From: a bacterium
GTDB lineage: Bacteria > Caldisericota > Caldisericia > UBA6126
Assembly: GCA_021372585.1 (NCBI GenBank)
Contig: JAJFUD010000056.1
Coordinates: 1 to 39,820, forward strand
DNA: 39,820 nt
Direction: 5' to 3'
Shown here: positions 1-39,820 of the stretch, piece after piece
How the letters are laid out: the number at the start of each line of letters is the position of its first letter
How positions within the stretch are numbered: position 1 is the first letter of the stretch
The notes under the pieces: model-generated
Database searches by the model: none
What the model was told of the DNA's origin: nothing
What the model saw: the letters and a program-made list of their open reading frames with translations, nothing else
Translations under genes and position numbers: made by a program

Positions 1-2
1 TT

Positions 3-30
3 TGGTACAGGGGTACAAGTCTCCTGTCCT
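3..30. repeat. REP-like palindromic motif, left copy
   Basis: The segment begins with the 10-mer GGTACAGGGG (4-13) and ends in TCTCCTGTCC, so ACAGG near the left end pairs with CCTGT near the right. The same 10-mer recurs at 3585-3594, on the other side of the large secreted-protein gene. The form GGTACAGGGG...CCTGTCC resembles short REP-type palindromes scattered in some clostridial genomes. That resemblance is from memory and was not searched. Confidence 0.4.
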
Positions 31-38
31 ATTTTTTT
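8..38 (+). terminator. possible rho-independent terminator for a + strand gene left of the window
   Basis: ACAGGGG (8-14) can pair with TCTCCTGT (23-30) through about seven base pairs with one G-U. The stem is followed on the + strand by a T-rich tract (31-40). The geometry fits a terminator for rightward transcription entering the window. It overlaps the REP-like motif and the last codon of the leftward gene, so it may be only a property of that palindrome. Confidence 0.35.
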
Positions 39-3000
39 ATTGATGGTAGCCGTAGCAACTGATAGCAGAATTTTCATTCCAAATGGTTTTGGAATATTTC
101 CCATGACCAATGAAGTACTTGCCCGTTTCTGTAGAAAGGTCCTCATATTGATAATCATGTTGAAAGGATATCATATAATTTTTTAACTGTTCTCCTTTCA
201 CGCGCATCTCAAAAGTTTTATCGTCATAATAGTAAGTATTAATCGGAAGATTCCTGAACTCGAAGCTCATCGATTCCTCAATCGGAGTTTGTGTATTAGA
301 AGAAAGATCGGTACCAAGGATATTCATTTTCAGCTGTATAGTTTTAAAATCCTTCGAAAGGGTACCGACTAAGGTTACTTTTATAGAAGTATTATCTTCA
401 TTTTTGTTCATATTGTAAGTAAACGTGTTTCCTGACCATGTAACTTTTCCTGGTAAATACTCATCATCTGATTTCAAATTGTACCTTATCTCGTCTCTAA
501 TTGTTTCGCCAACATCTAAAGTATACTCATTATATAAATAGATACCGAAAGATATGTGTTTCGGATAAGCTGATCCGCTATCCGGTATAATTGCTTTTCC
601 TCTAGTATAAGTGATGGTTTTACCTGTTCCCGCATCAATTAGGTTTACTTGAATCTCGTAAGTTCCTGGTTTTTTATAACCATGATTCATGGAAATTGTA
701 TTGCTAAATTTAATAGAGCTTTTTCCTGAATCAAACCAACCAGTATCGTCACCAAAATTCCATTTTGTATAATAGGAGGCAGGAGGATTGGTTACTGTCA
801 CTTTCCAGGAAAATACTTCGTTAATTTTCAAGGTTACTTCTTTTGGATCCAATTCAAAGGAGTCCCCAACGCTGATGGGAACCATCACTGAAAGATCCAA
901 AACGGCATTTCGATGGTAAATTCCAGGACTTCCAAAATAAATCAGCTTTAGTATTGTTCTGCCGTTTTGTTTGCCTCTCACCGATAAAGAAGTACCATTA
1001 TTGGTTACTTCAGCGATTCTTGCATCCTCGACCATATATTGTAGGCATTTTACTCTTGAGAGTTCTACATCGTTTTTCAGGTTTAATTCACTCTTAATAC
1101 CGCTTGGGATAATACCAATCAATTTTATTCCCTCAATTTTTTCATTGACTTTTGTATTCAGAGAGGACATGAGTTTATTGTTTTTATCGTAAGCCGAGAT
1201 ATTGTTGATGACATTATAAATATAGTTTTCAATGATTAATGGTTCTGTATAACTCCCATCCGTTGTTTTGAGCTTCAAAAATTGTATGCCTCTCTCGCAC
1301 GAAACAGCAAATTCAATCCGTTGTCCGGCATTCATCTTTCCTAGTACATTAGCTCCCTCATAAAGAGCTTCTTCCACTATATTCCTGAATATTACCGGAA
1401 ACAACGCCAAATCGTTATTGGGATCAAACTTAGCTTTTAACAAAGCACAGGCGCTTTCGAGTTCTTTGGATCCCTTTAGCTCTATCTTTACACAACCAAT
1501 CATCGCAAAGTTTAACGATAGGTTGTTGAGATATGCTTTATCGCTCATGATATAGAGAGTTTCCGGAGGTGTCATGGAGGTTAAAGGCCAGTCATTGATC
1601 TCAACATAACGAACATCTTTTGGAGTCGTGATCCCGCTCTTAAAAAGTGGGTATAAGTATTTTTTCCCGGATATCCTCGTATTAATCATCGCATTCTTGA
1701 TCATCAAAAAAGCCCATTGATACCTGGCATTTAGAACAGAATTATCCAATAAAATAGCCAACGCGTCAGTACCATGATCAGCCCCTGGAATATATTCAGC
1801 AAGAATCTGTACCGCACCCCACCCTATTTGAACAAAACCGAAATAGGCACAATTGTAATTTCCCAATCTGATGTCAGAAGCTATATTCGGGATTTGCATT
1901 GCCATATCAACCGCGGTATAAGCATTGGAAATGGTATCTCCTGCACCCGGAATAAAACCAACCAGAGAGAAAGTAGTATCAAGGCTTGATTTAAATTTAT
2001 CGATCCGTATTTGATGAATGCCTTCATTTAAGCGCTGGTTAACAGACCTGATTTTTGAGAGGTCCGTATCGGCATTAAATTGGTCCGCAGGATGAGTTAA
2101 AGTGTTCTGCGTGTCTTCCAGCATGAATTGGATTCCGAGAAATTCATCGGGGGCAAATAGTACTATTTTCCAAATACCATTTCGTTTTTGCAGATAGGCA
2201 AAAGAGGCGTTATGAATATTCGTTTTTCCACTGGAATTCGATAAATGATAGGTAGTGGAATATCGGACGATAGCTAGCTCCTCCTTCTCAAAATCCGCAT
2301 TGGCATGTTTGATAAAATTCAAATTACTGATATCAACTTTTTTGTTTAATTCCGTCAGGAGAGTCCTGGCATTGGCATCCCCCTCAGGACCAAACCTTCC
2401 CAGATCCACGTAATTTAATTGGGATTCTATATCCTCCGAAACTTGTGCATGGAGAAAATTCTCCACGGTTTCAACGGAACCTTGTTTTTTTTCTGCATAT
2501 TTCAAGGCAATTATCGTAATGCTCTGCGTTTTTTCCTCCCATTTTACCAAGCAGTTCAAGTTCTCTGATACAAAGCGTAATGGTACCATTGTCCTGTTTT
2601 TGATAATTTCCGGGGGAGGGTCAACAGTAATGCTTTTGCCGTTAACATAACCGGTCTTTTTACCAATGAAGAGGAAAATGCTTTTTAGATTCAATAAATA
2701 TGATACCCATTCTACGCCATCTTTATTGTTACCAGGTTTATATCCGACAGAAGATCCGATGTTTTCGCCGATAAAACGAAATGCGACAAAAGTTTTTCCA
2801 TTTTTAATGTAAGGAGCTGCGTCCAGAAAGAGTGTTTGGTTGTCCACTTTAGCCATTTTGCTGTTAATCTGAAGCTTGATAGTCTTTAAATAGGGATCGT
2901 AGCTTTTATTCTGAATGGAGAGCTTGATGGCTTCCTCTTTGCTATTTTCTTCCGGATAGCAGTCATATTCCTTTGTAGTATGATTGTTGCATCCCACCCA

Positions 3001-3492
3001 GAACCTGGCAGATCCTGCATATTTCAACGGTACTGCGATATAAGCGTAATTTTCATGAACCGGCAGATAATAGAAAGGGATCTCCTCCAGAAAAGCAAGG
3101 TTCATCTTGGCATCAAACCGATTCAGTACCGCCATGAATTTGCCTTTTTGAAATCCCAGAAAGACCAAATTATCGAAGCCATGTCTCATCTCTTCCGATC
3201 CATCTGTGCCGGTTTTGCTATTATTATCTGAATCCAGCATGATAAACAGGTTATAGTTTGATGTTTGATGATTCCACTTTTGATAAAAGGTGAATTTAAA
3301 TATGACCACATCTGTATCAGCTACAACGGAAATCCCTTCGATATCCAATGCCTGGCCTTCATTGTTATCTGCGAGGATCTGCTGAAAAACAGGTAAATCG
3401 GCTGCCTTTGCAGTGGGAAGAAAGAAGTTTTGACTTCCGGTTAAAGCAAAAAACATCACCACAGATAAAAAGAATGCTAACTGACGTTTCAT
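37..3492 (-). CDS. large secreted modular surface protein with stalk (CuAO-N) and PKD domains
   Basis: A 1151-residue protein starting at an ATG behind AAGGAG. Residues 1-31 form a signal peptide (Lys-Arg, hydrophobic run, cleavage near AKA-AD). Residues 32-200 are a beta-rich region with a DSDNNSKTGTDG loop, as in surface or carbohydrate-binding modules. Residues 205-330 are two copper-amine-oxidase-N repeats, ending in the typical MVPLRFVSENLNCLVKWEE. Residues 505-580 carry two GFIPGAGDT / YIPGADHGT segments rich in Gly and Ala. Residues about 800-870 look like a BIG2-type Ig fold. Residues about 885-965 are a PKD domain (WNFGDDTG, then HGYKKPGTYEIQV). No catalytic motif is recognised; a surface or matrix-binding role is inferred. 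Despite the domain name there is no amine oxidase activity to expect. The gene stands alone, flanked by REP-like motifs. Confidence 0.8.
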   Translation of the reverse strand: MKRQLAFFLSVVMFFALTGSQNFFLPTAKAADLPVFQQILADNNEGQALDIEGISVVADTDVVIFKFTFYQKWNHQTSNYNLFIMLDSDNNSKTGTDGSEEMRHGFDNLVFLGFQKGKFMAVLNRFDAKMNLAFLEEIPFYYLPVHENYAYIAVPLKYAGSARFWVGCNNHTTKEYDCYPEENSKEEAIKLSIQNKSYDPYLKTIKLQINSKMAKVDNQTLFLDAAPYIKNGKTFVAFRFIGENIGSSVGYKPGNNKDGVEWVSYLLNLKSIFLFIGKKTGYVNGKSITVDPPPEIIKNRTMVPLRFVSENLNCLVKWEEKTQSITIIALKYAEKKQGSVETVENFLHAQVSEDIESQLNYVDLGRFGPEGDANARTLLTELNKKVDISNLNFIKHANADFEKEELAIVRYSTTYHLSNSSGKTNIHNASFAYLQKRNGIWKIVLFAPDEFLGIQFMLEDTQNTLTHPADQFNADTDLSKIRSVNQRLNEGIHQIRIDKFKSSLDTTFSLVGFIPGAGDTISNAYTAVDMAMQIPNIASDIRLGNYNCAYFGFVQIGWGAVQILAEYIPGADHGTDALAILLDNSVLNARYQWAFLMIKNAMINTRISGKKYLYPLFKSGITTPKDVRYVEINDWPLTSMTPPETLYIMSDKAYLNNLSLNFAMIGCVKIELKGSKELESACALLKAKFDPNNDLALFPVIFRNIVEEALYEGANVLGKMNAGQRIEFAVSCERGIQFLKLKTTDGSYTEPLIIENYIYNVINNISAYDKNNKLMSSLNTKVNEKIEGIKLIGIIPSGIKSELNLKNDVELSRVKCLQYMVEDARIAEVTNNGTSLSVRGKQNGRTILKLIYFGSPGIYHRNAVLDLSVMVPISVGDSFELDPKEVTLKINEVFSWKVTVTNPPASYYTKWNFGDDTGWFDSGKSSIKFSNTISMNHGYKKPGTYEIQVNLIDAGTGKTITYTRGKAIIPDSGSAYPKHISFGIYLYNEYTLDVGETIRDEIRYNLKSDDEYLPGKVTWSGNTFTYNMNKNEDNTSIKVTLVGTLSKDFKTIQLKMNILGTDLSSNTQTPIEESMSFEFRNLPINTYYYDDKTFEMRVKGEQLKNYMISFQHDYQYEDLSTETGKYFIGHGKYSKTIWNENSAISCYGYHQ

Positions 3493-3534
3493 TATTTTCT
3501 CCTTGTTATACTTTAAGAATCATAATTACTGGAG

Positions 3535-3563
3535 ATTATAAGCAAAATCAACGCAAGGAGCAA
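3535..3563 (-). promoter_or_regulatory. sigma-A-type promoter for the large secreted protein
   Basis: Read on the minus strand, TTGCTC (3563-3558) and a perfect TATAAT (3540-3535) are separated by 17 bases, about 43 bases upstream of the ATG. A second, weaker pair, TTGATT and TAATTA, overlaps downstream. Assigned by pattern only. Confidence 0.45.
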
Positions 3564-3583
3564 GAATTAATCAGTGTTATTTA

Positions 3584-3612
3584 TGGTACAGGGGAGACTG
3601 TCGCTTGACCCA
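3584..3612. repeat. REP-like motif, right copy
   Basis: Contains the 10-mer GGTACAGGGG (3585-3594) also found at 4-13, followed by AGACTGTCGCTTGACCCA. It lies in the 245-base divergent gap between the secreted-protein gene and oadG. This copy is less palindromic than the left one and may be decayed. Confidence 0.4.
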
Positions 3613-3737
3613 TAAATCGAAGGGAAAAAAAGGGGGAAGAGTAGCTTCTAAAAAGGGTATACGGCCGATCTTGCACAACAAAATTTGAATTTACGTGTAT
3701 TTGAAGGATAATTATAGTCAAAGAAAAGAGAGCAGAA

Positions 3738-3944
3738 ATGGTATATGAAGGCTTAATAATCATGGTAGTCGGAGTGATTGTGGTGTTCAGTTTTTTAGCC
3801 TTAATTGTGGTTTTGATCCAGATGACGAGCTTTTTAGTTCAAAAATGGACGAAAGAAACCAAAAAAACTACAGAAGAGTTACCGCCCAGCATAATTGCCG
3901 GTATCATCGCATTAGCGCATCAACGCCATTTAAACTCGAGATAA
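3738..3944 (+). CDS. oadG: oxaloacetate decarboxylase gamma-like subunit (OadG)
   Basis: A 68-residue protein with one membrane helix (about residues 5-32), a charged stretch (KWTKETKKTTEE) and a C-terminal PSIIAGIIALAHQRH segment like the tail of OadG/MmdD subunits. In known Na+ pumps the gamma subunit holds the alpha and beta subunits together and helps bind metal. It is shorter than the usual 80-100 residues. The call rests on size, topology and its place 24 bases before oadA, giving the classic gamma-alpha-beta order. A weak Shine-Dalgarno (AAGAGAG) precedes the ATG; a weak promoter (TTGAAT 3685-3690, TAATTA 3709-3714) is possible. Confidence 0.75.
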   Translation: MVYEGLIIMVVGVIVVFSFLALIVVLIQMTSFLVQKWTKETKKTTEELPPSIIAGIIALAHQRHLNSR

Positions 3945-3968
3945 GCGCTTTCACAGGAGTGTACTAAC

Positions 3969-5786
3969 ATGTCATTAAAAAAAATCCACGTGATGGATAC
4001 CTCTTTTCGGGATGGTTTTCAATCCGTTTTCGGGGCTCGTGTCCTGACTCAAGATTTTCTGCCAGCCCTTGACGCAGCTGTCAAAGCCGGCATTCAGCAT
4101 TTTGAAGTAGGTGGCGGGGCAAGATTCCAAAGTCTTTTCTTCTACTGTAATGAGAATGCCTTTGATATGATGGATACTGTCCGGTCTGTTGTAGGACCAT
4201 CCGTTGAATTGCAATCCTTATCGAGAGGCATTAATGTTGTCGGATTGGATTCCCAGTCAAAAGATGTCATTGAGCTACATGCAAAGCTGTTTAAAAAACA
4301 TGGCATGGATACTATCCGTAATTTCGATGCCTTAAACGATGTAACTAATTTAGCATACCCGGCTCTCTGTATCAAAAAATATGGCTTAAAACACGAGATT
4401 GGCATTACTATGATGGATCTTCCACCTGGTTGTCAGGGAGCCCATGATGCAAAGTTCTATGAGAGTATCCTCAAAGCCATTTTAGAACGAAACATACCTT
4501 TTGATTCTATCTGCTTCAAAGACGCTTCCGGCACTGCCCACCCGAGAAAAGTATTCGAGACCATTCAATTAGCTCGTAAATGCTGTCCGAAAGATACTTT
4601 CATTCGCTTTCACACACATGAATCTGCCGGTGTCTCGATCGCTTGCTATATCGCAGCGATTGAAGCGGGAGCGGATGGTATCGACCTTGCTATGGCTCCG
4701 GTTTCAGGGGGTACGTCCCAACCGGACATACTCACGATGATCCACGCTTTGAAGCACACAGAATGGGATCTGGGGCTTGATAGCCAGAAAATTCTGCAAG
4801 CGGAAGAAGTTTTCAAATCTTGCATGAAGGATTACTTTTTTCCTCCGGAAGCGTTAGTGGTCTCCCCGCTTATCCCGTTTTCCCCTATGCCGGGTGGCGC
4901 GCTTACAGCGAATACGCAAATGATGCGCGACAACGGGATCCTCGACAAATTCCCTGCAGTTATGAGAGAGATGGAGGAGGTAGTCCGAAAAGGCGGATTT
5001 GGCACTTCGGTTACCCCAGTCTCCCAATTTTATTTCCAACAAGCTTTTAACAATGTCCAATTCGGTCCCTGGAAAAAAATTGCGGAAGGATATGGCAAGA
5101 TGGTGTTGGGGTATTTCGGAAAAACCCCTGTCAAGCCTGATCCGGAAATCATCAGGATCTCTTCAGAGCAACTTCAGCTGAGTCCTACTGATATCTCCCC
5201 TCTGGAAAGGGATACTCAGAATCCAAATAAAAGCCTTCCACACTTTATCGGTCAATTAAATGAGAACCAGCTGCCAATCACGGATGAAAACATTTTTATC
5301 GTCGCGACTTGCGAAGAAAAAGGTATTCAGTTTCTGAAAGGTAATGCCAAACCGCAAATCAGGAAAAACAAACCTACCGAAAAAGAGAACAAACCGCAAT
5401 CCAACCAATTTACCGTCAAGCTGGATGGTCTTACCTATGAAGTGGTGCGCATCAATGATCAGGAACTCTCAATCGATGGGAAAATCTATCCAGTAGATAT
5501 ACAGGAAACACAGAAACCAACGTCTCAGAACAATTCACAACCCGCCTCTTCACCGGTTTCCGCAAAAAAAGAGGTAATCTTAGCGCCCATGCCCGGACAA
5601 GTGATGGTCATTAAAAAGCTCAACGGGAACAAAGTATCTGTCGGTGATATCATTTTAATCCTGGAAGCGATGAAAATGGAAATTGAGATCAAATCGGCAT
5701 TCAATGGAACCATTCATCAAGTACTGGTGAAAACAGCCGAAATGGTAAAGCCGGACCAGCCTTTGGTTGAAATTCTGGTTAATTAA
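3969..5786 (+). CDS. oadA: oxaloacetate decarboxylase alpha subunit, biotin-carrying carboxyltransferase
   Basis: A 605-residue soluble subunit that transfers the carboxyl group of oxaloacetate to biotin. The carboxyltransferase TIM barrel opens with MDTSFRDGFQS (residues 9-19). Lys184 in CFKDASGTAHP is the expected carboxylated lysine, and His215/His217 in FHTHESAG bind metal. After the conserved post-barrel domain (to about 395) comes a polar Pro/Ser/Gln-rich linker, then a biotinyl domain with EAMKM at 566-570 and biotinylated Lys569. The barrel has the DTSFRDGFQSV..ARV and NFDALNDV features I associate with PycB/OadA of Campylobacter and relatives rather than the Klebsiella DTTLRDGHQS type. 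PycB function is the alternative, but oadG and oadB beside it favour a sodium pump. Shine-Dalgarno AGGAG. Confidence 0.93.
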   Translation: MSLKKIHVMDTSFRDGFQSVFGARVLTQDFLPALDAAVKAGIQHFEVGGGARFQSLFFYCNENAFDMMDTVRSVVGPSVELQSLSRGINVVGLDSQSKDVIELHAKLFKKHGMDTIRNFDALNDVTNLAYPALCIKKYGLKHEIGITMMDLPPGCQGAHDAKFYESILKAILERNIPFDSICFKDASGTAHPRKVFETIQLARKCCPKDTFIRFHTHESAGVSIACYIAAIEAGADGIDLAMAPVSGGTSQPDILTMIHALKHTEWDLGLDSQKILQAEEVFKSCMKDYFFPPEALVVSPLIPFSPMPGGALTANTQMMRDNGILDKFPAVMREMEEVVRKGGFGTSVTPVSQFYFQQAFNNVQFGPWKKIAEGYGKMVLGYFGKTPVKPDPEIIRISSEQLQLSPTDISPLERDTQNPNKSLPHFIGQLNENQLPITDENIFIVATCEEKGIQFLKGNAKPQIRKNKPTEKENKPQSNQFTVKLDGLTYEVVRINDQELSIDGKIYPVDIQETQKPTSQNNSQPASSPVSAKKEVILAPMPGQVMVIKKLNGNKVSVGDIILILEAMKMEIEIKSAFNGTIHQVLVKTAEMVKPDQPLVEILVN

Positions 5787-5798
5787 GAAGGATATGCG

Positions 5799-6938
5799 AT
5801 GACATTTGCAGAGATTCTGAAACAACTCGTTACTACTACCGGAATAGCCAATATGACCTGGGGTCAGCTGATTATGATCGGGGTAAGTTTGTTATTAATC
5901 TGGCTCGCGGTGAAAAAAGGCTTTGAGCCTTTATTATTGATCCCAATTGGATTCGGAGGTATTCTCTCGAATATCCCCGTTGCTGACATAGCAGGTGCGA
6001 CAGGTCTTTTAGGTTTGGTCTATTCCTTTGGTATTGAAAGTGGTGTTTTTCCTTTACTGATCTTCATGGGAATCGGTGCGATGACCGATTTTGGTCCATT
6101 GATCGCCAATCCGAAAACTTTGTTACTCGGTGCTGCCGCTCAATTAGGGATCTTTACCTCTTTAATCGGCGCATTGCTGCTCACCAAATATGCCGGTTTT
6201 GATTTTTACCTAAAAGAAGCAGCCTCCATTGGTATCATAGGTGGAGCGGATGGTCCTACCGCCATTTATGTTACCTCACGGTTAGCCCCTCACCTTTTGG
6301 GAGCGATCGCTGTGGCAGCTTATTCCTATATGGCTTTAGTTCCCATTATTCAGCCGCCTATTATCAGAGCCTTAACGACTAAAGAAGAAAAACTGATCCG
6401 GATGAAACAACTTCGACCGGTCAGCCAAACAGAGAAAATTATCTTTCCCATCGTCACCCTGCTGTTATGTATTTTCCTGCTTCCCTCTGCCACTCCCCTG
6501 ATCGGCTCGCTGATGTTTGGGAATCTGGTCAGAGAAGCGGGCGTCGTGGAAAGATTATCCAAAACACTGCAAAACGAATTGATCAATATCGTCACGATTT
6601 TTTTAGGGCTGGCAGTTGGCTCCAAATTGCAATCCAGCCAATTTCTTCGCGTGGAAACTTTAGGCATCATGGTTTTAGGACTGTTTGCGTTTGCAGTCGG
6701 TACTGCCGGAGGAGTCCTGTTTGGGAAATTGATGAATCTTTTCTCCAAAGAGAAGATCAATCCAATGATTGGGGCAGCGGGTGTGTCAGCGGTTCCCATG
6801 GCTGCCAGGGTAGTGAATAAAGAAGGTCAAAAATACGATCCTCAGAATTACCTGCTGATGCACGCAATGGGACCTAATGTAGCCGGCGTGATAGGTTCAG
6901 CTGTCGTAGCAGGGGTGCTGTTATCTCTGATTAAATAG
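5799..6938 (+). CDS. oadB: oxaloacetate decarboxylase beta subunit, Na+-translocating carboxybiotin decarboxylase
   Basis: A 379-residue polytopic membrane protein, the usual length for OadB/MmdB/GcdB. It decarboxylates carboxybiotin and moves Na+ out of the cell. The family signature [20 protein letters not shown] is present; its Asp151 corresponds to the essential Asp of the Na+ site. [19 protein letters not shown] and the C-terminal [11 protein letters not shown]...[19 protein letters not shown] segments are also typical. It starts 12 bases after oadA with AAGGA upstream. The stop TAG is directly abutted by the stop of the convergent oppF (TAGCTA), so there is no intergenic terminator. Confidence 0.95.
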
Positions 6939-7904
6939 CTAACTTTTCCAGCAAGCTACCTGATGACCTGAACCAACGTCCATTAATCTGGGTAATCCTT
7001 GATGACAGGATTGATCGGCTCGTTTGCATCGGGGGAAAAAGGAGCACGGAGAAGGTTGGCTCTCTGCTAATTCTGTCCAAATCACGTGTTTCTTTGCTCT
7101 TTCCTTGACAGGATCTGGTTCCGGAACTGCTTGCAAAAGCATCTGCGTATAAGGATGAATCGGATGAGCAAATAATTCATCTCTGGAAGCCATTTCAACA
7201 AATCTCCCCAAGTACATCACCGCCACATACGTGCTGATGTACTTCACCATCGACAGGTCATGAGATATGAAGAGATAGGTTAAGGTCAGCCGATCCTGAA
7301 TATCGGTAAATAAATTAATAATCTGCGCTTGAATAGAGACATCCAGAGCTGATACCGGCTCATCACAGATAATAATCTCCGCACCAACCGCTAATGCCCT
7401 TGCCAATCCTATCCTCTGCCTTTGCCCGCCGCTGAATTCATGAGGATACCGATTCAATTGCTCGGAACTAAGACCCACCAATTGCATCATCTCGGCTTCC
7501 AGCGTACATAATTCTTTCGTCTGACCGGCCATGTTATGGATTTTATAGGATTCACCGATAATCTCGCCTGCAGTCATTCTCGGATCCAGTGAAAGATAAG
7601 GATCCTGAAATATCATCTGGATTTTTTTTCGCATCGGTCTGAATTCGCTCTCAGATAAACGGGTGATCGGGATGCCGTCTAAAATAATATCACCTGATGT
7701 AGAAGGGTATAATTTGACGATAAGACGACCGAGAGTAGATTTTCCACAGCCGGTTTCTCCGACAATTCCCAGCGTATCCCCTTTCATCACTGAAAAACTC
7801 ACATGATTGACAGCCGGAATAGGCTTCGTAGCAAATGGCAGGAACGGATTAGCAGATACATGGAATATTTTAGTCAGCTCTTTCACTTCTAATATGGGGG
7901 TCAT
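6939..7904 (-). CDS. oppF: oligopeptide ABC transporter ATP-binding protein OppF
   Basis: A 321-residue cytoplasmic ATPase of the Opp/Dpp importer. Walker A is GETGCGKST (49-57), the ABC signature is FSGGQRQRIGLARAL, and Walker B is IICDEPVSALDVS. The C-terminal oligopeptide-transport extension has the cysteine pattern CSFFPRCKRADQSC...ACW. It pairs with OppD. The start codon overlaps the oppD stop by four bases (ATGA), so translation is coupled. Last gene of oppABCDF. The substrate could be di-, oligo- or other peptides; sequence alone does not say. Confidence 0.93.
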   Translation of the reverse strand: MTPILEVKELTKIFHVSANPFLPFATKPIPAVNHVSFSVMKGDTLGIVGETGCGKSTLGRLIVKLYPSTSGDIILDGIPITRLSESEFRPMRKKIQMIFQDPYLSLDPRMTAGEIIGESYKIHNMAGQTKELCTLEAEMMQLVGLSSEQLNRYPHEFSGGQRQRIGLARALAVGAEIIICDEPVSALDVSIQAQIINLFTDIQDRLTLTYLFISHDLSMVKYISTYVAVMYLGRFVEMASRDELFAHPIHPYTQMLLQAVPEPDPVKERAKKHVIWTELAESQPSPCSFFPRCKRADQSCHQGLPRLMDVGSGHQVACWKS

Positions 7905-8899
7905 TCTGCAAGCCTTCCGGGATTTCGTGGATCATACAGCCAACAGGCTACTTTTCTTCCCTTCACGGTTTGAAGAGTAGGTTCCTCGATGGCGCATATT
8001 TGCATCGCAAATTGGCATCTTGGATGAAAAGTGCATCCGGTGGGGAGGGCAATTAAGTCGGGGGGAGAACCGGGAATCGTTGCTAACGGCTCTTCATCAA
8101 GACTTGTTAAACGAGGAACAGCTTTTAATAAGCCCATTGTATAAGGGTGAAGCGGATGAGCGAATAAATCATCAATAGCGGAATCTTCCACAATTTTCCC
8201 GGCATAAAACACCAGTACCCGTTGACACATACCGGCAACTACAGCCAGGTTATGCGTTATCAACAGAATAGCGGTGTTGGTGCGAACCTGAATATCTCTC
8301 AGCAGATCAATCATCTGCGCCTGAACAGTCACATCCAGTGAGGTAGTAGGCTCATCAGCAATAATCAGATCCGGATGACAGGCAATGGCGATGGCAATCA
8401 TGATGCGTTGACGCATGCCCCCCGATAATTGATGAGGATACTGGCTCAGCACTTCTTTTGGTTTTCTGATGCGGACTTTGTTTAAAAGAGAAATGCATTC
8501 CGCCTCTATTTCGACGGCTGTTTTTTGGGTATGATACTGCAAGATCTCTTTCATCTGTGTCCGAATTGTTAACACAGGATTCAGGGAGGACATCGGGTCC
8601 TGGAAGATCATAGAAATCTTATTACCCCTGATATCCAGCCATTGTTTTCTGGGAATTTTGAGAAGGTCCTCCTTCTCCCACCAGATGGAGCCTTGTGTAA
8701 TCAATCCCGGTGGATTTGGGATCAGGTTCAGGATAGAAAGCCCGGTAACAGACTTTCCGCAACCAGATTCTCCGACAATACCGATGGTCTCTCCGGGTGA
8801 AATCTCAAAAGATATACCCCGGACAGCTTTCACCACACCAAATAATGTTCTGAACTCGGTGTGTAAATTTTCAACACGAAGGAGAGTTTGTTTTGTCAT
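7901..8899 (-). CDS. oppD: oligopeptide ABC transporter ATP-binding protein OppD
   Basis: A 332-residue ATPase with Walker A GESGCGKSV (43-51), Q-loop region MIFQDPMSSLNPVLTI, signature LSGGMRQRIMIAIAI and Walker B LIIADEPTTSLDVT. The C-terminal extension CTFHPRCQFAMQIC...ACWL is typical of the OppD/DppD branch. The ATG overlaps the oppC stop by four bases and its own stop overlaps the oppF start, so C, D and F are translationally chained. Confidence 0.93.
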   Translation of the reverse strand: MTKQTLLRVENLHTEFRTLFGVVKAVRGISFEISPGETIGIVGESGCGKSVTGLSILNLIPNPPGLITQGSIWWEKEDLLKIPRKQWLDIRGNKISMIFQDPMSSLNPVLTIRTQMKEILQYHTQKTAVEIEAECISLLNKVRIRKPKEVLSQYPHQLSGGMRQRIMIAIAIACHPDLIIADEPTTSLDVTVQAQMIDLLRDIQVRTNTAILLITHNLAVVAGMCQRVLVFYAGKIVEDSAIDDLFAHPLHPYTMGLLKAVPRLTSLDEEPLATIPGSPPDLIALPTGCTFHPRCQFAMQICAIEEPTLQTVKGRKVACWLYDPRNPGRLAE

Positions 8900-9807
8900 T
8901 TTCTCAACCTTGGATCAAAAGCGTCTCGTAAGCCATCCCCGAGGAAGTTAAAAGAGAGCATGGTTAAGCAGATGAAAAAAGCGGGGAAGAATAACAGGAA
9001 CGGATAAGCATTGATAGCACGAATCCCATCGGAGGCCAGTACTCCCCAGGAAGCCATCGGGGCGCTAACGCCAAGACCGATGAAGCTCAGGAAGGCTTCA
9101 AAGAAAATGGCATTGGGAATCATCAGAGTAACACTGACCGTAATCGGTCCAATCGTGTTCGGAAGCAGATGCTTAAATAAGACCTGCCGATTTGTAGCAC
9201 CCAGCATTTTAGCAGCCAGTGCGAATTCCTGCTCTTTCAGGGTTAAGATCTGTCCACGAACGATTCTGGCCATACCTACCCAGTAACTCAAACCAAGCGC
9301 AATAAAAATGTTGGTAAGTCCAGGTTTTAAGATGACCATTAATAGAATCACAATAAGTAAAATGGGGATGCTGTAGATGATATCCACGATTCGCATCATA
9401 AATTCATCTATTTTACCGCCAAAATAACCCGAAATACCTCCGTATATGACGCCAATGACGAGGTTAATAAAACTAGCCACTAAACCGACGGTAAGAGAGA
9501 TCCTGCCGCCCCACATCACCCTGACCAGTACATCACGGCCTAATTCATCCGTCCCAAACCAATGTTGCCAGGAAGGGTTCAAAAATGTTCTCGCCAGGTC
9601 GATATTTTGATAGGTATAGGGTACCAAGAACGGACCGATAATCGAGAATAGTGCAATGAGTATGATCAGATACAACCCTATCATCGACATCTTGTTTTGC
9701 TTCAATCGAGACCAACCGTCCTGCCAAAAATTTAAGGAAGGCCTGGTTTTTTCTTTCTTTTGTAGTGCTTCTTTTGGTAAAGGAGCAAAAAGAGAGTCGT
9801 TAATCAT
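8896..9807 (-). CDS. oppC: oligopeptide ABC transporter permease OppC
   Basis: A 303-residue inner-membrane permease. A cytoplasmic N-terminal segment is followed by a first helix (IGLYLIILIALFSIIGPFLV), the conserved HWFGTDELGRDVLVRVMWGGR periplasmic motif, and the BPD_transp_1 core. The EAA loop reads EFALAAKMLGATNRQVLFKH, then LLPNTIGPI. The C-terminus FLGDGLRDAFDPRLRK is diagnostic of OppC/DppC. It overlaps oppB by eight bases with no clear Shine-Dalgarno, so coupling to oppB is likely. Confidence 0.94.
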   Translation of the reverse strand: MINDSLFAPLPKEALQKKEKTRPSLNFWQDGWSRLKQNKMSMIGLYLIILIALFSIIGPFLVPYTYQNIDLARTFLNPSWQHWFGTDELGRDVLVRVMWGGRISLTVGLVASFINLVIGVIYGGISGYFGGKIDEFMMRIVDIIYSIPILLIVILLMVILKPGLTNIFIALGLSYWVGMARIVRGQILTLKEQEFALAAKMLGATNRQVLFKHLLPNTIGPITVSVTLMIPNAIFFEAFLSFIGLGVSAPMASWGVLASDGIRAINAYPFLLFFPAFFICLTMLSFNFLGDGLRDAFDPRLRK

Positions 9808-10735
9808 TTTGTTTCACGATTCGAATCCGAGGATCCACAAATGTATAAGAGATATCCACCAGAAAGTTTAATCCCACCAACAAAACGCAATAGAAGATCG
9901 TGACACCCATTATCACCGTATAATCCCTGTCATATATTGAAGAGACAAAGTACTTTCCCAATCCCGGAATAGCAAAGATGCTCTCCACTAGAAAGCTTCC
10001 GGTAAAAACAGAGGCCACCAACGGTCCCAGATAGGTTATCACCGGTAGAATAGCATTTTTGATAGCATGTCGGGTAAGCACAATTCTTTCTGGTAATCCT
10101 TTTGCTCTGGCTACTTTGATATAATCCTGGTTTAAAACCTCGAGCATATTGGTGCGTATGGTTTTAGCGATGAACGCCATCGGATAGGCTGCCAAAGTAA
10201 ATGCCGGTAGAACGATATGAGCAGGAGACCCCCATCCGGCAACCGGGAACCACCCCAGCTTAAAACCCACCACATACATCAGAAAGGTGGCGAGTATAAA
10301 ACTCGGAATAGATACCCCGAGTAAAGCCAGGAACATAAACAGGGAATCCTGCCAACGGTGAGGATACAGAGCAGAAATAGTGCCTGCAGCGATCCCCAGT
10401 ATCAGGGCGATGATAATCGCAACAAAACCTAATACGGCTGAAATGGGAAACTTCTGTCGAATAATGTCATTCACGGTTAGTGCTTCATAGCGAAATGATG
10501 GACCCAAATCCAGCCGGATCAAATTTTTCATGTAATCAAAGTATTGGAATAACACTGGTTTATCCAGGTTATACCGGGCTTCGATATTTTTTTTGACTGC
10601 TGGCGGTAACGGTTTCTCGCGGGTAAACGGGCCACCCGGTATCGCATGAGCCATAATGAATGTCAAAGTCGCCACGGTTAACACAACGATCACAATATAA
10701 ATAAATTTGCGGATTAAATACGTTGCTAAAGCCAA
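9800..10735 (-). CDS. oppB: oligopeptide ABC transporter permease OppB
   Basis: A 311-residue permease partner of OppC. The N-terminus LIRKFIYIVIVVLTVATLTF is the first helix, followed by AHAIPGGPF. The EAA loop is QDYIKVARAKGLPERIVLTRHAIKNA (broken at residue 20 by convention), and the C-terminus LVDISYTFVDPRIR is the family ending. The start is TTG at 10735, since the nearby ATG runs into a stop after two codons; a CAGGGAT sequence lies about ten bases upstream. It follows oppA by 39 bases. Confidence 0.92.
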   Translation of the reverse strand: MALATYLIRKFIYIVIVVLTVATLTFIMAHAIPGGPFTREKPLPPAVKKNIEARYNLDKPVLFQYFDYMKNLIRLDLGPSFRYEALTVNDIIRQKFPISAVLGFVAIIIALILGIAAGTISALYPHRWQDSLFMFLALLGVSIPSFILATFLMYVVGFKLGWFPVAGWGSPAHIVLPAFTLAAYPMAFIAKTIRTNMLEVLNQDYIKVARAKGLPERIVLTRHAIKNAILPVITYLGPLVASVFTGSFLVESIFAIPGLGKYFVSSIYDRDYTVIMGVTIFYCVLLVGLNFLVDISYTFVDPRIRIVKQND

Positions 10736-10774
10736 TTAATTCATCCCTGCCATTATTAAATACTGAAATCTACT

Positions 10775-12505
10775 CTACGGTGTTGTCTCTGCGCTGATCT
10801 CAGTCCATTTAAAATCAGTATAGCCCAAACTGGAGGAGATGTAATGCTGCAGTTTTTTGCTGATCAATATCGGACGGGTATAAAAATAGATGGGAGCGAT
10901 TGGCATATCTTCCATTAAGAGCATCTCTGCATCGTGCAAGTAACGCATCCTAAGAAAATTGTCATTCGCTGAACGCGCTTTTTCAATTAGCGCATCAAAA
11001 GAGGGACTTACCCACCCTGTATCACTGGTGCCGCTTGAACTGTAAAAGGTATCCAAAAAGGTGCTGGGGTCCATAAAATCACCAATCCATCCAGCTCTGG
11101 CAACATCATAATCCAAACTGGATCGCTTATCCAGATAGACCTTCCACTCCTGGTTCATTAAATTACATTTAATCCCTAATCCTTCATTCCACATTTGTTG
11201 TATTGCCTGTGCAATGCTGTGGTGGGTTTCATTCGAATTATATAGGATGTTCATTTCAGGAAATCCGGCCCCTCCCGGAAATCCGGCTTCCGCTAATAAT
11301 TCTTTTGCCTCTTCTAAGTTGTTATCAGTAAAATACTGATCTCCTCCGACTGTTCGGAACTCTTTGTCACTGGTTGAATCGGGAATGCCATACGGGACAA
11401 ATGCCATGGCTGGTTTTTGCTCGCCCTTGGTGATATTCTGGACAATGGATTGACGATCAATCGCAAAAGAAAGCGCTTTCCTCACTCTTACATCATCAAA
11501 GGGCTTTCTGGTTGTATTAAAAGCGTAATAATACGTACCCAGATAAGGTAGAATTTGTAGTTTTCCTTCTTTTTTTAACCTGTCAAATTCGATAGGGGGC
11601 GGATTAGTGGCGACATCCAGCTGTCCGCTTTCCCATAATACCAATTCTGTGGCTTGGTTATCTACCATGGTGAATAGAATTTTCGAAAGCTTGACCACTC
11701 CTGCATCCCAGTATTTCTCGTTCTTAACCACCTCTATTTTGTCTGCATGTATCCAGGTATTCATCTTGAAAGGCCCGTTACCGACAAAGTTCTTGGCTGA
11801 TTTTGACCAATCAGGATTCTTTTCTACGACCAGGTGATTTACCGGCAGGTACGTAGTAAAAGTCAGCAGTGACAGGAAGAAGGGCGTGTTCGATTCTAAA
11901 CTGACTAATAGAGTATTGTCATCGGTTGCTTTGACCCCGATATCATCGAGAGAGAAAGGTTTATCAAGATCAGGCACCTGACTGTTATCAGCGTTTAAGA
12001 CCGGATTTCCTTTTTCATCCAGTTTCGGATAATAATATTTGTTTTCCATCTTAAATTCGGTCTGTCCTTCAGCAGGAACCGCGGAATTTAAAATTTTTCC
12101 ATTTTTCAAATAATACAACTGATAAGCATATTCTGATGCTAACTCCGGAGAGAGGGCTCTTTTCCAGGAATATTCGAAATCATAAGCCGTAACAGGATCT
12201 CCATTGGACCACATTACTCCTTTACGGAGAGTAAAAGTGTATTCATTGTTTTCATTGGGACCATTCCATTTTTCTGCCACAGACGGAATAATCTCGTTTT
12301 GTTCGTTATACCTTGTCAAACCATCGAATAAATTCAATAATACCGTAAATTCAGGAATGCCGGTAGCTTTACCCGGATCAAGATATTGCGGTTCTGCGGC
12401 AATATTATACCGCACGATAGACGCAGATTTTTTTGGAGAACAACCGTTTAAAGTCACAACGGAAAGCAGAATGGAGACTACAACCAAATAAACAAAACGT
12501 TTCAT
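10775..12505 (-). CDS. oppA: oligopeptide-binding lipoprotein OppA
   Basis: A 576-residue SBP_bac_5 protein that captures peptides outside the membrane. The signal peptide ends in the lipobox TLNGC with the lipidated Cys22. Family landmarks are EPQYLDPGKATG, LFDGLTRYN, YTFTLRKGVMWSNGDPVTA, VGNGPFKM and VRKALSFAIDRQSIV. The ATG follows AGAGGAGGAATCC, one of the best Shine-Dalgarnos in the window. It is the first gene of oppABCDF, 72 bases after tsaC; a weak promoter (TTTACG, 17 bases, TTAAAT) is possible in that gap. High expression over the permeases is expected from its position. Confidence 0.94.
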   Translation of the reverse strand: MKRFVYLVVVSILLSVVTLNGCSPKKSASIVRYNIAAEPQYLDPGKATGIPEFTVLLNLFDGLTRYNEQNEIIPSVAEKWNGPNENNEYTFTLRKGVMWSNGDPVTAYDFEYSWKRALSPELASEYAYQLYYLKNGKILNSAVPAEGQTEFKMENKYYYPKLDEKGNPVLNADNSQVPDLDKPFSLDDIGVKATDDNTLLVSLESNTPFFLSLLTFTTYLPVNHLVVEKNPDWSKSAKNFVGNGPFKMNTWIHADKIEVVKNEKYWDAGVVKLSKILFTMVDNQATELVLWESGQLDVATNPPPIEFDRLKKEGKLQILPYLGTYYYAFNTTRKPFDDVRVRKALSFAIDRQSIVQNITKGEQKPAMAFVPYGIPDSTSDKEFRTVGGDQYFTDNNLEEAKELLAEAGFPGGAGFPEMNILYNSNETHHSIAQAIQQMWNEGLGIKCNLMNQEWKVYLDKRSSLDYDVARAGWIGDFMDPSTFLDTFYSSSGTSDTGWVSPSFDALIEKARSANDNFLRMRYLHDAEMLLMEDMPIAPIYFYTRPILISKKLQHYISSSLGYTDFKWTEISAETTP

Positions 12506-12577
12506 GGATTCCTCCTCTAATTGTCCTGAAAATATCTCTTAATTTAATTGTACAAGGGAAACGCCGTAAACCAATAT

Positions 12578-13237
12578 TCAATCCCCCTTTTTTTTAACTT
12601 GGAAAAAAGGGGCTAGTTCTTCTGTAGAGATAATACCCTCGCGAATCATTTTATATCGATCATTTCCAAATAATTGGATCACGGTGGAAGGGAGTGCTTC
12701 CATCTCCCCCCCATCCAGCACAATCAACTCTTGGATGGAAAGAGATAGAAGCCAGCTTTGTATTGAATGTCCTTCCCGAAAAGGAGAAGATCCGCTTGGA
12801 TTGGCGCTCGTGGTTAACAGCGGGAAATCCAGAAAAGTAAACAGATCCAGCAGGATTTTATCATCAGGGACACGCATCCCGATTGAGTCAGGATCATCCT
12901 GACCGAAAAAGAGTTGGGAGCTCTTCTCAAAAGGTAAGACCACGGTCAGTGGTCCCGGCCAATAAGCATTTATCAGAGGATGTTGCAGAAGCTTTGGCTC
13001 ACTGATATAAGGCTGAAATTGAGCTACCGTTGATCCAAGCAATATCAAAGGCTTGCCCTTTTCGCGGTTTTTCACTTTATATAGCTGGTCAACCGCTTGT
13101 GAAAGCACCGCCTTCACTCCGATCCCATAAAGCGTATCGGTGGAAAAAGCAAGAATACCTCCGTTATTCAGGTGATACAGAATAATCTGTTTCTCTAGAC
13201 GAGATAATGAGCTTCTGCCAACTGTCGAAATGATCAT
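12578..13237 (-). CDS. tsaC: threonylcarbamoyl-AMP synthase (Sua5/YwlC family)
   Basis: A 219-residue YrdC-fold enzyme that makes threonylcarbamoyl-AMP from Thr, bicarbonate and ATP, the first step of t6A37 in ANN-decoding tRNAs. Motifs: FSTDTLYGIGV (31-41), KVKNREKGKPLILLG (54-68), WPGPLTVVLPF, SIGMRVPDD and LLTTSANPSG. Without the Sua5 C-terminal domain it is the short TsaC form. The ATG overlaps the plsY stop by four bases. The place after prfA-prmC is a known clostridial/Bacillus order (ywlC). Confidence 0.93.
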   Translation of the reverse strand: MIISTVGRSSLSRLEKQIILYHLNNGGILAFSTDTLYGIGVKAVLSQAVDQLYKVKNREKGKPLILLGSTVAQFQPYISEPKLLQHPLINAYWPGPLTVVLPFEKSSQLFFGQDDPDSIGMRVPDDKILLDLFTFLDFPLLTTSANPSGSSPFREGHSIQSWLLSLSIQELIVLDGGEMEALPSTVIQLFGNDRYKMIREGIISTEELAPFFQVKKKGD

Positions 13238-13863
13238 TTATGCTTGCATATATTTTGTTTGAACATGACTTTTTCTTCATGAGAAAGCAGTCGTTTGATA
13301 TTCTCCCGGTGCTGCCAAATTCCTAAGATAGCAAAGAAAAACACAAACACCCAAGCCAGCTTGTTTTGAAGATTCGTGGCAGGATGAATAAGGATCATTA
13401 ACCAAGGTGCTGTACATAATGCCAGGATGGAAGCCATTGATACCCAGCCGGTAATGGATATGGTGATAATCCATAGGATAACCAGTATCAAAGCGATCCG
13501 ATAATCATATATCAAGAGTAAGCCCGCAGTGGTTCCAACCCCCTTTCCTCCCTTGAAGGAGAGAAAGAGTGAAAAATTATGTCCCAGGACGGCGGCTGAG
13601 GAAAGGAGCAGAGAAAGACCGCGTTGTCCCGGAAACAGCTTTTCTGCAATCAGGAAAGGGACAATTCCCTTGGAGAGGTCGAACAATAAGGAAATGATGC
13701 CAAACTTAAAGCCTAGCACTCTTGTAATGTTAGTAGCACCTATGTTTCCGGATCCTTTTTCCCTGACATTCGTATGGCAAAAAACCAGAGCCAGCCAGTA
13801 TCCAAATGGAATAGAACCGTAACAATAAGCACCAAGAACAAACAGGGCGATGGTTAAGATAAT
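13234..13863 (-). CDS. plsY: glycerol-3-phosphate acyltransferase PlsY with a non-AUG start
   Basis: PlsY acylates glycerol-3-phosphate from acyl-phosphate, the first step of phospholipid synthesis. From any ATG/GTG/TTG the longest frame begins only at GTG 13719 and would lose the first helix and the first catalytic loop. The open frame continues upstream and encodes GAYCYGSIPFGYWLA and the motif GSGNIGATNITRVLG, which PlsY needs. No ATG, GTG or TTG exists between that region and the in-frame TGA. A GGAGGG lies at 13874-13869, with ATT at 13863 and ATC at 13860. From ATT the protein is 209 residues, the family's usual size. Later motifs include FKGGKGVGTTAG and ILGIWQHRENIKRLL. It overlaps prmC by ten bases (seven if ATC) and tsaC by four. 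Confidence 0.85.
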   Translation of the reverse strand: MILTIALFVLGAYCYGSIPFGYWLALVFCHTNVREKGSGNIGATNITRVLGFKFGIISLLFDLSKGIVPFLIAEKLFPGQRGLSLLLSSAAVLGHNFSLFLSFKGGKGVGTTAGLLLIYDYRIALILVILWIITISITGWVSMASILALCTAPWLMILIHPATNLQNKLAWVFVFFFAILGIWQHRENIKRLLSHEEKVMFKQNICKHK

Positions 13864-14741
13864 AAGAACCCTCCGATAATCCTCGGTATACCAGATAGGT
13901 CATCCTTCGCAAACAGATTGGTAAAACCGGATTCTTTCATCAGTTTTAATGCAGATTGTTTTTGCTGGTATCCAATCTCAAACACAAGACAACCCCCGGG
14001 TACCAGATACTGTTTCGATTGGTGAATCAGCGACCGGATCACTTCCAGCCCGTCTTTTCCGCCATCCAGAGCAATTTTGGGTTCAGATAGCACTTCCTTT
14101 GAAAGCGACGGTATCTGTTCGTTTGGAATATAAGGGGGATTGGAAACTACAAAATGATACTGTCTTTGTTCGGGTACTTTTGAAAATAGGTCGCTTTGAA
14201 AAAAATGGATTCTATGGAGTAAATGATGATTTCTGGCATTTTCTTTCGCTACTTCAAGCGCTTTTTCAGAGATATCCAGAGCATCAATCAGAATGTCACT
14301 ACAATGATAAGCCAAAGCAATGGAGATAGCACCTGAACCTGTTCCAATTTCAATCAATTTAACTGGTTGTATCGGGTATTTTTTTATTTGAGCAATCGTT
14401 TCTTCTACCAAAATCTCTGTTTCATGTCTGGGAATCAACGTATGGTGATTCACAAAAAACGAGAGCGCAAAAAATTCCCGCTTATTGGTCAAATAACTCA
14501 ATGGTACCCCTTTTGCTCTTTTTTTGAGTAATTGCTTATAACGAAATTCTGAAGATCTATCGACTTTATTCAACCAATTCTGATAAAGAGACAACTTATT
14601 CTGTTTGGTTACATACGATAGCAGCATTTCTGCTTCGATACGGCTGGATGCTTTGTTAATCAGCTCTTTATGCCCAAAAAAAATCAAGTCTCCAATCGTT
14701 TTTTCTTTTACAACTTTAGATTTTTTATGTCTCTCTTCCAT
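13854..14741 (-). CDS. prmC: peptide chain release factor glutamine methyltransferase
   Basis: A 295-residue SAM-dependent methyltransferase that N5-methylates the GGQ glutamine of release factors. It has an N-terminal helical domain (about 15-95) and a Rossmann domain with IEIGTGSGAISIALA (130-144) and the catalytic NPPYIP (201-206). The start ATG is three bases after the prfA stop, behind GAGGG. Its substrate, RF1, is encoded directly upstream, the standard prfA-prmC pair. The 5' region of plsY, including its Shine-Dalgarno, overlaps its end. Confidence 0.95.
   Translation of the reverse strand: MEERHKKSKVVKEKTIGDLIFFGHKELINKASSRIEAEMLLSYVTKQNKLSLYQNWLNKVDRSSEFRYKQLLKKRAKGVPLSYLTNKREFFALSFFVNHHTLIPRHETEILVEETIAQIKKYPIQPVKLIEIGTGSGAISIALAYHCSDILIDALDISEKALEVAKENARNHHLLHRIHFFQSDLFSKVPEQRQYHFVVSNPPYIPNEQIPSLSKEVLSEPKIALDGGKDGLEVIRSLIHQSKQYLVPGGCLVFEIGYQQKQSALKLMKESGFTNLFAKDDLSGIPRIIGGFLLS
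13869..13874 (-). promoter_or_regulatory. Shine-Dalgarno that fixes the unusual plsY start
   Basis: GGAGGG on the minus strand, inside the last codons of prmC, five bases before ATT (13863) and eight before ATC (13860). It is the only strong ribosome-binding sequence near the expected PlsY N-terminus. Confidence 0.6.
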
Positions 14742-14744
14742 GGA

Positions 14745-15812
14745 TTATCCGACCCTCTCTCTACGCTTCTGATCATAATTTACACGAAGAGAATGAATCA
14801 ATTCACCGAGATCACCGTTCATGATTTCAGGAAGGTTATACAAGGTTAATCCAATTCGATGGTCCGTCACCCTATTCTGTGGGTAATTGTAAGTGCGGAT
14901 TTTTTCAGATCGGTCTCCCCATCCCACCTGTGCTTTTCTCTGGGCAGCTTCTTCTTTGGCTATTCTGTTCTGCTCTTCTTCCATCAATTTGGCACGGAGT
15001 ATTTTCATCGCTTGTTCTTTGTTCTGTAATTGAGACCGTTCATCCTGACAACTGACCACGATACCACTGGGTATATGAGTAATGCGGATGGCGGTCTCAT
15101 TTTTCTGGACGTTTTGTCCACCATGTCCGGATGCATTGAACACATCGATCCGAAGGTCTTCCTGTTTGATAGAAATTTCCGCTTCTTCGGCTTCTGCCAT
15201 AACCGCTACCGTTGCAGTAGAGGTGTGAATTCTTCCGCTGGCTTCTGTTTCCGGTACGCGCTGAACCCTGTGAACCCCGCTTTCGAAACGAAGATAATGG
15301 AATACGCTGTTCCCTTCAATTGAGAAGATAATCTCTTTAAAGCCGCCTAATCCAGTTGGATGAGAGGATAACAGAGCGATTTTCCAACCCTTGATTAAGG
15401 CATAATTGCTGTACATTCGGAAAAGATTGGCTGCAAACAAAGCTGCTTCCTCACCACCCGCAGCAGCTCTGATTTCCATAATGACACCACGGTCATCCTG
15501 CGGATCTTTTGGAAGAAGCAACACTTTCGCTTCTTCTTCCAGAGATTCCAATTTTAACTGAGTCAATACGATTTCATCTTCAATTTCTTCCAAAAGGTCC
15601 GTTTCGGATTCCTCATTTTTTAAATGCTTCAAATCCTCAAGGTCCTTTTTAGTCAGAAGATAAGTCAGATATAATTTATGATAAGGTTTTAAGTCTGCTT
15701 CCTCTTTCCCATACTTGATCAACAGATCTGAGTCTTTCAATACTTCTTCTGTAGTGAGCTTTCCGATAACTTCTTCGTATTTTCGGCTTAATTCAGCCAA
15801 CTTTTCAAACAT
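14745..15812 (-). CDS. prfA: peptide chain release factor 1
   Basis: RF1 reads UAA and UAG and triggers release of the peptide. With the ATG at 15812 it has 355 residues, beginning MFEKLAELSRKYEE as in the family; a TTG two codons upstream (15818) is an alternative. The codon-recognition PxT motif is PET in VQRVPETEASGR. The catalytic GGQ lies in ASGHGGQNVQKNETAIRITH. The tail RVTDHRIGLTLYNL is conserved. It sits between rho and prmC. UAG, UAA and UGA are all used as stops in this window, so RF2 should be elsewhere. Confidence 0.97.
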   Translation of the reverse strand: MFEKLAELSRKYEEVIGKLTTEEVLKDSDLLIKYGKEEADLKPYHKLYLTYLLTKKDLEDLKHLKNEESETDLLEEIEDEIVLTQLKLESLEEEAKVLLLPKDPQDDRGVIMEIRAAAGGEEAALFAANLFRMYSNYALIKGWKIALLSSHPTGLGGFKEIIFSIEGNSVFHYLRFESGVHRVQRVPETEASGRIHTSTATVAVMAEAEEAEISIKQEDLRIDVFNASGHGGQNVQKNETAIRITHIPSGIVVSCQDERSQLQNKEQAMKILRAKLMEEEQNRIAKEEAAQRKAQVGWGDRSEKIRTYNYPQNRVTDHRIGLTLYNLPEIMNGDLGELIHSLRVNYDQKRRERVG

Positions 15813-15840
15813 ACCCAACCATTCTTCTTTCTACCAATAT

Positions 15841-17271
15841 TTATTTATTATCGATCGCAATACTCTCCAGGAATTTTTCATTCGAGGGAGTTTCGCTAGC
15901 CCATTTAATGAGTCTCTCTAAAGCTTCAGAAGTGTCCAGATTAGAGATGAACCGTCTGAGTGTCCAGATTCTTTTGAGCTCATCAGGTAAGTACAGCAAC
16001 TCTTCTCTTCTGGTGCCGGATCGCTTTACATCAATGGCTGGATGAAGTCTTCTTTCAGCCAATTTTCTGTCTAAAACCAATTCCATGTTGCCTGTTCCTT
16101 TAAATTCCTCATATATGATCTCATCCATTTTTGAGCCGGTTTCCACCAGTGAAGTTGCAATAATGGTCAAACTGCCGCCGCCATCAATATTTCTGGCTGC
16201 ACCCAAAACTTTTTTCGGTCCATGGATAGCCGCTGTGTCTAAACCTCCGGTTAAGGTTCTACCACTTGGAGTGACCGACAAGTTGTAGGCACGCGTCAAC
16301 CTGGTAATACCATCCAGCAGGATCACCACATCACGTTTGGATTCAACTAAACGTTTCGCTCTCTCTACCGCAAGTTCTACGACTCGTATATGATTTTCCG
16401 GCAGTTGGTCAAAGGTGGAAGAAATGACATCCGCTTTGACAGATCGCTGCATATCGGTTACTTCTTCAGGACGTTCATCTATCAAGAGAATCATCAGATA
16501 TACTTCAGGATGATTAATCGAGATACTTTGGGCTATTCTCTTAATGACAGTGGTCTTTCCCGCTTTGGGGGGAGAAACGATCAAACCTCTCTGCCCTTTG
16601 CCTAGCGGAGCGATTAAATCAACCAGTCTGACAGTCATATTGGTCACTTCCGGAGACTCCAGCTTGAATCTTTCAATGGGAAAGATAGGGATTAAATCTT
16701 CAAACCTAGCTCTTCCCTGTACTTCTTCATAGGGGAGCCGGTTAATTGTCTCCAATTTTAATAAGGCGGCATATTTTTCATTTTCCCTTTCAGGGAGGCG
16801 AATAAAACCCTCTATCTCATCTCCTTCGCGTAAACCAAATTTCTTAATCTGAGAAGGAGCGACATAAATGTCTGTCGATGAGGGAATGTATTTGGCTGAT
16901 CGGAGAAAACCATATCCGTCGGGATGAATATCTAAAATCCCTTTTCCTCTGTGTAACAATGGGATCTCATCATCCTTACGTTTTTCTTCTCTTGGTGGTT
17001 TGATCGCCGGTACTGCTACAGGTTTAATAGATTCCAGAGGCACTTCTGTGGTTTCAGGCATAACATTGTGTTCTTCTTCAGATTCATTCTTTGCCGTAGT
17101 AGTGGTTGAAGCAGGTTCTGCCCCTTTATTCAACTCGAGTATCATGTCGATTAACTCGTCTTTTTTATACCGGGTATAGCGTTTAATGTTAAACTCCCTC
17201 GCTACATCATACAAATCTCTCGCTTTAAGGTTCTCTAATGATTCTCTTGAATAGTTCTCTAATTTGGTCAA
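15841..17271 (-). CDS. rho: transcription termination factor Rho
   Basis: A 476-residue hexameric RNA helicase that ends transcription. The N-terminal SAP-like domain (about 10-50) is followed by a short acidic/Ala-Pro linker (51-103), the cold-shock RNA-binding fold (DGYGFLRSAKYIPSSTDIYV, 118-137), Walker A PPKAGKTT (234-241), Walker B VVILLDGITRL (314-324), the Q loop and the R-loop region ETGSKMDEIIYEEFKGTGN. The start is TTG at 17271 behind GGGAGGCG; no other start would keep the N-domain. It overlaps rnhA by 47 bases. rpmE, often next to rho in Bacillota, is absent. Confidence 0.96.
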   Translation of the reverse strand: MTKLENYSRESLENLKARDLYDVAREFNIKRYTRYKKDELIDMILELNKGAEPASTTTTAKNESEEEHNVMPETTEVPLESIKPVAVPAIKPPREEKRKDDEIPLLHRGKGILDIHPDGYGFLRSAKYIPSSTDIYVAPSQIKKFGLREGDEIEGFIRLPERENEKYAALLKLETINRLPYEEVQGRARFEDLIPIFPIERFKLESPEVTNMTVRLVDLIAPLGKGQRGLIVSPPKAGKTTVIKRIAQSISINHPEVYLMILLIDERPEEVTDMQRSVKADVISSTFDQLPENHIRVVELAVERAKRLVESKRDVVILLDGITRLTRAYNLSVTPSGRTLTGGLDTAAIHGPKKVLGAARNIDGGGSLTIIATSLVETGSKMDEIIYEEFKGTGNMELVLDRKLAERRLHPAIDVKRSGTRREELLYLPDELKRIWTLRRFISNLDTSEALERLIKWASETPSNEKFLESIAIDNK

Positions 17272-17692
17272 GAGACGCCTCCCTTTCTGTATCTTTTTCT
17301 GTGATAAGATTTAACTTCTGATTACATAAAAAATCAGCTCTTGTATTTTTTTCTCTCCTAATATGCTCGATTAAAAAATGATGAATTCGAGGCTTCATCG
17401 ATAGATAACATTCAAAATAAGGAACCAGATTCTTAGACTTCACTCTGTAATGCCCATTCAATTGTTTGACCAGCAATTCACTGTCACTGAGCACTTGCAC
17501 TTCATTGAATTGATGGGTAATAGCATAAAGAAGCGCCATCAGCAACCCGGAATATTCTGCCTGGTTATTGGTTGCCAATCCTAAAAAAAAGCTCTCTTCG
17601 TGTATCACCTGACGATTCTGAAGGATCACATAAGCACAGCTAGACAATCCGGGATTCCCCCTTGATGCACCGTCAATATAGATTTGAACCAT
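17225..17692 (-). CDS. rnhA: RNase HI-family protein
   Basis: A 155-residue RNase H fold that cuts RNA in RNA-DNA hybrids. It starts IYIDGASRGNPG with Asp7, has NNQAEYSGLLMAL with Glu46 and LSDSELLVKQLNG with Asp70, and a late Asp in NTRADFLCN, so the DEDD set appears complete. It lacks the basic protrusion of E. coli RNase HI and resembles the short Bacillus/archaeal type (YpdQ/YpeP-like). The ATG at 17692 overlaps the zinc-ribbon gene's stop (TGATG), with a TTG codon just before it. Its 3' end overlaps rho by 47 bases, tying two R-loop-limiting enzymes together. Confidence 0.85.
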   Translation of the reverse strand: MVQIYIDGASRGNPGLSSCAYVILQNRQVIHEESFFLGLATNNQAEYSGLLMALLYAITHQFNEVQVLSDSELLVKQLNGHYRVKSKNLVPYFECYLSMKPRIHHFLIEHIRREKNTRADFLCNQKLNLITEKDTEREASLDQIRELFKRIIREP

Positions 17693-18399
17693 CAATCTAC
17701 CATAATAATCCGTTTACAGTTATCACAAAAGTGAAGCTCATCCTTTTGGGTGTAAAGCTGATCTAATTTACTGGTGGGGAGCATAAACCGACAAATCTGA
17801 CAAACCCCCTTTGAGATTAATGAGACTGCTTTCCCCTGACTTTGCAGGAAAGTTTTGTCAAAAGTCGCCAACCACTCTTCATCAATTTGTAAACGCAATT
17901 CTGATTTCTTTCGTTCCAGATCCTGCAAGGAAGAGTTGGTTTCTCCTACCAAGACGGCATGAGCGTCTTTTTTAAGTTGCAATAGGCTCTGTGCATCCAG
18001 GTAGTCTTTTTCTATTTGGATCGATTTTGCTTCATCGGCTTCCAATAAATCCATTATCTCTAGTACTTTGTCTTCACTATGACTCTTGGCCGTTTCATTC
18101 TCTTTGATTTTTGCCTCGATGTCTCGTAAATATTTCGGATTGGCGGTATGGGTAGTGAACAATTCTGTATTCCATTTTTTAATGTTGGCTTCAATGGTTT
18201 CCAACTGTAAATTCTCTGCCATAAGCAATCCTTTATAGCTGGCAATACTCTGTTTCAGCTCATTCCACTGTTTTTCAGCCGCTGTAAAAGTCTTTTCTAA
18301 TGCCAATAAAGAGAAAACAGATTCACGCTGTCTTTTCTTAATTTCTGCTTCCTGGTCACAAAACCTTTGCAGTTCGAGTAAAAGATTCACATTTCTCAT
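17692..18399 (-). CDS. coiled-coil protein with C-terminal C4 zinc ribbon (COG1579 type)
   Basis: A 235-residue protein. Residues about 1-190 are charged and helical, rich in Glu, Lys, Leu and Ala, as a long coiled coil. The C-terminus has a four-cysteine zinc ribbon, Cys200-x2-Cys203 and Cys225-x2-Cys228 (CQICRFML, then FCDNCKRI). This is the architecture of the COG1579/zf-RING_7 family, proposed to bind nucleic acid; its exact job is not established here. The ATG lies only 12 bases after the 3' end of a tRNA and the gap (TTATCTTACCAG) has no Shine-Dalgarno. First protein gene of the rnhA-rho-prfA operon. Confidence 0.8.
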   Translation of the reverse strand: MRNVNLLLELQRFCDQEAEIKKRQRESVFSLLALEKTFTAAEKQWNELKQSIASYKGLLMAENLQLETIEANIKKWNTELFTTHTANPKYLRDIEAKIKENETAKSHSEDKVLEIMDLLEADEAKSIQIEKDYLDAQSLLQLKKDAHAVLVGETNSSLQDLERKKSELRLQIDEEWLATFDKTFLQSQGKAVSLISKGVCQICRFMLPTSKLDQLYTQKDELHFCDNCKRIIMVD

Positions 18400-18411
18400 C
18401 TGGTAAGATAA

Positions 18412-18485
18412 TGGGCCCTGAAGGACTCGAACCTCCGACCCGCTGGTTATGAGCCAGCTGCTCTAACCGACTGAGCTAAGGGCCC
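18412..18485 (-). tRNA. tRNA with CAU anticodon (elongator Met or lysidine-type Ile2)
   Basis: A complete cloverleaf of 74 bases. Acceptor GGGCCCT pairs with AGGGCCC, discriminator A. The D arm is GCTC-AGTCGGTTA-GAGC, the anticodon arm GCTGG-CTCATAA-CCAGC with anticodon CAT, and the T arm GGAGG-TTCGAGT-CCTTC. CCA is not encoded. The 5' part (GGGCCCTTAGCTCAGT) looks closer to tRNA-Ile2, whose C34 is changed to lysidine, than to elongator Met, but this cannot be settled by eye. Confidence 0.93.
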
Positions 18486-18554
18486 GTCAAACCTCCTGAT
18501 ATAAACTAAAAGGGTATAAACGGGTAAATTGTTTTCATTTTTTGTGCTTATATC

Positions 18555-18582
18555 AATTTAAATAAATTTTAAAGATTGTCAA
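18555..18582 (-). promoter_or_regulatory. promoter for the tRNA(CAU)-rho operon
   Basis: On the minus strand a perfect TTGACA (18582-18577) is followed after 16 bases by TAAATT (18560-18555), about 70 bases before the tRNA. A second weak pair (TTTACC, 17 bases, TTTATA) lies closer to the tRNA. Confidence 0.4.
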
Positions 18583-18603
18583 ACACTATCGTAAAAAAAG
18601 GTT

Positions 18604-18631
18604 TTGACTACAGAATAAAAAATGATAACTT
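18604..18631 (+). promoter_or_regulatory. possible promoter for the SLC13 transporter operon
   Basis: TTGACT (18604-18609), 16 bases, then TAACTT (18626-18631), about 45 bases before the transporter ATG. The -35 is good; the -10 is weak. Confidence 0.3.
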
Positions 18632-18676
18632 AGAAAGCGTTGTGGCTTAATAAATGAACTAGGAGGATATATTTAA

Positions 18677-20140
18677 ATGCGAATTGGTTTTCGATTCACC
18701 CGATCCTGGAAAATACTATTTTTCTTTGTTCTCACGAACATTCTGGTTTTCAGCTCGCAATATGCTTATGCTGCCGAAACGGCGAATGCAGGTTCCAACA
18801 TAACCAAAATCTGGATCTCGATTGGTATATTGCTTATCGCTGCCATCTTATTTCTGACAGAAAAATTACCTTTGGCGATTACCTCCTTAATGGTACCTGT
18901 TTTATTGGTAATATTCCAAGTCATCCCCTTTAAGGATGCTTTTCTTGGTTTTTCTGACCAATGGGTGTTACTATTCCTGATGATGTTTATCGTGGGTGAT
19001 TCCTTATTTAAAGTGGGTATCGCTGATAAAATCGGGAAGGCGATTATCAAAATATCCAAAAACAACGAACGGCTGGTCATTATCTATGCGATGCTGATCG
19101 GTGGCGTTATGTCAGCATTCCTGAATAATACCGGTACTGCTGCCTGCTTATTACCCATTATGCTGGCTATCAGCAAAACCAGCAAAATCGAACCAAAGAA
19201 ATTATTGATTCCGATGGTTTTTGGTGTTTCCCTGGGCGGTATGCTTTCTTTGATCGGCACCCCTCCCAACGGCATAATTCAGTCTGCCTATGAACAAGCT
19301 ACCGGCAAAGCCTTCGGTTTTTTTGAATTTGCCAAACCGGGTATTTTTGTTTTTATCATTGGAATCCTGTTTTATGCGACCATCGGGATGAAAATACTGG
19401 ACAACATTTGCAAAAAAAGCTCTGGCAAAGTGAAAGAATACCACACTGATGAAGCAGACGCGGTTCAGGTAAATCCTACGGAGTTCCGAACCAAAAAAGC
19501 CGGTGTCGCTTTATTTGTATTTTTATTAGTGCTATTCTTTATGATTATGGATCCTGTATGGGGACAACTCTTTAATAATGAAGCAGTAGTGAATTTCTTC
19601 AAAAATATTCCCCTTGTCGTCTATGCGATGATCGGTTTTATCATCCTGGTTGCAACGAAAACGATGTCAGTCAAGGAATCGTTTGAAGCGGTAGACTGGA
19701 GCACGATTTTTCTGTTTGCCGGCATGCTCTCCCTGAGCAAAGCCCTTGAAGCCACCGGGGCTGCTGTGTATATTGGCAACAGTATCGTGAATGTCACAAA
19801 AGTACTGCCAATCGACCCCAAGATGGCCGCTTTAATTGGTCTTACGCTTATCTCGACTATTGTCACAAATTTTATGTCGAACACGGCTACTGCTGCTTTA
19901 TTCGCTCCGATTGCGATCGCGATTGCCACCCAACTGGGTATGAACCCCGCTCCCTTATTAATGGCTGTTGGCTTGGGCGCTTCCATGTGCTTCCTGACCC
20001 CTGTCGCAACACCGCCCAACACATTGGTGGTCATCCCTGGTAAAATATCATTTATTGAATTCTTTAAAGCAGGATGGCTGTTGCAGTTAATCGCGACGAT
20101 AATGCTGATTTTATTGATTCCGGTGTTTTTTCCGCTGTGA
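18677..20140 (+). CDS. SLC13/DASS-family Na+-coupled anion (dicarboxylate or sulfate) symporter
   Basis: A 487-residue polytopic membrane protein of the divalent anion:Na+ symporter family. Both signature SNT-like motifs, one per inverted repeat, are present: SAFLNNTGTAACLLP (146-160) and NFMSNTATAALFAPI in the second half. The matching GTPPNG and TPPNTLVVIPGK loops are also there. The substrate (succinate, citrate, sulfate) cannot be told from sequence. The first 33 residues look like a cleavable signal peptide (basic start, hydrophobic core, AYAAE), which is odd for this family. AGGAGG lies ten bases before the ATG. Head of an operon with tgt; its Na+ dependence fits the OAD pump. Confidence 0.88.
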   Translation: MRIGFRFTRSWKILFFFVLTNILVFSSQYAYAAETANAGSNITKIWISIGILLIAAILFLTEKLPLAITSLMVPVLLVIFQVIPFKDAFLGFSDQWVLLFLMMFIVGDSLFKVGIADKIGKAIIKISKNNERLVIIYAMLIGGVMSAFLNNTGTAACLLPIMLAISKTSKIEPKKLLIPMVFGVSLGGMLSLIGTPPNGIIQSAYEQATGKAFGFFEFAKPGIFVFIIGILFYATIGMKILDNICKKSSGKVKEYHTDEADAVQVNPTEFRTKKAGVALFVFLLVLFFMIMDPVWGQLFNNEAVVNFFKNIPLVVYAMIGFIILVATKTMSVKESFEAVDWSTIFLFAGMLSLSKALEATGAAVYIGNSIVNVTKVLPIDPKMAALIGLTLISTIVTNFMSNTATAALFAPIAIAIATQLGMNPAPLLMAVGLGASMCFLTPVATPPNTLVVIPGKISFIEFFKAGWLLQLIATIMLILLIPVFFPL

Positions 20141-20143
20141 GGT
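20139..20143 (+). promoter_or_regulatory. Shine-Dalgarno that fixes the unusual tgt start
   Basis: GAGGT overlaps the transporter stop (TGA) and is followed by AATCC and then ATC. The layout copies the oppA leader (AGGAGG-AATCC-ATG) except for the third base of the start codon. Confidence 0.55.
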
Positions 20144-20145
20144 AA

Positions 20146-21267
<1,122 letters not shown>

Positions 21268-21927
21268 ATGATTACTTTAAAAGAATTACAGAACAATCAA
21301 GATATTATCGTTTTGATAGAACAAGCCGATATGTATCTTTCCGCGCTCGGTTATACCAACCATGGGTTAGACCATGTCACTACCGTAACAAACCGTGCCA
21401 GAATGGTAGCAGAAAAGATTGGTTTTTCCCCTGCTGATGTCGAACTAACCAGTATCGCCGCATATTTACACGACATCGGTAATGTAACGGGAAGAGAAAA
21501 TCATTCTTTAGCAGGCTCTATCTTGGCCTTTCAAATTCTTTTAAAACTTGGGTTTCCCATGTCGGAGTTATGCCGGGTAGTGACGGCGATCGCCAGTCAT
21601 GATGAATATCAGGGCGAAATAACCGATAATCTCTCAGCCGTATTAATTATCGCTGACAAATCCGATGTACGCAAAACTCGTGTACGGGAAAAAATCCTGA
21701 CAGAGTTTGATATTCATGACAGGGTGAATTTCGCAGTGCAGTTTTCCGAATTGATCGTGATTGAAGCCAGTAAAGAGATCTGGTTGAATTTAAGTATTGA
21801 TTCTCAAGCTTCCCCGGTGATGGATTATTTTGAAATCTTTTTAAACCGTATGCTATTATGCAAAAAAGCCTCCAGAAAATTGCATTATACGTTTCGTTTG
21901 AAAATTAATGACAGCATTTTATATTAG
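21268..21927 (+). CDS. HD-domain phosphohydrolase of unknown substrate
   Basis: A 219-residue protein of the HD metal-dependent phosphohydrolase superfamily. Likely ligands are His36 (HGLDH), His68-Asp69 (YLHDIGN), His79 (ENHSLAG), His111-Asp112 (SHDE) and Asp130 (IIADKSD), so an HD set with extra histidines as in two-metal members. The C-terminal third (about 145-219) has no recognised domain. The ATG directly follows the tgt stop, without a clear Shine-Dalgarno, so it is coupled to tgt. Nucleotide or cyclic-nucleotide hydrolysis is possible, but nothing here shows the substrate. Confidence 0.75.
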   Translation: MITLKELQNNQDIIVLIEQADMYLSALGYTNHGLDHVTTVTNRARMVAEKIGFSPADVELTSIAAYLHDIGNVTGRENHSLAGSILAFQILLKLGFPMSELCRVVTAIASHDEYQGEITDNLSAVLIIADKSDVRKTRVREKILTEFDIHDRVNFAVQFSELIVIEASKEIWLNLSIDSQASPVMDYFEIFLNRMLLCKKASRKLHYTFRLKINDSILY

Positions 21928-21943
21928 AAAATGGGTGTAATCC

Positions 21944-22867
21944 ATGAATAAAAGAATTGCCTTCCTTTTCCCCGGACAGGGTTCCCAGTATGCCGGGATG
22001 TTTGAGCCGGTCAAGCATTGTCAATTTGCGAAGGACTATATCGCTCAATTTGAAAATCAGCTTCACTACCGTTTTGATAATCTAACTGAGGATGAGCTAC
22101 AGCAAACTCAGATTACCCAGCCGGCTTTGTATACCATGTCAGCCATTTATACTTCTCTGTTAAAAGAGGAAGGCATCACACCTCATTTCGTTGCCGGGCA
22201 CAGCCTTGGCGAGTTTTCAGCGTTATATGCTGCTGGATTTTTCTCTTTTGCTGACGGTCTGTCTATTGTCACTCTCCGCGGTAAGTTAATGCAGGAAATA
22301 GCGAACCAATCCACCGGCAAAATGGCAGCCATCATCGGTCTTCCCAGAAATACCATTGTTGAAATCTGCGCAGAATGCAGTCAATATGGCATCATCTCTG
22401 CAGTCAACTTTAATTCTCCCACCCAAACAGTGATTTCCGGTCAATCTGAGGCATTACAAAAAGCATGTGAACTCGCTAAAACATCGAAAGCAAAACTGGT
22501 AGTTCCATTAGCGGTGTCCGCTGCTTTTCACTCTCAGTTGATGGCACCGTTACGCGAACCTTTTGAAAAAGGCTTACAATCCCTCACTCTGCATGATACA
22601 AACATTCCTATCATCCAGAACCTGGACGCACAGCCTCATCAGCAAAAACAGGTTATCGTAGAAAATTTGATCAGTCAATTGCATCAACCTGTCCTTTGGC
22701 AGGATTCCATCGACACATTAATCTCTCTGGGAGTTAATTATTTTGTGGAAGCCGGTCCAAAAAAAGTGTTAACCGGATTAATGAAACTCCTCCCTTTCCA
22801 GATGGTAATATCTGAAGAGTGGATAAAAACGAAAGGAACAACAAATGGTCACAGAGCAGCAAATTAG
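21944..22867 (+). CDS. fabD: malonyl-CoA:ACP transacylase
   Basis: FabD loads malonate onto acyl carrier protein for fatty acid synthesis. The 307-residue sequence has PGQGSQYAGM (10-19), the nucleophile Ser87 in GHSLGEFSALYAAG, Arg112 in LRGKLMQ, the catalytic His196 in SAAFHSQLM, and VEAGPKKVLTGL near the end. GGGTG precedes the ATG. It is separated from the usual plsX-fabK-fabG-acpP cluster; its neighbours here are an HD protein and a DUF59 protein, whose 5' end overlaps it by 23 bases. Confidence 0.94.
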   Translation: MNKRIAFLFPGQGSQYAGMFEPVKHCQFAKDYIAQFENQLHYRFDNLTEDELQQTQITQPALYTMSAIYTSLLKEEGITPHFVAGHSLGEFSALYAAGFFSFADGLSIVTLRGKLMQEIANQSTGKMAAIIGLPRNTIVEICAECSQYGIISAVNFNSPTQTVISGQSEALQKACELAKTSKAKLVVPLAVSAAFHSQLMAPLREPFEKGLQSLTLHDTNIPIIQNLDAQPHQQKQVIVENLISQLHQPVLWQDSIDTLISLGVNYFVEAGPKKVLTGLMKLLPFQMVISEEWIKTKGTTNGHRAAN

Positions 22868-23120
22868 AGAAGCATTAAAATTGGTACTTGATCCTGAAAT
22901 CGGAATCAGTCTGATAGACCTGAATATGATCAAAACGGTTCAGATTACAGACAAAGAAATTCTCGTCGAGATGGTGCTGACAATGCCGGGTTGCCCGATG
23001 TATGTTTATATGTTGGAAGAAGTAAAAAAAACTATCGAACCAATGGCAGAAGGTCGTCAGGTGATTGTCAGAAAATTGGATGAAAAATGGATTCCTCCCT
23101 GGGAAACCCTTAAGGAATAA
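22845..23120 (+). CDS. MIP18/DUF59-family protein (SufT/PaaD-like), likely Fe-S assembly factor
   Basis: A 91-residue single-domain protein. The sequence EQQIREALKLVLDPEIGISL followed by IDLNMIK is the DUF59 opening. The conserved cysteine is Cys50 in TMPGCPMYVY, and the C-terminal WIPPWETLKE is a common ending. Family members such as SufT aid iron-sulfur cluster delivery; PaaD-type members act on oxygenases, unlikely in an anaerobe. AAAGGA precedes the ATG within the fabD 3' end. Its last 11 bases overlap the end of a convergent gene. Confidence 0.88.
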   Translation: MVTEQQIREALKLVLDPEIGISLIDLNMIKTVQITDKEILVEMVLTMPGCPMYVYMLEEVKKTIEPMAEGRQVIVRKLDEKWIPPWETLKE

Positions 23121-23355
23121 CCCAGGCAAGAATATTCTGTGAAAGGAATTGAATCTTCCATAGTATTTTGCCTGACCATTCCGTAATAACGGGCTGTTGA
23201 AGCAATAAAGCAATCATAAAGAGCAGAATGAATTTTATATTTTGGATACCTTCATGCATCAAGAAAAATAACTTCAGTTTTTGATATACTACAGGTTGTT
23301 TGATTTTCCATTCCATTTGATGTGGTTCTATGTTAGACAGTTTTTCTAGAATCAT
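23110..23355 (-). CDS. small membrane protein coupled to the sigma factor, candidate anti-sigma
   Basis: An 81-residue protein not recognised by family. A charged N-terminal half (about 1-38) precedes a hydrophobic helix (about 39-56, IKFILLFMIALLLQQPV) and a second weakly hydrophobic stretch at the C-terminus. It is considered real because its ATG overlaps the sigma-factor stop (ATGA) and AGGAG sits just upstream. Genes placed this way next to ECF sigma factors are often membrane anti-sigma factors; no ZAS/HxxxCxxC motif is present, so this is only positional inference. Confidence 0.55.
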   Translation of the reverse strand: MILEKLSNIEPHQMEWKIKQPVVYQKLKLFFLMHEGIQNIKFILLFMIALLLQQPVITEWSGKILWKIQFLSQNILAWVIP

Positions 23356-23768
23356 GTCTCCTCCTTGATTTTCTTTTTGGCTCTGCTAACCAAGCTTTTT
23401 AAGGTTCCTACAGGTTTTCCGGTAATGTTGGCTATCTCTTCGTAGGTTAAACACTCTTGGTATAACAGAAGAATAATCTGTTTCTCTTCCTGGTTCAACA
23501 CAGATAAAAAGTCATCCTCGTAGGCAAATGGTGTGGGAATATCCTTATCCAGCAACATCTGCTTAGGCTTACGCATTAAATCAATCGCAATATGGTATGC
23601 AATTTTAAACAAATAGGCTTTAGGAGATTTCCAATCAATCTTGGATCGAAATGCCCGGAAAAATACTTCCTGCACCCCATCCTGGGCATCATCAGAAGAT
23701 AGCCCCAATCTGCGTAAATACGCAAAAATTCTTGGACTTATCTCCAAAAAAGCGGATTCAGGATCCAT
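23352..23768 (-). CDS. short ECF-like RNA polymerase sigma factor
   Basis: A 138-residue sigma-70-family protein with two domains. Region 2 (about 8-65) contains DDAQDGVQEVFFRAFRS and PKAYLFKIAYHIAIDLMRK. Region 4 (about 90-137) contains EEKQIILLLYQECLTYEEIA and the recognition helix PVGTLKSLVSRAKKKIKEE. It is shorter than usual for ECF factors (about 160-190) because the N-terminus and linker are brief. It follows the toast-rack membrane protein by six bases and is coupled to a small membrane protein. It may direct transcription of its own envelope operon; this is inference. Confidence 0.85.
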   Translation of the reverse strand: MDPESAFLEISPRIFAYLRRLGLSSDDAQDGVQEVFFRAFRSKIDWKSPKAYLFKIAYHIAIDLMRKPKQMLLDKDIPTPFAYEDDFLSVLNQEEKQIILLLYQECLTYEEIANITGKPVGTLKSLVSRAKKKIKEET

Positions 23769-23774
23769 GCCTGA

Positions 23775-24773
23775 TTAAAGATCGGCTATAATGGTGATAT
23801 TCCCAAGATTTGTTTCCGCTTCAAGCTTGATGGTTCCTAACGAGCCATCGCCATTTTGTTCGATTTTAATCTGCCCTGCTTTTGTTTTGATGGAATCGAC
23901 CTCCGCCTGTATTCCTTTCGGGATATGAATTGTGATATTGCCGACATCCAGTTTTATTTTCATGGAAGAAACCAACGAATACAGATTTAAATCTATATTT
24001 CCCATGTTCACATTACAAATGAACGACTCGATTTTTCCTTTCAGATCAAGATGAATATTTCCAGCATCGGAATCCAGATTTATCATCTCATACGTTCCAT
24101 CCAGCGTTCCCCGTATATTCCCAACATCCTTATTGATTTTAAGCTCTTTTATCCTGTTGCGAATTTGTATAGAGGTTTTCTCTTGAGAATTGGATATTTT
24201 ATAGGTATTTTCAGATTGTTCTTCCACTTTCGTTCCTGAATCCACCGTAAACAAATTTTTTAGCTCAGAGGAAGAAAAGACCAAGTTGCCTAAAGTGGAG
24301 GTCAGGGACAGTGTATCATCGGTTTCCTCGCCAAAAGAAGTCCTCGCAGATGATGTCTGATGATCATCGAGGGGAGAAATGATTACCTGTGAAGATAAAA
24401 ACGGAAAATACTGTACAATACTGGCATCATTTTTAACCATAACAGGCGCTTGATCATAAAGAAATCCAAAAACCAAAGCCATCACCACGCATGTAACCAC
24501 GGATCCAATTGGCTTTTTCCAGATCATCTTGATTCCATAGGAAGTCAGTATTAAACCGATCGCTGATTGAATAAAGTAAGGGAAAAAGATAGAACTGATA
24601 TTGAATTTCCATTGCAGGGAAGCGATCCAAGCTAGCCCGATCAGGATAAAAATAATACCGGTCACTAGGTGATCAAGGTTATCCAGGTTAAATATCTCCA
24701 GGACAGAGCGTATAAATAAGCTGACCAGCCAAATCAATAGAAACCATTGTACAACTTGCATCCAGATCATCAT
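23775..24773 (-). CDS. membrane protein with DUF4097/toast-rack beta-repeat domain (LiaF-like)
   Basis: A 332-residue protein. Four hydrophobic helices lie at about 6-26, 38-54, 62-80 and 88-106. After a polar linker, residues about 180-332 form a right-handed beta repeat with short glycine turns spaced by about 20 residues: DVGNIRG, DAGNIHLDL, MGNIDLNL, DVGNITIHIPKG, AGQIKIEQ, LGNITII. That layout matches LiaF/DUF4097 toast-rack proteins that accompany PspC and sense envelope stress. AAGGAG lies before the ATG, which overlaps the pspC stop (TAATG); a second ATG follows at once. Confidence 0.75.
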   Translation of the reverse strand: MMIWMQVVQWFLLIWLVSLFIRSVLEIFNLDNLDHLVTGIIFILIGLAWIASLQWKFNISSIFFPYFIQSAIGLILTSYGIKMIWKKPIGSVVTCVVMALVFGFLYDQAPVMVKNDASIVQYFPFLSSQVIISPLDDHQTSSARTSFGEETDDTLSLTSTLGNLVFSSSELKNLFTVDSGTKVEEQSENTYKISNSQEKTSIQIRNRIKELKINKDVGNIRGTLDGTYEMINLDSDAGNIHLDLKGKIESFICNVNMGNIDLNLYSLVSSMKIKLDVGNITIHIPKGIQAEVDSIKTKAGQIKIEQNGDGSLGTIKLEAETNLGNITIIADL

Positions 24774-25279
24774 TATTCTCCTTTTTTCTTAAAGAAGTTT
24801 GGTGATAACAATAGTATGCCAATACCAATTAGAACGAAAGCTACAGAAAATTTTTTAAAAGAGAGGAAATACGCTTCGGGAACCATCTTTTGAAAAATCA
24901 GAAAAACTCCTCCTATAATGAGCAACACAGCAATGATGATGCTTACCGAATTCCCAGAACTGCTTTCTTCACTTGGCTGTCGGGTATTGTCAGGCATCTC
25001 ATCGGAAGAAACAAATTTTGATCCGGTTTGGTCTGATCCGATAGAATCGTTTTCTTTTATCTCCCTGGCGGAACCTTCCTGTTTTGTCGCTACTTCGGAG
25101 GGAAGAATAATCCAACATAGGAGATACCCGACAATCAACCACCATCTGAACCATCCTAGTAGTAACAAAACGATATAGGCGATTCGCAAAATGACCGGAT
25201 CAATAGATAAATACTCACCAAATCCGGACAAAACACCTCCCAATACGCCGGTTTTTTTGATTCTTACCAATTGTCTCAT
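24773..25279 (-). CDS. PspC-domain membrane protein with C-terminal extension
   Basis: A 168-residue protein. The PspC domain (1-60) has KTGVLGGVLSGFGEYLSIDP and VILRIAYIVLLLLGWFRWW. A Ser/Glu/Asp-rich linker (about 63-108) follows, then two more helices (about 109-128 and 140-160). PspC proteins take part in phage-shock-type membrane stress responses. AAAGGAG precedes the ATG, which overlaps the stop of the preceding pspC gene (TAATG). Second PspC in a row, so the pair may form a heteromer. Confidence 0.85.
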   Translation of the reverse strand: MRQLVRIKKTGVLGGVLSGFGEYLSIDPVILRIAYIVLLLLGWFRWWLIVGYLLCWIILPSEVATKQEGSAREIKENDSIGSDQTGSKFVSSDEMPDNTRQPSEESSSGNSVSIIIAVLLIIGGVFLIFQKMVPEAYFLSFKKFSVAFVLIGIGILLLSPNFFKKKGE

Positions 25280-25482
25280 TAGGTCTCCTTTACAAGATTC
25301 TCAGGGATAATGATCCAGGCAATAATGTACACAATAATCCCCACACCAAACCCGCCTAACACCAAAAGCGCAAACAGAATTCTTACAATATTGGGGTCTA
25401 TTGACCAGTTAAAGTACTCAGTAATTCCCCCCACCACTCCTCCTAACACTTTATTTTGACTTCGATACAATTTTTTTTTCAT
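25279..25482 (-). CDS. small PspC-domain protein
   Basis: A 67-residue stand-alone PspC domain: KLYRSQNKVLGGVVGGITEY followed by FNWSIDPNIVRILFALLV and an IIVYIIAWIIIPE helix. The start is the second of two tandem ATGs (25485, 25482), because GGAGGT lies immediately before them. An ATG at 25494 in the same frame would place the Shine-Dalgarno inside the gene. It follows clpB by 55 bases on the same strand, and its stop overlaps the next pspC start. Confidence 0.85.
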   Translation of the reverse strand: MKKKLYRSQNKVLGGVVGGITEYFNWSIDPNIVRILFALLVLGGFGVGIIVYIIAWIIIPENLVKET

Positions 25483-25537
25483 CATGACCTCCAATAGGTT
25501 ATACGTTGAGAAAGGTCTTTAGGTTGCAAACCTTTTT

Positions 25538-28120
25538 TTATTTTTTCTTAAAAAGAAGTTTTTCTTCCTGGTAATCGATTAAAAGGGTGTCCCCCTCATG
25601 AATCTTCCCGTTAAGCAGCTCTATAGCCATAGGATTCATCACTTCTTTCTGAATCAGTCGTTTTAATGGTCGTGCGCCGTATGTCGGATCGTACCCGGCT
25701 TCTGCCAGATACTGAATCGCGGACTGAGCAGGTTCGATATGGATGGATTTTTCTGATAACCGGGCACTTAATTGCTGAAGCTGAAGGTTGACTATTTTTC
25801 GGATATCCTCTTTGCTTAGTTGATGAAACACAATGATTTCATCAATGCGGTTTACAAACTCCGGTTTAAAAGATTGATGGACTAAAGTCTGGATCTGTTT
25901 CTTGGCTTCTTCGTAGGAAAGAGCAGGGTCCTGAAGAAATTCGCTTCCAATATTGGATGTCATGATAATGACGGTGTTTTTAAAGTCTATCGTCCTCCCT
26001 TGACCATCGGTTAATCTTCCCTCATCCAATGTCTGAAGCAATACATGAAATACGTCCGGATGGGCTTTCTCGATTTCATCCAGAAGGATGACGGAATAAG
26101 GTTTTCTCCTAACCGCTTCGGTTAGCTGACCACCCTCTTCATATCCGACATAACCCGGAGGAGATCCAATTAAACGTGCCACCGAATGTTTTTCCATATA
26201 TTCACTCATATCGACCCGGATCATCGCTTTTTCATCGTCGAACAGGAATTCGGCTAGTGCTTTTGATAATTCTGTTTTTCCAACACCAGTGGGACCTAGA
26301 AAAATAAAGGTGCCAATGGGTTTATCAGGGTCAGCAATACCGGACCTGGCTCTGCGAACGGCATCCGAAACAGCTAGAATAGCCTCCTCTTGTCCAACCA
26401 CTCGCTTCGATAAGTTTTCTTCCATATGAATCAGTTTTAAAGACTCCCCTTCCATCAGTTTTGAGATAGGGATTCCGGTCCATTTGGAGACTACTTGTGC
26501 AATATCTTCTTCTTCCACTTCCTCCTTCAGCATTCTTGTTTCCGGAGAAATCTCCTCCATTTTCTTTTGTAAAGCTTCTAATTGTTTCTTTTTTTCCAAT
26601 AGGACACCATAACGAAGCTCTGCCGCTTTATCCCAATTTCCGCATAATTCTGCCTGGTGTTCTTGGTTTTTAATATCATCCATCTCCGCTTTTAAAGCGC
26701 TAATCTGATTCAGAACCTGCTTTTCAAGCTGCCATTCAGCCCGTAAACTTTTGGCATTTTCTTTGTCCAACATTAATTCTGCTTCCAGCTTCGCCAGTCG
26801 TTGTTTGGACAAGGCGTCTTTTTCCTTTTTCACTGCCTGCTTTTCGATTTCAAGTTGTCGGATATGTCTCTCTACTTCATCTAATTCTGTAGGAAGACTG
26901 TCAATTTCAGTCCGTAGTTTGGAAGAAGCCTCATCCATCAAATCGATCGCTTTATCTGGTAAAAACCGGTCAGAAATATACCGGTGAGACAACCAGGCCG
27001 CTGCTACCAGCGCAGAATCCTTGATTCGTATGCCATGATGTACCTCATATCGCTCTTTTAATCCTCTCAGTATCGCGATCGTGTCTTCCGGTGATGGTTC
27101 GGCTACTAATACCGGTTGAAATCTTCTTTCCAAGGCTGCGTCCTTCTCGATTCTCTTTCGGTATTCATTCAGGGTTGTAGCCCCTATCGCTCTCAACTCC
27201 CCTCTCGCCAGAGCTGGTTTGAGCATATTCGAGGCATCCATGCTACCTTCTGCTGCCCCTGCGCCAACAAGGGTGTGCAATTCATCAATAAAAAGGATGA
27301 TCTTCCCTTCAGAAGAGACCACCTCTTTGATCACTGCTTTTAACCTCTCCTCAAATTCACCACGATACTTTGCTCCTGCAACCAAAGAACCCAGGTCAAG
27401 GGCTAACAACCTTTTGCCTTTTAGCCCTTCCGGGACATCTTCGGAGGCTATTCTTTGAGCTAGTCCTTCTGCTATGGCTGTTTTGCCAACACCAGGCTCT
27501 CCGATTAATACAGGATTGTTTTTGGTTCGCCTGGATAAAACCTGGATCACTCGACGGATTTCATCGTCCCTTCCTATCACGGGATCAAGCTTTCCTTTTT
27601 GTGCTAATTGGGTAAGGTCTTTGCTGTATTTTTCCAGAGCCTGGTAGTTATTTTCTGCCGATGGATCGGTCACACGCTGACTACCGCGAATTTCCATTAA
27701 CTGGGTAAGCACTGCTTCTTTCTGAATGTTGTTTTGTTGGAGTAAAGCGGTAATAAAAGGGATGTTCACTTCATAGAAAGCAAGAAATACATGCTCCACC
27801 GCAATAAACTCGTCCTTAAACTGGTGCATGATGCTTTCGGACTTAGCGAGTAAACTAAGCGATATATTGCTAAATCCCGGCTCCTGTGATGATCCATACA
27901 CAGCTGGTTTGTTTTCCAGCTCCTGATTTGTTACTTGCATCATGTGATGAATATCAGCATTCATTTTGGATAAAATAATGGGGACAATCCCCTCTTTCTG
28001 AGAAAGCAGAGAAGACCATATATGTAAAGGCTCGATCGCTGGATGATGGTATTGTTGTGCAATCGCTTGAGCTTGCGCTAAAGCCTCCTGCACTTTAATT
28101 GTCATCGGATATTGTTTCAT
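25538..28120 (-). CDS. clpB: ATP-dependent disaggregase ClpB
   Basis: An 860-residue AAA+ chaperone that extracts proteins from aggregates with DnaK. It has a Clp-N domain (1-145), AAA-1 with Walker [10 protein letters not shown], a middle coiled coil (about 395-520), AAA-2 with Walker [10 protein letters not shown], and the ClpB-type C-terminus. The long middle domain and lack of an IGF loop separate it from ClpA/C. AGGAGG precedes the ATG. A perfect TATAAT lies on the minus strand at 28153-28148 in the 71-base gap after the transaldolase, but without a good -35. No CIRCE or CtsR-like operator was found. The envelope-stress genes follow 55 bases downstream. Confidence 0.97.
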
Positions 28121-28191
28121 CCGAGCACCTCCTAAAAAAAAGTCACTATTATAGAGATACCCAGACCAAACAAATTTTGCTAAAAAAATAA

Positions 28192-28851
28192 TTAGTTAGA
28201 AGATTGTATAAACTTTTCCCAGTCTTGTTTAAAGACCTCGATTCCTTTTGTCGTTAGAGGGTGGTGAAACATCTTTTTCAACACAGGATAAGGTACGGTT
28301 GCAATGTGAGATCCAAGCAGTGCAGCCTGCGTCACATGAAGAGGGTGACGGATGCTGGCAGCGATAATCTGTGTTTCGTATCCATAAAAATCAATTATAT
28401 TGATAAGATTTTCTAATAAAACCATACCGTCTTCCCCGATATCATCTAATCTGCCAATAAACGGAGATATATAGGTTGCACCGGCCTTAGCAGCTAATAA
28501 TCCCTGGTTTGCAGAAAATATCAGCGTACAATTAGTCGGAATTTTATGAAAAGCAAACATTCGAATTGCCCGCAATCCTTCTTCACACATGGGTACTTTG
28601 ATCACTACATGCTTGTGGGAAATGTCAAACAGACGTTTTCCTTCTTCTAGCATCTCTTCCGCTTTTTGCGATAACACTTCTAAACTGATAGGACCGTCAA
28701 CAAGATGAATGATCTCTGAGGCGATCATTTGTAATTCTTTCCCCGATTCCTTGGCTAAAAGTGTAGGATTCGTCGTAATCCCATCAATGATACCCATTTG
28801 AGCCGCTTCTTTAATTTCCTGAATATTGGCCGTATCTAAGAATATCTTCAC
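28192..28851 (-). CDS. fsa: transaldolase-like fructose-6-phosphate aldolase (TalC/FSA family)
   Basis: A 219-residue short transaldolase of the FSA/TalC class. It has KIFLDTANIQEIKEA, TTNPTLLAKE (26-35), the Schiff-base Lys85 in VVIKVPM, NCTLIFSANQGLLAAKAGA and YISPFIGRLDDIG. In the pentose phosphate pathway it moves a dihydroxyacetone unit; some members act as F6P aldolases, and sequence here does not separate the two. The start is GTG behind GGGAGGGG. It lies 11 bases after thiN and near rpe, another pentose-phosphate enzyme. Confidence 0.92.
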   Translation of the reverse strand: MKIFLDTANIQEIKEAAQMGIIDGITTNPTLLAKESGKELQMIASEIIHLVDGPISLEVLSQKAEEMLEEGKRLFDISHKHVVIKVPMCEEGLRAIRMFAFHKIPTNCTLIFSANQGLLAAKAGATYISPFIGRLDDIGEDGMVLLENLINIIDFYGYETQIIAASIRHPLHVTQAALLGSHIATVPYPVLKKMFHHPLTTKGIEVFKQDWEKFIQSSN

Positions 28852-28862
28852 TATACCCCTCC

Positions 28863-29540
28863 CTATTGAAATAATAACGGACTTACTTTTTGCACTTCAC
28901 TGTGGTAGACTAACAGAGCCTCCCCTTCAAGTACTTCCAGCCCGAAACGATCTGAGAGAAGCACGTTGCTCAGACCTTCGGAGCTCAATTTTTCAATCTT
29001 TTCATTCGATAAAGAGTATTTTAAGTTAATTGTTTGTTTAATCCAAATAAAATCTGATAAAGATATCAAAGATAATATATTCCCTTTAATACCGAAGCCT
29101 TTTACAAATTCTCCTCCTTGAATAAAACGAATCCATGTGTGTTCAGAAATAAAAATAGGTTGAAATCCTGATTGAAGAAGTTTTCTTCCGATATCTATAT
29201 TCAGAAGCGTATGATCAATTCTTCCTCCAAGCATAGCTGCCAAATAAACAATCCCTTTAGAGGACTCACTGATTATTTTTTCGGCCGCAAGCTCAAAATC
29301 AGATTTGTCTTTTTCGCTGGGATAGACAAAGAGGGGAATCCCTTCTGTTTTTAACCAACGCAGCGTGAAATCTGCTATAGAATCATTATCTCCCATTACC
29401 CAATCGGGTGATTGCTTTAAGGCAAAAAGGTGATTGGCTCCTCCGTCAATGCCGACTATCACATCACATTGGCGGATAATTTTTTGATAATATGGTAAGG
29501 GATCTACAGAACCGGAACCTATTATGAAATAGGTTGACAT
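28863..29540 (-). CDS. thiN: thiamine pyrophosphokinase
   Basis: ThiN makes thiamine diphosphate from thiamine and ATP. The 225-residue sequence has VGIDGGANHLFAL (29-41), GDNDS (50-54), SEKDKSDFELA and GGRIDHTLLN, the family's binding motifs. TPP is the cofactor of transketolase, fitting its place between rpe and a transaldolase. The ATG overlaps the rpe end by 19 bases. The rpe-thiN order is a conserved Bacillota pair. Confidence 0.93.
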   Translation of the reverse strand: MSTYFIIGSGSVDPLPYYQKIIRQCDVIVGIDGGANHLFALKQSPDWVMGDNDSIADFTLRWLKTEGIPLFVYPSEKDKSDFELAAEKIISESSKGIVYLAAMLGGRIDHTLLNIDIGRKLLQSGFQPIFISEHTWIRFIQGGEFVKGFGIKGNILSLISLSDFIWIKQTINLKYSLSNEKIEKLSSEGLSNVLLSDRFGLEVLEGEALLVYHSEVQKVSPLLFQ

Positions 29541-30199
29541 AAAGCCCTAAAAGAACGAATGTACTCGGCAGGGTCCTTTTGCTTTACCAGGTCGCTACCA
29601 ATAATAAACAAATCAACTCCGCTAGCTGCTAAAGCAGGCACCAGGGAGAGTTGAACTCCCCCGTCCACTTCGAGCAGATAGGGGTAGCCATAACAAACTC
29701 TAAGCTGATTGAGTGTTTTCGCTTTTTCCAGAACGTCCAGATGGAAGGATTGGCCGCCAAAACCGGGATTCACAGACATCAACAGAATAAAATCCAGCTG
29801 AGGCAAAAATGCTTGGATTCTATCAATGGGTGTGTCAGGATTGAGCGCCACACCAAATTCAATATGCTGCTCTTTTATCGCAATCATTACTTCCTCAAGA
29901 GATGGAAATGCTTCTATATGAACCGATACTCTAACCGGTTTGATAGCCAAAAAAGCTTTAATAGTCTGTTTGTATGCAAGAGAGGTCATCATAAAATGAA
30001 CATCAAATGGAATTTTTCCGGACATTTCATGTATTTCTTGAGACATCGCCGGAGAAAAAGATAGATTAGGAACAAAGTTGCCATCCATGATATCCAGATG
30101 TATAAAATCCACCCCAGATGACACAATCTTTTGATATGTTTCAGAGAAATGCTTGAAGGGAATTGATAAAATCGATGCGCCGATTTTATGGTTTTTCAT
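29522..30199 (-). CDS. rpe: ribulose-phosphate 3-epimerase
   Basis: Rpe interconverts ribulose-5-P and xylulose-5-P. With the ATG at 30199 it has 225 residues, starting KNHKIGASILSIPF as in the family. The frame is open 45 codons further upstream, but that part is PASTA-gene antisense-free read-through with no homology. Motifs: HLDIMDGNFVPNLSFSP, VHFMMTS, MSVNPGFGGQSF and EVDGGV. The start overlaps the PASTA lipoprotein gene by 14 bases without a clear Shine-Dalgarno, so translation is probably coupled. Confidence 0.94.
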   Translation of the reverse strand: MKNHKIGASILSIPFKHFSETYQKIVSSGVDFIHLDIMDGNFVPNLSFSPAMSQEIHEMSGKIPFDVHFMMTSLAYKQTIKAFLAIKPVRVSVHIEAFPSLEEVMIAIKEQHIEFGVALNPDTPIDRIQAFLPQLDFILLMSVNPGFGGQSFHLDVLEKAKTLNQLRVCYGYPYLLEVDGGVQLSLVPALAASGVDLFIIGSDLVKQKDPAEYIRSFRALCQPIS

Positions 30200-30887
30200 T
30201 GACAATGATATTGACGATAGTACCAACTTGCGCAGGGCTTTCCGGAATAGGTTCCTGTTGATATACCACTCCCCTGGCATGATTTGGGTTAGGGATGAAC
30301 AACACCGATCCAAGTTTGTAACCGCTGGATTCAATCATATGTTTAGCGTCTTCAAAGGGAATATCCAATAAATTAGGAACAGAAGGTAAACCGGGGACAG
30401 AGACAGAAACATTTACTGCGCTTCCACTTAACACTTCGGAATCTTGTCGTGGATTTTGGGAGAGTATGGTGCCCGGTACTGCTTGATTGTCATGTACTTC
30501 GGTAATTTCTCCTAAGAATAACCCCATGGTTTTCAGCGTTTCAGCCGCTTTTCCATAATTTTGGTTGATTAAGGAGGGAACAGTCACTTTAGTAGCTCCC
30601 TGACTGACAAAAAGTTGTATTGTTCTGCCTTTTTTTACTTTGGTCATCGGATACGGATTTTGTGTAACCACATAACCTGCCGGAGTAGTTGGAAAAAATC
30701 CCCCCTCTACAAAATCAGCTTTAAGGTTTTTGCTTCGAATTATCTCCATCGCTTCTTCCTGAGATTTGCCTCGTAGATCCGGCACCATTTGTAAAGTTGA
30801 ACTACCAAGTTGACATCCGACTAAACAAACCGATATCATTAGAGTCATCGCACAGATACTCGGTTTGTTTAGTCGATGTATTGTCAT
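30186..30887 (-). CDS. PASTA-repeat lipoprotein without a kinase domain
   Basis: A 233-residue exported protein. The signal peptide ends in the lipobox LVGC with Cys25. Three PASTA repeats follow, at about 34-98 (VPDLRGKSQEEAMEIIRS), 99-165 (VPSLINQNYGKAAETLKTM) and 166-233 (VPNLLDIPFEDAKHMIESS). PASTA repeats in PknB/Stk1 kinases and penicillin-binding proteins sit outside the cell and bind muropeptide or beta-lactam-like ligands. Here no kinase precedes them, although rpe-thiN, which normally follow pknB-rsgA in Bacillota, come next. The ATG lies just after the kbl stop. Confidence 0.88.
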   Translation of the reverse strand: MTIHRLNKPSICAMTLMISVCLVGCQLGSSTLQMVPDLRGKSQEEAMEIIRSKNLKADFVEGGFFPTTPAGYVVTQNPYPMTKVKKGRTIQLFVSQGATKVTVPSLINQNYGKAAETLKTMGLFLGEITEVHDNQAVPGTILSQNPRQDSEVLSGSAVNVSVSVPGLPSVPNLLDIPFEDAKHMIESSGYKLGSVLFIPNPNHARGVVYQQEPIPESPAQVGTIVNIIVNEKP

Positions 30888-30891
30888 TCAG

Positions 30892-32124
30892 TTATCTATT
30901 TTTGTACTCTTTCAAGATACTTAATACCTGTCGGATATCTTCTTCGGTATGGGAAGCAGAAATCTGGAAACGAATCTCCTCGTCTCCGCGCGGTACCACA
31001 GGGAAACTCAAACCGGTTGCCAATACGCCTCTTTCTGTCAGATAATTTACCAGAGCGATATTCTTGGCGGTATCTCTTACCATCAAAGGAACAACTGGAT
31101 GTTCTCCGGGTAATGTCTCGTAACCATTTTCAATTAAACCGTCTTTAAACATTTTGGTAACTTTTCTGAGATGTTCAAGAATCTTCAAACCTTCCGGGCT
31201 GTCAATAATATCGAGGGCTTTCATGGCTCCGGCTGCTTCGCCTGGTGAGATTGGATTGGAATAAATATAAGTAGGCGCTTTTTGGTGTAGGTATTCCACA
31301 ATTTGAGCGCTGGTAGCAACAAATCCACCGTTTGTACCAAAAGATTTTCCCAGGGTGCCCACTAACACATCTACCTTGCCCATGGCATTGGCATATTCAA
31401 TTGTTCCGCGACCGGTTTTACCAAAAGCGCCAATACCGTGTGAGTCATCTACAAATAACAGGATGCCTTCCTGGAATTTGTCATCATATTTCTCGCAAAG
31501 ACCGGCAATAATATCCAAAGGAGCATTATCGCCTCTCATAGAAAAAATACCGTCTGTGATGACGATGACGCGGTTTCCTTTCCCAATAGAAGCCTGTATC
31601 TGTTCTTCCAGCATCTTCATATCCAAATGTTTGTAAATCATCTTCTCTTTTGGACGGGAAAGCTTCATCGCATTAATAATGCAGTTATGATTTAACTCAT
31701 CGCTGATGATGATGGTTTCAGCAGTTGTCAGTGAAACAAATGTACCGATCGTGGACATATAAGCTGAACTGTAAAGCATCGCAGCTTCAGTTCCACAGAA
31801 TTTGGCTATCTTTTTCTCTAAGGCAATATGCACATCAAAAGTACCGGATATAAATCTGACTGCGCCGGGACCGGCTCCATATTTCTTCGTAGCTTTTTCT
31901 TCCTCTTCTATGATATCTGGTCTAAGGGATAATCCTGCGTAAGAATTAGCATTCATACGGATGAATTTCTTTCCGGGGTAACCTTGAATGATGAACCTGG
32001 GACCGATATTGCCAGTGGCATTTTCGACACCGGTTACAACCATTTCCGGTGCTTTTGCAGTACCTTTTTCAATTAATTCACTAATTTCAGAATGTAATGT
32101 TTTGTGTAGTCTTTCAAATGGCAT
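30892..32124 (-). CDS. kbl: 2-amino-3-ketobutyrate CoA ligase (glycine C-acetyltransferase)
   Basis: A 410-residue PLP enzyme of the alpha-oxoamine synthase family. It splits 2-amino-3-oxobutyrate with CoA to glycine and acetyl-CoA. The PLP Lys260 lies in GTLGKSFGTNGGF; the PLP-contacting Asp and His lie in LFVDDSHGIGAFG. It has NANSYAGLS, as in Kbl. AGGAGG precedes the ATG. The gene follows tdh by 19 bases, which selects Kbl over BioF or serine palmitoyltransferase. It is somewhat longer than the usual 398. Confidence 0.92.
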   Translation of the reverse strand: MPFERLHKTLHSEISELIEKGTAKAPEMVVTGVENATGNIGPRFIIQGYPGKKFIRMNANSYAGLSLRPDIIEEEEKATKKYGAGPGAVRFISGTFDVHIALEKKIAKFCGTEAAMLYSSAYMSTIGTFVSLTTAETIIISDELNHNCIINAMKLSRPKEKMIYKHLDMKMLEEQIQASIGKGNRVIVITDGIFSMRGDNAPLDIIAGLCEKYDDKFQEGILLFVDDSHGIGAFGKTGRGTIEYANAMGKVDVLVGTLGKSFGTNGGFVATSAQIVEYLHQKAPTYIYSNPISPGEAAGAMKALDIIDSPEGLKILEHLRKVTKMFKDGLIENGYETLPGEHPVVPLMVRDTAKNIALVNYLTERGVLATGLSFPVVPRGDEEIRFQISASHTEEDIRQVLSILKEYKNR

Positions 32125-32143
32125 CTAATTTTCCTCCTATAAA

Positions 32144-33094
32144 TTATTTAAGTTTTTTAGATAACGTATCGAGCATATCTTTCGTCATATTATCCAGGTT
32201 ATATTTCGGATTCCATCCCCATTCTTTTCTGGCAGCGGAGTCGTCAAAGCTGTTAGGCCATGAGTCTGCAATCCCTTGGCGGACAGGGTCAATGTTATAT
32301 GTGATGGTGAAATCAGGTATATATTTTTGGATAGCGGCGGCAATCATCTTGGGCGTAAAGGACATGGCCGAAATATTAAACGCATTCCGGTGAATCAGTT
32401 TGGATGGGTCTGCCTCCATTAACTGGATAGAACCTTCAATCGCATCAGGCATATACATCATATCTAAGTAGGTATCTTCCCGTAAGAAACAGGAATAGGT
32501 TTTTTGCTTAATCGCTTCATAATAAATCTCAACGGCGTAATCAGTCGTACCACCACCAGGAAGCGTAAGATTGGATATGAGACCGGGATAACGTAAACCT
32601 CTGACATCCACGCCCCATTTCAGGAAATAATAATCACACAGTAGTTCTCCGGCTACTTTGGTCACACCATACATCGAAGTTGGTCTCTGTATGGTATCTT
32701 GAGGAGTATGATCCATCGGAGAGGTAGGTCCAAAGGCAGCAATCGAACTAGGAACGAACAAAGATAAATTAAACATTCTACCGGCTTCCAGAACATTGTA
32801 TAATCCTCCCATATTTACATGCCAAGCCTTTTGAGGATTCTTTTCACCGGTGCCAGACAGAATAGAAGCCATATGGTAAATGGTCGTGATATTGTGTTTT
32901 TTCACAACCGCTACAACCGCTTCCATATCCGTAGCGTCCAACGTTTCAAACGGTCCGGCTTTGAGTACTTCTTCCGAAGGAGCCTTCACATGTCCAGCGA
33001 CAACAACATTGTCTGAGCCGTGCTGTTTGCGTAATGTGATCATCAGTTCAGAGCCGATCTGCCCTAATGCCCCTGTAATCAATATTTTTCCCAT
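32144..33094 (-). CDS. NAD-dependent L-threonine 3-dehydrogenase, SDR (epimerase-like) type
   Basis: A 316-residue Rossmann-fold protein of the extended SDR class. GALGQIGSE (8-16) binds NAD; catalytic Ser/Tyr/Lys are in PSSIAAFG and YGVTK (Tyr142, Lys146). RYPGLIS and the TTDYAVEIYYEA segment are features of SDR-type threonine dehydrogenases, which oxidise threonine to 2-amino-3-oxobutyrate. This differs from the zinc MDR-type Tdh of E. coli. The unstable product would go straight to Kbl, encoded next. GAGGAAATT precedes the ATG. A UDP-sugar epimerase is the alternative, but the kbl neighbour argues against it. Confidence 0.9.
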   Translation of the reverse strand: MGKILITGALGQIGSELMITLRKQHGSDNVVVAGHVKAPSEEVLKAGPFETLDATDMEAVVAVVKKHNITTIYHMASILSGTGEKNPQKAWHVNMGGLYNVLEAGRMFNLSLFVPSSIAAFGPTSPMDHTPQDTIQRPTSMYGVTKVAGELLCDYYFLKWGVDVRGLRYPGLISNLTLPGGGTTDYAVEIYYEAIKQKTYSCFLREDTYLDMMYMPDAIEGSIQLMEADPSKLIHRNAFNISAMSFTPKMIAAAIQKYIPDFTITYNIDPVRQGIADSWPNSFDDSAARKEWGWNPKYNLDNMTKDMLDTLSKKLK

Positions 33095-33133
33095 AATTTC
33101 CTCCGTATTTAGTTTGTAACCATCAACCTTAAA

Positions 33134-33162
33134 TTTATACCATATCCGCTTTTTTTATTCAA
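33134..33162 (-). promoter_or_regulatory. promoter for the tdh-kbl-PASTA-rpe operon
   Basis: Minus-strand TTGAAT (33162-33157), exactly 17 bases, then TATAAA (33139-33134) with TGG just before it. It lies 40 bases upstream of the tdh ATG and is among the best promoter matches in the window. Confidence 0.55.
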
Positions 33163-33211
33163 TGGAATGGCCTACCCGCTACATTTAAGTAAATCACTTA
33201 TAATCAAGGTT

Positions 33212-34024
33212 TTAATAAAACCACTGTTTAAAAATTCTGATTTGTTCTGAGTCTTCTTCCAAGCTATTTTTAGGAGTCTCTAAAATAAAGGGTATTTGCT
33301 GGAATACCTTAGCAAAGGATTTTAAGTCATCTTCCGATATTCTTCCCTGATTTAATTTTGCGTGATGATCTTTTTTCGATCCTAGCTCATCTTTTGAATT
33401 ATTCAAATGAATGACTCTTAAGCGTTGTTGATCCTGCCAGCCTGATAAAACTCGATGTAAAGTATTGTCTTTCGGTGTTATTCCAAATCCCCATAAATGT
33501 GCTGTATCCATACACACTCCCATACCGGGAAAGGCATCCAGCAGACAGGAGAGTTCTTCTAAACTGCCACCCATGGCATTGGTCTGTCCAGCTGAGTTCT
33601 CTATCACGAGCTTGTGAATAGCAAAAGTTCCCTGAATAGAATTCAGGGATTCTCTAAATCGAAGAAAACCGGATTCGAAACTGCTTCCCCCATGATACCC
33701 AACATGGACTATCAAATAAGTATCGGGCTTGTCTTCAATCACATGCAGAAGATTCTGAATAACTATGGCACTCTTTTCTCTCACAGATTCATTGGTTGAG
33801 CATAAGTTCACCACATAAGGGGCATGAATGAAGATAGGGGAGATGCCTTCTGTTGTTGCCATCCGGTAAAAAGAGTTCCATTCCTTTCTTGTTACTTTCC
33901 TTGGTTGGTAAGTATGAGGGTTTTGTAAAAAATATTGTGCCGTATTGGATTGTATTTCTTTCGCCCAATCAATGACACTTGATAAAGCTTTATTTACCGG
34001 ACAATGTACACCCACCCTTACCAT
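33212..34024 (-). CDS. nfo: endonuclease IV (AP endonuclease)
   Basis: A 270-residue TIM-barrel enzyme that nicks DNA at abasic sites. All nine zinc ligands of the family can be placed: His67 (HAPY), His107 (VHVG), Glu142 (IENSAGQ), Asp173 and His176 (CMDTAHLWGFG), His206 (IHLNNSK), Asp219 and His221 (KKDHHAKL), Glu249 (ILETPK). The usual HLND reads HLNN here; that Asp is not a metal ligand. AAAGGA precedes the ATG. It stands alone, divergent from the tRNA-Ile gene and in the same direction as tdh. Confidence 0.93.
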   Translation of the reverse strand: MVRVGVHCPVNKALSSVIDWAKEIQSNTAQYFLQNPHTYQPRKVTRKEWNSFYRMATTEGISPIFIHAPYVVNLCSTNESVREKSAIVIQNLLHVIEDKPDTYLIVHVGYHGGSSFESGFLRFRESLNSIQGTFAIHKLVIENSAGQTNAMGGSLEELSCLLDAFPGMGVCMDTAHLWGFGITPKDNTLHRVLSGWQDQQRLRVIHLNNSKDELGSKKDHHAKLNQGRISEDDLKSFAKVFQQIPFILETPKNSLEEDSEQIRIFKQWFY

Positions 34025-34095
34025 TCTGTTCCTTTCAAACTAAAACGAATCAAAAAAAAATATCGCCTTATTTTAAGACCAGCCCAAAAATGAAC

Positions 34096-34123
34096 TTGAA
34101 AATATCCCTGAATATTTTATCAT
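34096..34123 (+). promoter_or_regulatory. promoter for the tRNA-Ile/tRNA-Ala operon
   Basis: TTGAAA (34096-34101), 16 bases, then TATCAT (34118-34123), each five of six to consensus, 20 bases before the tRNA-Ile 5' end. Confidence 0.5.
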
Positions 34124-34143
34124 TATTCTGTTATGAATTATAT

Positions 34144-34217
34144 GGGCCTCTAGCTCAGTTGGTTAGAGCGCGTCCCTGATAAGGACGAGGTCCTTGGTTC
34201 GAATCCAAGGAGGCCCA
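34144..34217 (+). tRNA. tRNA-Ile (anticodon GAU)
   Basis: A 74-base cloverleaf. Acceptor GGGCCTC pairs with GAGGCCC, discriminator A; D arm GCTC-AGTTGGTTA-GAGC; anticodon loop CTGATAA with anticodon GAT on a GTCC/GGAC-type stem; T arm CTTGG-TTCGAAT-CCAAG. CCA is not encoded. Seven bases separate it from tRNA-Ala. Confidence 0.97.
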
Positions 34218-34224
34218 TATACTT

Positions 34225-34297
34225 GGGGATGTAGTTCAGCTGGGAGAACGCCTCGCTTGCACCGAGGAGGTCAGCGGTTCGAACCCGCTCATCTCCA
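34225..34297 (+). tRNA. tRNA-Ala (anticodon UGC)
   Basis: A 73-base cloverleaf. Acceptor GGGGATG pairs with CATCTCC with one G-U, discriminator A; anticodon arm CCTCG-CTTGCAC-CGAGG with anticodon TGC; T arm GCGG-TTCGAAC-CCGC. CCA is not encoded. It forms the Ile-Ala pair usually found in 16S-23S spacers, but no rRNA flanks it. No terminator separates it from the next gene. Confidence 0.97.
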
Positions 34298-34341
34298 CTT
34301 GTTTTGAGATCGAATTTAAATTAGGTGTCCGCGGAGGAATT

Positions 34342-35487
34342 ATGAAAAAATTGATTTCATTTCTATCTGTTTTGTGTATAGCGTTTCTTGCTTTAGTGCC
34401 ATCCTTCACTGTTTTAGCAGCAGAGACGAAAGTATTTCTGAAACCCGTCGAAGAAAAAATTTATTCTGATACTGAATTCGGCATCCAGATTCATATTCAA
34501 GAAGTTGAAAAACTTTGGGCTATGGGATTAGATGTCATCTATGACGTCGAAAAAGTAGCCTTTTTAAGGGCGGAACAAGGCAATTTCCTCTCTTCAGATC
34601 AGACAACCGTACTAATGCCTATCAGGAATAGAGAAGATGAAGGCAGAATCGTGTTTGGAATCTCCAGAACCAAAGACTCACCAGGTATGGATGGAACAGG
34701 CATCGTGGCTACCTTTATCTTCAAGGCTCTGGCAACCGGGGATACTGTGTTGGGGATTGACAACCTTATTCTGAAAGACCCTGCATTAATGGATATCAAG
34801 TCCAAATCTGAAGCGTTGAACCTGACGATTCTGGAAAAAGATATCGATCCCCCGGTATTAACTGTGGAACCAGTCCCTCCGACATATGCCGAAAAAGCAA
34901 CCATCATCGGAAAAACAGAACCAAAAGCGATCGTAAAAGTGGATGACAGAGAAGTTACCATTGAAGACGATGGTTCTTTTAAATACGAAGTCACCTTAAA
35001 AGCCGGTGACAATCTTTTTACCATCACCTCCCAAGATAAAGTCGGCAATATCACTAAAGTGTCTCTTACCATCACGAGAAAAAAGCCAGTCATTATTCAG
35101 CTGACCATTGGCAAAAAACAAGCCTTTGTAAACGGTCTGTTAGTACCGATTGATGCGCCTCCTTTTATTGACAAAGCTTCCGGCAGAACCTTAATTCCTA
35201 TTCGTGTCATCGTGGAATCGATTGAAGGACAGATTAACTGGGAAGCAAAAGAACAAAAAGTCACGATCATAAAAGACAATATTATGATAGAGCTTTGGAT
35301 CAACAAACCTATTGCTCAAATCAATGGCATTCCAACCCCTATCGACATTCAGTCTCCAAAATTGGCTCCTAAGATTGTGGCCGGAAGAACATTCCTTCCT
35401 TTGCGGTTTGTAGCTGAAAATCTCGGAGCAGAAGTGGGTTATGAGGCAAAAACACAAACCATTACTGTCACTTACCCGAAGTTATAA
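34342..35487 (+). CDS. secreted protein with cohesin-like, Ig-like and stalk (CuAO-N) domains
   Basis: A 381-residue exported protein. Residues 1-26 are a signal peptide (MKKLISFLSV..., cleavage near LAA-ET). Residues 30-165 resemble a cohesin/carbohydrate-binding beta sandwich (VYDVEKVAFL-like strand, GRIVFGISR, GIVATFIFKAL). Residues 170-247 are an Ig-like bacterial repeat (IIGKTEPKAIVKVDDREV, AGDNLFTITSQDKVGN). Residues 250-380 are paired CuAO-N repeats (RTLIPIRVIVESI, RTFLPLRFVAENLGAEVGY). It probably acts in cell-surface adhesion or scaffolding; no catalytic site is seen. GGAGG precedes the ATG, 44 bases after tRNA-Ala with no promoter visible between. It shares the stalk module with the large protein at 37-3492. 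Confidence 0.85.
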   Translation: MKKLISFLSVLCIAFLALVPSFTVLAAETKVFLKPVEEKIYSDTEFGIQIHIQEVEKLWAMGLDVIYDVEKVAFLRAEQGNFLSSDQTTVLMPIRNREDEGRIVFGISRTKDSPGMDGTGIVATFIFKALATGDTVLGIDNLILKDPALMDIKSKSEALNLTILEKDIDPPVLTVEPVPPTYAEKATIIGKTEPKAIVKVDDREVTIEDDGSFKYEVTLKAGDNLFTITSQDKVGNITKVSLTITRKKPVIIQLTIGKKQAFVNGLLVPIDAPPFIDKASGRTLIPIRVIVESIEGQINWEAKEQKVTIIKDNIMIELWINKPIAQINGIPTPIDIQSPKLAPKIVAGRTFLPLRFVAENLGAEVGYEAKTQTITVTYPKL

Positions 35488-35500
35488 TATCCAACCCATT

Positions 35501-35536
35501 AAACCCTCCCATGACTTGTTCCTGGGAGGGTTTTTC
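35501..35536 (+). terminator. rho-independent terminator
   Basis: AAACCCTCCC (35501-35510) pairs perfectly with GGGAGGGTTT (35524-35533) around a 13-base loop and is followed by Ts. It is the clearest intrinsic terminator in the window. Its 3' arm contains the only Shine-Dalgarno-like sequence upstream of priA. Confidence 0.9.
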
Positions 35537-35541
35537 ATTTG

Positions 35542-37545
35542 ATGAGAACCGTTAGCGTTATTGTTGAGGATTTTCCTCTTCTCAGTGAATTTTTGTTTCC
35601 TTACCAGATCCCAGACAATTTTGCTGAAAAGATTCAGTTCGGATCCATACTATTAGTCCCATTTGGTTTACATAACCAGCCAAGACTTGGTTTTGTTGCT
35701 GGATTTGAGCAAGAAACGCCGACAGAAACAGAGGTTAAACCAATCTATCAAGTAGTGATCCCGACAACCATATCCAAAGCACAATTTCGAACAATTCAAG
35801 CCTTTGCTATATTTCATCAGGTACCAATTTCAAAACTTTTAGCCTGGGGCGGATTGTATCCTAAAAAGGCTCAACCTGATCTTTATTATGTACCGACGAT
35901 AGACTCAGAAGACTCCTTGATTGGTTTTCGGAATACGAAAGCACTGTTTCGATACCTCTCAAAACATCAGGAAAAGATTCATCCGGTATTGTTTAGAAAA
36001 CGTTTCCGCTTAACCAAAAACACGACGATCTTAAAAAAACTGGAGAACAGAGGGTTACTGACCAGGTTGTATTCTTCAGAACCGGTTGTATTCCAGACCC
36101 GAGAATCTTGTACACCCAGTCCGAAAACCTGGGTGTTGAATGGTTTGACACAGAAAGAACGAGTCAAGGTCTATATCCAATACATCCAAATCGGGCATTT
36201 GAAACGGGTATTGGTTGTAACACCCAATCAGATTACCCAGAGAGAGATCCAAGATCAAATCAACCATGCGGTCACTGGAGCTACTATACATTATGGCTCA
36301 AAGATAGATCTCCTGAAATATGACACTCCTTGGGATGCAGTCATCGTTGAAAACAGTACAAGCCAGGAATATCAGATAGAGATGCCATTTTCTTTCCACC
36401 ATGAAAAAATCGCTTTTATCAGAAGCAGGGTGGAAGGCTTCCATCTTATTCTGGGTAGTTACCTTCCTTCGCTGTTTAGTTTTCAAAAAATCAGAAGCGG
36501 ATCATTACATCATATCTCTAAAAATATTGAGCGCCGGCAGTCCCATCCGAAAATAATTATCCGTTCGATGAATCAAGAAATCAGGACACACGGATTTCAT
36601 TTGATTCCTTTTACGTTACAGGGAGAGATGGACAGAGCCTTCAAATCAGGGAAAAAAATAGTATTGCTGCTCAATCGAAAAGGATATGCCAATATTTTAT
36701 TATGTCAGCATTGCTCATCCCTGGTGCTGTGCCCGAAATGTGAATCTCCCATGACTCTTTTTTCAGATAAGAAAATCATTCGATGTAAAAATTGCGGATA
36801 CCAGTCTGAGTTCTCTCCAACTTGCTCCCAGTGCGGAAAAAATGCTATCAAGCTATCCAGTTTTGGTACAGAAAGGCTGGAAGAAGAAGCGAGAAGAAGA
36901 TTTCCCTATATGCATACGATCAGGATCGATAGAAACCAAGCGCCCCCGACAGAGGAAGACCTTGAACAATCTCATTTGATTATAGGTACTACCCTTACCC
37001 TAAACCGGGTATGTTGGGACGATATCGACTTTTGCTGTATTCTGGGGATTGATGCCAGAATGAACTATCCTGTTTATCATAACCAGGTGGATATTTTTTA
37101 CCTGTTCTCCCAGCTTTCTGAAAAACTCGTTACGTCAACAGAGGATCGAAAAAAAATTCTTGTCTTTTCATTTACCCCTATGGCAGAAATTTTTCAATGG
37201 TTGACCCCTTCGAGATTTCCCCTCTTTTTTTCCAGTGAGCTAAAAGTAAGAAGTGAATTGCAATACCCTCCCTTCACTCATTTATTAGAATGGAGGATTC
37301 AATCAAAAGAAGTGGCTGATTTACAAGCTGAACTAAACTCTCTGCGCTCATTTTTTTCCGGTTTGCCAGATAAAGTAGTCCCTATTCTTTCCCGAATAGA
37401 GAAAATCCGGGAAGATAGGTATGCATGCAGAATCCAGTTTAAAACCAGGAATTTATGGAATCTGTCACATTTTTTTCGGGTAAGGATTGATGAATTAAAG
37501 AAAAATGAGAAAATAGTGTTTGATGTAAAAAAATGGGAGTGGTAA
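35542..37545 (+). CDS. priA: PriA-like primosomal protein with lost helicase motifs
   Basis: A 667-residue protein that reads as PriA from end to end. The N-terminal DNA-binding part is followed by a remnant helicase, LLNRKGYANILLCQHC, four CxxC zinc pairs (about 388-432), GTERLEEEARRRFP and the C-terminal ELQYPPFTHL. The ATPase motifs are gone. Where GVTGSGKTEVY is expected there is GLTQKERVKVY; VDEEH is VENSTS; LGSATPS is LGSYLPS; IGTQMIAKG is IGTTLTLNR; and QVAGRAGR is QLSEKLVTS. The frame is intact, so this is a changed protein rather than a pseudogene. It may load the replisome without unwinding, as proposed for PriA of Deinococcus and actinobacteria. Start ATG 35542; TTG precedes it. 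Heads priA-def-fmt. Confidence 0.88.
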   Translation: MRTVSVIVEDFPLLSEFLFPYQIPDNFAEKIQFGSILLVPFGLHNQPRLGFVAGFEQETPTETEVKPIYQVVIPTTISKAQFRTIQAFAIFHQVPISKLLAWGGLYPKKAQPDLYYVPTIDSEDSLIGFRNTKALFRYLSKHQEKIHPVLFRKRFRLTKNTTILKKLENRGLLTRLYSSEPVVFQTRESCTPSPKTWVLNGLTQKERVKVYIQYIQIGHLKRVLVVTPNQITQREIQDQINHAVTGATIHYGSKIDLLKYDTPWDAVIVENSTSQEYQIEMPFSFHHEKIAFIRSRVEGFHLILGSYLPSLFSFQKIRSGSLHHISKNIERRQSHPKIIIRSMNQEIRTHGFHLIPFTLQGEMDRAFKSGKKIVLLLNRKGYANILLCQHCSSLVLCPKCESPMTLFSDKKIIRCKNCGYQSEFSPTCSQCGKNAIKLSSFGTERLEEEARRRFPYMHTIRIDRNQAPPTEEDLEQSHLIIGTTLTLNRVCWDDIDFCCILGIDARMNYPVYHNQVDIFYLFSQLSEKLVTSTEDRKKILVFSFTPMAEIFQWLTPSRFPLFFSSELKVRSELQYPPFTHLLEWRIQSKEVADLQAELNSLRSFFSGLPDKVVPILSRIEKIREDRYACRIQFKTRNLWNLSHFFRVRIDELKKNEKIVFDVKKWEW

Positions 37546-37546
37546 A

Positions 37547-38056
37547 TTGAAAATTATAACTTATGGGAGTCCTATGCTTAGGAAAAAAGCAAAATCCGTA
37601 GACAGGATTACCAAAGAGATAAAAGAATTAGTATTTGAAATGTTGAATATCATGAGAACGGGAGAAACCAAAGGAGTTGGCTTAGCTGCCCCACAGGTTG
37701 GATTTTCTCACCGTATATTCATCATGGAGCCTGAGCCTGAATCCGTATATTTTTTTGCTAATCCGGAAATAATCAATCTTGGTGAAACAGAAACAGATAC
37801 GGAAGGATGTCTGAGCGTTCCCGGCGTGTATGCTAAAATTAAACGCGCCAAACACATTGAGCTCAGGGCTATCAACATTTTAACCGGTAAGAAAATCATC
37901 CTTGATGCCATAGGTTTTCCAGCAAGGATCATTCAACATGAAAATGACCATCTAAATGGCGTTTTATTTACCGACTATATCGATAATTGGGATGATTTTG
38001 AGATCTATAACCTCTCCAAAGTACCAACCCAACTTAAAGGAAGATTTCAAAAATGA
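37547..38056 (+). CDS. def: peptide deformylase
   Basis: A 169-residue metalloenzyme that removes formyl from new N-termini. All three motifs are present: GVGLAAPQVG, EGCLSVPG (metal Cys) and QHENDHLNG (HExxDH). The start is TTG at 37547, one base after the priA stop, behind GGGAGTGG; the frame has no earlier alternative and KIITYGSPMLRKKAKSV is the usual beginning. It overlaps fmt by four bases, the standard def-fmt pair. Confidence 0.96.
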   Translation: MKIITYGSPMLRKKAKSVDRITKEIKELVFEMLNIMRTGETKGVGLAAPQVGFSHRIFIMEPEPESVYFFANPEIINLGETETDTEGCLSVPGVYAKIKRAKHIELRAINILTGKKIILDAIGFPARIIQHENDHLNGVLFTDYIDNWDDFEIYNLSKVPTQLKGRFQK

Positions 38057-39003
38057 AAACAGGCTTTTTTGGTTCTAGCAACTTTTCGATTCCTTTTTTA
38101 GAAGTTCTGAAGGAAAAAACGGATATAACATTAGTCATTACGACAGAAGATCAACCCAAAGGACGGGGGCAGAAAGTCATCTCTAATCCGGTGAAGTGCA
38201 TTGCCCAGGATGCAGGAATCCCGGTAATCACTCCTCTCAATCTCAATGATGCAGGCTTTCAGCAAATATTTCGTTCGTATCAGCTGGATTTTGTCATCAC
38301 TGCTTCTTACGGTAAAATCATCCCGAAATCCTTGTTGTCTCTGTCACGCCTAGGCTTTTATAACTTGCATCCATCCCTTCTCCCGGATTATCGGGGAGCA
38401 GAACCCATTTTTTGGCAAATTGCGCATGGTGTTCCAGAAGCAGGCATATCACTCTTTAAAATGACTCCGGAATTGGATGCCGGGGATATAGTTGACCAAG
38501 CTTCTTTTCCGATTGCTGACAATGATAATTATGCAGCTGTAGAGGCAAATGCGATTCGAACCGGTATCGTTTTGCTCAGAAAAATGTTGGAAACGCTCCA
38601 AGCTAACCAACCTCTTCCATTACATCCACAAAACCACTCTTCAAAGCCTTTATTTTACGCCAGGAAAATTACATACCGGGATGAAGAGATTAATTGGAAA
38701 CAACCTGCAGAGATCATCCACAATCAAATTCGTGCATTCTCTCCCCAGACAGGAGCTTACACAATTTTAAGTGGAAAACGCCTGAAAATTATGGAATCGA
38801 AGAAGACTACCCAAAAAGCGATGGAATCTCCCGGTACATTATTGTTACAAGGCAAAAAACTATTTGTTGCTTCGATGGATTATTATCTAAAGATTGACAT
38901 GGTAAAGCCGGAGGGGAAAAGCCTAATGAAATCAGAAGATTTTATTAATGGTTACCTGACTAAAGAACAGCATCTCGTTTTTAGTTCCTCTTCCAATCGG
39001 TAA
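38053..39003 (+). CDS. fmt: methionyl-tRNA formyltransferase
   Basis: Fmt formylates initiator Met-tRNA using 10-formyl-THF. The 316-residue sequence has GFFGSSNFSIPFLEVL, the ASYGKIIPKSLL and NLHPSLLPDYRGAEPI motifs with the catalytic Asn-His-Asp, and LDAGDIVDQ. The C-terminal OB fold starts near 205. ATG overlaps the def stop (ATGA); GGAAG lies upstream. rsmB, the next gene in most Bacillota, is absent; instead a convergent gene overlaps the last 23 bases. Confidence 0.96.
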   Translation: MKTGFFGSSNFSIPFLEVLKEKTDITLVITTEDQPKGRGQKVISNPVKCIAQDAGIPVITPLNLNDAGFQQIFRSYQLDFVITASYGKIIPKSLLSLSRLGFYNLHPSLLPDYRGAEPIFWQIAHGVPEAGISLFKMTPELDAGDIVDQASFPIADNDNYAAVEANAIRTGIVLLRKMLETLQANQPLPLHPQNHSSKPLFYARKITYRDEEINWKQPAEIIHNQIRAFSPQTGAYTILSGKRLKIMESKKTTQKAMESPGTLLLQGKKLFVASMDYYLKIDMVKPEGKSLMKSEDFINGYLTKEQHLVFSSSSNR

Positions 39004-39790
39004 GCCAGCTATCCAAAGCTGACTTGGTTATGTTCCAAGCCGGTTGAAAGTCTTTTTCATGAGTGGGACAGAGCTGTTCATCACTATCTCGCTCTACTAT
39101 GACTGAAGTCAGGCATCCGGTTCGTAATCCCAGTACGGAACCTAATACAAACAATGTGGAGGATTCCATCTCGTAGTTAAGTACTTGAAGGTGTTTCCAC
39201 ATATCCATTGCGTTATCCCAGGGCGGAATAATGTACCGAGTCTTCGTATCTGCTCTCTGTTGACCTGGATAAAATGAGTCTGTTGATGCTGTGATTCCGG
39301 AATGAAAAGAGACTTTATTTTTCCTGGCTGCATCTTGCAAGCATTGTACCCAATCAGGATGCGATACAGCCGGGTAGGATAACGGCGCATAAAAGGGAGT
39401 TACTCCTTCCAGTCTGACAGAGGCAGTACTAATAACCACGTCTCCGGATTGCAGGGTAGATTGGATTGCTCCTGAAGTGCCTATACGAAGAATATCCAGG
39501 ATACCGAGTAAAGCCAGCTCTTCCACCAATATACTGAGAGAAGAGCCCCCGATACCGTGAGAAGCAAAAATAATCGGTTGATCGTGACGATGAGCCAACC
39601 ACACCGCAAACTCCCTGGTATGGGAAATCTGCTTTGCATTCGCGTCCATTTCACGAGCCATCCAGGGAACGCGAAACGGATCTCCTGTGATGCAGGCCAA
39701 CTCAGCGCCCGTAATATCTGCTTTCGTAAAGGGTAAATGATTCATGATAGTATTATACTCACTCTTTTTGACAATTTCATCTTTTCCCAC
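38981..39790 (-). CDS. udp: uridine phosphorylase-like nucleoside phosphorylase
   Basis: A PNP/UDP-family hexameric enzyme that cleaves uridine (or a related nucleoside) with phosphate. It parallels E. coli Udp: ITGDPFRVPWMAREM (phosphate loop), HTREFAVWLA, GIGGSSLSILVEELALLGI, LRIGTSGAIQ, TASTDSFYPGQQR and the nucleoside-binding NYEMESSTLFVL. From GTG 39790 it has 269 residues; ATG 39745 (254 residues, NHLPFTKADITGAEL) matches the family start better, though neither has a strong Shine-Dalgarno. Its 3' end overlaps fmt by 23 bases. Substrate choice (uridine, deoxyuridine, thymidine) is not settled. Confidence 0.88.
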   Translation of the reverse strand: MGKDEIVKKSEYNTIMNHLPFTKADITGAELACITGDPFRVPWMAREMDANAKQISHTREFAVWLAHRHDQPIIFASHGIGGSSLSILVEELALLGILDILRIGTSGAIQSTLQSGDVVISTASVRLEGVTPFYAPLSYPAVSHPDWVQCLQDAARKNKVSFHSGITASTDSFYPGQQRADTKTRYIIPPWDNAMDMWKHLQVLNYEMESSTLFVLGSVLGLRTGCLTSVIVERDSDEQLCPTHEKDFQPAWNITKSALDSWLTDWKRN

Positions 39791-39820
39791 GGGGACGGAG
39801 TTGTTGGGCAGGCTCGTTGA

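What the first reader, a model, noticed from the sequence alone, without database searches (positions are those of the whole stretch)
35542..37545. PriA that has lost every helicase motif but is otherwise intact
The frame is full-length and open, with conserved zinc cysteines, the LLNRKGY and GTERLEEE segments and the YPPFTH C-terminus. Yet Walker A, DEEH, the GSATPS motif, IGTQMIAKG and QVAGRAGR are all replaced. A parallel is known for PriA of Deinococcus and actinobacteria, where it is thought to act as a loader without ATPase activity. In a clostridia-like genome this would be independent loss and imply a changed replication-restart pathway.
Basis: partly seen in the sequence, partly recalled or inferred. 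Interest (0 to 1): 0.7.

Follow-up and report, generated by a model that had tools for sequence, protein, structure and literature searches.

The report
Phylum-wide PriA without helicase motifs
The only copy in this bacterium of PriA, a protein that restarts stalled DNA copying, has lost the parts that burn ATP and unwind DNA; so has every relative examined in its phylum, so it most likely works as an engine-less docking platform, as already shown for Deinococcus.

Summary
Window 35542-37545 (+) is an intact 667-aa PriA (TIGR00595 E 7e-52; AlphaFold model pLDDT 86.8; nearest solved structure is PriA on fork DNA). All eight zinc cysteines are present, but Walker A, DEEH, GSATP, GTQMxAKG and QxxGRxGR are replaced. 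It is neither a local quirk nor clostridial: the window lies in phylum Caldisericota, class Caldisericia. All 39 distinct PriA proteins recovered from both classes of the phylum lack these motifs, while 71 homologues outside it keep them. The window's genome has no second PriA. Purifying selection is clear (dN/dS about 0.1-0.3). The Walker lysine has become an invariant arginine in Caldisericia (34/34) and glutamine in the second class (5/5). Lys-to-Arg is the change published for Deinococcus-Thermus, and it abolishes ATPase in E. coli PriA. DnaD and DnaC/DnaI were not found. DnaB is in 54/54 genomes, DciA in 50/54; RecG and a UvrD-type helicase are present. Best explanation: an ATP-independent fork-binding platform that helps reload DnaB, probably with DciA. 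It is a new, ancient, phylum-wide case of the known PriA pseudohelicase. The invariant arginine and the link with DciA are the new, testable points.

The parts
35542..37545 (+). priA-like gene, 667 aa, PriA pseudohelicase
   Evidence: open frame; NCBIfam and PDB sequence hits; AlphaFold model and Foldseek match to PriA over its whole length
35542..35856 (+). N-terminal 3'-DNA-binding domain, about residues 1-105 (Y21, G34, P40 invariant in Caldisericia)
   Evidence: PF17764 hits 18 of 22 aligned members, though not this one; invariant columns; boundaries are approximate
36139..36165 (+). former Walker A (motif I), residues 200-208 NGLTQKERV; Arg207 sits at the catalytic lysine (E. coli K230)
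   Evidence: ungapped alignment with E. coli PriA; Arg in 34/34 Caldisericia, Gln in 5/5 of the second class; in the model residues 204-217 are helix, so no phosphate loop
36349..36363 (+). former motif II (DEEHD), residues 270-274 ENSTS
   Evidence: (E. coli D320 aligns with E270)
36454..36468 (+). former motif III (GSATP), residues 305-309 GSYLP
   Evidence: (S356 aligns with S306)
36703..36837 (+). cysteine-rich zinc region, C388, C391, C397, C400, C415, C418, C428, C431
   Evidence: PF18319 E 4e-5; seven of the eight cysteines invariant, C400 nearly so
36982..37008 (+). former motif V region, residues 481-489 IGTTLTLNR (E. coli IGTQMLAKG); Thr483 kept
   Evidence: T483 invariant in 19 Caldisericia sequences
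37111..37134 (+). former motif VI (QVAGRAGR), about residues 524-531, QLSEKLVT; both arginines lost
   Evidence: (R584 aligns with K528, R587 with T531)
37258..37542 (+). C-terminal domain starting near LQYPPFTH (P576, P577 invariant)
   Evidence: PF18074 E 0.003, 12 of 22 members
37547..38056 (+). def, peptide deformylase, directly downstream of priA
   Evidence: PF01327 E 4e-46
38053..39003 (+). fmt, methionyl-tRNA formyltransferase, overlapping def by 4 bases
   Evidence: PF00551 and PF02911

Best explanation
The gene encodes the sole PriA of its cell, a pseudohelicase. Shown by sequence: the PriA domain set and fold are kept, the zinc region is intact, the ATP site is dismantled, and the protein is under purifying selection; the same state holds across the phylum. 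Inferred: it binds abandoned replication forks through its N-terminal DNA-binding domain and the remains of the helicase lobes, without ATP. It then acts as a landing platform that helps put the DnaB ring back on, probably together with the DciA-type loader, since no DnaC/DnaI or DnaD was found. Any clearing of the lagging strand would be done by a separate helicase such as RecG or the UvrD-type enzyme, or would not be needed. The former Walker lysine is now a fixed arginine, so that site was probably kept for a structural role rather than left to drift.
For: Single PriA in G000. All motifs absent in 39 distinct PriA proteins of two classes, against 71 homologues outside the phylum: GTQM in 71, DEEH in 70, GSATP in 70. 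Zinc cysteines, Y21, G34, P40, R570, P576 and P577 invariant. dN/dS 0.18 for priA against 0.13 for def and 0.08 for fmt in the same genome pair; 0.08-0.34 in other pairs. Model pLDDT 86.8, pTM 0.85, best matches PriA bound to fork DNA and to ADP. Walker Lys replaced by Arg in 34/34 Caldisericia; the same change is reported for Deinococcus-Thermus and abolishes ATPase and helicase activity in E. coli PriA, while D. radiodurans PriA still binds forks and DnaB (PMC4504706). DciA in 25/25 high-quality genomes, DnaB in 54/54, no DnaD over the cut-off, DnaC/DnaI model hits look like DnaA-sized or IS21 IstB proteins. RecG, Mfd and a UvrD-type helicase present.
Against: No biochemistry; binding to forks, DnaB or DciA is inferred. 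An acidic residue is often kept at motif II, so weak nucleotide binding is not excluded. Two relatives with DciA, G015 (96% complete) and G019, show no PriA at all, so it may be dispensable in one family. Absence of loaders rests on family models that could miss very divergent proteins.
Confidence: 0.8

Rival explanations
1. The protein kept the PriA fold but has left replication restart and serves another purpose, for example as a structural or regulatory DNA- or SSB-binding protein.
For: Only 16 residues are invariant across Caldisericia, and sequence identity between families is about 20%. The SSB tip that PriA normally recognises is altered in the window's own order.
Against: The domains that define PriA as a primosome organiser (3'-DNA-binding domain, zinc region, C-terminal domain) are the conserved ones, the gene sits directly upstream of def and fmt as a housekeeping gene, and D. 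radiodurans PriA with a similar loss still binds forks and DnaB (PMC4504706).
Confidence: 0.1
2. A divergent but still active ATPase: the motifs are unrecognisable yet the enzyme still hydrolyses ATP.
For: The lobes still fold as in PriA; an acidic residue is often kept at motif II and IGT at motif V.
Against: The phosphate loop is helical in the model, the lysine is Arg or Gln everywhere, and both motif VI arginines are gone. K230R alone abolishes ATPase in E. coli PriA (PMC4504706).
Confidence: 0.04
3. A decaying pseudogene, or a sequencing or assembly artefact.
For: Catalytic motifs are missing from a metagenome-assembled genome.
Against: Intact frames in all full-length loci but one with a TGA (G023), dN/dS well below 1 along the gene, the same losses in 39 distinct proteins including G020, which is a single closed-size contig of 1,558,103 bases.
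Confidence: 0.01
4. A second, complete PriA exists and this copy is a relaxed paralogue.
For: G000 is 97.7% complete, so about 2% of genes may be missing; one relative (G021) has two PriA matches, the second not inspected.
Against: TIGR00595 in G000 finds only this gene plus RecG, Mfd and other helicases. The same holds in relatives above 95% completeness, and selection is not relaxed.
Confidence: 0.03

Closest known systems
PriA pseudohelicase of Deinococcus radiodurans and the Deinococcus-Thermus phylum (PMC4504706)
   Same: PriA domain architecture with motor motifs lost across a phylum; Walker A lysine replaced by arginine; organisms with DciA (control genomes Thermus composti and Deinobacterium chartae ring for DciA).
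   Different: Different phylum; here the losses span motifs I, II, III, V and VI, and the second class has Gln rather than Arg. The Deinococcus sequences themselves could not be fetched, so the comparison rests on the paper's text.
Motif-poor PriA of Actinomycetota (NCBIfam PRK14873 models)
   Same: PriA without a recognisable helicase motor (own knowledge: UniProt caution note; not tested here); DciA is the DnaB partner in mycobacteria (PMC5720831).
   Different: The Caldisericota proteins score far better with the canonical PRK05580 models (best 1e-107) than with PRK14873 (best 9e-36).
Canonical PriA helicase (E. coli, Klebsiella, Bacillota)
   Same: Same fold end to end, zinc region, 3'-DNA-binding and C-terminal domains.
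   Different: ATPase and helicase motifs intact there, all lost here.

Membership tests
PriA family (fold and domain set) | Significant match to PriA profile models | tested here: met
   TIGR00595 E 7e-52 and NF004066 E 3e-59, though below the curated cut-offs; all 22 aligned members match
PriA family (fold and domain set) | Overall PriA fold | tested here: met
   Foldseek ranks 1-9 are PriA structures, E 3e-37, TM-score about 0.7
PriA family (fold and domain set) | Eight-cysteine zinc region inserted in the second helicase lobe | tested here: met
   all eight present, seven invariant in the alignment
PriA family (fold and domain set) | N-terminal 3'-DNA-binding domain (PF17764) | tested here: inconclusive
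   not over threshold in this protein, but in 18 of 22 relatives, and the model aligns over the whole length
PriA helicase (enzyme) | Walker A, DEEH, GSATP, GTQMxAKG, QxxGRxGR motifs | tested here: not met
   all replaced
PriA pseudohelicase (Deinococcus type) | PriA fold with lost ATPase motifs and Walker Lys to Arg | tested here: met
   against the description in PMC4504706
PriA pseudohelicase (Deinococcus type) | No ATP hydrolysis and no unwinding, but binding of ssDNA, forks and DnaB | not testable with these tools
   needs purified protein
PriA pseudohelicase (Deinococcus type) | Maintained by selection as the sole PriA | tested here: met
Actinobacterial PRK14873 PriA | Best match to the PRK14873 models | tested here: not met
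   PRK05580 models win by a wide margin

The most novel reading that the evidence does not exclude
In Caldisericota the dead ATP site of PriA was rebuilt, not just lost. An arginine that replaced the Walker lysine is one of only 16 residues fixed across the class and locks the two lobes in a permanent fork-bound, DnaB-recruiting shape that hands over to DciA. The same change in Deinococcus-Thermus reflects either shared ancestry or convergence tied to DciA-type helicase loading.
Probability: 0.3. Interest if true: 0.6.

Novelty: new member of a known kind. Interest (0 to 1): 0.42.

Why it matters
It adds a deep-branching phylum to the few lineages in which the main replication-restart protein runs without ATP. 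It also gives a natural test of what the PriA motor is for: two classes and seven families have evolved without it while keeping the rest of the protein under selection. The co-occurrence with DciA and the lack of DnaC/DnaI or DnaD suggest that the motor becomes dispensable only with some helicase loaders, which can be tested across phyla. The fixed Arg207 is a single residue to mutate.

Tried and rejected
Frameshift or pseudogene: rejected. A second PriA: none in G000. DnaD (PF07261): 0 of 54 genomes over the cut-off. DnaC/DnaI (PF01695): the stronger hits look like IS21 IstB transposition proteins and the weaker ones like DnaA-sized proteins. PriB: SSB family search gave one SSB gene in G000, next to dnaB, and no extra copy. 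A first alignment was too divergent for the genome scan; a narrower one worked. Papers naming Caldisericota with PriA, or Caldisericum with replication restart: none in the library.

Full report
What is there. The frame at 35542-37545 (+) encodes 667 residues without interruption. It matches PriA models (NF004066 E 3e-59, TIGR00595 E 7e-52, both below the curated cut-offs) and solved Klebsiella and E. coli PriA by sequence (E about 6e-30). Compared with E. coli PriA, motif I GVTGSGKT reads GLTQKERV, motif II DEEHD reads ENSTS, motif III GSATP reads GSYLP, IGTQMLAKG reads IGTTLTLNR and QVAGRAGR reads QLSEKLVT. The eight zinc cysteines, NRKGY and the YPPF start of the C-terminal domain remain.

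Where it comes from. Contigs of relatives in the same class are identical in length and match to named records: G037:C114 is JAGHAO010000086.1, G008:C2 is JALVXB010000002.1, G012:C6 is DHHO01000006.1, G016:C2 is JAIMJY010000002.1 and G031:C20 is JAUXIC010000037.1, all Caldisericota or Caldisericaceae. G020 is a single contig of 1,558,103 bases, the size I recall for Caldisericum exile (own knowledge). The window is therefore class Caldisericia, phylum Caldisericota, in another order or family than the Caldisericaceae.

How widespread. A PriA model was run on all 54 held genomes of the phylum. Every recovered PriA lacks every canonical motif: 60 loci were scanned with none positive, and nine named Caldisericota loci were likewise negative. 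After removing identical proteins there are 39 PriA proteins, 34 from Caldisericia and 5 from a second class. Of 71 homologues outside the phylum, mostly Bacillota, GTQM is found in 71, DEEH in 70 (DEEY in the other), GSATP in 70 and the motif VI pattern in 68 (the strict Walker A pattern missed variants such as GITGSGKT). In the tree, Caldisericia, the second class and the canonical proteins each fall on one side of a branch (supports 98/97, 100/100 and 90/73). One ancient loss in the phylum is the simplest reading; two losses, one per class, are not excluded.

Not decay. Sister genomes G000 and G001 give dN/dS 0.18 for priA, against 0.13 for def and 0.08 for fmt. It is 0.20 in the first lobe and 0.10 in the second with the zinc region. 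Other pairs within the phylum give 0.08-0.34 (several have large dS and are rough). G000 has one PriA; its other TIGR00595 hits include RecG and Mfd, confirmed by NCBIfam at full scores. G021 has two PriA matches; the second was not inspected.

What the site became. Only 16 residues are invariant in 19 aligned Caldisericia sequences: Y21, G34, P40, R207, seven zinc cysteines, G442, T483, R570, P576 and P577. R207 lies exactly at the catalytic lysine of Walker A. It is Arg in 34/34 Caldisericia proteins and Gln in 5/5 of the second class, against Lys in nine canonical sequences. In the AlphaFold model (pLDDT 86.8, pTM 0.85) residues 204-217 form a helix where a phosphate loop would be. Thr483 of motif V is kept; in superfamily-2 helicases motif V usually touches the DNA backbone (own knowledge). 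So the nucleotide site is gone but DNA-contacting features remain, and the old lysine site is constrained rather than drifting.

Published parallel. D. radiodurans PriA neither hydrolyses ATP nor unwinds forks, yet binds ssDNA and forks with affinities near those of E. coli PriA and shows evidence of binding DnaB; in Deinococcus-Thermus the GKT lysine is Arg, and K230R alone abolishes E. coli PriA ATPase and helicase activity (PMC4504706). That paper does not mention Caldisericota, and no paper in the library pairs Caldisericota or Caldisericum with PriA or replication restart. The Caldisericota proteins are much closer to the PRK05580 than to the PRK14873 models, so they do not belong to that second group.

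Partners. DnaB is in 54/54 genomes. DciA is in 50/54 and in 25/25 of the high-quality genomes; in G000 it lies just after recF. DnaD is absent and no DnaC/DnaI-like protein stands out. A UvrD-type helicase is in 52/54. In Caulobacter it has been proposed that DciA works with PriA at forks (PMC9825169). DciA alone does not explain the loss: the control Caulobacter, which rings for DciA, belongs to a group whose PriA is regarded as canonical (own knowledge). At most DciA makes the loss tolerable.

Mechanism. Shown: fold, domain set, loss of the ATP site, selection, single copy, phylum-wide distribution. Inferred: ATP-independent fork binding and recruitment of DnaB, probably with DciA, with other helicases clearing DNA if needed.

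Verdict. It is a new, ancient and phylum-wide member of a known kind, PriA pseudohelicases, with two specific new leads: the invariant arginine and the association with DciA-type loading.

Noticed in passing
G000:C75 (L171, L178:3451-3885:-): The SSB of the window's order ends in EEYDFVPEEIEEI (similar in G001, G002, G005) instead of the usual acidic tip ending in Pro-Phe; other Caldisericia families end in DVPF or DIPF plus one residue, and family f4 ends in EEIPID. PriA and other partners normally bind that tip.
   Followed up: partly
window 35501-35541: A strong terminator-like hairpin with a T run (z-score -3.0) ends 9 bases before the priA start; its 3' arm GGGAGGG could double as the ribosome-binding site. 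The stretch is identical in G001.
   Followed up: partly
window 34342-39003: Between G000 and G001 synonymous divergence is about 0.18 in priA and def but 0.94 in the upstream gene and 0.52 in fmt, which suggests recent recombination across priA-def.
   Followed up: no
genomes G015 and G019 (family f4): No PriA was found by a family model or by the clade's own alignment, although G015 is 96% complete. G015 also lacks a UvrD hit. PriA may be lost altogether there.
   Followed up: partly
G021:C12:11408-12421: A second PriA match in one 74%-complete genome; a paralogue or a mixed bin.
   Followed up: no
G023:C147 (L060) and other G023 and G011 loci: DnaB matches in f4 genomes are split (stop in G023, 892-aa frame in G011 with a gap between two DnaB pieces), which looks like an intein or insertion in dnaB.
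   Followed up: no
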